36,327 nt of DNA from a virus. The notes under the pieces were generated by a model. It did not search any database, was not told the DNA's origin, and saw nothing but the letters and a program-made list of their open reading frames with translations. Positions 1-36,327 of the stretch are shown here, in pieces. Within the stretch, counting starts at the first letter, position 1. The number at the start of each line of letters is the position of its first letter. The stretch lies in the IMG/VR virus record IMGVR_UViG_3300042332_000744, positions 1 to 36,327 of that record. One strand, written 5' to 3'. The position numbers and the translations under genes were made by a program.

Positions 1-25
1 ATTGCGGGAATGGAAGCAGTCGAAG
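1..25. repeat. Left copy of 25-bp terminal direct repeat (assembly overlap)
   Basis: The first 25 bases are identical to bases 36303 to 36327. A gene reading through the right end continues in frame after this repeat and stops at 38-40. This is what a circular contig with a short overlap at its break looks like. It is less likely a true terminal redundancy, because such repeats in podoviruses are usually much longer. The unique circle would be 36,302 bp. Confidence 0.9.
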
Positions 26-40
26 AAGGAAGCAGTATGA
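1..40 (+). CDS. 3' end of junction-spanning small coiled-coil protein
   Basis: This is the tail of the gene that starts at GTG 36085. After removing the duplicated 25 bases, the reading frame continues at base 26 with four codons (K, E, A, V) and ends at TGA 38-40. That stop overlaps the ATG of the next gene at 37 as ATGA. The full protein would be 85 residues; see the entry at 36085. Confidence 0.8.
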   Translation, partial: LREWKQSKKEAV

Positions 41-258
41 ACACCCCACCAGACCTGTCAGTCGCGTTCGTATACAAGCACAAAATGACCAGCGAGGTGC
101 TTGTGGTGGACATCGACCGCGCACGGGAACTCGATGCCGCCAGACCATACTGGCAGCACGTTTCAACGGTAAACCCCACCATCATCCTGCAACTCATCGT
201 CAAAGCGAAGGGTCGATATAGGACCAAGATCATCAAAGAACTAAGCGAGAAACCATGA
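37..258 (+). CDS. Small early protein of unknown function, 73 aa
   Basis: The ATG at 37 is preferred over the in-frame ATG at 10 because it overlaps the preceding stop as ATGA, the coupling used throughout this operon. The protein has a hydrophilic start, a middle segment with a WxHVxTVNPTIILQLIV-like core, and a basic C-terminus. No signal peptide or clear membrane segment is seen. The core resembles short conserved phage early proteins, but I do not recognise a function. Its stop overlaps the next start at 255 as ATGA. Confidence 0.7.
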   Translation: MNTPPDLSVAFVYKHKMTSEVLVVDIDRARELDAARPYWQHVSTVNPTIILQLIVKAKGRYRTKIIKELSEKP

Positions 259-431
259 CCATCGAAGAAATGCGGACCATCGACGGATTGAAAACCTACA
301 AGGAGTTGGAGGAGGCGAAGGAGCGGATTAAGCGACTGGAGCATGAGGTTCAACTCCTGCGCGAGCACACCGATTGCAGAGACGTTTGGCTTGTCGATGC
401 CATCCTGAAAGGGAAGGCGATGGAAGAATAA
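255..431 (+). CDS. Small coiled-coil protein, 58 aa
   Basis: The ATG at 255 overlaps the preceding TGA (256-258). The product is highly charged. An almost continuous helix with heptad-like spacing (EELEEAKERIKRLEHEVQLL) fills the middle, followed by a Cys/Asp-containing tail. The junction gene (36085) and the gene at 35813 are similar short coiled coils, so this may be one of a small set of related or partnering proteins. The function is unknown. The strict overlap and good codon pattern make it a likely real gene. Confidence 0.65.
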   Translation: MTIEEMRTIDGLKTYKELEEAKERIKRLEHEVQLLREHTDCRDVWLVDAILKGKAMEE

Positions 432-450
432 CCACGAGACTAAGAGAAAA

Positions 451-696
451 ATGACACTGCTGCAAAAATTAGGGTTGACGAGCGAGTCAATGGCGCGGAT
501 GGTGGGGCCTGTCGCTCCGTTCAAGGATCCGAGTCCAAGGATCAACAGACGGTGGATGGCTATTCCAGTCGAGATCCGGGATGCCATCCTCAAGGAGGAC
601 AAGTCCTACACATACCAGGAACTATCCAACAAATACGGAATCTCACTGTCATGCGTATGGAACATCAGGAACAACAAAAACAACAAACAACAATAG
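451..696 (+). CDS. HTH DNA-binding protein with APFK module, 81 aa
   Basis: The first 36 residues carry a module with LLQKLGLT, MAR, VAPFKDP and RRWMAIP. Residues 42-73 look like a helix-turn-helix (VEIRDAIL, YTYQELSNKYGIS, CVWNIR). The gene at 896 has the same two parts in the opposite order. The C-terminal NNKNNKQQ is encoded by an A/C-rich stretch (670-692) that resembles the leaders found before other genes here. The start has a weak purine-rich upstream sequence (AAGAGAAAA). The likely role is early regulation; no target site is known. Confidence 0.7.
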   Translation: MTLLQKLGLTSESMARMVGPVAPFKDPSPRINRRWMAIPVEIRDAILKEDKSYTYQELSNKYGISLSCVWNIRNNKNNKQQ

Positions 697-836
697 AGGA
701 AATACAACGATGGAAACAGTTATGTCACGAATTGGCCGCTTGCTTGGGCTGCGGTTGCACCGTTCAAACCGGCCTGTGTGTGCAGTGCCACAAAGCGAAC
801 AAGCGGTATCGAGCAGTCCAAATCCCGCTCCGGTAG
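651..836 (+). CDS. Small Cys-rich, zinc-finger-like protein, about 61 aa
   Basis: After a Gln-rich N-terminus comes a helix and then a CxCx8CxxCH arrangement (CGC, then CVQC followed by His) typical of small zinc-binding folds. The start may be ATG 651 or ATG 657; either overlaps the end of the previous gene by about 40 bases. The same DNA is open in another frame (ATG 710, preceded by AGAGGAAA) that would extend the downstream HTH gene. The Cys pattern favours this frame, but the choice is uncertain. The function is unknown. Confidence 0.5.
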   Translation: MRMEHQEQQKQQTTIEEIQRWKQLCHELAACLGCGCTVQTGLCVQCHKANKRYRAVQIPLR

Positions 837-895
837 AAACCAAAACCAAGAGGACTAGAACCAAGAAACACCATGTCCTTCTCAAACCAAACTAT

Positions 896-1270
896 ATGAA
901 ACTCAACGAATCAATCGATCAAGTCACAGAACTGCGGGCCAAAGGTCTCACCTACCGTCTCATTGGTGAACACCTCAAGATGTCCAAGCAGCGCGTCTAC
1001 CAGATCATCCAAGCCGGTAAACAGCGCGATCTGGATAGGTCTAAGTGGACCTTCGGACTCAGTGTCCGTAACGCTAAGCTCATGGAGAAGTTGGCCATCA
1101 CCAATCAAGAGGTAGCTCGACATGCAGTAACCGTCGGCGACATCGCTCCATTCAAGTGGCCGAACTTCGGGAATAAATCCTACATCGACCTTTGCAGGTG
1201 GCTCGCTGTCAAACCGCTTGAGCACAACCCCAATGGGTACTGTTCTCATTGCGGCAAGCAAAACCAATGA
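896..1270 (+). CDS. HTH DNA-binding protein with C-terminal APFK module, 124 aa
   Basis: Residues 5-40 form a sigma-region-4/resolvase-like HTH (IDQVTELRAKGLTYRLIGEH, then SKQRVYQII). Residues 60-105 repeat the module seen at the N-terminus of the gene at 451 (KLMEKLAIT, VAR, IAPFKWP, RWLAV). A CxxC near the end (YCSHCG) may bind metal. The frame is open further upstream, and ATG 710 or 722 are alternative starts. ATG 896 is chosen because the upstream extension is Arg/Ser-rich, low-quality sequence overlapping a Cys-rich ORF. It is probably a transcriptional regulator. Confidence 0.65.
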   Translation: MKLNESIDQVTELRAKGLTYRLIGEHLKMSKQRVYQIIQAGKQRDLDRSKWTFGLSVRNAKLMEKLAITNQEVARHAVTVGDIAPFKWPNFGNKSYIDLCRWLAVKPLEHNPNGYCSHCGKQNQ

Positions 1271-1527
1271 GTCGTCACCAATATCCACTCGTAGAATCAA
1301 TCAAGGTGGTCCGTCTCTCTGAGGGGCGGACCATCCGCATTTTACGGGATCGCACCGCGGAGAACCTCAAACTCAACTATGGCGACGGGGATATCCATCT
1401 CACCTGCGTCGCTCAAGCACATGACCCACTGGAGATGGTAAAGACACTGGCCCGCTTGGATCACATCCGGTCAGTGGAATTCACCGACGACAAAGGTAAC
1501 GGCCTCATAATCCACAAACAAAAATGA
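1267..1527 (+). CDS. Hypothetical early protein, 86 aa
   Basis: The start is ATG 1267, which overlaps the previous TGA (ATGA) and sits in a better position than the ATG at 1249. The product has an alternating beta-like pattern (VVRLSEGRTIRILRD, then KLNYGDGDIHLTCV) followed by a helix and a C-terminal strand. It looks like a small alpha/beta domain. No catalytic motif is seen and I do not recognise the family. It is coupled to the next gene at 1524. Confidence 0.6.
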   Translation: MSRHQYPLVESIKVVRLSEGRTIRILRDRTAENLKLNYGDGDIHLTCVAQAHDPLEMVKTLARLDHIRSVEFTDDKGNGLIIHKQK

Positions 1528-1769
1528 ACAAGTCCTCAACACACGACATCGTCACGGCACTCAAGATCGTAAGCACTCAAATCGAATCATCAGATGGAGT
1601 CGCACAAGCCCTCTGCCTCGAAGCAGCCAGCCGTCTCGTTGACATGGTCAAGCTCACGAGTGACCTCACAGCGCACATTCTCGCCAGTCCTGTCCATCAC
1701 CCTCGATGTAACGCCAAGACCAAGGGCACCTACTGCAATTGTGTCCTGGCGAGAGTCATCCCCTCATGA
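1524..1769 (+). CDS. Hypothetical early protein with C-terminal Cys cluster, 81 aa
   Basis: ATG 1524 overlaps the preceding stop as ATGA. The first 55 residues are predicted to be mostly helical. The C-terminus contains HHPRC followed by a CNC pair eight residues later, a possible small metal site. The protein ends at TGA 1767-1769, which overlaps the next ATG at 1766. The function is unknown. Confidence 0.6.
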   Translation: MNKSSTHDIVTALKIVSTQIESSDGVAQALCLEAASRLVDMVKLTSDLTAHILASPVHHPRCNAKTKGTYCNCVLARVIPS

Positions 1770-2080
1770 AAACCCCACGGCACGAACAACCCTGGTACGA
1801 ATCCCGCCTCATAAATAACAAGAAGCCCAGCCCCATCACCGAAGAGGAACGCACCGTACTCACCGACGAGAACCGTCGCCTCATCGAGGAGTCGGCCAAG
1901 GTTCTGGAGTGGGGTGTCAAACACGGCTTCATCAAATATCCGCCACGATCTGAATTCCCCAAATGGATACCGCGACCCACCAACAAACAACCCGGTTCGT
2001 CAACCGAACCAACCCCGCTGTCATCGTTGAACTCATCGGAGACGCTGAATTCCGTTTGGCCGAGTTCCGAAGCCCTGTGA
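1766..2080 (+). CDS. Hypothetical early protein, 104 aa
   Basis: ATG 1766 overlaps the preceding TGA. Residues 1-70 look like genuine protein: charged, helical around EEERTVLTDENRRLIEESAK, with an aromatic/basic segment after it. From about residue 68 the sequence becomes Pro/Ser/Thr-rich and overlaps by 118 bases another frame (1963-2166) that looks better folded. The tail may be a read-through of non-selected sequence, or the two frames may both be used. The function is unknown. Confidence 0.55.
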   Translation: MKTPRHEQPWYESRLINNKKPSPITEEERTVLTDENRRLIEESAKVLEWGVKHGFIKYPPRSEFPKWIPRPTNKQPGSSTEPTPLSSLNSSETLNSVWPSSEAL

Positions 2081-2166
2081 TCGTATACCGCCGAGGCGAT
2101 GCCATCTACGTCCGCCGCACCTCAGAGTTCCACGAAAAGTTCAAACCACATGATCAAGAAAACTAA
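1963..2166 (+). CDS. Small beta-rich hypothetical protein, 67 aa
   Basis: The product has alternating hydrophobic strands (AVIVELIG, FRLAEF, PVIVYRRGDAIYVRR) typical of a small beta-barrel. It lies in a different frame from the end of the preceding gene and overlaps it by 118 bases. ATG 1963 is the first Met in frame; no internal ATG codon is available before the strands. The next gene at 2150 overlaps its end by 17 bases. Function not recognised. Confidence 0.55.
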   Translation: MDTATHQQTTRFVNRTNPAVIVELIGDAEFRLAEFRSPVIVYRRGDAIYVRRTSEFHEKFKPHDQEN

Positions 2167-2308
2167 AGCCGGATACAAAGTAGAGTCCAAGGAACACCAC
2201 AAGAACATGGGTACTTACCCAACCAAGACCGCCGCCATCAAACGACTGATGGAAGTGGAAATGTTCAAGGCCATGAAGAAGGCCGGAACACTTCGCAAGA
2301 AGAAGTAG
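2150..2308 (+). CDS. Small basic hypothetical protein, 52 aa
   Basis: ATG 2150 is chosen over ATG 2099 because the upstream codons give Ser-rich sequence lying over the previous gene. The product is strongly basic, with a short strand pair (GYKVESKEHHKNMGTYPT) and a helix, ending in Lys-rich sequence. Such short Lys-rich proteins occur in many phages as processed or DNA-associated peptides. No specific role can be assigned. It is the last gene before the primase-helicase leader. Confidence 0.55.
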   Translation: MIKKTKAGYKVESKEHHKNMGTYPTKTAAIKRLMEVEMFKAMKKAGTLRKKK

Positions 2309-2318
2309 TAGTCAGCAC

Positions 2319-2346
2319 AGTCCTTAACCAGCAACGAATCAACGAC
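2319..2346 (+). promoter_or_regulatory. A/C-rich leader with AGTCCTTAAC element before primase-helicase
   Basis: The 10-base string AGTCCTTAAC (2319-2328) is followed by an unstructured A/C-rich stretch and the ATG at 2347, without a Shine-Dalgarno site. The same 10 bases begin the leader of the SF2 helicase at 33574-33583. Two copies in the leaders of two helicase genes suggest a shared control element, perhaps a promoter part or translation enhancer. This is inferred from the repeat only. Confidence 0.4.
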
Positions 2347-4131
2347 ATGACAACGCTCGAACGAGCGGCTCTTTGGCTTGCCAAGGTACCGCCAGCCATC
2401 TCCGGATCCGGTGGTCACAACACCACCTACACCGCCGCAGTAGGTCTCGTCCATGGATTCGGACTGTCCCATGTGGACAGCCTCAATCTCCTCGAAGACT
2501 GGAACAAGTCCTGCCAGCCACCGTGGAAAGCCACAGAGCTTGCGTACAAGCTACGGGATGCCGCGTCCCGCGCTCACAATAAGCCTAGGGGGCATCTTCT
2601 TGAAGCCGGGGCTCAATCATCCGCAACGCCATTCGACATCAGCAGGGTGTCATTTAAGAAGCCTGCACCCATGACTTCACCCGATCCTCAAGCCAGCGAG
2701 TTCAAGCGGTTCATGCAGACAGCGTTCGCTCCGACTGAGGTCGTCTGTATCTGCGACGCCGTCGAGGAGGGTAGGCCAGTCAGTGCCGGCTCATTCATCA
2801 CCATCGAGGATTGGATCGCTCGCTTCGATGATCCCGAGTCCCGCATCCTGTCCCCGGAGCGCGAGGGAATATTTGTCCGCATCAACCCGTTCAAGCCCGG
2901 ACTCTACAGCGGCAGCGATAACGATGTCAGCGCCTACCGCCATGTCCTCGTCGAGTTCGATGACCTTCCCAAGCCCGAGCAGGAGAAGCGACTCCGAGAC
3001 TCTGGCCTACCCATCACCGTCCTCATCGACTCCGGTGGTAAGAGCATCCACGGCTGGGTACGGGTAGACGCTCCCTCCCGTAAAGAGTGGGACGCTCGCC
3101 GGGATCTCATCTACGCCGCCATCCCCGGCATCGATGCCAAGAACAAGAACCCCTCGCGCTATAGTCGCCTCCCCGGCGCATGGCGAAGTCCCACTGCTCA
3201 GCAGAAGTTGTTGGACACCAACCTCGGTGCCGCATCCTGGGAGGACTGGCTCACCAACCGAGAGAGCGATGAGGACAAGGCTACGATCGTCAGTGTCAAA
3301 GACCTGATCAATTTCGATCCATCGAATGATCCGGATAACCTCATCGGCAAACGCTGGCTCACTCGCGGCTCATCCATGATTATCAGCGGCGGAACCGGCA
3401 TCGGTAAGTCCAGCCTGATGATGCAGATCATCATCCGATGGTCGCTTGGTCTCGATTTCTTTGGCATCCAGCCGGTGAAGCCACTCAAGATCGGAATCAT
3501 CCAAGCGGAGAACGATCGCGGTGACCTCGCCGAAGCGTTCCAAGGGGTCGCCCAGGGGCTTTCCACGACAGGCGAAGAGATCAGGCGGTTGCAACACCAG
3601 CTCGAATTCAGGACCGAGTCCGTTCGCACCGGCGATCAGTTCCTCGCCTACGCCCGCCGATTCATCCACAAGTCTAAGCTCGATGTCATCGTCGCCGATC
3701 CATTGTTCTCCTACTTCGGCGGAGACCTGAGTGACCAAGGCGAGGTATCGGTGTTCTTGCGAAACAAGCTCCAGCCAATCCTTCACGAAACCAAGGTCGC
3801 TTGGATCTGGATGCACCACATCTCCAAGACCCAGCGCAAGGACGGTGAGCCGCTCACCACAATGGAACTGGCCCATGCAGGCTTCGGATCCAGCGAGCTT
3901 GCCAACTGGGCGCGGGAGATCGCCGTGCTCAATGAAGTAGGCCAGTCCAAGCCTCGACGCTTCCAGCTCGCCTTCTGCAAGCGGGGATCACGGCTCCCGG
4001 CATCAAGCATCAACCTCCAGCACGGAACCACCGGCATCAAGTGGGAGCAATGGAACCCCATGGTCATGACCGGCGCACAACTCAAGGAGAAGAAGCCGTT
4101 TAACAAAGCCAAAAGGAAGGACTCAATATGA
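2347..4131 (+). CDS. Primase-helicase: AEP-like primase fused to RepA/RecA-type ATPase, 594 aa
   Basis: This is probably the replication initiator/helicase. Residues 1-85 look like a PriCT-type helical domain. Residues 110-300 resemble an archaeo-eukaryotic (PrimPol) primase: VEFDD at 202-206 (E203, D205 as candidate metal ligands), SGGKSIHGW at 229-237 with the expected His, and NPSRYSRLPG at 268. Residues 330-560 form a RecA-fold ATPase of the RepA/AAA_25 type: Walker A GGTGIGKS at 348-355 (K354), Walker B hydrophobic strand ending near D451, then a WMHH segment. This domain order is common in plasmid and phage replication proteins. It ends in an ATGA overlap with the gene at 4128. No DNA polymerase is encoded nearby, so elongation probably uses the host enzyme. 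Confidence 0.8.
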   Translation: MTTLERAALWLAKVPPAISGSGGHNTTYTAAVGLVHGFGLSHVDSLNLLEDWNKSCQPPWKATELAYKLRDAASRAHNKPRGHLLEAGAQSSATPFDISRVSFKKPAPMTSPDPQASEFKRFMQTAFAPTEVVCICDAVEEGRPVSAGSFITIEDWIARFDDPESRILSPEREGIFVRINPFKPGLYSGSDNDVSAYRHVLVEFDDLPKPEQEKRLRDSGLPITVLIDSGGKSIHGWVRVDAPSRKEWDARRDLIYAAIPGIDAKNKNPSRYSRLPGAWRSPTAQQKLLDTNLGAASWEDWLTNRESDEDKATIVSVKDLINFDPSNDPDNLIGKRWLTRGSSMIISGGTGIGKSSLMMQIIIRWSLGLDFFGIQPVKPLKIGIIQAENDRGDLAEAFQGVAQGLSTTGEEIRRLQHQLEFRTESVRTGDQFLAYARRFIHKSKLDVIVADPLFSYFGGDLSDQGEVSVFLRNKLQPILHETKVAWIWMHHISKTQRKDGEPLTTMELAHAGFGSSELANWAREIAVLNEVGQSKPRRFQLAFCKRGSRLPASSINLQHGTTGIKWEQWNPMVMTGAQLKEKKPFNKAKRKDSI

Positions 4132-4454
4132 ATACATACAGGGATCAGTTCGGGAGGATGCAGCCGCTCAAGCATGACAAGGATCTCACATTAAGCGAGG
4201 TGGTCATCCACATCTCTCAGACACTCGCTTGCGATATCGAGCGGGCCAGTAAGTTGTTCAACGAACTCCGTAAGCGAAGGATCATCGTCTTCGACAAGCT
4301 CGACCGCACTTGGCACGGCATCGACAACCGCACCATGCGCCACACCGATTCGGATCGGATCCGGGCTTTGGAGATCCGGCTGGAAACCCTCGAAACCAAG
4401 CACAAAAAGCTCCTCGCCGCCTACCGGAATCACATCAGCCTGATTCCCAACTAG
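4128..4454 (+). CDS. Hypothetical protein coupled to primase-helicase, 108 aa
   Basis: ATG 4128 overlaps the stop of the primase-helicase (ATGA), so it is translated with it. The first half contains a possible winged-helix-like segment (SEVVIHISQTLACDIERASK, then RKRRIIVF and a Trp). The second half is a coiled coil (IRALEIRLETLETKHKKLL). A helicase accessory or DNA-binding role is plausible from position but is only inference. It is the last gene of the plus-strand early operon; the inverted-repeat cluster begins at its stop. Confidence 0.6.
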   Translation: MNTYRDQFGRMQPLKHDKDLTLSEVVIHISQTLACDIERASKLFNELRKRRIIVFDKLDRTWHGIDNRTMRHTDSDRIRALEIRLETLETKHKKLLAAYRNHISLIPN

Positions 4455-4552
4455 GGGGGCCCACTAGGGGGTACCCTATAGGCCTATGGTGCCCCCCTTT
4501 CATGGTAAACCCTCCCCCCTAGTATGCCCCCACTAACCCCTCTATATAGGGG
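4450..4552. repeat. Cluster of inverted repeats with G and C runs
   Basis: ACTAGGGGGG at 4450-4459 is matched by its exact reverse complement CCCCCCTAGT at 4514-4523, and a second direct copy ACTAGGGGG lies at 4463-4471. Between them is a perfect 10-bp palindrome ATAGGCCTAT (4478-4487). CCCCT/AGGGG pairs again at 4537-4552. The cluster starts at the stop codon of the last plus-strand early gene. It may be a bidirectional terminator, a replication origin structure, or both. Confidence 0.6.
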
Positions 4553-4553
4553 T

Positions 4554-4599
4554 ATCTGTGCTCCCCCATCTTCGCTGTTAAAGCGAAGGGGGCACAGAT
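4554..4599. terminator. Long hairpin between converging transcription units
   Basis: ATCTGTG (4554-4560) pairs with CACAGAT (4593-4599). Inside, CCCC pairs with GGGG and CTTCGCT (4570-4576) with AGCGAAG (4582-4588) around a GTTAA loop, with small bulges in the left arm. No good U-tract follows on either strand. Its place between plus-strand (ends 4454) and minus-strand (ends 4840) genes fits a bidirectional transcription barrier. Confidence 0.55.
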
Positions 4600-4839
4600 A
4601 GCAAGCTAACCCACTGATTACGAATCGCTTGATCGCTTGGTTGGATGAAAATGGGATTGGCGGATTGAGAGTGGATGGAACGGATGCCCAGCGGTGGAGC
4701 AGAAATGGCCATAGGAGCGCGTTTGATGGCTCGGGAGCGTGATGATAGCGGAACGGGGGTGGCGATCGCTTGGAGGGGCCGGGGTGGAGGGGTGGCAGGG
4801 TAGGAGCGACTTCTCGACCGCATCACGGGGATGGATGGC
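4600..4839. other. G-rich intergenic stretch without a convincing gene
   Basis: The plus strand is G-rich, with repeated short words such as ATCGCTTG and GGATGG. A minus-strand frame is open across it (4578-4892) but gives Arg/Ser/Pro-rich sequence with no protein-like pattern, so I do not call it. A 44-residue C-terminal portion from an internal ATG near 4712 cannot be wholly excluded. The region may be a 3' untranslated or origin-associated segment. Confidence 0.4.
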
Positions 4840-5115
4840 CTACTTCTTGAGCTGATCGGGCGCGAGGCGGTAGTGCTGGATCGGATAGACACCGCGGTTG
4901 CCGGACATGATCCGGAACTTGCGGCACTCCATCACACCGAGCTTGGTCGAGCGGCAGAGGATGATCCCCGCCGCGTTGGCCGTCAGGTTCCACTCATCGG
5001 ACCACTGGGACGCGGTCTTCCAATCGCTGGGCACGCACTCTGGCTGGTTCGCGATCGCTAGTCGCAGATGTCTCAGTAACTCGGCAGATTCCATTTGGTT
5101 TCGTTCTGTGGCCAT
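4840..5115 (-). CDS. Small winged-helix-like protein, 91 aa
   Basis: The N-terminal helix (MESAELLRHLRLAI) is followed by TASQWSDEWNLTANAAGIIL, which reads as a winged-helix recognition segment, and by a basic strand pair with RVYPIQHYRL-like spacing. It starts 43 bases before the stop of the metallophosphoesterase; Met8 (at 5094) is an alternative start with a shorter overlap. AT-rich sequence (TTATATATACATC) lies just upstream of the start, inside the previous gene. It could regulate this short operon or act as a DNA-binding partner. Function not established. Confidence 0.55.
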   Translation of the reverse strand: MATERNQMESAELLRHLRLAIANQPECVPSDWKTASQWSDEWNLTANAAGIILCRSTKLGVMECRKFRIMSGNRGVYPIQHYRLAPDQLKK

Positions 5116-5810
5116 TGATGTATATATAATTGGGCTTCGTTATCTGTATACTCTCCAAATACAATACCGTGGTTCCATGCTAGTGTGGACCGCCTCTTGG
5201 CCGCGTAATCCATCGACGGAATGTTAGCCAGAGTTCCAACACAAAAACCCACCGGACTCGATTGAGTTCGACCTGTTGCTTGGCCCGCTCGATGAGCATG
5301 CGCGACCACACAGTTGCCGAATGTCTCAGCCGAATCACGAATGAAGTTCTCTCCATAAAGCACACCATGTCCCCACTTGTACCCACCGAGCTTGTAGAAG
5401 GAGCGATCTAGGCAGTCGTTGTACTTGATGAAGGTGTGGCAGTGCTTCTCGATTGGCTTGATCATCCGCTCCCACACCGCCTCGGCGAATCCTCGGACCA
5501 CCGCGTTGTGATGGTTCAAGTACTTCTTGGCCCGCTCATCATGGTTTCCGAGGGTGAAGACCGTGGGGCGTAACGCATTCAGGAAGGCCGCGCCCTCCTG
5601 CACGTCGTCCAGATAGTCATCCGCGTGATCCGAGTCGTCCGGGTTGGCCAGTGAGCCGCTCCTCAGACTCGCAAGATCGTAGGCGTCGCCCAGGTGGATC
5701 ACCTCATCCGGTCGGAACCGCTCGCGGAAGAGCAGAACCGCGGCAAGCGCGTCTTTATTGGCCCGATTACCATGGCTACAGCCCACCGCCATCACTCTCT
5801 TCACACCCAT
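5073..5810 (-). CDS. Calcineurin-like metallophosphoesterase, 245 aa
   Basis: The metallophosphoesterase motifs are in order: GCSHGN (H13), HLGDAYD (D42), LGNHDER (N89, H90, D91), WGHG (H148) and VVAHAHRAG (H171, H173). The length fits a single catalytic domain. The first motif normally reads D-x-H; here the Asp position is Cys11, so one metal ligand is altered. The ATG at 5810 is chosen; an upstream GTG (5825) would add five residues. Substrate unknown: such enzymes hydrolyse phosphomono- or diesters, including nucleotides and nucleic acids. In a phage accessory island, DNA processing or degradation of a defence nucleotide signal are possible roles (inference). Confidence 0.75.
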   Translation of the reverse strand: MGVKRVMAVGCSHGNRANKDALAAVLLFRERFRPDEVIHLGDAYDLASLRSGSLANPDDSDHADDYLDDVQEGAAFLNALRPTVFTLGNHDERAKKYLNHHNAVVRGFAEAVWERMIKPIEKHCHTFIKYNDCLDRSFYKLGGYKWGHGVLYGENFIRDSAETFGNCVVAHAHRAGQATGRTQSSPVGFCVGTLANIPSMDYAAKRRSTLAWNHGIVFGEYTDNEAQLYIHQWPQNETKWNLPSY

Positions 5811-6024
5811 GCAGCGACCAAGCACGGATCCGAAATGGACTCAAGCGGTATAAAGCGGCAGACCGCACCATAATTTGCCGCATTTCCCAGTCCCCGGATT
5901 TCGGATTCCAAACTCCGAATTCCGAATTCGCGTATGGCGTATGCCATTTCTGGAATACCGCACCATGAGATCCCGAGGATGATTGGCCCGCTCAATTGCG
6001 AATCGCTCCGCGTGTAACGGGGTG

Positions 6025-6039
6025 GGACATGGGGTGTCC
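6025..6039. promoter_or_regulatory. Operator-like inverted repeat GGACAT-N3-GTGTCC
   Basis: The half sites GGACAT and GTGTCC surround GGG. It differs at one base from the perfect form at 6071-6085, and the two centres are 46 bp apart. Two further sites of the same kind occur in the other divergent region, at 8006-8020 and 8102-8116. The dyad and recurrence suggest binding of a dimeric regulator. Confidence 0.5.
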
Positions 6040-6068
6040 TACATCGGGGTTCTATGTAAATAGCGGGG

Positions 6069-6087
6069 TCGGACATTGGATGTCCGA
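6069..6087. promoter_or_regulatory. Perfect operator-like inverted repeat TCGGACAT-N3-ATGTCCGA
   Basis: An exact 8-bp dyad surrounds TGG, the longest copy of the motif. It lies upstream of the metallophosphoesterase operon and downstream of the terminator that ends the neighbouring minus-strand operon. It could bind a phage or host repressor. Confidence 0.55.
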
Positions 6088-6168
6088 TGGCAAGCAACGG
6101 GGGGGGACGATTGGATTGGCCAACTAGGAAGCAAAGCGGGCAAGCGGGGCGCTGACACTATCGGCAAC

Positions 6169-6198
6169 AAAAAACCCCGCAGGGGTTAACCTACGGGG
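6169..6198 (-). terminator. Intrinsic terminator of the minus-strand Cys-rich operon
   Basis: Read on the minus strand, CCCCGTAGG (6198-6190) pairs with CCTGCGGGG (6183-6175) with one central mismatch and a 6-base loop, followed at once by six T residues (6174-6169). This is a classic rho-independent terminator. It lies 20 bases beyond the last gene of the operon (stop at 6218). Confidence 0.85.
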
Positions 6199-6217
6199 CG
6201 TGGCGGGGATTCCTATG

Positions 6218-6307
6218 TTAGTTGCCAGCGAGGGCGGAAAGGAGGAGAAGCATGGTAAACAGGAAGCAAAGGGCGAGGTAGCCTAGGACACGCAAAAGGG
6301 GTTTCAC
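6218..6307 (-). CDS. Transmembrane microprotein, 29 aa
   Basis: The GTG start (6307-6305) overlaps the stop of the preceding gene as GTGA, the same coupling used elsewhere in this operon. The product has two basic residues (K2, R6) and then an almost uninterrupted hydrophobic stretch (LGYLALCFLFTMLLLLSALAG) ending at TAA 6218. It would span a membrane once. The terminator follows directly. Its coupling and position argue that it is real, but length makes chance possible. No function is known; see also the 35-residue membrane peptide at 7519. Confidence 0.55.
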   Translation of the reverse strand: MKPLLRVLGYLALCFLFTMLLLLSALAGN

Positions 6308-6567
6308 TTAAGCTTCCTTCCATCGATGACCTCGAGGCGCAATCCAAGCGGGCCAAGTTTGCTTTCGATGACAGGGCGCACACGGTCGGAGCATTCAGAG
6401 CAAAACACTTTGATTGAGGCGCATTTGTCGCCCTTCCAAGCGGAAAGTTCAACGGCGCGACGCCAGTCTAGAATCACACCGCACTCGGGGTGTGAGCAGA
6501 ATATGGCCCGACCGACCGCGAACTTGAAGGCGTCGCGCTCAATTGTCTCTTTCATTAAATCGATCAC
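6304..6567 (-). CDS. Zinc-finger-like small protein, about 87 aa
   Basis: The start is GTG 6567, overlapping the previous stop as GTGA, or ATG 6555. The product has CSHPECG, a GVILDWRRAVEL segment, then FCSECSD: two Cys pairs about 30 residues apart, as in small treble-clef or zinc-ribbon folds. Similar C-x2-5-C, ILDxRRAV, CxxC proteins occur as unknowns in phages (from memory). It sits directly after the 235-residue protein. No catalytic motif. Confidence 0.65.
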   Translation of the reverse strand: MIDLMKETIERDAFKFAVGRAIFCSHPECGVILDWRRAVELSAWKGDKCASIKVFCSECSDRVRPVIESKLGPLGLRLEVIDGRKLK

Positions 6568-7271
6568 AGGACACCCCCCTTCATGAAGTGACCAGCACCC
6601 TTCCCGTGAACAGGAATATGGATCGCTTGAATCCCACCCCGAGCGCCCGCACAGGCTAGGCAATCGGCACAGGGTGTCCCGAATCGATCACTGGCGCATA
6701 GCGTCTCCACGGTATGATGATCGGTGTCGGGAGTGACACGAAAAGTTGACCAACCCATGGAACGAGCGATCACAAGCTCAGCGGTAGTGTCCACGCTGGC
6801 CATAAGGATGGAACGCCAACCCTGCAAACTAGGCTTGCGCCACTGGTGGGTATACCCCGTGTGACCACTAGCAACGCCGGCGATTGCAAGGGCGAGGCTC
6901 AACGGTAGGTGGGTGGGATCGCCGTATGCGCCGAAGCGAACCTTGCGGCCCGCGAAGCAATCCATGAATTGAAGCGTAGGGTATCGGCCCGCTTTCCATG
7001 CTTTCCAAATGCCCAAAGGCGCTTGGCCCTGATTGACGTAGCAGGTTCGCTCAACCCCATACACCCCGTTTTCTTCGTGGCCACGGTGTCGGCAATTGCC
7101 GCAGATAATGCGGTCCAAGCCGGTTTTAATCGCGGTCACGGGGTCTTCCGCTTTGCAGAGAATCCAAATTTGGATCATGTCGCCGGTTTTCCGGTTGTCG
7201 GAAGGGGTGGAGAATCCCGTCGCGATGACAACCCGCAGGGTGTCCTCGTGGATGATGTAACCGTTGCTCAC
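6564..7271 (-). CDS. Conserved-looking Cys-rich phage protein of unknown function, 235 aa
   Basis: The segments look strongly constrained: CGNCRHRG (about 70-77), CYVNQGQAP (about 91-99), VRFGAYGDPTHLPL (about 126-139), GYTHQWR (about 154-160), SMGWSTFRV (about 185-193), then an ASDRFG segment with CADCLACAG, and a closing HGKGAGHF. Seven or more Cys residues in pairs suggest one or two metal sites. I recall similar GYTHQW and C-x2-C-x2-C proteins in other phages and bacteria, always uncharacterised. The order of conserved Gly/Asp/His/Cys suggests an enzyme, perhaps metal-dependent. Start ATG 7271 overlaps the previous stop as ATGA. It is the largest gene of the operon and probably its functional core. 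Confidence 0.7.
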   Translation of the reverse strand: MSNGYIIHEDTLRVVIATGFSTPSDNRKTGDMIQIWILCKAEDPVTAIKTGLDRIICGNCRHRGHEENGVYGVERTCYVNQGQAPLGIWKAWKAGRYPTLQFMDCFAGRKVRFGAYGDPTHLPLSLALAIAGVASGHTGYTHQWRKPSLQGWRSILMASVDTTAELVIARSMGWSTFRVTPDTDHHTVETLCASDRFGTPCADCLACAGARGGIQAIHIPVHGKGAGHFMKGGVL

Positions 7272-7522
7272 AGAGAACCTCCGTGGATCACAGTGAACCG
7301 GAAGTTATGGCCCGTCGTTTCGTTGTGGCCCGACGGGTACCCGATGAAAGCAGCGAATTCGACAATTGAGAGGTTCCTAGTGTAAGAGTCCTCAACGAGG
7401 GTTCGGACTAGTCCCCGACGCCCGAAGGCCCGACGTGCGGCCCGTTTCGCGAATATTTGAGCGGCAGAGTGGATTCCTTCGGCACGAACCGAGCGGTACC
7501 CATTGCAACGAAAGAGAGTCAA
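7268..7522 (-). CDS. Conserved-looking small partner protein, 84 aa
   Basis: A TTG start at 7522 overlaps the stop of the upstream microprotein gene as TTGA, and no better start is present, so TTG is likely used. The product has YRSVRAEGIHSAAQIFAKRA, a basic RRAFGRRG stretch and a C-terminal AAFIGYPSGHNETTGHNF. The pattern looks conserved but I cannot name it. The strict coupling to the 235-residue protein suggests that the two work together. Confidence 0.65.
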   Translation of the reverse strand: MTLFRCNGYRSVRAEGIHSAAQIFAKRAARRAFGRRGLVRTLVEDSYTRNLSIVEFAAFIGYPSGHNETTGHNFRFTVIHGGSL

Positions 7523-7626
7523 TTGGCACCTCCAATCGATTCAAGGATCCCGACGAGGATCATGAGGAGGAGGAAGCCCAAAGCCGCGAGAGGGCCTTGG
7601 AGTTTGGAGGGAATGCGTAGTTTCAT
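7519..7626 (-). CDS. Transmembrane microprotein, 35 aa
   Basis: From ATG 7626 the frame encodes a basic start (MKLRIPSKLQG) and one hydrophobic segment (LAALGFLLLMILVGILESI), ending in TGA 7519-7521 inside TTGA, which overlaps the TTG start of the next gene. The positive-inside pattern predicts an inner-membrane anchor with the N-terminus in the cytoplasm. It is short, but the overlap with the next start supports it. The function is unknown. Confidence 0.55.
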   Translation of the reverse strand: MKLRIPSKLQGPLAALGFLLLMILVGILESIGGAN

Positions 7627-7698
7627 TGGTTGTAGTGACTGGCCACAATGACCAGACCAGATGACACCGTTTCCGATGCCATCGGATCCGATCACTGA

Positions 7699-7935
7699 CT
7701 AGGCTTCAACGTCAACGGTCGCGCAGGCGTCACACCATTGTCCGCACTGCGTCAAACGACGCAGTGGGAACCGGTTGCCGCACTCCCTGCAATCGCAGTG
7801 GATTTCAGAAATCCAACTGTCCTTACCACTGGCTAATCGTGCGATTGCTGCGGGAATCAAGCGCCCATCCGATAGGGAAACAAACCGCTCTCCGTGCTCG
7901 TTTCTGAGTAGCTTATACAAGGGTTTTGCATTCAT
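7699..7935 (-). CDS. Zinc-ribbon-like small protein, 78 aa
   Basis: The N-terminal half (LYKLLRNEHGERFVSLSDGR) is beta/helical. The C-terminal half holds CDCRECG and CGQWCDAC, a four- to six-Cys zinc-ribbon arrangement. ATG 7935 is the first gene of the minus-strand operon and faces the terminase small subunit promoter region divergently. About 70 bases separate it from the next gene (7626) and hold nothing I can recognise. Function unknown; a nucleic-acid-binding or regulatory role is possible. Confidence 0.6.
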   Translation of the reverse strand: MNAKPLYKLLRNEHGERFVSLSDGRLIPAAIARLASGKDSWISEIHCDCRECGNRFPLRRLTQCGQWCDACATVDVEA

Positions 7936-8005
7936 TGCGGAGACAGAATGGCATCCAAAATGGATCCCGTAAAGAAAAATTATTTAGCCACCAGGGAAAA
8001 GGGCA

Positions 8006-8020
8006 GGACATCGCATGTCC
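8006..8020. promoter_or_regulatory. Operator-like inverted repeat GGACAT-N3-ATGTCC
   Basis: A perfect dyad with CGC as spacer lies in the divergent region between the Cys-rich minus operon (starts 7935) and the terminase small subunit (starts 8089). Nearby AT-rich DNA (AAATTATTTA, 7977-7986) could hold promoter -10 elements for either direction. It matches the sites at 6025 and 6069. Confidence 0.55.
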
Positions 8021-8088
8021 AATGCGACGGTTCGCGACATTGTCGAAACCGTGTTGAAATGGCACACTTTGTGGGGCAAAGTGGGGGA

Positions 8089-8529
8089 ATGGCGAAGGGT
8101 AAGACATTGGACGTCCAAGTGGTTAACCAGGAAGGAAGGAAGGGGAAGGGGACTCAGGGGAGGAAGATTGGGAGGCCCCTCAAAATCCTTTCTACTGACG
8201 TGACAAAAAAAGCGATTGAAGCGGCCCGGCTTGGGATACCGCTTGAACGCATCGCGATTGGTTGTGGGTTCTGGAACAACGGAGCGGGGTGGCAATCGTA
8301 CCTAGCAAGGAATCCGGCATTTGCTGCTGAACTAGAACAAGCGCGATTTGAGGGGGAACTGGACCTTACCTCGGTTGTTCGCCAATGCGGCAACGGCTGG
8401 CAAGGAAGCGCATGGTTATTGGAGCGTACCCGCGGCTACGTTGCCCGCGCTCAATTGGATCACACTACCAAAGGAAAGGAATTATCTATAAGCGGCTCAC
8501 TCCTAGGCGCATTCGGTGGTGGAAAGTAA
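8089..8529 (+). CDS. Terminase small subunit-like protein, 146 aa
   Basis: Small terminase subunits recognise phage DNA and present it to the large subunit. The residues RKIGRPLKILSTDV are followed by an HTH-like segment (AARLGIPLERIAIGCGFWNN), a YLARNPAFAAELEQAR helix and a C-terminal GSAWLLERT segment, an order typical of this family. ATG 8089 is preferred over ATG 8059 and ATG 7948, because the upstream codons give poor sequence and span an operator-like repeat. It lies just before the large subunit, with a repeat-rich 135-bp gap between them. Confidence 0.7.
   Translation: MAKGKTLDVQVVNQEGRKGKGTQGRKIGRPLKILSTDVTKKAIEAARLGIPLERIAIGCGFWNNGAGWQSYLARNPAFAAELEQARFEGELDLTSVVRQCGNGWQGSAWLLERTRGYVARAQLDHTTKGKELSISGSLLGAFGGGK
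8102..8116. promoter_or_regulatory. Imperfect operator-like site AGACAT-N3-ACGTCC
   Basis: It keeps the TGG spacer of the perfect site at 6069 and most of the half-site bases. It lies in the first codons of the small terminase gene, 96 bp from the site at 8006. It is the weakest of the four copies and may be a coincidence. Confidence 0.3.
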
Positions 8530-8530
8530 T

Positions 8531-8574
8531 GCAATAGCAATAGCAATAGGTAGTAGGATAGCGTAGTAGGATAG
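8531..8574. repeat. Tandem repeats GCAATA x3 and GTAGTAGGATAG x2
   Basis: Three perfect GCAATA units (8531-8548) are followed by two perfect 12-bp copies of GTAGTAGGATAG (8550-8561 and 8563-8574) one base apart. They lie between the two terminase genes, where packaging recognition sites are often found. They may be binding sites for the small terminase subunit; this is inference. Confidence 0.6.
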
Positions 8575-8590
8575 GACGCAGTGATAGACG

Positions 8591-8649
8591 ACGGGGTAGG
8601 GGGGACCCCCACGAGGGGGGTGGGGTGATACCTGATACCCCCTCCCCGT
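8591..8649. repeat. G/C-run hairpin before the large terminase gene
   Basis: ACGGGGTAGGGGG (8591-8603) pairs with CCCCCTCCCCGT (8638-8649) with a single bulged T. Inside it, CCCCC (8606-8610) pairs with GGGGG (8615-8619), and TGATACC is repeated in tandem (8626-8639). Four G-runs could also form a quadruplex on the plus strand. It could be a packaging site component or an RNA structure affecting expression of the large terminase, whose ATG is 16 bases away. Confidence 0.55.
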
Positions 8650-8664
8650 ACCCAACCCAATTTT

Positions 8665-10206
8665 ATGGCAGTCAAGCAAATTAAGCGCAAGAAATCCCCT
8701 TCACTCGGCATGGGTTCGCATATCCCTGCTTGGAAGCAGCGCAAGCTCCTGGAGGAGGCACAGCATTTGGCCAACTTCCCCAAGATGATGCTTGGGCTTC
8801 GCGATACCTATCCTTGGCAGGAGAAGGTGCTTGGCGCTCTGAACGAGAAGCACTCGAAGGTCGCTCTGAAGGCTGCGAACGGCTCTGGCAAGACGAGCAT
8901 GGTGGCGGCGTCGGCTGTCATCTGGCACATGCTCCGCTGGCCGGGGAGCTTGGTGGTGTGTACGGCTGGCGTGTATCGTCAGGTGGCGGACGCTTTGTGG
9001 CCGCATCTGCGTAAGATGATCAATGGCTTGGGTGGCGAGGAGAACGGTTTCTCGATCAAGGATGGCGAGATCCGCTATGTGTATCCGAAGGTGGTCGATG
9101 GCCAACAATTGGTGAGTCGGTGCATCGGGTTCAGCGCGAGCAACCCGGAGAAGGCTGAGGGCTGGCATGTGCAGGGTCCGAGCAATGACCTGATGTACAT
9201 TGTGGACGAGGCGAAGGCGGTGCCGGATGGGATATTTCAGTCGATGGAGCGGTGCCAGCCGACGCGGACGCTGCTGATGAGTAGCCCCGGTGGTAGCTCT
9301 GGGTACTTCTACGATGTATTCCGGCGTAACGATGGCAAGTGGCAGACCTTTACTGTTACCGCTTTCGACTGCCCGCATATCCGGAAGGAGTGGATCGATG
9401 ATCAGTTTGCGCGGTGGGGCGAGGGTCACCCGCTGGTTCGCTCGATGATCTACGCGGAGTTCATGGAGGACGACGGGAGTCTGACGGCTGTACGGACTGC
9501 CGACTGGCAGAAGGTGGTTAGTGGCCCACCCAAGGAGGAGACGGAGGGGCATCGGCTCACTGCGGGATGTGACTTCAGCGCCGGCGGCGACGAGAGCGTG
9601 ATGGTGGTGCGACAGGGGAATACGGTGAAGGGGCTGATCCGCTGGCGGGATAAAGACACGATGGCGAGTGTGGGCCGGTTCATCAGCGAGTTCCGGAAGT
9701 GGAAGCTGAAAGCTGAGGACATCTATGCGGATGTGGGTGGTATGGGTGTGGTGATGTGCGATGCGCTGAGGGCCGAAGGGTGGGATGTGCGGCGGGTGAA
9801 TTTCGGGGAGCAGGCCATTCGCAATGATCAGTTCGTGAACAAGGCGGCGGAGATGTGGATCGAGTTCGGGCGGATGGTGGAGGAGGGTAAGGTGAACTTG
9901 GGGCCGGTGGGTACTGACGAAGTATTGCTCCAGCAGTTCGTAAGTCGGAAGGTGCGGACCAATGGCAAGGGGAAGCTGACGCTGGAGGGTAAGGACGAGC
10001 TGCGAGCCCGCGGGGTGAATAGCCCGGATCGGGCGGATGCGGTGGTGCTGGCCTTCTGCGGTGGTGGGGGCAAGCGGATGGACGAGTATTTCAAGGCTCT
10101 CGGGGACGATGGGAGGAGCCTGCTGGAGCGGATGGAGGATGAGATGGGGGCGATTGAGGGGGATGGTAAAGGGTCTGCGCTTGCTGGTTGTGAGGTTGGG
10201 GGATAG
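8665..10206 (+). CDS. terL: Terminase large subunit, 513 aa
   Basis: This is the DNA-packaging motor: an N-terminal ATPase and a C-terminal RNase H-like nuclease that cuts concatemers. Walker A is NGSGKT at 72-77 (K76), followed by an adenine-motif-type VVCTAGVYRQV. Walker B is MYIVDEAK with D181 and E182, then a SSPGG coupling segment near residue 210. The nuclease acidic residues are D303 (GCDFS), D356 (YADVGG) and D455/D458 (SPDRADA). Length is normal for the family. The ATG at 8665 is directly preceded by an AT-rich TTTT. The Asp-Phe-Ser start of the nuclease is typical. Confidence 0.95.
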   Translation: MAVKQIKRKKSPSLGMGSHIPAWKQRKLLEEAQHLANFPKMMLGLRDTYPWQEKVLGALNEKHSKVALKAANGSGKTSMVAASAVIWHMLRWPGSLVVCTAGVYRQVADALWPHLRKMINGLGGEENGFSIKDGEIRYVYPKVVDGQQLVSRCIGFSASNPEKAEGWHVQGPSNDLMYIVDEAKAVPDGIFQSMERCQPTRTLLMSSPGGSSGYFYDVFRRNDGKWQTFTVTAFDCPHIRKEWIDDQFARWGEGHPLVRSMIYAEFMEDDGSLTAVRTADWQKVVSGPPKEETEGHRLTAGCDFSAGGDESVMVVRQGNTVKGLIRWRDKDTMASVGRFISEFRKWKLKAEDIYADVGGMGVVMCDALRAEGWDVRRVNFGEQAIRNDQFVNKAAEMWIEFGRMVEEGKVNLGPVGTDEVLLQQFVSRKVRTNGKGKLTLEGKDELRARGVNSPDRADAVVLAFCGGGGKRMDEYFKALGDDGRSLLERMEDEMGAIEGDGKGSALAGCEVGG

Positions 10207-10223
10207 GAAAGGGGCAGCATTTT

Positions 10224-12125
10224 ATGATGAACGACAAACAGCGGAATTCGCTGCAAGGCCAGATAGTGGAGGCTGTTGGCCAACGGAGTCCCTGGGAATT
10301 GCGACAGACTCGGTGGTATGAGCTGCGCCATCACGGGTTGCGCCGTACCAATAAGCCCTGGCCGAAGGCCGCGGATCTGCATTGGCCGCTCATCGATACG
10401 GCGATTGAGAAGCTCAAGCCGCTATTCCTACAGCAGGCGCTTGGTATGGATGTAGTGGCCAGCTTCGTTCCGATGCGCCAGCAGCTAAACGCTTACACAC
10501 GGGTGGCTGAAGATTGGTTCAATTACAAGATCCGTGATAAGACCAATTTCACCGACGAGGTGCTGAGCTGGGTCGATTACACCCTGATGAGCGGTCGCGG
10601 GGTGATGAAGTGTTTCTGGAATCCTGGCGACAAGCGGGTTGGGTTCGAGGCGGTGGACCCGATGTATTTCGTGGTGCCGGCGTACACGGTGGATTTGCAG
10701 GATGCTGACTGGGCGGTGCATGTGATGCCAATGAGCGTCAATGCGTACAAGCGGATGGCCGGCCAGTTTGGTTGGAAGGCGGATAACAAGACGATCGAGA
10801 AGATCCGTGGTAACCCGCAGGAGGATGACAATATTCCGGGCGCGGCGTCCGAGGATGATGCGAAGCAGTTGCGTGAGGGTATCACCTACACAACGAACAC
10901 GGATGGCGTGATTGTGTGGGAGGTGTATCGGAAGCGGGATGACGGGGTGTGGGAGGTTTATCTCTATAGCCCCGCGGCGGTAGATATGGATCTGCGAGAT
11001 CCCATGGAACTGCCATATGATCATGGCCAACTTCCCTTCGTGGACTTCCCATACGAGATCAAGGACAAGGGTTGGTTCAGCCCGCGGGGCGTGTGCGAGA
11101 TCCTGGCTCCGTTCGAGCTATCCATGACCTCAATGTGGAACCACAAGCATGATGCGATGACGCTGTACAACCGCCCGCTGTTCCGTGCGGAGCGGGAGTT
11201 GCCCAACTCGATCAACCTGCGGTTCCAGCCGGGGCAGATTTTGCCGTATGGTGTGGCTCCGGTGCAGATGCCGCAGCCGCCGGTGAGCTTCGATCAGGAG
11301 TTGAACCAGACGCGAGCGGTGGCGGAGAACCGGATTGGTAGTCCGGACTACGCGATGGGCAGTATGATGAGCGGAGGAACTGATCGCCGCACTGCTACTG
11401 AGATCCAGAGTATCAACGCGCAGGCCATGCAGAGCGGTGATCTGCGGGCGAGGTTGTTCCGCATGGCCCTTGGCAAGCTGTACCGGCAGGCTTGGAGCCT
11501 GTATGTGCAGTACGATAGCAAGAGTTTGCGCTACCGGTTCGCGGAGGACTCGCTCGATGCGGATCCTGTGGCGCTCCATGACCAGTACGAGCTGGAGCCG
11601 AAGGGTGGAATGGACATGGTGAGCCGTCAGATGATGGTGCAGCAGGCCATCAATCGTAAGCAGTTGTTCATGAACTCGCCCTGGGTGGATCAGGTGGAGC
11701 TGGACAAGAGCATCATGGAGCTGGATGACCCGTCTCTGATCAAGCGATTGCTCCGTGATCCTGGTCAGAAGGCGCAGGATGAGCTGGAGGACGAGACCAA
11801 GACGATCCCGACGCTGCTCGTGGGTATTCCTGTGCCGGCTAAACCGGGTCAGAACTTCGCTGGCCGTATCGGGGTGCTGATGCAGTACCTCAATGGTGCG
11901 ATCCAGCAGGGTCAGCAGTTCAGTCCGGCGGCCCAGAATGCGTTTATGGTGCGTCTGGACAGCCTGTTGCAGGGGTACGAGCAGGTGGCGACGAATGAGG
12001 CGCGGAAACTGCGGAAGGAGATCCAGAAATTCTTGGAGGGAAGCGGTTTACTGGCGGCGCAGCAGCAGCAATTGCCGGTTCCGCCCCAGCCCCAGGCTCC
12101 GCAAATGGCGCAAGCGCCGGTTTAA
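10224..12125 (+). CDS. Portal protein, 633 aa
   Basis: The portal forms the dodecameric ring at the capsid vertex through which DNA passes. The protein has an N-terminal WELRHHGLRRTNKPWP-type segment, a long alpha/beta clip-stem region, a TDRRTATEIQS motif near residue 388 (RTATE is widely conserved in portals), and a Gln/Pro-rich C-terminal tail. It directly follows the large terminase and precedes the scaffold and capsid genes, the standard order. Length is typical for podovirus portals. ATG 10224 is used; Met2 is an equivalent alternative. Confidence 0.88.
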   Translation: MMNDKQRNSLQGQIVEAVGQRSPWELRQTRWYELRHHGLRRTNKPWPKAADLHWPLIDTAIEKLKPLFLQQALGMDVVASFVPMRQQLNAYTRVAEDWFNYKIRDKTNFTDEVLSWVDYTLMSGRGVMKCFWNPGDKRVGFEAVDPMYFVVPAYTVDLQDADWAVHVMPMSVNAYKRMAGQFGWKADNKTIEKIRGNPQEDDNIPGAASEDDAKQLREGITYTTNTDGVIVWEVYRKRDDGVWEVYLYSPAAVDMDLRDPMELPYDHGQLPFVDFPYEIKDKGWFSPRGVCEILAPFELSMTSMWNHKHDAMTLYNRPLFRAERELPNSINLRFQPGQILPYGVAPVQMPQPPVSFDQELNQTRAVAENRIGSPDYAMGSMMSGGTDRRTATEIQSINAQAMQSGDLRARLFRMALGKLYRQAWSLYVQYDSKSLRYRFAEDSLDADPVALHDQYELEPKGGMDMVSRQMMVQQAINRKQLFMNSPWVDQVELDKSIMELDDPSLIKRLLRDPGQKAQDELEDETKTIPTLLVGIPVPAKPGQNFAGRIGVLMQYLNGAIQQGQQFSPAAQNAFMVRLDSLLQGYEQVATNEARKLRKEIQKFLEGSGLLAAQQQQLPVPPQPQAPQMAQAPV

Positions 12126-12131
12126 TAGATT

Positions 12132-12434
12132 ATGACCTGCAAAGATTGCCGATATCGGGCCTCTGACAGCACTTGTCGGAGGTTTCCGCCCACCAGCAGA
12201 CCCACTTGCTGGCCTACTGTCCTAGAATTCGATTGGTGCGGTGAATTTCACGCTATGAATACGATTGTTGTACAGCCTCCTCCGGTTCCGGCAGCGGTTA
12301 CTCAGCCTATTCCTCAGAATGCACCCCTGCTTGAGGAATTGGTGGAGGGTGTTGCTCCGAGGATCCGCTTTCAGAAGGGTAAGAAGCAGGAGAACATCAG
12401 CGAAATCCAGAAATCACCCCTATTCCAATCCTGA
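12132..12434 (+). CDS. Small Cys-rich protein with Pro-rich middle, 100 aa
   Basis: The N-terminus has CKDCRYR, a second Cys before RRFPP and a closing WCGEFH, a pattern shared by many small phage proteins that fold around one metal ion. Residues 40-65 are Pro-rich (QPPPVPAAV), and the end is basic. It starts 6 bases after the portal stop. An internal ATG (12255) would remove the Cys module; the Cys pattern supports the longer start. The function is unknown; a head-assembly link is suggested only by position. Confidence 0.7.
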   Translation: MTCKDCRYRASDSTCRRFPPTSRPTCWPTVLEFDWCGEFHAMNTIVVQPPPVPAAVTQPIPQNAPLLEELVEGVAPRIRFQKGKKQENISEIQKSPLFQS

Positions 12435-12435
12435 T

Positions 12436-12681
12436 ATGGCCGAGTACCAAGGGAAGAAGGTAACGCTAGGCAAGCCGTTCTACACTCCGGGCGAGGCGAA
12501 GAAGAAAGCTGTTTATGTTCGCAACCCCAAGGGGACTGTGATCAAGGTTCGCTTCGGCGATCCGAAGATGGAGATCAAGAAGGACGATCCGGAGCGCCGG
12601 AAGAGCTTCCGGGCGCGGCATAACTGCGATACGGCGAAGGATCCAACCAAACCAAGAACGTGGTCCTGCCGAGCGTGGTAA
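12436..12681 (+). CDS. Conserved phage structural-region protein, FGDP/FRARHNC family, 81 aa
   Basis: The motifs GKP, KKKAVYV, KGTVIKVRFGDPKMEI, RRKSFRARHNC and a final WSCRAW form a pattern I recognise from many phages, usually near capsid assembly genes, with no assigned biochemical role. The two Cys residues and His could bind metal. It starts at a TGATATG junction just after the previous stop, a start type repeated in this cluster. Confidence 0.75.
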   Translation: MAEYQGKKVTLGKPFYTPGEAKKKAVYVRNPKGTVIKVRFGDPKMEIKKDDPERRKSFRARHNCDTAKDPTKPRTWSCRAW

Positions 12682-12693
12682 CCTAATAACAAC

Positions 12694-12852
12694 ATGAAGA
12701 AGAAATCGAAGTTCAGCAAACTGGCAACGCAACTCAAGAAGGAGGGCGCGGATGATACGAGGGCTCTCGCGGCATACATCGGGCGCAAGAAGCTCGGTGC
12801 CGCGGAGTTCATGCGGCGGCAGGCGGCGGGTCGGAAGAAAGCTGCGAAATGA
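12694..12852 (+). CDS. Small basic protein, 52 aa
   Basis: From ATG 12694, preceded by an A/C-rich CTAATAACAAC leader, the frame encodes a strongly basic helical protein (many Lys, Arg and Ala) ending at TGA 12850-12852, which overlaps the next ATG at 12849. The central RALAAYIGRKKLGAAEFM pattern is found in small unknown phage head-region proteins. No membrane segment or Cys. Confidence 0.65.
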   Translation: MKKKSKFSKLATQLKKEGADDTRALAAYIGRKKLGAAEFMRRQAAGRKKAAK

Positions 12853-13172
12853 TCAGCTTCATCTCCAAGCTCCGAGCCGCGTGGGCTTTTACGCGGCATC
12901 AGCGATGGGTGGATCCACTTCCTTGGTCACGGGAGGATGCCACCGCGCTCAATAGCTTTTTCAAGAGCGAGACCGGAAAGAAGTTCAAGGACGCTCTCCT
13001 GAACACGGTTCTGATGCAGAACGCTTCTGCTATAACAGACCGAAACCATTTGCAATACTCCTCTGGATTTGCAATGGGTCAGGCCAGTCTTGTGAAGGTC
13101 ATCGAGATGATGGCCGACCGAGAATCAATTACGGGGCAGGAAGATGATCCGGATTCTGCCACGAATACATAG
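12849..13172 (+). CDS. Hypothetical head-region protein, 107 aa
   Basis: ATG 12849 overlaps the stop before it. The product is mostly helical with a Trp-rich start (RAAWAFTRHQRWVDPLPW), a central SFFKSETGKKFKDALL segment and an acidic end. Similar short proteins sit between portal and scaffold in podoviruses, sometimes as virion components. I do not recognise a fold. Confidence 0.6.
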   Translation: MISFISKLRAAWAFTRHQRWVDPLPWSREDATALNSFFKSETGKKFKDALLNTVLMQNASAITDRNHLQYSSGFAMGQASLVKVIEMMADRESITGQEDDPDSATNT

Positions 13173-13228
13173 GATCAAAGTTGCGGTTGCTGCGTCTGTG
13201 CGGGCCAGCAAACGAGTATAAGCACAAT

Positions 13229-14179
13229 ATGTCAGATGAAAACATGAGCGCCGACGCGATGCTCGCATTGGCCAGAGATCACGATGCTGGTGTCGATATC
13301 GACAACCAACCAGCGGAGCCGACTCAAAACACAAACGAGTCAGCTTCGGTTGAGCAGGAATCCTCAAATGAGGTGACCGCCAGCAAAGAGACCGATGGGG
13401 GCGAGCAGGAGGTCAGCGCAAAATCAGAGTCCGATTCTAAGGCCAAGCAGAAGGAGGAGAAGCCGAAGGATCCGAAGAGCAATAGTAAGTTCGCCCAAGA
13501 GCAACAGCGTAAGGCTAAGACTTGGGAGCAGATCAACGCCGAGAAGGAGGCTATCAAAGCCGAGCGCGAGGCGGTGAAGCGTGAGCGGGAAGAGTGGAGC
13601 AGGCAGCGGGAGCAATCCACGGCTGCTGAGTCCAATTCTTTCCGGGATGACAAGGGGTATACCGCGGAGGATTACGAGGCTGCGGCCAAGGAGTTCGATG
13701 CGGATGGTGATACCCAGTTGGCCAAGGCAGCGCGAGCCAAGGCTGATGGAGTCCGAAAGACGGCAAGTGCCAAGCAGCAGCAGGTTCAGCAGGAGCGTTT
13801 TAACAAGTCATGGGCTGAGAACTATGGCCGACTCTCTGAGAAGGAGACTTGGTTGAAGGATCAGTCCAGTCCTGAGTACAAGCGCACGGTTGAATTGTTG
13901 CAGCGGGTGCCGTTCCTCACTGCGATGCCCGATGGACTTGTCCATGCGGTTGAACTGATGAAACTCCAGGATACTGCGGGTCGATCTCAGTCGCTTGAGT
14001 CCGAGAATAAGGCTCTGAAAGAACAACTCAGTAAGCTCCAGCAGAAGACCGCTATTGGGAAAAGCGTTCCGGCAGGACAACTTAAGACCGAGGAGAAAGA
14101 TTTCTCGCGGTTATCCATGAAGGAGCAAAGGGATGCGCTCATGCGAGCGTCCAGGGAGTTCGACCGGGAAGGTGCCTAA
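13229..14179 (+). CDS. Scaffold-like capsid assembly protein, 316 aa
   Basis: Scaffold proteins guide prohead assembly and are later lost. The sequence is highly charged and low in aromatic residues. Its acidic N-terminus (to about residue 65) is rich in Ser, Glu and Asn. Long coiled coils follow (AQEQQRKAKTWEQINAEKEA and the next 30 residues; again near 265-290), and the end contains RLSMKEQRDALMRA. Placement directly before the capsid gene fits. ATG 13229 is chosen over an upstream TTG because it sits in the usual AATATG context. Confidence 0.75.
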   Translation: MSDENMSADAMLALARDHDAGVDIDNQPAEPTQNTNESASVEQESSNEVTASKETDGGEQEVSAKSESDSKAKQKEEKPKDPKSNSKFAQEQQRKAKTWEQINAEKEAIKAEREAVKREREEWSRQREQSTAAESNSFRDDKGYTAEDYEAAAKEFDADGDTQLAKAARAKADGVRKTASAKQQQVQQERFNKSWAENYGRLSEKETWLKDQSSPEYKRTVELLQRVPFLTAMPDGLVHAVELMKLQDTAGRSQSLESENKALKEQLSKLQQKTAIGKSVPAGQLKTEEKDFSRLSMKEQRDALMRASREFDREGA

Positions 14180-14200
14180 TAGCACAACCTCAACTAAAAT

Positions 14201-15352
14201 ATGCCAGTTACAACCTCTACCACGCTAACCAGTCAGTTCCAGAACTACTTCAGCAAGGAGCTGCTCTCGATCGTCCAGCAGGAGACGATTCTTGACCAGT
14301 TCTCGATGAAGGCCCCGATCCCCAAGAACAATGGTAATAAGGCCATCACGATGTTCCGCTTCGGCTCGCCGAGCATCTCTGGTGTCCAGACCATTGCTTC
14401 TGAAGGTGCTGCGATCAGCTCCGCGAACTACCGCGCTCTGGCCCTCAACAGCCTCAGCAAGTCGCTCGCTCAGTACGGTCAGGTGATCGGTTTGACCGAC
14501 ATCCTCCGCGCCACCGACTTGTTCAACTCCCTCCAGCAGGCCACCAAGACCAGCGGTCTGGACATGGCCCTCTGGGTTGACTCGGTGATCCGTAACGTCC
14601 TCGTCGGTTCCAACCTCACGGCCAGCGGTTCCTCCATCGGTTCCGCCGCCGAGGGTGGTGGCACGTTCGATAACTCGGACGCCGTGAACGTCATTGCCAG
14701 CTCCGGTGGCGTGAAGGTGTACGGTAACCCCGCCACGCTGACCACGCAGAGCTTCTCTGCGCTGAACAGCGACACGACTGCTGCCAACACCACGATGACG
14801 GCGTCCGCTGTCCTCGACTCCATGACCCGTCTGAAGCGCAACCGCGCTCCGATGATCAACGGTGGCTACGTCCTCGCTACCGATCCTCGCGTTGCTCGTG
14901 ACCTGATGCGCGATGCGGATTGGTTGAACGCCTCCAACTACGGCAACAAGGGAACTCCGTTCTATAAGGGCGAGGTTGGTTCCATCTACGGTTGCCGCGT
15001 TGTCACTCAGACCAACTCGTTTGTCAGCACCGGTTCCGGAACCGCTTCCGATGAGTTCGTTTATCAGGCTACCCCTGCTGGTGGTGGTCTGGCGGTCAGC
15101 AAGGACATCATTGCGTCCTTCTTCTTCGGTAACGAGTCGTTCGGTATCCCTGCCTTGACCGGTGATGATCCGTTGTCCCCGAAGATCGTTATCACTGATA
15201 CCCCCGACAAGAGCGATCCGTTGAACCAGTTGGTCACCGTTGGTGTGAAGCTGTACTTCGCCGCTCTGCGTTTGGCCGCTGGTAACACCGGTTCGACCGG
15301 CAACCCGGTGTGGTACTTGGTGCATCGTACTAAGACCTCGACCACGCTGTAA
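14201..15352 (+). CDS. Major capsid protein, N4-gp56 family, 383 aa
   Basis: The N-terminus (TTLTSQFQNYFSKELL, then an ILDQF and KAPIPKNNGNKAI segment followed by a MFRFGSP strand) matches the HK97-fold N4-gp56 capsid family. The remainder is Ala/Gly/Ser-rich beta structure, with RDLMRDADWLN near residue 227 and a C-terminal GVKLYFAALRL. Codon use is strongly biased to C/G-ending preferred codons compared with neighbours, as expected for the most abundant protein. A strong hairpin follows its stop. Confidence 0.88.
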   Translation: MPVTTSTTLTSQFQNYFSKELLSIVQQETILDQFSMKAPIPKNNGNKAITMFRFGSPSISGVQTIASEGAAISSANYRALALNSLSKSLAQYGQVIGLTDILRATDLFNSLQQATKTSGLDMALWVDSVIRNVLVGSNLTASGSSIGSAAEGGGTFDNSDAVNVIASSGGVKVYGNPATLTTQSFSALNSDTTAANTTMTASAVLDSMTRLKRNRAPMINGGYVLATDPRVARDLMRDADWLNASNYGNKGTPFYKGEVGSIYGCRVVTQTNSFVSTGSGTASDEFVYQATPAGGGLAVSKDIIASFFFGNESFGIPALTGDDPLSPKIVITDTPDKSDPLNQLVTVGVKLYFAALRLAAGNTGSTGNPVWYLVHRTKTSTTL

Positions 15353-15398
15353 TATGCGACCTAAGACGGCCACCATCATGGTGATTGCCGTCGGCCCA

Positions 15399-15432
15399 AA
15401 GGGGCATCATCGAGCAATCGGTGGTGCCCCTT
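15399..15432 (+). terminator. Strong hairpin after the major capsid gene
   Basis: AAGGGGCATCATCG (15399-15412) pairs along its full 14 bases, with two G-T wobbles, with CGGTGGTGCCCCTT (15419-15432) around AGCAAT. TTCTCATT follows. It lies 46 bases beyond the capsid stop, a usual place for a partial terminator that raises capsid mRNA over downstream genes. Confidence 0.75.
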
Positions 15433-15476
15433 CTCATTCCGCTTGCGGATGCGAAGAGGCTGACAACAATGCGCCC

Positions 15477-15749
15477 ATGATTTCTATTCCGGTCGAGGCT
15501 CTTTCAACTGACATGGAGGATGGCCAACAAGCCATTCCCGAAGTTGGTGATGAAGTGCTGCTCGATGATGTGCGTGGTATTCTCAAGAAGCTCGAAAACG
15601 GCGAGGCTTATGTTGAGATCCGCAGTGTGAACGGTATGCCCGCTGAATACGAGAAGACGGGTGAAGACGCGATGGAAGCCAAGAAGCCCATGGACGAAAA
15701 GGGTATGCGTAAGATGGTTTCCGAGTACGACAGCGAGATGGAGTCCTGA
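15477..15749 (+). CDS. Acidic hypothetical protein, 90 aa
   Basis: An acidic small protein with a beta-like core (VGDEVLLDDVRG, then EAYVEIRSVNG) and a charged tail with KPMDEKGMRKMV. The frame is open from ATG 15354, which has a TAATATG context, but those first 41 codons cover the capsid-gene hairpin and read poorly. I therefore prefer ATG 15477, which has a GACAACAATGCGCCC leader. Function unknown; it may be a capsid accessory. Confidence 0.6.
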   Translation: MISIPVEALSTDMEDGQQAIPEVGDEVLLDDVRGILKKLENGEAYVEIRSVNGMPAEYEKTGEDAMEAKKPMDEKGMRKMVSEYDSEMES

Positions 15750-15750
15750 T

Positions 15751-16005
15751 ATGCCGATCTACACCTTCGAGAACAATGGCAAGTCCATCGAGCATATTGC
15801 TCCGATGGGTACAGATTCTGTTGTCCTTGATGGGAAGCGGTGGACGCGACAGCCGGTGGCCCGCTTCGGGGTCACCGGTTTTGCTCGTGAAGCCGAACTC
15901 AAGGACCATGTGAAGAAGGGATTCAGCCGGATGGAAGACCGGAACGGATCCCGCTTTGAAAGCACTTTCAGCAAGAATCAAATTCGGAAGATCTGGGATA
16001 TATGA
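15751..16005 (+). CDS. Small basic virion-region protein with MPIYTF start, 84 aa
   Basis: The start is MPIYTFENNGKSIEH, similar to the opening of FmdB-type zinc-ribbon proteins but without the Cys pairs. The C-terminus is basic (SRMEDRNGSRFESTFSKN). ATG 15751 is at a TGATATG junction. The next gene overlaps its stop by 4 bases. The function is not known. Confidence 0.6.
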   Translation: MPIYTFENNGKSIEHIAPMGTDSVVLDGKRWTRQPVARFGVTGFAREAELKDHVKKGFSRMEDRNGSRFESTFSKNQIRKIWDI

Positions 16006-16268
16006 GCGCAAATTCAAATCTGGCTACTGAGTATTCGATGGGTAACGGCGGGTTCCAGCTCGTCCTTGTTACCACGTTGACCAATGGCCCATTCGTTGCC
16101 GTCACCACGATTGCTCCGACTACCTTCACTTCGATCACGGGTAAGAATATCAGCGGCACTTGGTCCTCTGCTACCATCCCGGCTGGTATTACGCTTCCTG
16201 GACCGATCGACAGTTTCCAGATTTCGAGTGGTCAGGTGGTCGCGTTCAATGGAGTGATCAACTCTTAA
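16002..16268 (+). CDS. Small beta-rich protein, possible capsid decoration, 88 aa
   Basis: ATG 16002 overlaps the preceding stop as ATGA. The sequence is Thr/Ser/Gly/Val-rich with alternating strands (FQLVLVTTLTNG, AVTTIAPTTFTSITG), no charge-rich helices and no Cys, as in small beta-sandwich decoration or head-fibre proteins. That role is an inference from composition and its place two genes after the capsid protein. Confidence 0.55.
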   Translation: MSANSNLATEYSMGNGGFQLVLVTTLTNGPFVAVTTIAPTTFTSITGKNISGTWSSATIPAGITLPGPIDSFQISSGQVVAFNGVINS

Positions 16269-16274
16269 GCAAAA

Positions 16275-16520
16275 GTGACACTCGCTCTCGGAACACGATT
16301 GGCATCGAACGGTGGTGGCTCTGTCACCCCGATTGATCCGCCTATCCTGCGCCGGGATCTGTTGCAGGAGGACAATTTCTTTGTCCTTCTGGAGGATGGG
16401 ACGAGCAAGATAGTTCTGAGTTTGGGAACCTATGACATCATCCTCTTGGAAGACGGCGTGAGTGCGCCGGTGACCGAGTCGGTGTCGAGCCCCGGAAGAT
16501 TCATTCTAACAGTTAACTGA
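16275..16520 (+). CDS. Small beta-rich hypothetical protein, 81 aa
   Basis: GTG 16275 is the only suitable start, 7 bases after the previous stop. The product has Gly/Leu strands (NFFVLLEDGTSKIVLSLG, then YDIILLEDG) forming a near repeat of VLLEDG/ILLEDG. Its end meets the next gene in a TGATATG junction. The function is unknown; perhaps it is a head or fibre-base component. Confidence 0.5.
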   Translation: MTLALGTRLASNGGGSVTPIDPPILRRDLLQEDNFFVLLEDGTSKIVLSLGTYDIILLEDGVSAPVTESVSSPGRFILTVN

Positions 16521-16521
16521 T

Positions 16522-18066
16522 ATGCCAGATACGAAAATCACAGCCTTAACGGCGATTGGAGCTAATCCGATCATCCCAGCAACCTTCCCCATTCCGATGG
16601 TCGATCTTACCGACACATCGATGGCGGCGAGCGGCACCACGAAGAAGGTGACCGTGAACCAGATCCTGGGTGCCGGAGGCACCGCCACCCTCGCCAGCGC
16701 CACCATCACCGGCGATCTGACGGTGCGGACGAATAAGCTGGCTGTTACAACCGCCGGTGTAGGTGTTGGCACTACGACGATTGGTTATCCGCTGACCGTT
16801 AATGGACGCATTTCGTATTCTGGAGCGATTGGTGAAGGTGCTGATACCACCGTTTCCTCCAGTGGAACTTCGCTGCTAATCGGAAACTCAGCAACGTGGA
16901 CTGAAACCCAACTTTTTGCCGGCGGCAATTTGCAGTACCGAGTTCAGTCCTCTGGCGTCTTCACTTGGCTCGACGGCGCTGGCGGCACCCGAATGACCCT
17001 GAACTCCACGGGGCTGGGCGTGGGGGTTACGCCGACTACAGGTCTTAACATCTACAAGACTTCTGACACGACATTCACAAACCTTCCGTTCTGCGTGGCT
17101 TTTGCTGACGCGACGGCTATGGCAGCCGGTGTTGGTGGTGGAATCGTGTTTGCTGGACGCGACACAACCGGATCGTCTTCGACCACCGGTTTTGCTGCTA
17201 TTTCTGGAATTAAAGAAAACGGAATTAGCGGAAATACTGCTGGAACGTTAGTTTTTGGCGTTCGTGATTCAAGTGCCGGAACGACTATTGAACGACTTCG
17301 CATTACGTCTACCGGCAACCTCGGCTTGGCGGTTACGCCGAGTGCGTGGCAAGTAACGTACAAAGCAATCGACATCAATGCTGTCACAAGCATTTGGGGA
17401 AGTTCCAGCATTTCGATTGTATCAAACAATACATGGTATGACGGGAGTCTTAGGTACAAAACTGCTGCTACTGCGAGTTATCTTCAGCAAGGTTCGAAAC
17501 GGTTTGAGTTTTGGCAAAGCAGCGATGCAACTCCTGTTGCCGGTGGTGTTGCCACCTTCACCCAAGCGATGACGCTCGACGCGAGCGGGAATCTGTTGGT
17601 TGGGACGACGAGTGCAAACGCTAATGGCGGCGTTCTCCAACTCAAGTCCGGCATCACTTTCCCCGCCACCCAAGTGGCATCGTCCGATGCGAATACGCTG
17701 GATGATTACGAGGAGGGGACTTGGACAGGGACGTTGAAGGGAAGCGTTTCTGATCCGACGACTCCGGTTACGGCGACTGGCGCATACACAAAAGTCGGAA
17801 GGTTGGTAACCGTTACAATTGCTTATGCAAATGTTACAACAACTGGAGCATCCGGCAATGTTACGATTACTGGACTCCCATTTGCTGGAGCATCAACCGG
17901 TGCTGGATCTGTAATAACATTTGATATGTTCACAACTTCAACAACTTTGGCTTGTTGGAACGTTGGAACCACAATTGCGTTTTATGTGTCAGGTGGATTC
18001 ATTCCAGCAACACATAATGCTGGAGCGTCTCGCTCTGTTAATGTAACAATGACATACTTCGTTTAA
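16522..18066 (+). CDS. Tail fibre-like protein, 514 aa
   Basis: The N-terminus (MPDTKITALTAIG, then VDLTDTSMAASGTTKKVTV) is the usual virion-attachment module of phage fibres. Next come Gly/Thr/Ser-rich beta repeats with GVGV and NSTGLGVGVTPT-type turns, and a C-terminal DANTLDDYEEGTWTGTL segment, a common fibre tip motif, followed by about 120 residues of beta domain. It probably binds the host surface. It is separated from the tail tube genes by the lysis and second-fibre genes. ATG 16522 lies at a TGATATG junction. Confidence 0.78.
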   Translation: MPDTKITALTAIGANPIIPATFPIPMVDLTDTSMAASGTTKKVTVNQILGAGGTATLASATITGDLTVRTNKLAVTTAGVGVGTTTIGYPLTVNGRISYSGAIGEGADTTVSSSGTSLLIGNSATWTETQLFAGGNLQYRVQSSGVFTWLDGAGGTRMTLNSTGLGVGVTPTTGLNIYKTSDTTFTNLPFCVAFADATAMAAGVGGGIVFAGRDTTGSSSTTGFAAISGIKENGISGNTAGTLVFGVRDSSAGTTIERLRITSTGNLGLAVTPSAWQVTYKAIDINAVTSIWGSSSISIVSNNTWYDGSLRYKTAATASYLQQGSKRFEFWQSSDATPVAGGVATFTQAMTLDASGNLLVGTTSANANGGVLQLKSGITFPATQVASSDANTLDDYEEGTWTGTLKGSVSDPTTPVTATGAYTKVGRLVTVTIAYANVTTTGASGNVTITGLPFAGASTGAGSVITFDMFTTSTTLACWNVGTTIAFYVSGGFIPATHNAGASRSVNVTMTYFV

Positions 18067-18070
18067 TCCC

Positions 18071-18322
18071 ATGCTCACCGAACGCACCATCTTCTCGCTC
18101 TGCGAGGTTCTTCCCAACGCGACGTTGCAGGTCCGTCTTGCGGATCAGATCGTCGATGGAGAGGCTGTGAAAGCCTCCACCTTCCGCCGCTACTGCCTGA
18201 CTCCCGGCTCTGACATTACGGGTCAGCCCGAGCAGGTTGTGGCGATTGCCAACGCTGTCTGGACTCCTGCTGCTGTCGCTGCCTACGCCGCCAGCAAAAC
18301 CCCTAGCCCCATCGCCCAATGA
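18071..18322 (+). CDS. Small tail-region protein, first of a duplicated pair, 83 aa
   Basis: Its C-terminal half (LTPGSDITGQ, then VVAIANAVWTPAAVAAY) is clearly similar to the next gene (LNPGDSLEGQ, VVKIANALWTPEVVEAY), so the two arose by tandem duplication. The start is ATG 18071, 5 bases after the fibre stop. The fold appears alpha/beta. Similar short proteins follow fibre genes in phages and could act in fibre assembly or be minor virion proteins; this is inference. Confidence 0.65.
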   Translation: MLTERTIFSLCEVLPNATLQVRLADQIVDGEAVKASTFRRYCLTPGSDITGQPEQVVAIANAVWTPAAVAAYAASKTPSPIAQ

Positions 18323-18669
18323 TCGTACCAGTCAATATCGTCGCAGTGCAGGTGAACGCCAACAACAGCCTGTTTGTCACGACCGGCGTTGATTACGACA
18401 ACGATGGCAAAGTGGTTGGCTCCGAAATCAGCTCGCAGTACACGCTTAACCCCGGCGACTCGCTGGAAGGACAGCCGACTGAGGTGGTGAAGATTGCCAA
18501 TGCGCTGTGGACGCCGGAGGTTGTAGAGGCTTACAAGCTGGCGAACCCGCCGGTGGTGAGTCTGCCGCTGCCGTGGGTGCCGCCGGTGGAAATCGTCCCG
18601 CCGATCGTTGAGCAAGCTGTGCCGGTTTTGGTTGCGGAGCAGCCTGTCGTTTCCGACACTGCGGTCTGA
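18319..18669 (+). CDS. Small tail-region protein, second of a duplicated pair, 116 aa
   Basis: ATG 18319 overlaps the preceding stop as ATGA. The first 75 residues align with the neighbour across the PGxxxxGQPxxVVxIANAxWTPxxVxAY core. It has an added Pro/Val-rich tail (PLPWVPPVEIVPPIVEQAVP) absent from the first copy. A proline-rich tail may be a linker or binding segment. The function is unknown. Confidence 0.65.
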   Translation: MIVPVNIVAVQVNANNSLFVTTGVDYDNDGKVVGSEISSQYTLNPGDSLEGQPTEVVKIANALWTPEVVEAYKLANPPVVSLPLPWVPPVEIVPPIVEQAVPVLVAEQPVVSDTAV

Positions 18670-18670
18670 T

Positions 18671-18826
18671 ATGGAAATCACCATCACACTCACTCAGGAG
18701 CAGACCAATAGCCTGCTCCAGCTCATCGACATCGCCATCAAGGCCGGTGGCTACCAGAACGCCAAGGTCGGCGTTCCTTTGGCCGACATCATCCTCGCAG
18801 CAGCACAACCAAAAGCATCCGAGTAA
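18671..18826 (+). CDS. Small hypothetical protein, 51 aa
   Basis: A short helical protein (TLTQEQTNSLLQLIDIAIKA, then GYQNAKVGVPLADIILAAA) of a type common next to phage lysis or tail genes. It begins at a TGATATG junction and ends in TAA directly followed by the next ATG. The function is unknown. Confidence 0.6.
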   Translation: MEITITLTQEQTNSLLQLIDIAIKAGGYQNAKVGVPLADIILAAAQPKASE

Positions 18827-19003
18827 ATGGACTCAAATCACGGCGGTGACACAAATCAGATGATTGTCTCCATGGGAGGAGCAGCAGCGGCCACCGCTGT
18901 TTCATTCATCCCATGGCTGACCGACGTCGTTAGACTCATCACCGCCGTGATTGGCTTACTGTGCGCCATTTACGGTGCGTATCGCTTATTCCGATCTAAA
19001 TGA
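18827..19003 (+). CDS. Holin-like membrane protein, 58 aa
   Basis: ATG 18827 directly follows the TAA of the previous gene. There is a polar N-terminus, one hydrophobic segment at about 12-31 (MIVSMGGAAAATAVSFIPWL) and a second at about 35-55 (VRLITAVIGLLCAIYGAYRL), then a short basic end (RSK). Two membrane spans and small size fit a class II-type holin. Its end overlaps the next membrane gene (ATGA). Two holin-like genes in a row may be a holin and antiholin pair. Confidence 0.6.
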   Translation: MDSNHGGDTNQMIVSMGGAAAATAVSFIPWLTDVVRLITAVIGLLCAIYGAYRLFRSK

Positions 19004-19182
19004 AAAACACCAAGACCACACTGGCCGGTATCGGCGCCATCCTCGTTGCAATCGGTGGCACTCTTAAAGCCCTCTTTGATAACGACCCGTCCACCACGGT
19101 GGATCTGACCACGACCATCGCCGCGGTGACTGCTGGCATCGGTTTGATCTGGGCCAAAGACGCCGAGAAGAAGCCGGAATGA
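19000..19182 (+). CDS. Second holin-like membrane protein, 60 aa
   Basis: The first hydrophobic segment is about residues 8-27 (LAGIGAILVAIGGTLKALF), the second about 37-52 (TTIAAVTAGIGLIWA), joined by a short acidic loop and followed by a charged tail (KDAEKKPE). The length and two-span layout fit small phage holins. It is coupled to the 58-residue membrane protein by an ATGA overlap, and an intrinsic terminator lies 28 bases downstream. No endolysin is recognisable nearby. Confidence 0.6.
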   Translation: MKNTKTTLAGIGAILVAIGGTLKALFDNDPSTTVDLTTTIAAVTAGIGLIWAKDAEKKPE

Positions 19183-19209
19183 TCGCTAGAATGCGATAAC
19201 CACTCACAT

Positions 19210-19242
19210 CGCCAGCGGGTGATTCCGCTGGCGTTCTTGTTT
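19210..19242 (+). terminator. Intrinsic terminator after holin-like genes
   Basis: CGCCAGCGG (19210-19218) pairs perfectly with CCGCTGGCG (19225-19233) around GTGATT, then TTCTTGTTT. The hairpin and U-rich tract form a good rho-independent terminator. It sits directly before the ATG at 19243, so it may partly attenuate transcription into the spanin-like and tail genes. Confidence 0.85.
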
Positions 19243-19443
19243 ATGGATCCGCTCCAAAGCATAGCCGTCGGAATTGCAAAGGCAGCAATCGACAAACTCA
19301 TCGATCAGAAAGACCAAACCCTTGAAGATGGACAGAAAGACAATCGTATGCGCGATGATCTCCTCGCTCGCGCTGATTCCGCTGGGTTGCACCCCAACAA
19401 GGGTGGTAATGGTCCCGCCAGGACAACCAGTCAGACTGGCTGA
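19243..19443 (+). CDS. Small hypothetical protein overlapping lipoprotein gene, 66 aa
   Basis: The N-terminal half (LQSIAVGIAKAAIDKLIDQK) is an amphipathic helix; the second half overlaps the lipoprotein gene at 19328 in another frame. ATG 19243 is right after the terminator U-tract. The nesting recalls Rz/Rz1 spanin pairs, but a true inner-membrane Rz would have a transmembrane segment, which is absent here. The function is uncertain. Confidence 0.5.
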   Translation: MDPLQSIAVGIAKAAIDKLIDQKDQTLEDGQKDNRMRDDLLARADSAGLHPNKGGNGPARTTSQTG

Positions 19444-19552
19444 AAGCGTCAAAGCCCATGTGTGGGCCAAGGATGCCGAAGGAAAGGTCATCAAGAGCCG
19501 AAACCGCGTGACAATCAGCGAGGGTTGGTACGCACTACCTCCAAGAGAATAG
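19328..19552 (+). CDS. Phage lipoprotein, possible outer-membrane spanin-like, 74 aa
   Basis: A basic start (MDRK) is followed by a hydrophobic segment and LIPLGC, a lipobox-like end with Cys21 as the lipidation site, although Pro at -3 is not ideal. The mature 54 residues contain VVMVPPGQPVRLAESVKAHV and an EGWYALPP end, a pattern I recall from phage lipoproteins near lysis genes. It may join inner and outer membrane functions in the last lysis step. ATG 19328 is used over 19274 because the lipobox needs the shorter start. It suggests a diderm host. Confidence 0.6.
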   Translation: MDRKTIVCAMISSLALIPLGCTPTRVVMVPPGQPVRLAESVKAHVWAKDAEGKVIKSRNRVTISEGWYALPPRE

Positions 19553-19553
19553 T

Positions 19554-20876
19554 ATGGGAACACCACTTACAGGCAGCACAGTCGCATCGACCTACACTGG
19601 CCTACTCAAGACCTCCGATAACTCCGCACTAACCTCTGTCCTCAAAGCCATTGGAGACGGTAGCGGCATCGATTCCGCACTCCAAGTATCGACCGCCGCG
19701 GTCAATACCACCGGCGACTTCAGCGTTGGGGCTAACAAGCTCACAGTGGCCGCTGCAAGCGGTAACACGGTCGTTGGAGGTAGTCTCACCGTAACGGGTG
19801 CAACGAGCCTCAGCGGCAATCTGGCGATCCCCGGCAACCTCTCGGTGACCGGTACCTCCACTCTCACTGGTGCCACAAGCGTCGCCAGCACCCTAGCGGT
19901 TACCGGAGCCGCCTCGCTCTCAAGCGTCTCCACCAGCGGAGCGGCTACCATAGGAACCACTCTGGGCGTCACTGGAGCCTCTACGTTGGCCAGCTTGGGT
20001 GTCACCGGTGCTGCGACGGTTGGAACGACCCTAGGCGTCACTGGAGCGACTACGCTGGCAAGCGTTGGAGTGACCGGCGCGGCTACTGTCGGAACTACGC
20101 TGGGAGTCACCGGAGCCACCACTCTCGCTTCAGTCGGTGTCACGGGAGCGGCTACGGTTGGGACTACGCTCGATGTTACCGGTGCCGTTACACTTTCCAA
20201 CAACCTGACCGTCACCGGCAACGCTACGGTCAACGGAAACACCACGATCGGAAATGCCGGTGCCGATCTGCTGACGATCAACGCAAACGAGGTCACGCTT
20301 CCCAATCTGACCAATGTCACGGTAGATCTGGCCAACGACAAGGTGCTGATCACCGATGCGAATGACGGCAGCAAACTTCGCTCCATCGCAGCCAGTGCGC
20401 TCGGAATCAATGCGTCGAACGCTCCTCAGTCTGTTCAGACAGTTGATACCACAAGACAAACTTACTCCGGATCAGCAACCGCTCCAGGACAAGAGATCAC
20501 GGTACTTAACACTACCATAACTCCTAGAAGCGCGTCTTCTAAGATATTGGTAACTATTTGTATCAACTATTCCTGTCTTGTTAATCAATCACAGTTTGTT
20601 GTGTTTAGGTTAACAAGGAATTCAACTGAGATTGGGACATCTACCGGATTAAACACAAAGGGTATATCAAGTGGTTCTTACGAGGATGGTGAGGTTACTA
20701 CGATTAGTAACAAGATGATCCAGTTCCTTGATAGCCCAAGCACTACTTCGCCTGTCACATATCGTTTGCATAACTACGGACCAACGGCTGCTGTTCAATT
20801 GTTTCTTAATTACGCTACAAACGATAACGCTGTTTCAACGTCTTCCACGATGGTTCTCCAAGAGTACTTCGCATGA
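19554..20876 (+). CDS. Repeat-containing tail fibre-like protein, 440 aa
   Basis: The N-terminus (GTPLTGSTVASTYTGLLKTS, then IDSALQVSTAAV and GDFSVGANKLTV) resembles fibre attachment modules. Residues about 75-230 are Gly/Ala/Thr/Ser/Val repeats, including three consecutive 23-residue units (residues 137-205). Residues about 235-295 form a linker (NEVTLPNLTN). The last 140 residues are a separate beta domain encoded by AT-richer DNA, probably a receptor-binding tip. It overlaps the next gene by 4 bases (ATGA). Confidence 0.75.
   Translation: MGTPLTGSTVASTYTGLLKTSDNSALTSVLKAIGDGSGIDSALQVSTAAVNTTGDFSVGANKLTVAAASGNTVVGGSLTVTGATSLSGNLAIPGNLSVTGTSTLTGATSVASTLAVTGAASLSSVSTSGAATIGTTLGVTGASTLASLGVTGAATVGTTLGVTGATTLASVGVTGAATVGTTLGVTGATTLASVGVTGAATVGTTLDVTGAVTLSNNLTVTGNATVNGNTTIGNAGADLLTINANEVTLPNLTNVTVDLANDKVLITDANDGSKLRSIAASALGINASNAPQSVQTVDTTRQTYSGSATAPGQEITVLNTTITPRSASSKILVTICINYSCLVNQSQFVVFRLTRNSTEIGTSTGLNTKGISSGSYEDGEVTTISNKMIQFLDSPSTTSPVTYRLHNYGPTAAVQLFLNYATNDNAVSTSSTMVLQEYFA
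19962..20168 (+). repeat. Three 69-bp tandem units coding for a 23-residue fibre repeat
   Basis: The units begin at 19962, 20031 and 20100 with exact 69-bp spacing. They encode almost identical residues (LGVTGATTLAS, then GVTGAATVGTT), while many third codon positions differ between copies. The shaft is therefore conserved by selection on the protein, with DNA drift that reduces recombination between copies. Confidence 0.85.
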
Positions 20877-21634
20877 AACCCTCTGAAGTAGCCCAAGCGG
20901 CCTGCGACAAGCTCTCCTTCACCGACGCGAACACCCTCGCGTTGGCCAAGAAGTTCTGCATCCGCCGCTACTCCATGATCTGGGATTCGTGCCTCTGGAA
21001 CGATACCCTCGGCGTTATCTCGCGCTCAGTCAGCGATGGCAACGAACTGGTCACCCTCGACCAGACCGTAACCGCTACCTACGCCTCAGGTACCGGCTAC
21101 AACATGTTCCTCGACTTCCCGGTCGCCATTCGATTCACGATCAACGGCGAAACCGATGGCATCGAAGTCCCCGCCGCGGAATGGGTCTCGTTCTTCCAGC
21201 TCGATCCCAACACCTGGAACAACGTCGATAGCCGCAAGTCCACCCCCGGCAACTTCGTCAACTGGACTCGACTCATTGGAGTGGCCTACGGAGAAGCCGG
21301 CGTCCCGCGCCTCAAGCTCGTTCCTACGCCCAACACGGACGGCACCCTGTTCATCCTTGGTAAGAAGCAGTCGCAGATGCGGCAGTTCGGTGAGAACCAG
21401 ACAATCATCAACGACACCAACTTCGAGCTGCGCGGTGTTGAGAATGCTCTGATGGCCTACACTGAAGGCGATCTCCTCGAATACTCCCGCCAGTACGGGA
21501 AAGCCCAAGCCAAGTTCCAAGAGGGAGCCGCTCAGGTCTCCATTATGAAGGACATGGAACGCGGTCAGCAGCAGCAGATTAGCCGCATCATTCCAGACAG
21601 TCTCTACGACTACACGTTCCAGGACATTCTGTAA
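20873..21634 (+). CDS. Tail tubular protein A-like adaptor, 253 aa
   Basis: The sequence (ACDKLSFTDANTLALAKKFC, IRRYSMIWDSCLW, then the middle beta region and a C-terminal LMAYTEGDLLEYSRQYGKA helix) and its size fit the podovirus adaptor that links portal to tail tube. It is followed by the large beta-rich tail protein, as in T7-like and related phages. ATG 20873 overlaps the fibre stop. The assignment rests on position and shape, not on a strong motif. Confidence 0.6.
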   Translation: MKPSEVAQAACDKLSFTDANTLALAKKFCIRRYSMIWDSCLWNDTLGVISRSVSDGNELVTLDQTVTATYASGTGYNMFLDFPVAIRFTINGETDGIEVPAAEWVSFFQLDPNTWNNVDSRKSTPGNFVNWTRLIGVAYGEAGVPRLKLVPTPNTDGTLFILGKKQSQMRQFGENQTIINDTNFELRGVENALMAYTEGDLLEYSRQYGKAQAKFQEGAAQVSIMKDMERGQQQQISRIIPDSLYDYTFQDIL

Positions 21635-21637
21635 TCC

Positions 21638-23605
21638 ATGCCTTTCCAATCCTCAGACGCTCTCGATGACCAGATGCTTCTGGATGGAAGCACCGCATTC
21701 AGCACTGGCGTCGTCTCCGCTACTCGTCCTGATGCCATCCCTGCTACGAGCATGGAGTCGGCCATCAACATGGACTATGATGACTTCGGCAACCTCGTCA
21801 CCCGTCTGGGATCCATCTCGCTGACCGGTAACAGCGAATCGAGAAACTGGGAGGAGATCCTCACCGCTTGGAACTCAACGACCTCCAACTACGGCAGCAA
21901 TCTACCAACAAATGCGGAGGTCTATTCCGGATTCTACTTCGACACCGCGGCATCCGAGCGACTGGTCATCGCGGTCAGCGATCGTAACGCGAACACCAAG
22001 AACCTGTACTTTGGTTCCCCCGGCGTTTCCTATAACGCCATCAGCGGCGCGACGCTGAACAACGCTGCTACCTTCGTTTACTTTGCTCAGCTCAATGACA
22101 AGCTGTTCTATTCCGATGGCTACGATGGGCTTCGATATGTCTCCAGCGCGAACCTGAATGCGTCAGCAGCCGCTGGAAAGATCAGCCGCATCGATGTCAT
22201 CAATCAGGGTGATGGCCACAGCGTATTGCCAACGATCACTCTTTCTGCTCCGCCAAGTGGTGTAACGGCAACGGCTGAAGCGGTTGTTTCAAATGCTGGT
22301 AATCTCGTTGCGATCAAGATCACCAATCCCGGAAGCGGATATGTAACGGCTCCAACTGTTACAATCTCTCCAATCAATCAGTCGCATGCGGTGGCCTACG
22401 TCTCGCTCACGCCGCCCAACAGACCGCTCTATCTCACCACCCATACCAACCGGCTCTGGTGTATCTCGGGCGATACCACCATCCAGCCCGATACCCTCTA
22501 CTTCTCGGACATCCTCGATGGTGAATCTTGGGATCCTCTCGGCTCGATCCGCATTGGTGGTGATGGCGATCCCATCAAGGGTCTCTACTCTTGGTTCGGA
22601 TACAAACTGCTCGTCTTCAAGGAACGCTCAATTTGGAGCGTAGATGCCGATCCTACGCAGGATCCTGCCGATTGGGTCATATCACTCGTCAGCGGCAATA
22701 TCGGTTGCTCCTCGCACCGTTCCATCGCCGCGGTTGGTGCTGACGTATTCTTCCTGTCCCGCGACGGCATCCGGTCGATGGCGCAGATCCAAGCCGGCAC
22801 CCAGACCAGCGTCGGCCTCGCGCTCTCCAGCCCGATCAATGACCTGATCAGTAAGATCGACAAGACCAAGCTTGACCTCTGCGACGGTGTCTTCTGGAAC
22901 AACCGCTATCTCCTCGCCGTTCCGTTCGTTCTTGATGAAATAAACGGTCTCGGACTAGAGAGCGAGTTTGCTGTGCTTCTGGAATCCGAGTCGTCGATCG
23001 AACTCGAAGCCGCTTTTCCTCGAAACAACGCGGTCATCGTCTACCACTCACTGGCTCGCTCTTGGCTGGGATACTGGGACAACTGGCAAGTTAACGACTT
23101 CTTCGCCACCTCGTTCTCCACGTTTGGACCAGTACTCATGTTCGCCGGCGACATGACCTCGATCTCAGAGGGAGCTGGCCAAGTCTGGTCGTTTAATGAC
23201 TTCCTCCCCAACACCCGTCTCGCACCGGTCGCAAGCTCTGCGTACCTGGACGGTGGATCTCGTTACCAGTCGAGCGTGATCACGAAGGCGTACAACCTGA
23301 ACGAGCCCATCCCCGACAAGATCGGGTACAGCATCCAGTTCGCGTTTGACAATCCGTACACCACATCCAACACGGATGCGGCGATCGCTTACGCTACCAA
23401 CATGTCCGGCACGTTCACGGACCTCGATTCGAGCCTGACGATCACCAACTCGCAGAAGTTCCTCAAAGCGTACAACCTGATCAGCAAGGGACGCTGGAAC
23501 ACGATCCAGTTTCGGGTTCAGACCAATCCCAACTCGGGCGGTCGCTTGTCGCTTCAATCCACCATCCTCTCTGGGTTCGTTGATTCTGTGCGTCCGCAGC
23601 AATGA
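21638..23605 (+). CDS. Tail tubular protein B-like or tail stabilisation protein, 655 aa
   Basis: A large beta-propeller-like tail protein: LNDKLFYSDGYDGLRYV, then Ig-like linkers with PTITLSAP and VTISP, TNRLWCIS, TLYFSDILDGESW, YKLLVFKERSIWSV, VFFLSRDGIRSM and YLLAVPF blades. The WCIS, RSIW and GIRSM segments are characteristic of podovirus tail nozzle proteins. The length is close to that group. It starts 4 bases after the adaptor stop. Confidence 0.7.
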   Translation: MPFQSSDALDDQMLLDGSTAFSTGVVSATRPDAIPATSMESAINMDYDDFGNLVTRLGSISLTGNSESRNWEEILTAWNSTTSNYGSNLPTNAEVYSGFYFDTAASERLVIAVSDRNANTKNLYFGSPGVSYNAISGATLNNAATFVYFAQLNDKLFYSDGYDGLRYVSSANLNASAAAGKISRIDVINQGDGHSVLPTITLSAPPSGVTATAEAVVSNAGNLVAIKITNPGSGYVTAPTVTISPINQSHAVAYVSLTPPNRPLYLTTHTNRLWCISGDTTIQPDTLYFSDILDGESWDPLGSIRIGGDGDPIKGLYSWFGYKLLVFKERSIWSVDADPTQDPADWVISLVSGNIGCSSHRSIAAVGADVFFLSRDGIRSMAQIQAGTQTSVGLALSSPINDLISKIDKTKLDLCDGVFWNNRYLLAVPFVLDEINGLGLESEFAVLLESESSIELEAAFPRNNAVIVYHSLARSWLGYWDNWQVNDFFATSFSTFGPVLMFAGDMTSISEGAGQVWSFNDFLPNTRLAPVASSAYLDGGSRYQSSVITKAYNLNEPIPDKIGYSIQFAFDNPYTTSNTDAAIAYATNMSGTFTDLDSSLTITNSQKFLKAYNLISKGRWNTIQFRVQTNPNSGGRLSLQSTILSGFVDSVRPQQ

Positions 23606-24030
23606 CCGCACATCCAACCATCATCGAAGCGGCCCATCTGCTGCGACAGCACTGGCCTACTTGTTCCACATGGAACGATGATCAGCTCCTAAACTGGATA
23701 GGACTCTTCAATGCCAAGAAGCTGATTGGGATTGTGAAGAACGAAGAGGGTAAGTGCGTTGGCGTTGGAGCTGTCAGATTCCTTAACTCGATCGAGGAGT
23801 CTGAAGATCTGAACAACAACTTCCCAGATGGTCACATCGCTTGGATTGAGATAGCGATTGGTGCTGAGCCACATGCGGTTCAGACACTCTGGTTGGCCAT
23901 GATGGGGCTGTGCTCGAAGAATGTCACCAAGCTGGGTGGGTTCCGAAAAGGCATTTCCCGTTTGTACGATTTTGACAGGTACTCCAAACTACTGATGAAC
24001 CGAAGGATTTCCTATGGGCGGCACCTATAA
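23602..24030 (+). CDS. GNAT-like acetyltransferase domain protein, 142 aa
   Basis: The order of strands and helices (KKLIGIVKNEEGKCVGVGAV, HIAWIEIAIGAEPHAVQTLW) looks like a truncated GNAT fold with a weak acetyl-CoA binding loop. In several podoviruses a GNAT-like protein lies in this place after the tail tube gene and is an internal virion protein. Start ATG 23602 overlaps the stop before it. Enzymatic activity is uncertain. Confidence 0.5.
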   Translation: MTAHPTIIEAAHLLRQHWPTCSTWNDDQLLNWIGLFNAKKLIGIVKNEEGKCVGVGAVRFLNSIEESEDLNNNFPDGHIAWIEIAIGAEPHAVQTLWLAMMGLCSKNVTKLGGFRKGISRLYDFDRYSKLLMNRRISYGRHL

Positions 24031-25192
24031 AGCACCAGATATAGCGGCAGCGAACCGCGAGGCCGTCATGGCCTCTATTGAGACTTTTCCGCTCCAGCGT
24101 GAGATCGAGGCGGCATCACGCATAGGTGCCAAGGTTCAGGTTCCTATCTATAAAGACGGCAAGGAGACCGGCCAGTTTAGAACCGTTGATTTCAAGGACG
24201 TTTCCGACATTGCTCAGACTAAAGCGATTGGAACTGCTCTTGCCGCATTGGCTCCTGAGCAGGCCAGACAGCAGCTTGAGGCTCAAAAACTTTACGGTAC
24301 TCAGTTTGCGGAACAGCGCCGTGCAGAGCTTCAGGCTCTTGATCCGGAACGTTACGGTACTCCTGGTGTTGCTGGAAAACCCGGAGAACCCGGTCTCTAC
24401 GCCCAGTTCCTGAAGGATATCGGTACTCGTCCAATCTCCGAGGATACCATCGCTGCTCCCACCTACGAGCGCGTTGGCATGCCGGGTGGTCCCCAAGATA
24501 CCGGTGAGGCTGCTAGGATCCGTAGTGATCTCGAACGCCAGATCGGTGCCGGTCTCGCTCAGGCTGGTACGCTCGATCCCGCTTTGATTCGAGCCGCTGA
24601 ACAAGCCGTTCGTGCGCGTGGTACTGCTACGGGTGGGGCTCTCGGTAATCTCTCCGCATTCCGCGAAGCCCGTGCCGTGAGCGAAGCTATTGGTAGCGCC
24701 GATGTCCAACGCCGGCAGCAGGCTCTTGGCCTACTCCAGAGTGGTCAGACCACCAGCGATGTCGCCAATCGACAGGCGCAAGAAGCCTTCCAGAACATCC
24801 TCGCAGCCACCGGTCAGCGGAACACCGCATTGCAGCAGAGCTTCGCAGGCCAGATGGCTTCTCAACAGCAGGGACAAGCTTCTCGCCAGCAGAACATTGC
24901 GAACATCCAGTCTGCTCTGGGTCTCCAGCCTATCGTCTCACAGGCCGCTCAGCTTGGCGGTCTCCAGCAGGGTGCTTCGCCATTCGCCACTCCTCAGTTG
25001 TTCCAAGGAATGCAGCAGGCCAGCCCCGGTCAGCTCATGCAGACTGGCAGCAGCTTCGCTTTGTCAAACGCCCAGAACGCATTCCAAGCGTCTCAAGCTG
25101 GCTCTCCATTGTCCATTATGCAGGGCATTGGAAGTCTTGCCGGTGGAATCGGTCAGCTTGGGACTGGTTATCGCGGTTTTGTTGGACCCTGA
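24014..25192 (+). CDS. Internal virion-like protein, 392 aa
   Basis: An Ala/Gln/Gly-rich helical protein with few Cys or Trp, including long Gln-rich segments (QQALGLLQSGQTTSDVANRQ, then QQGQASRQQN) and a Gly-rich end (GSLAGGIGQLG). Such composition matches ejected internal core proteins such as T7 gp14. ATG 24014 overlaps the GNAT-like gene by 17 bases. A role in DNA ejection is inferred from gene order and composition. Confidence 0.55.
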   Translation: MGGTYKAPDIAAANREAVMASIETFPLQREIEAASRIGAKVQVPIYKDGKETGQFRTVDFKDVSDIAQTKAIGTALAALAPEQARQQLEAQKLYGTQFAEQRRAELQALDPERYGTPGVAGKPGEPGLYAQFLKDIGTRPISEDTIAAPTYERVGMPGGPQDTGEAARIRSDLERQIGAGLAQAGTLDPALIRAAEQAVRARGTATGGALGNLSAFREARAVSEAIGSADVQRRQQALGLLQSGQTTSDVANRQAQEAFQNILAATGQRNTALQQSFAGQMASQQQGQASRQQNIANIQSALGLQPIVSQAAQLGGLQQGASPFATPQLFQGMQQASPGQLMQTGSSFALSNAQNAFQASQAGSPLSIMQGIGSLAGGIGQLGTGYRGFVGP

Positions 25193-25195
25193 TCT

Positions 25196-26161
25196 ATGGC
25201 AAAAGATACCGGATCAAACTACTTCTTCATCCCCGGAGCAGAAACCACTGCTCCTACTCCGGTCACGCCTACTCCTACTTCGGAACCGGTGTCTCCGTTT
25301 GAGCGGTATCTTATCGCGCTGGAGAATCTGCAACCTCCTGTCGAACTCGCTCTTCCAACTTCTCAAGAGCCTGTCTCAGCGCCTGTTTATTCGACTCAAG
25401 AGATTCGTAGGCCAACGACTCTTCCATCGTTCCAAGTCACCCAGAGACCTTCGCTTGGACCCATCCCGAGCGTGGTTTACGGATACGATATTCCGAAGGC
25501 AGTTGGTTCCTATGAACCAGACCTGAGCAATCCAGCCACGATCGATCAGCCGTCTTTTGTCCAACCTCCTTCACAAGAAGTTGAAACAGGCGACGGTGGA
25601 ATGATCGGAGGCGGAGAACCTACCGAGAGCGTTGAGGTTGGCGATGGGCTCATCACCGAAGCAAACAAGAACAAGTACCTCAATGAGTTCACGATGGATC
25701 TCCAAGGATCCAACGTCCGCCCTACGGTTACGTCGCCTCCAGAGGTCATCGCTCCGCCAGAGATAGAGGCTCCTCCTACTATCGTTACGCCGACCCCTGT
25801 CACGCCTACTCCGGTTACTCCGACGCCAACCACTCCGGTCCCGGAAGTAAAGATCCCAGAGATCATTGAGCCTCCGAAGACGACGTTCCCGATAGCTACT
25901 ACTCCGACTCCGGTCGCTCCTGCTCCGGTTGTTCCCACTACACCTGTAAGGGTTCCGGTTACACCGACTTATAAGCCATCGGTCGTTCGTCCTCTCATCG
26001 AGCCGACGACGATTCCGATTGCGACTCGTAGGATGATTGAGGCTGTATCACCGGGGTACTTCAGGGACATCAACTACGACCCAGAGGAGATCCTCGCCGC
26101 GGCGATGCGGAGCATGGGTGGAAGACAGGCTCGTCGGTCGATACTCAGCGAAATGCGATAA
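25196..26161 (+). CDS. Pro/Thr-rich virion-region protein, 321 aa
   Basis: Residues 1-110 are mixed. A tract near 195-250 is built of PTPVTPTPV-like units and PPEVIAPPEI segments, a likely extended, unfolded linker. The C-terminus (TRRMIEAVSPGYFRDINY, then EILAAAMRSMGGRQARRSIL) is helical and basic. It lies between two internal-virion-like proteins and may be a minor virion component. ATG 25196 follows the previous stop by one codon-length gap. Confidence 0.5.
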   Translation: MAKDTGSNYFFIPGAETTAPTPVTPTPTSEPVSPFERYLIALENLQPPVELALPTSQEPVSAPVYSTQEIRRPTTLPSFQVTQRPSLGPIPSVVYGYDIPKAVGSYEPDLSNPATIDQPSFVQPPSQEVETGDGGMIGGGEPTESVEVGDGLITEANKNKYLNEFTMDLQGSNVRPTVTSPPEVIAPPEIEAPPTIVTPTPVTPTPVTPTPTTPVPEVKIPEIIEPPKTTFPIATTPTPVAPAPVVPTTPVRVPVTPTYKPSVVRPLIEPTTIPIATRRMIEAVSPGYFRDINYDPEEILAAAMRSMGGRQARRSILSEMR

Positions 26162-26164
26162 TTT

Positions 26165-26977
26165 ATGGCTACTCCAGACGAAATCAGAAGAAAACTCGAA
26201 GAGCAGGCTGGCCAACGTGTCAACCCTTTGCTCAAGGGATTGTCCATGCTTACCGGCGGAATCGCTGGCGAGTTTACTGGCGTCAATGAGCAGATCCGCC
26301 AGCAGCGTCAGGCTAAGCGAGCGTTGACTGAAGAGAATCTTGCCGCATTGCAGGAGGAGCGAATGATGGAGCGCATGAAAGCTACTCGCGCTGAAATGAT
26401 GAAGGAGGATCTTGCAAGACTTGGAGAGCAGTACAAGCAGATTGGCCAACGTGATGTAGCGCAACTCGAATCAAAACGTCCCGAGATGGAGGGTTACTTG
26501 AGGTCTCGATCCGGAGTTGGTGGCAAGACATACAATCTTGGACAACCCGATATTAGTACGTTGTCGGAAATGTACTCCTACGAAAAGGGAGTCGAGCAAC
26601 AGCAAGAAGATGCTGCGAAGAAGAAGAGCGGATACACTCAAATCAATGTTCCTGGATACGGAACTGTTGGAGGTACTGCTGAGCAAATATCGGAGCTTTC
26701 AAATAAGATTCCTCAGCTCAAGCAATTCCTTGAGCAGAAACCATCTGAGGAACCTCTTTATGAAGTAACATACTCAACTGACTCTCTGACTGGTCAGATG
26801 AAGCCTACTGTTAGATTTAAGAATCGAGTTCCTATTACTGAACAGCAGAAGATTCTTCAGCAGTTGTTCTCAAACCAAGAACAGGGTTTTGGTGCGCCTC
26901 CTCCTGCTGGAACGGTTAAGAAGCCCGAAGAAGAAAAATCTACGGATATCCCAGGATTCAAAGTCAGGATGAAATAA
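26165..26977 (+). CDS. Coiled-coil virion-region protein, 270 aa
   Basis: A highly helical, charged protein with long coiled coil (residues about 1-100, Gln/Glu/Lys-rich) and a later beta-like stretch (EVTYSTDSLTGQMKPTVRF). The N-terminus includes a short hydrophobic GLSMLTGGIAGEF segment. Its place between the Pro-rich and the 1443-residue proteins suggests an internal core part. ATG 26165 is in a TAATTTATG context. DNA is AT-richer than in the head genes. Confidence 0.5.
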   Translation: MATPDEIRRKLEEQAGQRVNPLLKGLSMLTGGIAGEFTGVNEQIRQQRQAKRALTEENLAALQEERMMERMKATRAEMMKEDLARLGEQYKQIGQRDVAQLESKRPEMEGYLRSRSGVGGKTYNLGQPDISTLSEMYSYEKGVEQQQEDAAKKKSGYTQINVPGYGTVGGTAEQISELSNKIPQLKQFLEQKPSEEPLYEVTYSTDSLTGQMKPTVRFKNRVPITEQQKILQQLFSNQEQGFGAPPPAGTVKKPEEEKSTDIPGFKVRMK

Positions 26978-26978
26978 T

Positions 26979-29900
26979 ATGCCTATCTACGAGGTAACTC
27001 AGGACGCCACCGGAGTAACTCTTGAGCTAGAAGGCGACAGGCCCCCGACAAAGGAAGATGTCGAGCGGGCCTTCGCTTTTGCTGGGAAACAGAAGTACCC
27101 AGAAGCTCCAGTTCTCCAAGCGCCACCTAGCCTGTACGAGCAGGCCAAGTCTGTTGCTCCTTCATTGGCTCGCGTCGTCGCTCCTGCCGCATTTGGAATG
27201 CCGATGCCGCAGGATATCGCGACGGTTGGAAGAACAATTCAAAAAGTTACAGGAGGAGAGCCAAAGACTGGGATGCTTGAAGGTGCATCTCGTATTGACA
27301 AAGAAGGCATCATGGCCCTCCTGTCAGCTTCCCCTGAGAAGCGAGAGCTTGGGGCATCTCTTGGAGCTAGAGCCGCTGACATTGCAAGAATTGTTGCTCC
27401 AGGTCTTCGTAATATTCCCGAGTCAGTAACTCGACCAGCAGGAGAAGTAGCGGGCCAAGTTGCTGCCGATCTTCTGTCTCCGATGAACCTGATGACGCTC
27501 GGAGTTGCGGGCGCTGCTCGTCAGGCAACTCAGGTTCCAAGATCGGTCGCAGCAGCCGCTGAATCATTTGCTGAAACTGCTGCACCTTCTGCTGTTCGTG
27601 CAGCTCAAATTGCTGATTTAACTCGTGCAGGAGAAGCGGCTCGTGCAACTGAACAAGTTGCCCAAACCATCCCCGCCGTTCTTGCGCCAGAGGTAACCCG
27701 AGGTGCGGCTGAATCCACTGGTGTCGCGTTGCAGACTATCGCTGATCCGGAAGCCACGTCAGAACAAAAGCTCAAGGCTTCATACGAGGCTGCAATTGGA
27801 ACTCTTTTCGCAGCCGGTCTAGGCACTCAAGTGGCCCGCTCATTTGGTATGCGAGGCAAAGGTGTCACTCAAGCTGAGGTGCTTGATAATCTTGCCTCTC
27901 GCAAGCAGACCGTTGGAGAAGCCATCGGTCAGGTGAGCGGACTCATCGATCAGATGGATCGGATTGTTCCGGTTCAAGATCTTAAGACTCAGTTCCGTGA
28001 ACTGATCTCTGGGATGAACCCAGAAGAACCGTTCATTTATCGACCGGAACCCATAGGAGAAGGTGCTCGTGCTGCGGCTGAAGGTGGAATGCTTCCGCCG
28101 CGAGAAGTAGAAGCTGCTGTTCAAGAGGGGACTCCGCTTCGGTCCACTGAGGATATCCTCGCTGAACGTCTTCGTGCTCGCGATGAGCGTATTTCCGCTG
28201 AACAGGAAGCTGCTGCTCGCACATCTACTCCTCTTGAAACGGTCGATGAGAAGCTCAATAGAGCATTAGGTTCTAGGGATAAGCGTCTCGCCGCAGAAGC
28301 GGTTGCTGATGCCTTGGAGTCCGGAGCTGCTCAAGGGGAGCCCGTCAAGGTCACGCGCAAGAAGGTTGAACAAGCAATTGGGATTGGCCGAAAGGAAGTT
28401 GGTCTACCTGTCGCTGAACAAACCATCTTCAATGAGGTCTGGAACAAGGCTGTTGAGGAGACTCAGGGCAAGTTCCGCAAGAAAGCCGAGGGCGTTGCCG
28501 AGAAGCTCGAAGGGCTGCGGGTCGAAGTAGAACCCGGAGTCGGTGCCAACCCGTTCCCTCAACTTATGGGGTCAGCTTGGAATGGCGCATTGACGGTAGC
28601 TCAAGAAATCATCCGCGCTGGAGGATCCATTGCTGATGCGACTGCTGCTGGCCTACGTTACGCTCAGCAAAACTTCAAAGAGAAGTTTGACGAAGCTGAA
28701 TTTGCTAACGAACTAACGCGAACAATCCAACGCCCGTCAGCGGTTGAAGTTCCCCCGAAGATGGAGGCTCGTGCATTTGCTGAGCGTGTTGCCGCTGCTC
28801 CAGGGGTTCCTCCTGTGATCCGAGAAACGGTGGCAAAATCACCCCGTGCTTCATACCTGCCGCAGAATATTGAGCAGGTAGTCGATCAGGTTTCGGTCGC
28901 AACTCCTGAACAGCTCAACGCTGATCTTGGAAACGCAAAATCCAACACCCGTGTTGCTTCGGGAATGGAACTGTTCAACCGCTTGATCAACGAAGGTCGC
29001 ACTCAGGAAGCCTCGAATCTCTCGCTGACGTTGGCTGAAAGCGGAACCACTTGGGGTCAGCTCATCAACCAGTTCAAGCTGCTTAAGTCCGCGTCTCGTG
29101 AAGGCGTAATTCAGTTGGTCACGAAGTCGATGGCTGAACGTGGAAGGGAGATCACTCCTGAGCAGGCCACTAAGCTCGGTGACGCAATGGATCAGTATCG
29201 TGGTGCGGTTGATGCCGTGAAACGCGCCGAGATGCGGATGAAGGATGCTGCGAACAAAGGTGATGTCCGAGGAGAGAGGGTTGCTTCTGGTCTCGCAGAC
29301 ATGGCAGACGCTCTTCGAGCTGAAGCCGATGTCGCGTTGAATGAGCAGATTGCTCGCATCAATCCATCGACCGCAACAGACCTGTTCTTATCGATGGTTC
29401 AAGGGGCAGTGATGGGGCCTATCTCCATTATCCGAAACGTGCTTGGAAACACCATCAACATTCCATTGCGTGAGTTGGCCGACCTGACGGCAATGGGGAT
29501 TGATTCCGCGTTGTATGGAGGAAAGAACAACTCCTACGACATCCGATCACGGACACTCAAGCGTATCGAGGCGTTTGGTAAATCGCTTCCAGCGGCAAAA
29601 CGCATCATGCTCAAGGGTTCAGAAGGTAATCCTTATGAGCTTGGATCTAACATTGGAAATCCTCTGAATTTCCAGAGGGCATGGCGAAACCTGTTTGAAG
29701 CCATGTCTGGTGAGTACAAGGATATACCGGTCATCCGCAACGTCGCTGAGGCTACCATCGGTGTCATTCCTGACATCATGCTTCGGATGACTCAGGCCAC
29801 CGACGTTCCGTTTCGTCAGGCTGAACGAGCCCGTGTCATTTCAGAAATTGGTCGCCAGCGCGGATTGTCTGAATCACAGATCCGAGTCGCTAATCGCAAT

Positions 29901-31310
29901 CCCAAGTTGATGCTGATTTCCGATGAGGCTCGTGCTGCTGGCCAACGTGGTTTTACGGCTGAAGACCTCGGACAAATTGAGTTTGAGGCCGCTCGCTCAA
30001 TCTTCCAACAGGACAATGCTGCGACTCAAGGCGTTGCAGGAATCAATCAATTCATCAGAGAGAAAACCCCTCTCTATATCCCGTATCGGTTGATCTCATT
30101 GTTCCAGAAAACACCGATCAATGTGGCCGCTGAAATCCTTCAGTTCACTCCTGCTGGGGTACTTCGGAATTGGTCAAAAATGACCCCGAAGGAGCGTAAT
30201 ACTGCGACCGCTCGATTGATCGTAGGAACCACGGTGGCAGGAGCCTACGCCTATCTCTACGACAAGGGCGTGATTACACCCAACCTCGACACTCCGGGTG
30301 AGACCAACAAAGCTCGTGAGTTGGCCAAAGCTGGTGGCGTCATGCCTCCGGGTACGATCAACACCAGCGCACTTCGTCGTTTGGTTCGAGGAGAAGATCC
30401 TTCATTCCGCCCTGGTGATAGCGTCAAAGACCTCTCTGCGCTTGGAACCAGCGGAGCCATTGGCCTCATGGTTGGCACGACTCGTCGAATTCAAGAGCGT
30501 TCCAAGACAAGCGATCCTGACTTTCTGTCGCTTGGAAAGGGTGCGGCTCTTTCAGGAATCAACTTTGTGATGGAGCAGCAGTTCCTGAAGGGCGTGAGCG
30601 ACTTCATCAAGCTCATGTCTCAGGAGTCGGCCAATTCCTTGGATCGGTTTGCCAAGAATCTGGCAATCACTGCTGCATCTCCGATTTCACCAAACATTTT
30701 GGGAGCAGCTCGTCGAGCAGAACGTGAGTATCTGCCGTCGATCGGAGGCGAAGGATTCATCAAGGATGCAGTCAACGAGGTAAATCAGCGATACGCCGCT
30801 CTGGGGTTTGCCATCCCTGGTGTAAAGGATCCGAACGCCATGCCGGTGCGCCGTGATCTCTGGGGAGAAGCCGTGGAGCAGACCCCGAAGGGCGAGAATC
30901 CGTGGACCTACAACTTTTTCGATGCGTGGAAGAGCCGCTCCATCGAGGCCGATCCTCTCAACGCATCGATCTACCGCTTGTGGCGCAAGACTGCGGACAA
31001 CAATGCGATTCCATCGGTCCCAAACCCATCCCTGACGTTCCACAACAAGACCTTCGATCGAATGAACCCGGAGCAGTACGACCGGTATTCTCAGCTCGTT
31101 GGGTTCTATCGAAGGGGGTTGGCAGAAAGAGTCTTCACCAGTGGCCAGTTCCAGCAGGGAAGCGATGAAATCAAGCTGAAATTGCTGCGATCCGCGTATG
31201 ACAAGGGCGCGGAAATCGGCAAGTACCGCTTCCTCAAGGAACTGCGGGAATCAGGCGAAACACTCACGCAAACCGCACCTCGCCGGGGCTTCCAGCAGCC
31301 GTCCGAATAA
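26979..31310 (+). CDS. Large internal virion-like protein, 1443 aa
   Basis: The N-terminus (MPIYEVTQDATGVTLELEGD, then PPTKEDVERAF) is a short domain I recall at the start of large internal or tail-tip virion proteins. Most of the rest is Ala/Glu/Arg-rich helix, with amphipathic stretches (residues about 840-860, SIIRNVLGNTINIPLRELAD) and a membrane-like region (about 1080-1095). No transglycosylase or peptidase motif was identified. By size and place last in the tail cluster it resembles T7 gp16-type ejection proteins. It probably enters the cell and aids genome delivery. Confidence 0.65.
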   Translation: MPIYEVTQDATGVTLELEGDRPPTKEDVERAFAFAGKQKYPEAPVLQAPPSLYEQAKSVAPSLARVVAPAAFGMPMPQDIATVGRTIQKVTGGEPKTGMLEGASRIDKEGIMALLSASPEKRELGASLGARAADIARIVAPGLRNIPESVTRPAGEVAGQVAADLLSPMNLMTLGVAGAARQATQVPRSVAAAAESFAETAAPSAVRAAQIADLTRAGEAARATEQVAQTIPAVLAPEVTRGAAESTGVALQTIADPEATSEQKLKASYEAAIGTLFAAGLGTQVARSFGMRGKGVTQAEVLDNLASRKQTVGEAIGQVSGLIDQMDRIVPVQDLKTQFRELISGMNPEEPFIYRPEPIGEGARAAAEGGMLPPREVEAAVQEGTPLRSTEDILAERLRARDERISAEQEAAARTSTPLETVDEKLNRALGSRDKRLAAEAVADALESGAAQGEPVKVTRKKVEQAIGIGRKEVGLPVAEQTIFNEVWNKAVEETQGKFRKKAEGVAEKLEGLRVEVEPGVGANPFPQLMGSAWNGALTVAQEIIRAGGSIADATAAGLRYAQQNFKEKFDEAEFANELTRTIQRPSAVEVPPKMEARAFAERVAAAPGVPPVIRETVAKSPRASYLPQNIEQVVDQVSVATPEQLNADLGNAKSNTRVASGMELFNRLINEGRTQEASNLSLTLAESGTTWGQLINQFKLLKSASREGVIQLVTKSMAERGREITPEQATKLGDAMDQYRGAVDAVKRAEMRMKDAANKGDVRGERVASGLADMADALRAEADVALNEQIARINPSTATDLFLSMVQGAVMGPISIIRNVLGNTINIPLRELADLTAMGIDSALYGGKNNSYDIRSRTLKRIEAFGKSLPAAKRIMLKGSEGNPYELGSNIGNPLNFQRAWRNLFEAMSGEYKDIPVIRNVAEATIGVIPDIMLRMTQATDVPFRQAERARVISEIGRQRGLSESQIRVANRNPKLMLISDEARAAGQRGFTAEDLGQIEFEAARSIFQQDNAATQGVAGINQFIREKTPLYIPYRLISLFQKTPINVAAEILQFTPAGVLRNWSKMTPKERNTATARLIVGTTVAGAYAYLYDKGVITPNLDTPGETNKARELAKAGGVMPPGTINTSALRRLVRGEDPSFRPGDSVKDLSALGTSGAIGLMVGTTRRIQERSKTSDPDFLSLGKGAALSGINFVMEQQFLKGVSDFIKLMSQESANSLDRFAKNLAITAASPISPNILGAARRAEREYLPSIGGEGFIKDAVNEVNQRYAALGFAIPGVKDPNAMPVRRDLWGEAVEQTPKGENPWTYNFFDAWKSRSIEADPLNASIYRLWRKTADNNAIPSVPNPSLTFHNKTFDRMNPEQYDRYSQLVGFYRRGLAERVFTSGQFQQGSDEIKLKLLRSAYDKGAEIGKYRFLKELRESGETLTQTAPRRGFQQPSE

Positions 31311-31362
31311 ATTTCGCAATAATTCTCTTGCACGGAATGCGACTCTAGACGACAGTCGTCCC

Positions 31363-31533
31363 GTGAGCGTAAGACTACTGACTGTGCGAGAGATCGCTTC
31401 GGCTCTCGGGACTCATCCCGAGACCGTTCGTCGATGGATCCGCGGAGGTAAGCTACCGGCCATCAAGGCTACCAAGCGCACGATCCGTGTCCGCTCCGAC
31501 GTAATCGAAGAACTACTCCGACAAAACCCATGA
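31363..31533 (+). CDS. Small MerR/excisionase-like HTH protein, 56 aa
   Basis: The core RLLTVREIASALGTHPETVR, followed by RWIRGGKLPAIKATKR, is a helix-turn-helix of the excisionase/MerR type (HTH_17). The frame runs upstream into the previous gene, but GTG 31363 is the sensible start because the gap 31311-31362 contains a possible TTGCAC -35 box. No integrase is present, so it more likely regulates transcription or replication than excision. It overlaps the next gene by 4 bases (ATGA). Confidence 0.7.
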   Translation: MSVRLLTVREIASALGTHPETVRRWIRGGKLPAIKATKRTIRVRSDVIEELLRQNP

Positions 31534-32312
31534 ACGCAATCGCAACGACAACGCAACAACCATCCTCCGAGATGTACGATAAGATCTCGGACCCCATCAC
31601 CGCCATCGAGAAGATGGGCGAGTGGATCGCAGCAAGCGGAATGCTTGGCTGTACTAAAGTCGAACAGGGAAAGCTAATCGCTTGGCAGTGCGCCGCCGAG
31701 AAGAAGACCCCGTTCGATTTCCGCAGAGAGTACCACATCATCAATGGCAGCTTGAGCATGCGCTCCGATGCCATGCTCGCCGGATACCGCGCCCGTGGTG
31801 GCAAGGTTCTCTGGAAGCAGTTCGACACGAGGGCGGCTGTCGCTCTCTTCACCTACGATGGAAACTCCTGCGAGATCGGGTTCTCCATCGAGGATGCCAA
31901 GCTCGCTGGCCTGCTTCCTGCCAAACCCGGTTCTGGGTGGGCCAAGGATCCGAGTGCCATGCTCCGCGCTCGGTGCATCAGCAAGGCGGTTCGCATGCTC
32001 GCTCCTGAAGTTGTGGCCGGCATCTACACCCCTGAAGAGACTGAGGACTTCCAGCCTGCTATCGCAGAGGTTGCTGCCGCTCCTACCAAGAGCTTCGACA
32101 TCACGGCCAAGCTCGAAGCCCTGTTCGAGGATCGTGAGGAGGAGGTCAATGCCATCCTCCAGAAGGCTAATCGAATCAGCGAGGGCCAGACCTTCCGCGA
32201 TCTGCCGGATGCCTACGCCTCCAAGTATATCGCCAAGCCGGACCTGATCCTCTCCAAGCTGCCGGTCATCGTCAGCCCTGAGATCGTGACCACGGAGGTT
32301 TCCAATGGTTGA
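31530..32312 (+). CDS. RecT-like ssDNA-annealing protein, 260 aa
   Basis: Shared features with RecT-type annealing proteins: SLSMRSDAMLAGYRARGGKV near residue 75, GFSIEDAKLAGLL, GWAKDPSAMLRARCISKAVR near 142, and a VAGIYTPEE end. Downstream, the helical/acidic tail is typical. It likely coats and anneals ssDNA generated by the exonuclease encoded next (32305). It overlaps that gene by 8 bases, which supports the pair. DNA strand annealing would support concatemer formation and recombination. Confidence 0.72.
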   Translation: MNAIATTTQQPSSEMYDKISDPITAIEKMGEWIAASGMLGCTKVEQGKLIAWQCAAEKKTPFDFRREYHIINGSLSMRSDAMLAGYRARGGKVLWKQFDTRAAVALFTYDGNSCEIGFSIEDAKLAGLLPAKPGSGWAKDPSAMLRARCISKAVRMLAPEVVAGIYTPEETEDFQPAIAEVAAAPTKSFDITAKLEALFEDREEEVNAILQKANRISEGQTFRDLPDAYASKYIAKPDLILSKLPVIVSPEIVTTEVSNG

Positions 32313-33087
32313 TATCATGCACGACATGCCCGCCTCGGATTACCACGAGGCTAAGGCACTCTCGAAGTCTGGTCTCGACCAGTTCCGCAAATCGCCCGCT
32401 CATTTCCGCGCTTGGCAGGATGGTAGGACCAAGAACGAGACCAGCCCCGCGCTGGAGTTTGGTTCAGCCGCTCACTGCGCTGTCCTGGAACCGGAGCGGT
32501 TCATCCTGACCTACAAGCTGTTCACCGGCGATCGGCGCTCCAAGCAGGGTAAGGAGGACTACCAACTGATGATTGCCAACGGGTTCACCCCGCTCATACC
32601 AGAGCAGTGGGAGAGCATCACCGGTGTCGCCGCGGCGGTTCACGCCCATCCTGCTGCTGCTGGCCTACTGGATGGCATCAAGGCTGAGGTCTCCTACTTC
32701 GCCGATTGGGATGGCATCGAGGTCAAAGCTCGCATCGATGGTATCGGCAAGGATTACATCATCGATCTCAAGACCACCCAGGATGCGTCTCCAAACGCAT
32801 TCTCCAAGTCGGTCGCTCAGTTCCGATACCATGTGCAAGCCGCTTGGTATCAGCGAATCACCGGCATCAACCGCTTCATCTTCATCGCCGTCGAGAAGGA
32901 AGCGCCCTACGGAGTCGCCTGCTACGAGCTTGATCAGCAGGCCATCGATATCGGAAACTCGATCATCGAGGAGCAACTCCGCACGTTCCGCGAATGCCAA
33001 GCCCTCAACTCTTGGCCTTGTTATCCCTCAACAACACAAACTCTGTCTCTGCCCTTGTGGGCAACCCGTCAGTCTGAACAACAATAA
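32305..33087 (+). CDS. RecE-like PD-(D/E)XK exonuclease, 260 aa
   Basis: The N-terminus has SDYHEAKALSKSGLDQFRKS, the usual start of this phage exonuclease family, and GSAAHCAVLEPERF. The catalytic acidic residues are E128 (KAEVSYF), D145 (ARIDG), D154 and K156 (IIDLKTT), matching PD-(D/E)XK. A later QAAWYQ contributes a conserved Gln/Tyr. It should degrade one strand of dsDNA, leaving ssDNA for the RecT-like partner. The length fits the C-terminal nuclease domain of RecE. Confidence 0.82.
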   Translation: MVDIMHDMPASDYHEAKALSKSGLDQFRKSPAHFRAWQDGRTKNETSPALEFGSAAHCAVLEPERFILTYKLFTGDRRSKQGKEDYQLMIANGFTPLIPEQWESITGVAAAVHAHPAAAGLLDGIKAEVSYFADWDGIEVKARIDGIGKDYIIDLKTTQDASPNAFSKSVAQFRYHVQAAWYQRITGINRFIFIAVEKEAPYGVACYELDQQAIDIGNSIIEEQLRTFRECQALNSWPCYPSTTQTLSLPLWATRQSEQQ

Positions 33088-33098
33088 CAAACAACATA
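33085..33098 (+). promoter_or_regulatory. Shared leader motif TAACAAACAACATA (copy 1)
   Basis: This 14-base string lies 7 bases before the ATG at 33106 and recurs exactly at 33580-33593 before the SF2 helicase. It is A/C-rich with no Shine-Dalgarno, and could work as an unstructured ribosome loading sequence. Confidence 0.55.
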
Positions 33099-33105
33099 CA
33101 CAACC

Positions 33106-33525
33106 ATGAAATTCACAGTCGATCGTTCCCAAGCCGAAGTTAAGCCTTTCGCCGCTCCCGGCGAATACACCGTCACCGTCAACTCCTGTAAGGATGACAA
33201 CCTCGATAAGAACGGTAACCCCGTCTGCACCCTGCGCTACAAGGGCGCAAACGGAGAGGTCATCAGCGACCGATTCGTTCTCAAGGATACCATGATGTGG
33301 CGCCTTCAGGCCCTCATCAGTGCCACCGAGGCGAACATCAGCGATGGCGATGAGTTCGACTTCTCCATCGGCGGTGCGTTCTTCCGCTTCCTACAGGGGT
33401 TCGTTGGTCTCCAGTTGGTGGTCGTCCTCGAAGAGGAGAAGTACACTGACAAGCAAGGAGCCGAACAGGTTACACTCCGCGTGAAACGCATGAAGAAGGT
33501 GCCGGTGGATCTGGATAACCTCTGA
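33106..33525 (+). CDS. Possible ssDNA-binding protein, DUF669-like, 139 aa
   Basis: A beta-rich start (PGEYTVTVNSCKD, GNPVCTLRYKGANG) and later FFRFLQGFVGLQLVVVLEEE with a basic tail (KRMKKVPVD) resemble the DUF669-type small proteins found beside phage recombinases, some acting as ssDNA-binding proteins. Position between the exonuclease and helicase fits. The similarity is judged by eye and is moderate. Confidence 0.5.
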   Translation: MKFTVDRSQAEVKPFAAPGEYTVTVNSCKDDNLDKNGNPVCTLRYKGANGEVISDRFVLKDTMMWRLQALISATEANISDGDEFDFSIGGAFFRFLQGFVGLQLVVVLEEEKYTDKQGAEQVTLRVKRMKKVPVDLDNL

Positions 33526-33539
33526 TCCTGAAAACAAAG

Positions 33540-33565
33540 CCCCCGGAGGGTGCAGCCTCCGGGGG
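33540..33565. terminator. Perfect 10-bp hairpin between recombination and helicase genes
   Basis: CCCCCGGAGG (33540-33549) pairs perfectly with CCTCCGGGGG (33556-33565) around GTGCAG. On the plus strand no U-tract follows, while on the minus strand CTTTGTTTT follows. It may attenuate plus-strand transcription or stop antisense transcripts. Confidence 0.65.
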
Positions 33566-33579
33566 TGACGACGAGTCCT

Positions 33580-33593
33580 TAACAAACAACATA
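33580..33593 (+). promoter_or_regulatory. Shared leader motif TAACAAACAACATA (copy 2)
   Basis: Exact second copy of the leader element at 33085. It overlaps AGTCCTTAAC (33574-33583), which also occurs in the primase-helicase leader. It lies 16 bases before the helicase ATG at 33610. Confidence 0.55.
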
Positions 33594-33609
33594 GACGCAA
33601 CGACACGCT

Positions 33610-34728
33610 ATGCAGACCAAAGATCATCCCGAAATCGTTCCGAAGCAAGCCTTTCTGCTTCGCCCCTACCAACAAAGAGCAGTCGAGTGGGCCACATCTG
33701 GTCCTGATGGACTCATCATCGCTCCCGCAGGATGCGGCAAGACAGTCATCGCTTCGTCCATCATCAAGCACTTCGCTCAAGTGCCAGGGTGGACTTTTGG
33801 ATGGCTCGCTCCTACCCGTGAGACATGTCAGCAGGCGATCGCTTCGCTTGAAGCTATGGGCGTTGACTCCTCCCGCGTCGAGGTTCGTTGCCCCCATGAA
33901 TCTGTAGATTTCACCCGCAAGAACCTGATCATCGTTGATGAGGCGAAGCACAGTCCGGCGACCACATGGCGCAGGATCATCGAGTCTTGCAATGGCCTTC
34001 GCTTTGGATTCGATGCGACTCCGTGGTCCGATGATTCCGATCGCAATGAGATCCTTCGTAAGTTGTTCCGCGATACCCAGTTCGAGATCCGCCGGGATGA
34101 ACTAGCCGGTGTACTGGCTCACGCAACCGTGTACATGAGTTCGGCCAGTGACTTCCTGATCCAGCGGAAGATCGATGACTACATCGAGAAGCTCTTCACC
34201 GAGCGCAAGCGGTACATGCGGATCAGCCAGCCGGAATTGAGAGCTATGTGCGCTTGGGAGGCGATCACCGAGATCGGTATTGTCGGGAATAAGCAACGCA
34301 ACGCCGCGGCTATCATGTTCGCAAATTGTGGCGGTCATTCGCCCACGCTCGTTCTCGTTCCCAGAGTGACCCTCGGGGAGGAGTACGCGAAAGCGATCGG
34401 CGATGCCGTACTCGTCTACTCCAAGATGGCCAAGAAGGCGCGGCGTGAGGCGATGGAGGAGTTCAAGGCCGGCAATATTAAGACCATGATCGCCACCTCG
34501 CTGGCCGATGAGGGTCTTGACCTGCCCAACGTCGAGACGCTTGTTATGGTGTCTGGAGGTCGGAGCGCACAGAAAACGATCCAGCGGGCCAGCCGTGCGC
34601 TGCGGCGGGCCGATGGCAAGGACCAAGCGTTCATCCACGACTTCAAGGACTCTTTCCACCCGCTCGCTCAGGCTCACGCTGCCAAGCGGATCAAGTGTTA
34701 CAAGGAACTTGGATGCGCGATCGTATGA
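33610..34728 (+). CDS. SF2 DEAD/DEAH-type helicase, 372 aa
   Basis: Motifs: Q-like start (LRPYQQRAVEW), Walker A APAGCGKT at 38-45 (K44), Ia region (WLAPTRETCQQA), DEAK at 110-113 (D110, E111; the family's DEAH position), FGFDATPW as motif III, VLVPRV, and QRASRALRRADG (residues 325-336, R329 and R332 as arginine fingers). This is a compact UvsW/RecG-like or ResIII-type helicase that could process replication and recombination forks. It precedes the RuvC-like nuclease. ATG 33610 is in an A/C-rich leader. Confidence 0.82.
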   Translation: MQTKDHPEIVPKQAFLLRPYQQRAVEWATSGPDGLIIAPAGCGKTVIASSIIKHFAQVPGWTFGWLAPTRETCQQAIASLEAMGVDSSRVEVRCPHESVDFTRKNLIIVDEAKHSPATTWRRIIESCNGLRFGFDATPWSDDSDRNEILRKLFRDTQFEIRRDELAGVLAHATVYMSSASDFLIQRKIDDYIEKLFTERKRYMRISQPELRAMCAWEAITEIGIVGNKQRNAAAIMFANCGGHSPTLVLVPRVTLGEEYAKAIGDAVLVYSKMAKKARREAMEEFKAGNIKTMIATSLADEGLDLPNVETLVMVSGGRSAQKTIQRASRALRRADGKDQAFIHDFKDSFHPLAQAHAAKRIKCYKELGCAIV

Positions 34729-34853
34729 ACACCGTTGCAATCGTGATCACCACCACCTGTCTGCTTCCAATCTTCACCCTGATCGGCGTATTCGTCGGCC
34801 ATAAACTAACCATCAAGTCCCAAACAAATGAGCAAAACAATCGTAGCCTGTGA
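34725..34853 (+). CDS. Small single-span membrane protein, 42 aa
   Basis: ATG 34725 overlaps the helicase stop as ATGA. The first 25 residues are hydrophobic (VAIVITTTCLLPIFTLIGVF), then a basic/polar tail (HKLTIKSQTNEQNN). It overlaps the start of the RuvC-like gene by 26 bases. The function is unknown; membrane anchoring is the only prediction. Confidence 0.5.
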   Translation: MNTVAIVITTTCLLPIFTLIGVFVGHKLTIKSQTNEQNNRSL

Positions 34854-35283
34854 CCCAGGCGTGAACGGTGGATTCGCAATCCATACAGACGACGGGATCC
34901 TCCTGTTCGCAATGCCCGAGTCGTTACCCGACATGCACTATCTCCTCTCCGGATTCAAGGTGGCAAACTCCCACCTCTGGATCGAGAAGGTGCCAAAGTT
35001 TGTCAGCAAGCTGACACCGTCATCCAGCGTTGCCACACTCCATGAGAACTACGGCATCATCCAAGGACTGGCCTACTCTCTTGGCTACGCCCTCCACCGC
35101 GTGGAGCCCAAGGTATGGCAGGAGCCGCTCGGACTCGGTGGCAAACGCTCCTGCGCCAACTCCGCGGAGTGGAAGCGCAAGCTCAAGAGCAAAGCCCAGG
35201 AGTTGTACCCGCACCTCGATGTGACGTTGAAGAACTGCGATGCACTGCTGGTTCTCCACTACGCAACCGGAGGTGGTCGATGA
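34828..35283 (+). CDS. RuvC-like RNase H-fold nuclease, 151 aa
   Basis: An RNase H-like nuclease of Holliday-junction resolvase type. Start IVACDPGVNGGFAI places D9 as the first metal ligand. E53 (WIEKVP) and D138 (KNCDALL) match the other acidic positions, with a HENYGIIQG helix between. The length fits phage RuvC-like resolvases. It would resolve branched intermediates made by the annealing and helicase proteins. Confidence 0.78.
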   Translation: MSKTIVACDPGVNGGFAIHTDDGILLFAMPESLPDMHYLLSGFKVANSHLWIEKVPKFVSKLTPSSSVATLHENYGIIQGLAYSLGYALHRVEPKVWQEPLGLGGKRSCANSAEWKRKLKSKAQELYPHLDVTLKNCDALLVLHYATGGGR

Positions 35284-35444
35284 GCCAGCAGGCCAAACGA
35301 ATGATCAACGATGGAACTGGTGTGTACCAGATGACCAGAAGCCAAGCCGGTGAAGCCTATCGTGCAGCGAAGAAATTGAAGAAATATGAAATCAGCTATT
35401 GGAACAGGAATAAAAGGAACAAGCAAACCCAAGCGGGAACGTGA
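35280..35444 (+). CDS. Small basic hypothetical protein, 54 aa
   Basis: ATG 35280 overlaps the preceding stop as ATGA. The product is Lys/Arg/Gln/Asn-rich and helical (RSQAGEAYRAAKKLKKYEIS). Its last 20 residues overlap the next gene in another frame. The role is unknown. Confidence 0.5.
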   Translation: MSQQAKRMINDGTGVYQMTRSQAGEAYRAAKKLKKYEISYWNRNKRNKQTQAGT

Positions 35445-35580
35445 TCCAGTTAAACACGTTTTGGTGTCACCAGATGTTCATGCTCAACTGAAAGCATACG
35501 CAGTCAAAAACGGATACAGAACTCAGGGTGTGGCAGACGAGGCTATCGCGGAATATCTCAAGAGGAAGGAATCGAAATGA
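35386..35580 (+). CDS. Ribbon-helix-helix-like small DNA-binding protein, 64 aa
   Basis: The basic N-terminus is followed by KHVLVSPDVHAQLKAYAVKN and a C-terminal helix (GVADEAIAEYLKR), which fits the strand-helix-helix order of CopG/Arc-type dimers. ATG 35386 overlaps the gene before it by 59 bases. It could bind operators such as the GGACAT dyads as a dimer; this is speculation. Confidence 0.55.
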   Translation: MKSAIGTGIKGTSKPKRERDPVKHVLVSPDVHAQLKAYAVKNGYRTQGVADEAIAEYLKRKESK

Positions 35581-35816
35581 GCGATACATCAATCAACGAC
35601 GGAGGACCGGCGTTTCCTAGCGAGGAACAAATACGCTGCAACGGTGAAGTCTGTGACACTCGCAAATTCATCGGCATGACCCTTCGCGACTACTTTGCCG
35701 CTGCGGCATTGCAGGGTAATATAGCTCATCCTGAAGTAACTGGAAATCGTGATGATATCGCAAGGGATGCGTACAAGTACGCCGACGCGATGCTCAAAGC
35801 GAGGGAGGCGAAATGA
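35577..35816 (+). CDS. Small conserved phage protein, GGPAFP/LRDYFAA family, 79 aa
   Basis: INDGGPAFPSE, GMTLRDYFAAAALQG and AYKYADAMLKARE are motifs I recognise from many phage and prophage small proteins of unknown function. It overlaps neighbours by 4 bases at both ends (ATGA). No catalytic residues are known. Confidence 0.7.
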   Translation: MSDTSINDGGPAFPSEEQIRCNGEVCDTRKFIGMTLRDYFAAAALQGNIAHPEVTGNRDDIARDAYKYADAMLKAREAK

Positions 35817-36088
35817 GCCATCTTGGTGACACCAACAAAATGGTCGAGACGCCGAGGACGGATGAGCAGATCAATGGAAAGCCATGTACTCGGTTTGAAG
35901 TAATCGCTGGCGATTCACTCCGAAACGCTTCTGTTCCATCTGAGTTTGCTCGCAAGTTAGAACGCGAACTCAACGCAGCTCAGAAACGCATCAACCGGCT
36001 GGAGGAGGCGGGGGATGAAATGGAGAAATATTGCAGTGATTATTACTCAAGCAACAAATGGTACAAAGCCAAGGAGGCCAAGCCGTGA
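35813..36088 (+). CDS. Small coiled-coil phage protein, 91 aa
   Basis: ETPRTDEQ followed by a helical SEFARKLERELNAAQKRINR coil resembles widespread short phage proteins. ATG 35813 overlaps the stop before it; Met10 (35840) is a possible shorter start. The TGA at 36086 overlaps the GTG of the next gene. The function is unknown. Confidence 0.65.
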   Translation: MSHLGDTNKMVETPRTDEQINGKPCTRFEVIAGDSLRNASVPSEFARKLERELNAAQKRINRLEEAGDEMEKYCSDYYSSNKWYKAKEAKP

Positions 36089-36327
36089 CACTCGAAGAAC
36101 GAATCCTATATATCGCTGAAGGAGCATTAAATTTTCCAGACTCACGCGAACTCCGCGCAATCGCTCTCGAAGTCAGGAAGCGAGAGGATCGGATCAAACA
36201 ACTGGAGGACAACATTGAGAAACTGAAAGACGCAGGAGACTTGGTTTTCATTTGGCTACTTTACAACCGAAGTCACATCGGCGGATTGGATGTAGATTCC
36301 GCATTGCGGGAATGGAAGCAGTCGAAG
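36085..36327 (+). CDS. Junction-spanning coiled-coil protein, 5' part
   Basis: GTG 36085 overlaps the previous stop (GTGA). The 81 codons here run exactly to the last base, then continue at base 26 of the window for four more codons, giving 85 residues. The product has a helical EVRKREDRIKQLEDNIEKLK coil and a later WLLYNRSHIGG segment. It is similar in style to the coiled-coil genes at 255 and 35813. The function is unknown. Confidence 0.7.
   Translation, partial: MTLEERILYIAEGALNFPDSRELRAIALEVRKREDRIKQLEDNIEKLKDAGDLVFIWLLYNRSHIGGLDVDSALREWKQSK
36303..36327. repeat. Right copy of 25-bp terminal direct repeat
   Basis: Exact copy of bases 1-25. It closes the circle with the left end; see the entry at 1. 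Confidence 0.9.

Follow-up and report, generated by a model that had tools for sequence, protein, structure and literature searches.

A modular minus-strand operon built around a phage-specific, cysteine-rich protein family in a probable Verrucomicrobiota phage

What does a compact operon of six genes contribute to a phage whose virion genes lie on the opposite strand? The window analyzed here, by which we mean the whole stretch of DNA, comprises the 36,327 bases of a virus record and has a direct end repeat of 25 bp. It encodes primase/helicase, terminase, portal, major head protein, RecT-like and exonuclease proteins and a Holliday junction resolvase; a search for an integrase with PF00589, the profile for this integration type, gave no match in the window. 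The TerL of the window was nearest to those of Akkermansia phages, at an identity of only 31–36%, and the one close genome match to p235, the core protein of the operon, was found at 84% identity on contig L250 in a Verrucomicrobiota MAG. On the basis of these two matches, the host of the window phage is likely, although not proven, to belong to Verrucomicrobiota. The sequence-only reading of this locus suggested host takeover, anti-defence or superinfection exclusion as its role.

Architecture, modularity and exchange of the operon

All six open reading frames of the minus-strand operon described in the sequence-only reading were present, with small corrections only. The first gene, p78 (7699..7935), encodes a 78-aa zinc-ribbon-like protein with CxC/CxxC...CxxC pairs, and is followed by p35 (7519..7626), encoding a 35-aa membrane microprotein with a single helix. 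The 84-aa, arginine-rich p84 (7268..7522) is translationally coupled to the 235-aa core p235 (6564..7271), a member of PHROG 2554 and a remote DUF7227 homologue. The operon continues with p87 (6304..6567), which encodes an 87-aa zinc-ribbon-like protein (Cx4C or CxxC ... CxxC), and finishes with p29 (6218..6307), encoding a second single-helix membrane microprotein of 29 aa. The strong terminator claimed for the operon end was found on the same strand at 6174..6199, with a 10-pair stem containing 7 G-C pairs and a T tail. As claimed, the operon and the virion genes are on opposite strands, although the next genes (a phosphoesterase gene at 5073–5825 and a gene at 4840–5115) share the strand of the operon. 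The former (minus strand; calcineurin-like) had a counterpart in only 3 of the 80 related loci and is an accessory gene adjoining the cassette. A sigma-70 promoter scan of the operon found no consensus promoter.

Four-base overlaps joined the genes at four junctions (TTGA at 7519–7522 and GTGA at 7268–7271, 6564–6567 and 6304–6307), whereas p78 and p35 were separated by 72 nt and thus fell outside the overlap pattern that had been described. Among the overlap sequences named earlier, TTGA and GTGA were borne out, but ATGA was absent from the window and occurred in relatives. GGAGGT, which serves the following gene as its ribosome-binding site, is formed by the C-terminal codons of p35 (IGG) and of p84, and a GGAGGTnCC...ATGA/TTGA layout recurred at the p84–p235 junction in relatives. 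Comparison with relatives gave pN/pS values of 0.17 for p84, 0.21 for p87, 0.22 for p235, 0.24 for p29 and 0.53 for p35, indicating that these genes are under purifying selection and that calling them coding is better than chance. A 58-aa reading of the p35 frame was rejected: its N-terminal extension had a pN/pS of 0.90 and is non-coding, so the 35-aa reading is correct.

The two short single-span membrane peptides of the earlier description were confirmed, with one strong hydrophobic stretch each (Kyte-Doolittle values of 2.37 for p29 and 2.50 for p35); only 1 of the 107 ATG open reading frames of 25–45 aa in the window had a value above 1.9. As small hydrophobic peptides, p29 and p35 might be lysis factors (holin-like or single-gene-lysis) that the rest of the operon regulates. 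However, the amidase-like gene (21638–23605) is a long way from theirs, and each product is one short helix coupled to non-lysis genes; we give this explanation hardly any credence.

For the analysis of partner genes, 80 close-relative loci were chosen via p235, which is present in them by construction, and the partners were scored by tblastn on contigs that were often incomplete. On this basis, p84 was present in 32 loci, p87 in 41, a p35-type gene in 35 and p29 in 50, and no p78 homologue was found among these 80 closest p235 loci. Other small genes occupied the same slots in relatives, for example one for a 119-aa protein sharing the GGSL end. This pattern indicates that the operon is modular in close relatives, with a universal core and flanking small proteins that come and go. 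The 84-residue partner passed the co-occurrence check proposed for it: of the 42 viral loci with p84, 41 extended to p235, and in each of these p235 followed immediately, overlapping p84 by 4 bases. The predicted structure of p84 had a pLDDT of 53 and was uninformative. Across 69 sequences, p87 fell into two sub-families, and a search with p87 itself yielded 13 loci, each of which held p235. The p35 family (MKxRIPPKxHGPLxxLGFxxxxxxxALIEsIGG) comprised 44 sequences, and the p29 relatives in the 50 loci were near-identical (KPLLRVLGYLALCLLFTLLLxLSALAGN). Profile searches with p78 gave only weak zinc-binding matches, and p78 homologues were found 0.4–1.1 kb upstream of DUF7227 genes (L320:840-1073 and L336:230-445; phmmer E-values of 2e-7 and 3e-9, respectively), which would link p78 to the p235/DUF7227 superfamily.

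Unlike the window, distant PHROG 2554 loci lacked p84, p87, p35 and p29 alongside the p235 homologue, and these four proteins are therefore not essential to the general role of p235. The conserved linkage of the genes thus held within the close phage group and did not extend to distant phages.

In the sister phage L011, the segment 6306..8391 was replaced as a block. The DNA of L011 was 94.3% identical to the window over 13895 to 8391 and 6306 to 875, whereas inside the segment the alignment was limited to p35 (83%), p235 (78%) and 42 bp close to the start of terS, and sliding-window identity dropped from 95–99% to 3–81%. The right breakpoint is the p87/p29 junction. The other lies inside terS, indicating that terS and the operon are not inherited together. 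This result bears on whether the cassette, being divergent from terS, assists packaging or its regulation. In the window, as in the relatives examined, the divergent neighbour was terS, and 19 of 125 distant loci had a terS-like gene upstream in divergent orientation. However, no terminase gene was found in the stretches around the p235 homologue in mycobacteriophages, Klebsiella phages and Microcystis phages, and, with the breakpoint inside terS as well, a packaging role is very improbable.

Paired palindromes with the sequence GGACATnnnATGTCC were located at 6025–6039 and 6071–6085, 46 bp apart and beyond the terminator. The palindrome GGACATCGCATGTCC lies upstream of p78 at 8006..8020, and a weaker copy at 8102–8116 overlaps the terS start region. 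With at most one mismatch, GGACATnnnATGTCC had 102 matches in 595 kb of relatives compared with 2 after shuffling. At least one copy (up to two mismatches) was found shortly past the operon end in all 69 loci with enough sequence, and paired copies in relatives were spaced by 46, 33, 24–25 or 29–30 bp. A copy upstream of the operon was present in only 16 of 75 relatives. Thus, the operator-like sites that had been assigned to the operon as its own are real, but the most conserved copies are beyond the terminator. The GGACATnnnATGTCC palindromes are probably operators of a phage regulator, and it is probably the next transcription unit, not the operon, that the conserved pair serves. An HTH protein encoded at 581–1270, conserved in 11 of 11 relatives tested, may be guessed to be their binder.

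If the palindromes were repressor operators and the microproteins blocked DNA entry of related phages, the operon would be a superinfection-exclusion or immunity cassette. The two conserved membrane microproteins, the conserved palindromes and the exchange of the block between sister phages are in accord with such a role. However, the palindromes kept in 69 of 69 loci are not at the operon promoter, p235 homologues are also present in phages that are usually considered strictly lytic (Klebsiella Vequintavirinae and Autographiviridae), and the missing PF00589 match makes superinfection exclusion by a lysogen less likely. We therefore regard this explanation as improbable.

The p235 family and its predicted fold

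The core protein is no orphan: a profile search placed residues 11–229 of p235 in PHROG 2554 (E = 7.3e-60), a family that the sequence-only reading had missed. Scans of IMG/VR found homologues in well over 600 viral contigs; the first scan gave 586 encoding stretches, and two scans with distant members as queries gave at least 600 each. Among cultured phages, 147 records held a homologue (Mycobacterium, Gordonia, Klebsiella, Microcystis, Roseobacter, Caulobacter and other phages), and wherever these were annotated among the matches listed, they were called hypothetical or of unknown function. Only 14 of 84,980 bacterial and archaeal species genomes and 6 of 72,556 plasmids held a homologue, in scans that used a degenerate pattern with which distant members can be missed. 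This distribution indicates a phage-specific family that is almost never found in bacteria.

Residues C57, C60, C192, C201, C204, C207, H142 and H222 were invariant in 95 diverse members, and C77 was conserved in more than 90%. The homologues in Mycobacterium, Gordonia, Klebsiella, Microcystis, Caulobacter and Roseobacter phages have the same cysteines as p235, which also carries the N-KTG, G-YGD and HG motifs of PHROG 2554. Because seven cysteines and two histidines are invariant or nearly so, p235 is probably a metalloprotein, and the cysteine pattern looks like one 3-Cys and one 4-Cys metal site. A fused domain suggested by the 529 columns of PHROG 2554 was rejected as an alignment artefact, the longest member found having 291 residues.

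Scans of the operon proteins against Pfam and NCBIfam gave no match above cut-off, and PADLOC defence profiles gave none at E 0.01. Searching PDB sequences with the family profile yielded nothing beyond chance matches to CTLA-4. Literature searches on DUF7227, on DUF932 with ArdC and on mycobacteriophage toxicity screens that mention Odin, PegLeg or related phages brought up no test of the p235 family. The earlier statement that no part has a known function stands insofar as no homologue has a tested role; the core itself is not new to databases. In the literature searched, we found no description of the operon architecture, of its exchange as a block or of the two conserved microproteins.

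The p235 family profile matched that of DUF7227 (PF23872), which was seeded from gp105 of Pseudomonas phage PAK_P1, with an hhalign probability of 99.5% (E = 2e-22, 207 columns). The NxKTG, C..C..CY, GD, YTH, CPA, C..C..C and HG motifs are common to both families and in register, whereas identity is about 18% and the first cysteine pair is CxxC in p235 and CxxxC in DUF7227. By hmmscan, p235 itself had no match to DUF7227 at E-values up to 5, and 6 of 11 family members matched below the curated cut-off (best 9e-4). By these profile comparisons, p235 represents a sister family of DUF7227 and not a member of PF23872 proper. DUF932 genes adjoin members of both families; in a Verrucomicrobiota MAG, one lies after a DUF7227 gene. 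On contig C76 of a Verrucomicrobiota MAG, a DUF7227 protein (L277:1339-2061, plus strand) has its segments in the order HMM 6–35, 90–218 and 36–87, the arrangement of a natural circular permutation as judged from the profile alignment. Phage DSL-LC04 (OR003939.1) had a match to this permuted protein that covered 97% of its length with an identity of 66%.

The AlphaFold2 model of p235 (pLDDT 94.8) is a series of six beta/alpha units with the first cysteine cluster after the first one. A Foldseek search of the PDB gave no match below E 0.36, and weak TIM-barrel matches were set aside (TM at most 0.24). In BFVD, the model matched close homologues and DUF7227 proteins, and Gene-product-88 proteins at E 0.15 or worse. 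Separately, proteins in alphaproteobacterial genomes (L305, L306, L308 and L311) matched both DUF5131 (PF07505) and GP88 (PF17338), which suggests that these two Pfam families are related.

The strand-helix order of the model and the cysteine cluster after the first strand are reminiscent of radical SAM and DUF5131 (Gp37/Gp68) proteins. This likeness is part of the main rival explanation, in which p235 is a phage-specific enzyme modifying nucleotides, DNA or tRNA, perhaps with a radical-SAM-like half barrel and an unusual cysteine motif, and thus has an auxiliary metabolic or DNA-modification function and is not a takeover factor. Six beta/alpha units, with C57xxC60...C77 following the first strand and a second cysteine cluster near the end, are in accord with such an enzyme, as are the matches to DUF7227 and, weakly, to Gene-product-88 proteins. 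Genes for thymidylate synthase and glutaredoxin lie near the p235 homologue in CRP-118, and Thy1, deoxynucleotide kinase, Mom and methyltransferases are also among the neighbours. However, kinship with radical SAM (PF04055; hhalign probability 0.4%) or DUF5131 (under 1%) was unsupported, CxxC-x16-C stands in place of the radical SAM CxxxCxxC, and the PDB fold search was without a match. Frequent partner swapping would also be unusual for a core metabolic enzyme. We consider the enzyme explanation possible but rather unlikely.

Genome position and neighbours of p235 homologues

In cultured phages with physical ends, the p235 homologue was near one genome end: at 49.8–50.5 of 52.8 kb in Odin, 78.3–79.0 of 81.0 kb in PegLeg, 43.8–44.4 of 45.7 kb in S2B, 40.2–41.0 of 41.1 kb in CRP-118 and 144.3–145.0 of 149.6 kb in DSS3_MAL1. 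The early leftward lytic region of cluster A mycobacteriophages is located at the right genome end, as established for L5.

We surveyed 125 diverse loci for same-strand neighbours of at least 110 aa within 1.6 kb (133 neighbours in total). DUF932 proteins were found 7 times, PHROG 757 DNA methyltransferases 6 times, ArdC antirestriction proteins 4 times, T7-0.7-like host-transcription inhibitor kinases 3 times, and an N6/N4 methyltransferase and Mom once each; the choice of families followed from their having been noticed close to p235, and the counts come without a neutral background set, so that the enrichment is suggestive. In 50 long records, all copies of ArdC (2/2) and DUF932 (4/4) were within about 3.6 kb of p235. 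Two intact ArdC genes (L152:2036-2917 and L153:2044-2916) preceded same-strand p235 homologues by 84–85 bp. In early-region position and in some neighbour genes, p235 loci resemble the T7 early region (ocr and the 0.7 kinase) and ArdC/Mom loci, whereas no homology of the T7 ocr and 0.7, ArdC or Mom proteins to the operon proteins was found. Taken with that caution on the counts, p235 appears to have an early-region location and an association with antirestriction and takeover genes, and its position suggests that the cassette would be expressed early.

Proposed role of the cassette

These results led us to propose, at about even chances, that this locus serves a lytic-type phage, probably one infecting Verrucomicrobiota, as an early, non-virion cassette for host takeover or counter-defence. 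Because no homologue has a tested role, we infer the role from the phage specificity of the family, its genome-end position and its ArdC, methyltransferase, DUF932 and gp0.7-like neighbours, from the block exchange between otherwise near-identical phages and the modular partners, and from the p84–p235 coupling in 41 of 41 loci and the seven invariant or nearly invariant cysteines and two histidines. The takeover or anti-defence part of the sequence-only reading fits these features. Superinfection exclusion, packaging and lysis are less likely than either the takeover/counter-defence or the enzyme explanation.

In the proposed takeover or counter-defence mechanism, p235 would be the conserved metal-binding core of the PHROG 2554/DUF7227 superfamily, made by translational coupling with small proteins in exchangeable slots (p78, p84 and p87) and accompanied by the membrane microproteins p35, before p235, and p29, last in the operon. 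Soon after DNA entry, p235 would act on a conserved host process or defence pathway. Swapped partners may tune the target or the host strain against which p235 works, and the microproteins may bring the complex to the inner membrane or act there.

A bolder proposal, which we hold to be distinctly unlikely, is that p235 and DUF7227 represent a metalloenzyme or metal-cluster fold invented by phages, lacking any solved relative and acting early on a host process conserved across actinobacteria, proteobacteria, cyanobacteria and probably Verrucomicrobiota, and that in this phage group it would be recruited to the membrane by the microproteins and redirected by the partners.

The PHROG 2554/DUF7227 superfamily is restricted to phages, extends over several host phyla and is present in at least about 600 viral contigs per branch in one collection, and despite this wide spread it has no solved structure. 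Homologues are present in the tractable phages Odin and PegLeg (Mycobacterium), KpS8 (Klebsiella) and S2B (Caulobacter), which makes the role of the family directly testable. Partners could be sought through the modular operon, and near-identical phages that differ by the exchanged block offer a natural, ready comparison for host range or escape from defence.
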